A DNA stretch of 7,030 nucleotides from Nitrospirota bacterium. Its GTDB lineage: Bacteria; Nitrospirota; Nitrospiria; Nitrospirales; UBA8639. The notes beneath the pieces are model-generated. The model searched no databases. It was given only the letters and a program-made list of their open reading frames with translations, and was not told the origin of the DNA. The DNA lies in contig JAOUNC010000147.1 of the NCBI GenBank assembly GCA_029881175.1, forward strand, positions 1-7,030, written 5' to 3'. Each line of letters begins with the position of its first letter. Position 1 is the first letter of the stretch. The position numbers were made by a program, and so were the translations under genes. Positions 1 to 7,030 of this stretch are shown here, piece by piece.

Positions 1-1285
1 AGGAGAAATCTCCGGAAAATGAGGAGGAGGTCCAGGGGGATTGCTTGCCATTGGTATCTCGCTCGACCCCTTGTAGAACGCGTTTGAAGACCTGTTCCAC
101 AGGAACGCCCGGCGTTGAGATATGTTGAAGCAAATGTTTGGTGTAGAGGCCATTTCGATCGTCCCCGTCACTCGCAACATTTCCAGGACTGGTGGCATAG
201 GCGATCAACGTGCCTTTCACCGCTGCGCTGCTGACGACTGCGAGTCCCCGACTAGATGAACGAAAACTTTTGGCAAACGGGTTGTCCCGACAGGCATCAA
301 GGATGACCATGTTGAGGCCATTCCGTGCTTCGCCCATTTTTCCAAGGACTTGTCCCATATTCACCGCCTTATAGCGAACATCGCTTTCACTCTCAATCGT
401 GGCATTCACTGGTATGAGGTAGTTTTCTCCACCCACTTGGACGCCATGGCCGGCGTAATAAAAGAGGCCGACTCCACCTTGATAGAGTTGTCGACCGAAT
501 TCACTGATGGCCTGCTCCATTTGTTCTTGCCCGGCATTGAGTTTCAGCGTGACGTCAAATCCGAGTTTCTCAAGTGCATCCCCCATATCCTGTGCATCAT
601 TGGCGGGGTTTCTGAGACTTCCAATCTGGTATTCACTGTTGCCGATTATAAGCGCGGTACGTTTTCCCAGTTCATCCGGAATCGCGAAAGGCAATTTGGT
701 ACTAGAGTTTGAGGCTCGTGATGAAGGTGAGGGAATGTTCGCAGATTGCAGGTTGGCGAAAGAAGCTGATGGTTGTCCGGTATAAATGGTGACTTGCATG
801 GAGCCAGAATTGTCTTGAATCCAGGGGAAAGGATCATTGATCGCCAAATATATTTCTCCTTCCCCTTTGGCGCGGATTTCTAGCTCTGATCCCACTTCAA
901 AGGGTTTTCCTTTGTTTCCAATCTTGCCCATTAACGCATTGGCATTAATCCATGGGACCTCTTTCCCGGTCCCGTCCAACCCCTCCGGTCCGCTCCAGAC
1001 GTTTAACCCAGGGGCTTGGCTCCACTTGCCCATGCCCAAAATTTTCACGGTGTCCCCAGAGGTCACTTGCACGCCAGATGGTTGCCAGGGTTGATTGGCC
1101 TGGATTGTGGACGTGTGGCCCTTGAGATGGGTGGTGTCCATTCCAGAGGCGGGTTCATAGTTGATTTGGTCGGCATCATACGATCGAGAAGCGGAGAAAC
1201 AGCCGGGCAACAAGAGTCCTAAGAGAAGAGAAAGAAGCAACATGGTGTATCGGGGGGTATTAGCCATTTTTCGTTTGAGCATCAT
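1..1285 (-). CDS. Caspase-family (peptidase C14) lipoprotein with LecA-like domain, 3' end outside window
   Basis: 428 codons are visible and the frame runs off the window edge. Residues 1-29 form a lipoprotein signal peptide: basic start, Leu-rich core, and lipobox LPGC with Cys29 as the predicted lipidated residue. Residues about 60-170 resemble the PA-IL/LecA galactose-binding fold: GDTVKI, WSGPEG, KIGNKG, then IYLAIND and DNSGS, where Asp151, Asp158 and Asn159 sit at the LecA calcium-ligand positions. A Ser/Ala-rich linker (172-198) leads to a caspase p20-like domain starting at KRTALIIGNSEY. Its catalytic His280 lies in YYAGHG (bases 446-448) and Cys332 in DACRDNPF (bases 290-292), so the dyad is intact. 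The protein is expected to be an envelope-anchored cysteine endopeptidase of the metacaspase/paracaspase-like type, usually specific for basic residues; its substrate is unknown. The ATG at 1285 was chosen because AGGAG lies 10 bases upstream; 1282, 1267 and 1243 are in-frame alternatives. Any domain beyond residue 428, possibly DUF4384, cannot be seen. Confidence 0.93.
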   Translation of the reverse strand, partial: MMLKRKMANTPRYTMLLLSLLLGLLLPGCFSASRSYDADQINYEPASGMDTTHLKGHTSTIQANQPWQPSGVQVTSGDTVKILGMGKWSQAPGLNVWSGPEGLDGTGKEVPWINANALMGKIGNKGKPFEVGSELEIRAKGEGEIYLAINDPFPWIQDNSGSMQVTIYTGQPSASFANLQSANIPSPSSRASNSSTKLPFAIPDELGKRTALIIGNSEYQIGSLRNPANDAQDMGDALEKLGFDVTLKLNAGQEQMEQAISEFGRQLYQGGVGLFYYAGHGVQVGGENYLIPVNATIESESDVRYKAVNMGQVLGKMGEARNGLNMVILDACRDNPFAKSFRSSSRGLAVVSSAAVKGTLIAYATSPGNVASDGDDRNGLYTKHLLQHISTPGVPVEQVFKRVLQGVERDTNGKQSPWTSSSFSGDFS

Positions 1286-1295
1286 CTCAACATTA

Positions 1296-1300
1296 CTCCT
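1296..1300 (-). promoter_or_regulatory. Ribosome binding site of the caspase gene
   Basis: AGGAG on the minus strand, 10 bases before the ATG at 1285. An ATG at 1294 lies closer to it but meets a stop after three codons, so the site decides for 1285 (or 1282). Confidence 0.6.
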
Positions 1301-1389
1301 GTTTGATAGTTTTCAGAGAGTTTCATGTCCTTCATTGAGGTGAGGAAATCATTCAAAGACCACAAACAATTGTATGATCATGGGCGCAT

Positions 1390-1409
1390 CCCCAGGAATT
1401 TTACTGGGG
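1390..1409. repeat. Inverted repeat, 6-bp arms
   Basis: CCCCAG and CTGGGG flank an 8-base AT-rich loop, about 105 bases upstream of the caspase start. No T-tract follows on either strand, so it is not a typical terminator. An operator or a weak mRNA hairpin are both possible. The match is short enough to be chance. Confidence 0.35.
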
Positions 1410-1548
1410 GTTGAGCGCAAGGTCAAAACAGAGACAGGGGGAATCGATTCTAGGGTAACCGAAGCTCAGTGCCTCTGGCGAGTTCTTTTCTTATGACATG
1501 TCGTCTGATTGTTCTGTCAGTCGATGGCACATTGGTTTTGATGCAAGG

Positions 1549-1583
1549 AAAAAATGGGAATCCCTGTAAAGATTCAGTACAGG
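1549..1583 (-). terminator. Possible weak intrinsic terminator
   Basis: On the minus strand a 6-bp stem (CCTGTA/TACAGG, bases 1563-1583, loop 9) is followed eight bases later by six T (bases 1549-1554). It lies after the DUF4384 remnant A and before the caspase gene, where a transcript from the upstream genes could end. The stem is short and the T-run is not adjacent, so this is a weak candidate. Confidence 0.25.
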
Positions 1584-1629
1584 AGCCGTCATCAAGAAGA
1601 CCGTCGCTCTGTTGAGGTTCAGCTCTAAG

Positions 1630-1802
1630 TCACTGATGCCGGAATCATTGCGTCATGCGGCGGTATTGAGGAAGTCGGTGGTGGGGAGTCATTCCTGTCG
1701 GCTTGTTTGTGAGGTGTGGAATAAAAAGTGTAGACCCGGTGCGTGCGTCAGAAAAGCCGTTGGGGAATGATGGCAGGTTCATTCATTGATGGCGAATGGG
1801 TT
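1630..1802 (-). pseudogene. Decayed 3' tail of a DUF4384 lipoprotein gene (remnant A)
   Basis: Read on the minus strand, the segment codes for EPAIIP, then NGFSDAR, then RMTQ, stop, FRHQ, stop. This aligns in order with EPAIIP, NGYSGAR and RITRWFRHQ at the end of the intact protein at 3137-4495. Lesions are visible: one extra G in the run at 1762-1765 shifts the frame after EPAIIP, a stop at 1645-1647 replaces the conserved Trp, and several codons are lost around the AGEDL motif. DNA similarity is clear along most of its length, for example at 1671-1697 and 1754-1780. No N-terminal, linker or core DUF4384 sequence remains. It begins 12 bases after the stop codon of the PH-domain gene. No product is expected. 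Confidence 0.85.
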
Positions 1803-1814
1803 ATCTGAGAGGAA

Positions 1815-2393
1815 TTATGATGTTCGAGTTGTCAGGGATTTTTGAGCGTCACGGATGTGTTGATAGACGGTCTTGGCATTTTCCAGAAGATCGAAGGATG
1901 GGCCCAAGAAGGATTCTGCCCCTGGCCATGGCATTCGTCCGAACCAGGGGCCCGCAAGGGATGGTGGTCCAAAGGTGATCGTGCCGCTTCCGTCCGACTC
2001 CTCAGTCAGAGAGATATTGTTGAGGGTGTTCAGATTGAGGGAGGTCATCGTTTTCTTGAAAATTCCTGAGGCAATGATGAGCCGTTCGTTGGAGATGCCG
2101 TAAAAGGTTTTTTCTCGTTGTTTGGCTTCCAAGAAGAATCGTCCGGCGATCATGTACAGACCGACCAGCACAAAGGGGAGCCCAAACAGTTGAGCCACCA
2201 ATGGGCCGTCTTCTTGAATGACGGTCCATTCCCAGAAAAACGCAAACCCGCCCCATAACAAACTAAACGGAATCATGAACAGGTCTGATCGCCGGAATCT
2301 CATCCCCTGCAGCGGTTGCCCTGCCCATACGAGTCGTTCTCCCGGCTCCAGCTCCTGTTGAATCACTTCCTGTGCGTCAAAGGTCATGATCAT
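1815..2393 (-). CDS. Membrane protein with bacterial PH-like domain
   Basis: 192 residues. The N-terminal 30 residues are cytoplasmic-looking and include the LEPGERLVWAGQP motif that often opens bacterial PH-domain membrane proteins. Two hydrophobic segments follow (about 37-57 and 64-87), then a soluble part: residues 97-142 contain FYGISNERLIIASG, SLNLNTLNNISL and GSGTITFG, the strand pattern of bacterial PH domains (DUF304/bPH group). An alpha-helical end (about 166-186) may close the PH fold. Such proteins are inner-membrane proteins of unknown function; nothing here points to a substrate. The ATG at 2393 has AGGA about five bases upstream; an ATG at 2387 is possible. The gene is flanked on both sides by DUF4384 tail remnants, 35 bases upstream and 12 bases downstream, and looks intact. 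Confidence 0.85.
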   Translation of the reverse strand: MIMTFDAQEVIQQELEPGERLVWAGQPLQGMRFRRSDLFMIPFSLLWGGFAFFWEWTVIQEDGPLVAQLFGLPFVLVGLYMIAGRFFLEAKQREKTFYGISNERLIIASGIFKKTMTSLNLNTLNNISLTEESDGSGTITFGPPSLAGPWFGRMPWPGAESFLGPSFDLLENAKTVYQHIRDAQKSLTTRTS

Positions 2394-2428
2394 GCATGTC
2401 CTGTAAAGTTACCCATTCTGGATTTGGA

Positions 2429-2530
2429 TTATTGATGGTGGAACCAGTGAGTGATGCGGAGGTCTTCGCCAGCTGGTTTGAAAGGGAATGCAGCGGGAAG
2501 AATGGGTTGTTTTTCACGGCTCAGCTTGAT
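2429..2530 (-). pseudogene. Decayed 3' tail of a DUF4384 lipoprotein gene (remnant B)
   Basis: About 33 minus-strand codons remain, ending at the stop 2429-2431. They include ILPAAFPFK followed by AGEDLRITHWFHHQ, matching LLPTTYFVK and AGEDLRITRWFRHQ of the intact gene at 3137-4495. Bases 2451-2470 are identical to 3159-3178. Stop codons lie just upstream in this frame and no start codon or core DUF4384 sequence is present. The remnant is not the other half of remnant A, since both carry the same C-terminal end. It lies between the broken toxin (41 bases away) and the PH-domain gene (35 bases away). Confidence 0.88.
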
Positions 2531-2571
2531 TCATTACATCTGATTTTGCATTGACCTTAGACATTTTACGT

Positions 2572-2856
2572 TCACCCGCTTTTAGTCCGGGATAGGTTTT
2601 GTCGGCAATCCAATACCGCATGGTTTCGAATCATGTCTCCCTCGATATTGTAGTAGACGGCAAAGGGGAAACGCTTCGAAAGACAACGCTGATAGCTAAA
2701 GGTCGTTTGATGAATGCCAGCGTATACAAGAAGGGAGTCAATGTTTGAAAATAGGGAGTCTCAAAAATAAGAGCCGAGCTTGGGTTCTCGGTCTTCGTAG
2801 AAATGGAAGCCCTTGATTAAATCTTCTTGGGCTTCATCAAGGATCTCGAAGTTCAC
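2572..2856 (-). pseudogene. ParE/RelE-like toxin, interrupted by one stop codon
   Basis: The frame starts at GTG 2856, overlapping the antitoxin stop in the arrangement GTGA, and runs 94 codons to a stop at 2572-2574 with one internal TGA at 2761-2763 (codon 32). Before it: FEILDEAQEDLIKGFHFYED and LGSYF. After it: DSLFSNID, YAGIH, SKRFPFAVYY and AVLDCRQNLSR. This is the usual course of ParE/RelE-superfamily toxins: helical hairpin, then the RFPFAVYY strand and a C-terminal strand with Arg. The family commonly has an ordinary residue (such as Leu or Arg) where the TGA stands, so a single base change explains it. The family includes ribosome-dependent mRNA interferases and gyrase inhibitors; which one this was cannot be told. 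The 31-residue product would lack the active half, so the toxin is probably dead. A sequencing error is possible. Confidence 0.85.
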
Positions 2857-3071
2857 GAGAACTTATTGCGAATGTTGGCTTTGGCGGTTTCCCAATCGCT
2901 AAACCTCGTCTTCCCCTCGTTCAGTCGCTGTTGGCGCTCATCAAGAGTCGTTTTGTGCCAAGCGGGGGATTCAACGGCATCTGGAGTGCGTGGCAGATCA
3001 TCCCAGAGTAATTCCATCAGGGCAAGTTTTTCATGGAGAGTCATTTCATGGAGGGGTAAGTTGACTGGCAT
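2853..3071 (-). CDS. Antitoxin of the putative addiction module family (PF09720-like)
   Basis: 72 residues from the ATG at 3071. The sequence has the family layout: MPVNLPLHEMTLHEKLALM, LLWDDL, SPAWH, LDERQQRLNEG and FSDWETAKANIR, predicted mostly helical. These antitoxins bind and neutralise the ParE/RelE-like toxin encoded directly after them, and usually repress their own operon. The toxin frame starts on the antitoxin's stop codon with a 4-base overlap, suggesting translational coupling. I prefer 3071 over the longer ATG at 3107 because MPVNLPL resembles the usual family start and the extra 12 residues (MPFHYSLLYTHF) do not; neither start has a strong Shine-Dalgarno. The gene is intact although its toxin is not. 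It follows the DUF4384 gene by 65 bases. Confidence 0.85.
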   Translation of the reverse strand: MPVNLPLHEMTLHEKLALMELLWDDLPRTPDAVESPAWHKTTLDERQQRLNEGKTRFSDWETAKANIRNKFS

Positions 3072-3136
3072 AAAGTGAGTATACAACAGGGAGTAGTGAA
3101 ATGGCATCCCTGACCGTATGGGTAACGGCTGCGTCC

Positions 3137-4495
3137 TTACTGATGCCTGAACCAGCGGGTGATGCGGAGGTCTTCGCCGGCGGTTTTGACGAAGTAGGTC
3201 GTGGGGAGTAATGCCTGCTGCTGATGTTGTGACGTTTGGAATGCAAAGGGAGATGAGGCGGCGCGTGCACCGGAATAGCCGTTGGGAATGATGGCGGGTT
3301 CGCTGACGGCCAATGGTTTTTCGGCTGGGTGGCGTTCGCGGCCGGTGATGGTGGTGAGAATTTGTTCGATATCCTGGCGTGGGGCGTGGGAGGCCACCAC
3401 GAAGATGGTTTCAATACCTTTGAATTGATCCAGGCTGAACCAGTTGGTGCCCTCTGGTAAGACATGTTGCTGCCCGGCCTTGACCGGGTTGGCGAACGGG
3501 CTGGAAGCAGGCGGGAACAGGCCTTGAGCCCATGCCGAGCCGTCCACCGCAATGACATAGATGTAACAATCGGTGTTTGCGCGGAACATGACGCGGAATT
3601 TATCGCCTGCCTGTGGGTTGCCTCTCCCATCCAACAGAATGTCGCCGTCCTTGATGGGCAGGTACGACGACACCCCATTCACCATTTGTTTTTTGACCAG
3701 TAGGACATCTAGGCTGATGGGCGCGGCGGTAGGCTGCGCCGTTCCGGGCTGAAAGGTCTGGTATGCGGGGGTTCCGGCTGGTTCATTCGGATAAGCAGGT
3801 ATGGATGCCGTTGCGGTAGTGCCATAGGGCGTTGGATAGGGTTGGCCTTGCTGCGAGGTATCTGGATACGGTTGGCTCTGACTAGGATATGGAGGTTGAT
3901 TCGGATACGGGTTCTGCTGATTGGGATACACATTCTGATTATTCGGATAGGCATTGGCCTGCTGGTCTTGCTGAGGATATTGATTTTGGGGAGCGGAGGA
4001 GTATCCCGGGACTGAGGTTTGTTGATTGGGATAGACCGGATTGTTGGAAGAGGGATTTCCTTGTGGTCCTTGGTTTGGGTACTGGTTATTTAGATTGGGA
4101 GTATTCCCGCCGTATTGGGGCTGTTGGGTTTGATAGGGATCATACGGTTGTTGAGAGTAGTCTGGGGAAGATGGATTTCCCTGGGAAGGGGAGTAACCTT
4201 GTGCCGTTTGGTTATCTTGATTGGGGTACCCCGTTTGTTGAACTCCGCCCGGTTGAATGTAAGGATTAGCGATGATGCCTTGCGGCAGCATCGGATTGGT
4301 CGGCTGTTGCAGTGACACCAGCAGGTTTTCCATGTTTTTTTCATGGGTGTCCCCATAGTTGGAGAAGGCGGTTTGTAAGAGACTGGCGCCGAATTCCACC
4401 AGTGGCGGAATCAAAAAGGGGAGTGCCATGCAGCCGCTGAAGAGAGCGCTGCTGATCAGGAAGAGCCAGGGACGTGATGGAGAGAATTTAGACAT
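3137..4495 (-). CDS. DUF4384 lipoprotein with Pro/Gln/Tyr/Asn-rich linker (copy 1)
   Basis: 452 residues. A signal peptide ends in lipobox FSGC with Cys22 as the lipidated residue. Residues about 36-63 (FGASLLQTAFSNYG onward) resemble the same region of the next copy. Residues about 65-255 are a low-complexity linker rich in Pro, Gln, Tyr and Asn with recurrent YPNQ units, likely disordered. The DUF4384 domain spans about 259-370: KDGDILLDGRGNPQAGDKFR, TDCYIYVIAVDG, WAQGLFPP and NWFSLDQFKGIETIFVVAS. A tail of about 50 residues ends AGEDLRITRWFRHQ. DUF4384 has no assigned activity; it occurs with caspase and kinase domains, so an adaptor, ligand-binding or envelope role is inferred only. The ATG at 4495 fits the signal peptide, but only CCCCT precedes it, so translation may be weak or dependent on the gene upstream. 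This copy is the closest match to both decayed tails downstream. Confidence 0.92.
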   Translation of the reverse strand: MSKFSPSRPWLFLISSALFSGCMALPFLIPPLVEFGASLLQTAFSNYGDTHEKNMENLLVSLQQPTNPMLPQGIIANPYIQPGGVQQTGYPNQDNQTAQGYSPSQGNPSSPDYSQQPYDPYQTQQPQYGGNTPNLNNQYPNQGPQGNPSSNNPVYPNQQTSVPGYSSAPQNQYPQQDQQANAYPNNQNVYPNQQNPYPNQPPYPSQSQPYPDTSQQGQPYPTPYGTTATASIPAYPNEPAGTPAYQTFQPGTAQPTAAPISLDVLLVKKQMVNGVSSYLPIKDGDILLDGRGNPQAGDKFRVMFRANTDCYIYVIAVDGSAWAQGLFPPASSPFANPVKAGQQHVLPEGTNWFSLDQFKGIETIFVVASHAPRQDIEQILTTITGRERHPAEKPLAVSEPAIIPNGYSGARAASSPFAFQTSQHQQQALLPTTYFVKTAGEDLRITRWFRHQ

Positions 4496-4527
4496 AGGGG
4501 AGTTGGAGTGAAGATGGCTTTCGGTCC

Positions 4528-4573
4528 CCTGCCCAACTCCTTGCAGGGGCAGGCTCCACCTGCCGGAATGACG
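4528..4573 (-). promoter_or_regulatory. Two competing hairpins between DUF4384 copies 2 and 1
   Basis: In the 114-base gap, the minus strand can form GCAGG-TGGAG-CCTGC (bases 4559-4573), or CCTGCCC with GGGCAGG across a 12-base loop (4528-4563). The two share the CCTGC arm and so exclude each other. No T-tract follows, so neither is a standard terminator. They could tune expression of the copy 1 gene, stabilise an mRNA end, or belong to a dispersed palindromic repeat. Function is not shown. Confidence 0.45.
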
Positions 4574-4609
4574 AAAAAATATATTGGTGAGCCATTTGGT
4601 TTTTCATAG

Positions 4610-6205
4610 CTATTCGTGCCGGAACCAGCGGGTGAGCCGGAGATCTTCCCCGGCAGTTTTCGAGAAATAACTGGTTGGCATAATGGTCTGATCCTGTCCT
4701 GATCCTCCGGAGAGGCTGAACGGTTGAGCGCTTGGCCGAGCCCCTCCGACACCATAGGGCACCATGGCGACTTTCGTCACCTGTTGGGGGTTTTCGGTCG
4801 CGGGCCGTTCGCGTCCGGTAATGCTTTGTAAAATTTCTTCGAGGTCCACCCGTTTTTCTTGCGAGGCGACGAAAAAGATTGTTTCAATCCCCTTGTATTG
4901 ATCCAGGCTGAGCCAGTTGTTGCCTTCGGGCAGAGTATATTCTTGACCGGCTTTGACCGGATTGGCCAAAGGTGAAGTGGAGGGGGGGAAGAGGCCCTGC
5001 GCCCAGCCTGTGCCATCAATGGCGACTACATACACATAGCCATCGGTATGGGGGCGAAACATGATTCGAAATTTGTCTCCGGCTTTTGCATTCCCACGGC
5101 CATCTTTCAACACATCACCGTCGTTGATCGGTAGCATGACGGTCGCCCCATTCCGAATCGTTTTTTTCATCATGACCACATCCAATCCTATCGGAGTTCC
5201 CACAACTCCTTCTTGACCTGAATACCCTGTCAGAGCGTTTGGATCTTGTGGATAGCCTTGTTGCGCGTAGGGGTCTTGTTGGATGGGTTGTTGCCCATAC
5301 GGGTCCGGTTGAATTGGCTGTTGAGCATACGGATCTTGCGGATAGCCTTGTTGTGCGTACGGGTCCGGTTGAGTGGGCTGTTGAGCATAGGGCTCTTGGG
5401 GGTAGCCTTGTTGCGCGTATGGATCTTGAGGATATCCTTGTTGAGCATAGGGATCGGTTTGCCCGTATGGATTTTGCCCCTGCGGTTGACTATATGGGTC
5501 GTATCCCCCTGTTTGATAAGCAGGATCATAGGGTTGGCCGGGTTGATTACCAGGAGGATAGCCCTGAACCTGTTGTTGCGGGTTACAGGGCTCACTCGGG
5601 AATGTTGCGTGCGGTAATTGTCCGGGGACGCCGCGAGGCTGTATGTCCCCTTGAATGTTGGGATCAAATTGTTCAATGTTTTCCACAACCGCCGGCTGGA
5701 ATTGCCCTTCGTCGACGAAGCCCGGATCACTAGGAAATCCGGTGTTGGGATCAATCGGTCCTAAATTGTCTTGTCCAGGAAATCCGGAGGGGTCTTGGAT
5801 GGGGAAGCCGGTATTGGGATCGACTTGGTTCTCATACCCATTACCCGGTGGATACCCTTGATTATCATATGGGTTGCCTTGCTCCACAGGTTGTTGTGCA
5901 GAGTTTTTCTCTTTTTTCTTTTTAGGCGTCACCAATTTGGTCAGGAGCTTGTTGAGTTTTCCCGTATATTTTTGGCTGTAATTCTGTGCAGCGGTGGCGA
6001 GCAGGGTTCCACCAATATTGGCGAGTGGACTCAGAATGGCTTGCTGAATAAAGGAGCTTTGTGGGCTGAGAGAGGCTTGTGTTCCACCTGGTTGACAAGG
6101 ATTTCCTTGAGAAAATGAACCGGGCCCATTTGGAGTTGCACAAGCGGCGATCATGGTGGCAATGACCAACATTGCCGTTATGGATGTGATTGTTGTGTTC
6201 TTCAT
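4610..6205 (-). CDS. DUF4384 lipoprotein with decapeptide-repeat linker (copy 2)
   Basis: 531 residues. The signal peptide ends in IAAC with Cys22 as the lipidated residue. Residues about 63-93 (LANIGGTLLATAAQNYSQKY, then KLNKLLTKL) are followed by a lysine cluster, KKKKEK, at 95-100. A long Pro/Gln/Gly/Tyr/Asp linker (about 104-335) contains DPNTGFP twice and seven consecutive decapeptides of the DPYAQQGYPQ type (251-320). The DUF4384 domain covers about 339-448: INDGDVLKDGRGNAKAGDKF, TDGYVYVVAIDG, WAQGLFPP and LDQYKGIETIFFVAS. The tail ends AGEDLRLTRWFRHE. Gly replaces the Cys that copies 1 and 3 carry in TDCY. The start has AGAGG six bases upstream, overlapping the stop of copy 3, so the two genes are almost certainly co-transcribed. 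Probably an envelope-anchored protein with an extended stalk; its biochemical role is unknown. Confidence 0.93.
   Translation of the reverse strand: MKNTTITSITAMLVIATMIAACATPNGPGSFSQGNPCQPGGTQASLSPQSSFIQQAILSPLANIGGTLLATAAQNYSQKYTGKLNKLLTKLVTPKKKKEKNSAQQPVEQGNPYDNQGYPPGNGYENQVDPNTGFPIQDPSGFPGQDNLGPIDPNTGFPSDPGFVDEGQFQPAVVENIEQFDPNIQGDIQPRGVPGQLPHATFPSEPCNPQQQVQGYPPGNQPGQPYDPAYQTGGYDPYSQPQGQNPYGQTDPYAQQGYPQDPYAQQGYPQEPYAQQPTQPDPYAQQGYPQDPYAQQPIQPDPYGQQPIQQDPYAQQGYPQDPNALTGYSGQEGVVGTPIGLDVVMMKKTIRNGATVMLPINDGDVLKDGRGNAKAGDKFRIMFRPHTDGYVYVVAIDGTGWAQGLFPPSTSPLANPVKAGQEYTLPEGNNWLSLDQYKGIETIFFVASQEKRVDLEEILQSITGRERPATENPQQVTKVAMVPYGVGGARPSAQPFSLSGGSGQDQTIMPTSYFSKTAGEDLRLTRWFRHE
5246..5455 (-). repeat. 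Seven tandem 30-bp repeats encoding DPYAQQGYPQ-type decapeptides
   Basis: Residues 251-320 of copy 2 divide into seven units of exactly ten residues, each starting DPY or EPY. Four read DPYAQQGYPQ; the others read EPYAQQPTQP, DPYAQQPIQP and DPYGQQPIQQ. Degenerate units flank the block on both sides (NPYGQT before, DPNALTGYSG after). The DNA repeat unit is 30 bp, which keeps the frame when units are gained or lost by slippage. The composition suggests a flexible, extended or tyrosine-rich self-associating linker. Confidence 0.92.
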
Positions 6206-6217
6206 GGGAAACCTCTA
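6206..6217 (-). promoter_or_regulatory. Coupled stop codon and Shine-Dalgarno between copies 3 and 2
   Basis: The stop TAG of copy 3 (6215-6217) and the AGAGG site (6212-6216) share two bases; six bases then separate AGAGG from the ATG of copy 2 at 6205. This compact junction supports one mRNA and translational coupling of the two lipoproteins. Confidence 0.75.
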
Positions 6218-7030
6218 CTCATGCCGGAACCAACGAGTCACTCGTAGGGCTTCTCCGGCTTTTTTGGTGAAATAGGTGGTTGGAATGAGTCCTTGGTCTT
6301 GACCTTGAGGACTGGGTGACTGCTGCCCGATGATAAATGGCGTTGTACTCATTTGACTGCGATGAAACCCAGCCGGAATGATGGGTGCTTGAGTGACTTG
6401 TTGTGGCGTCTCTTGGGGGTGGCGCTCTTTCCCGGCGATGTTCGCTAAGATGTCTTCAATGTCCTGCCGTTTCTCGGGCGATGCGACAAAAAAGATCGTT
6501 TCGATCCCTTTGAATTGATCCAGGCTTAACCAATTATTGTTTTCGGGAATAATATATTCTTGACCCTGTTTTACAGGATTGGCAAACGGACTTGTCAGGC
6601 TGGGGAAGATCCCCTGTGCCCAAGCCGATCCGTCAATGGCAATAATATAGACATAGCAATCGGTGTTGGCTCGAAACATAATGCGAAACTTATCTCCAGC
6701 CTGCGCGTCGCCTCGGCCATCTTTGAGGATGTCGCCATCCTTAATGGGAATCATGATTTCGGCCCCATTTCTTTTGGTTTTTTTCACCATGGCCACATCC
6801 AATCCTATTGGAGTTCCCACAACGCCATCTTGACCAGAATACCCTGATTGCGCGGTCTGATTTTGAGGGTAACCTGGTTGAGCTGGTTGTTGCCCATACG
6901 GATCCTGGGGATAGCCTTGCTGGGCATAGGGATCGTTGGGGTAGCCCTGTTGCCCGGGTTGCTGCCCATAGGGATCGTTGGAGTAACCGGGCTGGGTTGG
7001 TTGCTGATAGGGATCTTGGGGGTAACCCTG
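6215..7030 (-). CDS. DUF4384 lipoprotein with DPY-repeat linker (copy 3), 5' end outside window
   Basis: 271 C-terminal residues are visible and the frame is open at the window edge, so the signal peptide and N-terminus are not seen; a lipobox is expected by analogy with the two other copies. The visible part begins inside a Pro/Gln/Tyr-rich linker with repeated DPYxQQ units (visible residues 1-56). YSGQDGVVGTPIGLDVAMVK then leads into the DUF4384 domain: IKDGDILKDGRGDAQAGDKF, TDCYVYIIAIDG, WAQGIFPS and LDQFKGIETIFFVAS. The tail ends AGEALRVTRWFRHE. The GTG at 6820 that could be read as a start lies inside the repeat-to-domain junction and is not a real start. Copy 3 is closest to copy 2 in the junction and core and is translated just before it. 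Function unknown beyond the family. Confidence 0.93.
   Translation of the reverse strand, partial: QGYPQDPYQQPTQPGYSNDPYGQQPGQQGYPNDPYAQQGYPQDPYGQQPAQPGYPQNQTAQSGYSGQDGVVGTPIGLDVAMVKKTKRNGAEIMIPIKDGDILKDGRGDAQAGDKFRIMFRANTDCYVYIIAIDGSAWAQGIFPSLTSPFANPVKQGQEYIIPENNNWLSLDQFKGIETIFFVASPEKRQDIEDILANIAGKERHPQETPQQVTQAPIIPAGFHRSQMSTTPFIIGQQSPSPQGQDQGLIPTTYFTKKAGEALRVTRWFRHE
6863..7030 (-). repeat. DPY-type tandem repeats in the linker of copy 3, continuing past the window
   Basis: DPY recurs at spacings of 13, 14 and 10 residues within units such as DPYAQQGYPQ and DPYGQQPAQPGYPQ. The units are the decapeptide of copy 2, some with a four-residue insertion (PAQP or PGQQ type). The repeat continues beyond the window edge. 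Confidence 0.85.

Follow-up and report, generated by a model that had tools for sequence, protein, structure and literature searches.

Recombination in the 3′ end of a DUF4384 gene as the probable source of the differing modules behind it in several Nitrospirales bacteria

Gene order and content of the locus

How do unrelated genes come to lie between pieces of the end of a single gene? The question arises from a 7,030 nt stretch of a Nitrospirota bacterium (contig JAOUNC010000147.1), referred to here as the window. A first-pass annotation of its sequence had proposed that each module follows the tail of a DUF4384 gene and that recombination may have built the locus. The order of modules and tails is as it was annotated, with every feature on the minus strand; in the direction of transcription it is:

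6215 to 7030, minus strand: c3, a DUF4384 gene (PF14326, E 4.2e-12), truncated by the contig end
4610 to 6205, minus strand: c2, a DUF4384 gene (PF14326, E 2.4e-12)
3137 to 4495, minus strand: c1, a DUF4384 gene (PF14326, E 6e-10) with orthologues in relatives; the modules adjoin its 3′ end
3137 to 3181, minus strand: last 45 nt of c1, common to the orphan tails and the likely crossover zone (from the similarity profile)
2853 to 3107, minus strand: antitoxin of module 1 (PF09720, E 2.6e-15), with an alternative start at 3071
2572 to 2862, minus strand: ParE/RelE-like toxin frame of module 1, a frame reading with hand-counted ends and an in-frame stop codon
2429 to about 2530, minus strand: tail B, 83% identical to the c1 end over 53 nt (E 2.6e-9), with clear resemblance to c1 confined to about 2429-2481
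1815 to 2393, minus strand: module 2, a PH-like gene of 192 aa (bPH_2, E 6e-4; 20.5 bits, below the Pfam cut-off of 22)
1630 to about 1802, minus strand: tail A, 77% identical to the c1 end over 126 nt (E 5e-18), frameshifted
2 to 1285, minus strand: caspase-domain gene (PF00656, E 4.8e-40), truncated by the contig end

DUF4384 was identified by profile search in c1, c2 and c3 (E 6e-10 to 2.4e-12). At E up to 1 no other domain was recognised in these genes, Rhs/YD repeats and further trafficking domains included. A relative of the toxin frame in genome G013 (L103) matches ParE_toxin with E 1.8e-4 and 22.4 bits, slightly below the cut-off of 23. Spacings of 65, 35 and 344 bases, as first annotated, agree with the coordinates, the 65 bases requiring the inner antitoxin start at 3071, while those of 41 and 12 bases hold only if the tails begin at 2530 and 1802 and depend on the tail start chosen.

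Origin of the orphan tails

Tails A and B are 3′ ends of c1, the last of the DUF4384 genes. A repeat search placed both in one family with the c1, c2 and c3 ends, and over the last 45 nt tail B has a similarity of 0.86 to c1, 0.71 to c2 and 0.68 to c3, the values for tail A being 0.63, 0.50 and 0.50. Tail B, the nearer to c1, is more similar to it than tail A, but shorter. The remnants had been ascribed to two separate gene copies; both are indeed c1 ends, but they are better explained as displaced ends of a single gene than by the decay of two full genes, which need not be invoked.

Intact c1 was found in 5 of 20 genomes of the genus and in one genome of another genus. These were mostly draft or metagenome assemblies. 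Orthologues of c1 are present in G002, G019, G014, G001 and G027, as are c3-type copies. The rpoB sister of the window genome (G012, assembly 73% complete) gave no c1 match, and relatives of c1 were not found in viral contigs or plasmids. Orphan c1 tails, seven in total, occur at four of the six intact-c1 loci, and the modules between them differ: toxin-antitoxin (TA) pairs, a DUF4143 ATPase, FRG, PH-like or unknown. Over the last 45 nt, c1 rather than c2 or c3 is the closest match of all seven between-module tails and of three scars, G001 tail 2 being a weak case (0.77 to c1, 0.70 to c2, best protein match c3). In G014 and G001 the tail closer to c1 is the better preserved.

The PH-like gene had no match in 58 relatives (E 0.001), and no relative shows its site without the module. 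The caspase gene has a copy of 78% amino acid identity behind tail 2 of G001, and lies in different surroundings in G008 and G009.

Junctions and sites with and without modules

In G014 a DUF4143 ATPase, and in G001 a HigBA pair, separates c1 from DNA that corresponds to the 3′ end and downstream flank of c1 in the window; the window is thus an example of the site lacking those modules. The G014 order of tail 1, flank, TA and tail 2 is colinear with the c1 end, flank, TA and tail B of the window (82% over 795 columns), and tail 1, flank and TA of G001 match the same window stretch at 74% over 694; the TA block is retained behind another module in both genomes. Upstream of tail 1 similarity falls to random level (0.43 in G014, 0.49 in G001). 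The tail 1 junctions of these genomes differ by only a few bases, and could represent one shared event with the module swapped later.

The TA block with its tail is present in four genomes and is joined to four different sequences at the tail stop codon. Block pairs have a similarity of 0.83 over the last 45 nt and 0.79 before it, and right after the stop it falls to 0.44, the random level (six of six pairs); just past the stop of intact c1, the mean is 0.46 and the highest value 0.74 (15 pairs). The four-way joins and the G014/G001 comparison place the junctions within the tail or where it ends. The TA tail of G019 and the sequence following it also match (74% over 644 columns) the c1 scar of G017 and what follows there, a join that lacks the TA module. 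The recombination reading of the first-pass annotation thus passes the comparison of relatives that had been suggested there, in that the modules between tails vary and one sequence gives way to another within the tail homology or where it ends.

Loss occurs as well. The flank behind c1 in G019 matches that of G014, yet the ATPase and tail 1 are absent, which indicates imprecise loss. In a sister clade there are c1 tail scars (G011, G015, G017) and middle fragments (G010, G018), the c1 remnant of G015, G010 and G018 lying between an aminotransferase gene and opgG.

The ends of c1 and the TA tails share a similarity of 0.86 over the last 45 nt, which drops to 0.52 immediately before this segment and to 0.44 immediately after it. 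As a group these tails are clearly c1-like only over about the last 45 nt; upstream of this their scores of 0.52-0.54 lie near the random 95% level, 0.51. The start of the shared segment is not fixed: depending on the event, it lies about 45, 105 or 170 nt from the stop codon. Selection on the tails as functional sites was considered and rejected: tail B and the G019 tail agree at 84% over the last 51 nt, not above the 86.6% identity of the whole flank-TA-tail block in the window and G019.

Proposed mechanism and alternatives

Repeated recombination in the 3′ end of c1 probably placed the differing modules behind this gene, with pieces of the c1 end left between them. Incoming DNA would bring a new c1 end together with a module, and the old end and everything behind it would move downstream. 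The donor would presumably be a module already lying behind a c1 gene. The likeliest route would be homology-facilitated illegitimate recombination, with one end anchored by c1 homology and the other joined at a variable point in the tail. Tail-to-tail recombination would also delete modules, and displaced tails and some modules would then decay. We infer gain rather than loss for each module, as well as the donor, the enzymes and the direction; gain and loss are not fully separable, and excision between tails gives the same module-free joins. Nothing in the comparison marks one copy of the c1 end as the donor's.

Plain decay had been offered as a simple alternative; here it would mean tandem duplicates of c1 with modules between them, each extra copy losing its 5′ part by deletion. 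The scars and middle fragments of the sister clade, and the imprecise loss of part of a module in G019, are what decay would produce, and in the sister clade it is real. For a fixed array at the intact-c1 loci it is unsupported and unlikely. A whole-c1 search with low-complexity masking found no second full-length, 5′ or middle copy downstream of intact c1 at any of the six loci, each having 3′ pieces or nothing, and all seven between-module remnants are 3′ ends; full-length DUF4384 genes in place of the remnants, in a fixed order, were not seen there. One TA-tail block meeting four sequences at the stop codon would also hardly result from independent deletions.

A site-specific recombinase encoded elsewhere, with about the last 45 nt of c1 as attachment site and the modules as cassettes, would account for the conservation of the gene end. 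The last 57 nt are the most conserved of ten c1 blocks in 13 of 15 species pairs (exceptions G002-G019 and G002-G014), and in the window, G001 and G027 they differ by only 1-2 nt; agreement at four-fold sites is 0.74 over the final 30 codons, compared with 0.54 (p 0.012, codons treated as exchangeable). The extra module is also nearest c1 in G014 and G001, as in an integron. However, the module proteins that were scanned included no recognised site-specific recombinase, despite an IS1595 transposase behind tail 2 of G014, and there was no integron integrase among the proteins scanned (part of the ORFs, on short contigs). No unusual hairpin was found on either strand of the window c1 end, G014 tail 1 or the G019 tail (z -0.3 to +1.0 against shuffles), and integron attC sites were rejected on this ground. 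The varying 5′ junction argues against a recombinase too, as does a TA pair of the same family in G013 flanked by the end of another gene, and this explanation is judged improbable. The stronger proposal, that about the last 45 nt of c1 form a dedicated recombination site, is speculative and likewise improbable: accretion would be integron-like but lack its own integrase, the 3′ end of the anchor gene would be conserved at the nucleotide level across genera, and the tails would date and order the insertion of successive TA or defence-like modules. Least probable is break repair with a long target duplication, in which a staggered break in the c1 3′ end was filled around captured DNA with no donor c1. 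Gene-end duplications of 134-225 nt around three related modules elsewhere (L103, L096, L114) speak for it; however, the duplication stops at the stop codon, where a random break would often reach into the flank, and similarity past the stop is 0.43 for c1 against its own tail 1 (n=2) and 0.44 for TA tails against c1 (n=24).

Recombination through the tails is the part of the earlier interpretation that the relatives support; the picture of Rhs tips is only partly right, and two decayed full copies are not required.

Repeats flanking modules elsewhere

The same-family TA pair of G013 has the 3′ end of a UvrA-like gene (named by eye) on one side and, on the other, an orphan duplicate of that end (134 nt, 83% identical). 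Flanking repeats were sought in 25 module loci, of which six were dropped for short flanks and five of the remaining 19 are at c1; 9 of the 14 non-c1 loci had repeats (E 0.01), five of these dispersed. A second test covered 30 ParE loci (10 dropped) with repeats of at least 40 nt at E 1e-4, and found them in 10 of 20, seven being dispersed. Repeats of at least 40 nt were absent from all 32 controls of the first test (5 of an initial 37 were dropped, flanks were incomplete at some rpoB loci, and two shorter matches measured 26 and 32 nt) and all 23 of the second (7 of 30 dropped). Non-dispersed repeats thus make up 7 of 34 entries, some of which coincide or overlap in position (L107/L173, L165/L179), with a Fisher p of 0.0009 computed with 53 controls, which a recount puts at 55. 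The hits are mixed, comprising UvrA-like and uvrA ends, a hydrolase 5′ end, a tRNA-like stretch, a regulator end, an IS transposase end and one attC-like sequence, most named by eye. This retrospective test with its heterogeneous hits is supportive only.

Comparison with known systems

It is rarely possible to see how small modules that carry no recombinase, such as TA pairs, enter chromosomes. At this locus the displaced gene ends are scars that mark the joins and suggest the order of events, and relatives reveal the module-free sites. If the proposal is true, a genome-wide search for gene-end tails could gauge the rate of additive recombination outside secretion loci. No report of such orphan gene-end tails behind modules was found in the literature searched.

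In Rhs and polymorphic-toxin loci, displaced 3′ ends are strung behind an intact gene as orphan tips, which are variable toxins. The strings of displaced ends are alike, and the locus had been compared to them; however, the C-terminal 197 aa of c1 are 84-90% identical between the window and five relatives, so there is no variable toxin tip. The end of c1 is conserved, and an Rhs-type locus was rejected on this ground; the tails are degenerate. Integron cassette arrays carry a repeat behind each module and gain additions beside a fixed end, as here, but at the c1 locus no integrase was recognised among the proteins scanned, there is no unusual hairpin, and the repeats vary in length. Elements that insert at gene 3′ ends, such as SCC at orfX and islands at tRNA genes, leave the gene intact with a copy of its end marking the far side. 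The same is seen at c1, except that in none of the scanned modules was a site-specific recombinase recognised and that the junction falls at different points.

Among known processes, the nearest is the sequential displacement of type VI secretion (T6SS) effector-immunity modules in Vibrio cholerae, for which one study names homology-facilitated illegitimate recombination as a possibility (PMC5361080). The same study also mentions Rhs orphan tips and draws a comparison with integron arrays. In both systems the upstream gene is constant, new modules arrive beside it and older parts are pushed back; the homology switch lies at the 3′ end of the constant gene, and older content is kept downstream. 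Displacement in V. cholerae moves immunity genes and an effector 3′ end, whereas the piece displaced at the c1 locus is non-coding and derives from the end of a conserved DUF4384 gene that shows no sign of secretion. Effector swapping linked to vgrG in Pseudomonas aeruginosa is similar in that the dominant breakpoint falls at the upstream gene's 3′ end, those further downstream being less precise (PMC11751169); both accounts propose a comparable mechanism for T6SS loci, which favours the route suggested for c1. Effectors are replaced there, whereas behind c1 the modules accumulate and leave tails.

Modules and c1 3′ ends in the window and its relatives

The window carries three DUF4384 genes (c3, c2 and c1), followed by small gene sets (modules), orphan tails (leftover copies of the c1 3′ end) and a caspase gene, in the order:

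6215..7030, minus strand: c3, DUF4384 gene
4610..6205, minus strand: c2, DUF4384 gene
3137..4495, minus strand: c1, DUF4384 gene
between c1 and tail B, minus strand: antitoxin and ParE/RelE-like toxin frame
2429..2530, minus strand: tail B (83% to the c1 end over 53 nt)
between tails B and A, minus strand: PH-like gene
1630..1802, minus strand: tail A (77% to the c1 end over 126 nt)
2..1285, minus strand: caspase gene

The source genome is a draft (509 contigs, 82% complete). Tandem 30-nt repeats in c2 and c3 (5230-5490 and 6860-7030) code for Gln/Pro/Tyr-rich linkers.

The last 197 residues of c1 matched 10 of 20 genus genomes: intact c1 in five (G000, the window's own, G002, G019, G014 and G001), its tail alone in three (G011, G015, G017) and a middle fragment in two (G010, G018). 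The other ten, several of them incomplete, gave no match. At family level, 13 of 48 genomes matched. Outside the genus, G027 has c3, c2 and c1 (c1 at 85%), while G023 and G030 have two genes each (best match 67% and 64%) and were left out of the count of six c1 loci. The named relatives that carry c1 (6 loci) are metagenome genomes of Nitrospirota, Nitrospirae or Nitrospirales.

Gene content behind c1 at the six loci, reading away from c1 (tail 1 is the nearer tail)
G000 (window): toxin-antitoxin, tail B, PH-like gene, tail A, caspase
G001: HigBA, tail 1, decayed toxin-antitoxin, tail 2, caspase
G014: DUF4143 ATPase, tail 1, toxin-antitoxin, tail 2, unknown gene, IS1595 transposase
G019: toxin-antitoxin, tail, 196-aa gene of no known type
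G002: 318-aa gene of no known type
G027: FRG-domain gene

Tails are present at four of the six loci (seven in total). With the whole of c1 as query, those 3′ pieces were the only downstream matches at the four loci, and G002 and G027 gave none. In their final 45 nt, all seven tails and all three scars (c1 3′ remnants in genomes lacking intact c1) resemble c1 more closely than they do c2 or c3, the least clear being G001 tail 2 (0.77 vs 0.70).

In the window and in G001, the caspase gene (window; L052, L056, L057, L080) stands downstream of c1 tails. In G008 and G009 it instead adjoins a gene named by eye as pterin dehydratase-like, and G013 has a remnant at that place; the caspase gene seems to have moved.

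Homology junctions and sites without modules

With the stop codon as the reference point, similarity was measured segment by segment. Among the toxin-antitoxin tails of four genomes it is 0.79 well before the stop, 0.83 over the final 45 nt and, right after the stop, 0.44 in all six pairs, which is the random level. Between these tails and intact c1, agreement is clear over the final 45 nt only (0.86, against 0.52 in the segment just before). Tail 1 of G014 and G001 matches the window c1 at 0.87–0.91 before the stop and 0.71–0.75 after it, and its own c1 at 0.87–0.97 and 0.43. Homology therefore changes over either at the stop or within the tail; how far the tail reaches upstream differs by event (about 45, 105 and 170 nt).

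From tail 1 through its flank and the toxin-antitoxin to tail 2, G014 is colinear with the window running from the c1 end through flank and toxin-antitoxin to tail B (82%), and in G001 the part from tail 1 through the flank to the toxin-antitoxin matches that window stretch, from the c1 end, at 74%. Because both tail-1 stretches match the window c1 end and flank, the window represents the site with neither the ATPase nor HigBA in it. The G019 tail and the DNA behind it match the G017 c1 scar and the DNA behind that at 74% over 644 columns, and G017 therefore retains the join without the toxin-antitoxin module. For the PH-like module, no relative was found showing its site empty.

The preferred reading is repeated recombination in the c1 3′ end. 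No tails were seen in three genomes outside the genus (G027, G023, G030), which favours module gain; excision between tails is a possible alternative. In G014 and G001 the tail adjoining c1 is better preserved than the farther one. By rpoB (19 genomes; G002, having no match, falls outside the comparison), G014, G000 and G001 form one clade, and G019 belongs to the other, with the scar-bearing genomes. The c1 flank of G019 matches that of G014, yet the ATPase and tail 1 are absent from G019; imprecise loss also occurs.

As for the site of the proposed recombination, when c1 is divided into ten blocks, its last 57 nt are the best conserved in 13 of 15 species pairs, with 1 nt differing between the window and G001 or G027 (7–17 in other blocks). 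Agreement at four-fold sites is 0.74 over the final 30 codons (12 usable) vs 0.54 elsewhere (73), with p 0.012 when codons are treated as exchangeable. This could reflect exchange of that end, or constraint; folding of the end (three copies, both strands) was no better than in shuffles.

Gene order and decay

G002 and G019 share the gene order ABC transporter, egtD, aminotransferase, reversed caspase-DUF4384 gene, ECF sigma factor, anti-sigma factor, c3, c2 and c1; in G002 a variable segment comes next, and then opgG (of these genes, the ABC transporter, egtD, aminotransferase and opgG were named by eye, the anti-sigma factor from position). G027, of another genus, keeps the G002 order from the caspase-DUF4384 gene through opgG. 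In G015, G010 and G018, opgG lies within about 1.6 kb of the aminotransferase with a c1 scrap in between; in G017 the c1 tail comes straight after the aminotransferase, and a G011 contig begins at the c1 tail and continues into opgG. These five arrangements are plain decay after cluster loss. The c3-c2-c1 cluster is gone from its usual place in one clade, leaving c1 scraps (L091, L092 and L055 between aminotransferase and opgG; L054, L053).

Gene-end repeats around modules elsewhere

At G013 locus L103, a toxin-antitoxin of the window's family has the 3′ end of a UvrA-like gene on one side and an orphan copy of that end on the other (134 nt, 83%), and at G005 locus L096 a DUF4143 gene lies between an orphan uvrA 5′ end and intact uvrA (196 nt, 84%). 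Across all sampled loci, non-dispersed flanking repeats were found at 7 of 34 module entries vs 0 of 55 controls, in a retrospective test with heterogeneous hits and some entries at the same or overlapping places.

Two G017 contigs (L110, L116) start inside the same antitoxin family and carry the repeat seen at L103, the UvrA-like tail, as though it had broken the assembly there. A dispersed intergenic repeat often flanks toxin-antitoxin genes in the genus (about 25-30 of the fetched loci; L105, L107, L109, L115, L162, L173, L174, L179). Repeats near ParE genes at L176, L162 and L177 have inverted ends, look attC-like by eye, and could mark an integron array in the genus.

Comparison with known systems

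PMC5361080 describes effector-immunity modules inserted successively, with older genes and an effector 3′ end shifted back; homology-facilitated illegitimate recombination is offered there as a perhaps, and a likeness to integrons is remarked. PMC11751169 reports a dominant breakpoint at the vgrG 3′ end. The c1 locus works like the loci of these two papers, but none of its scanned proteins shows a secretion domain.
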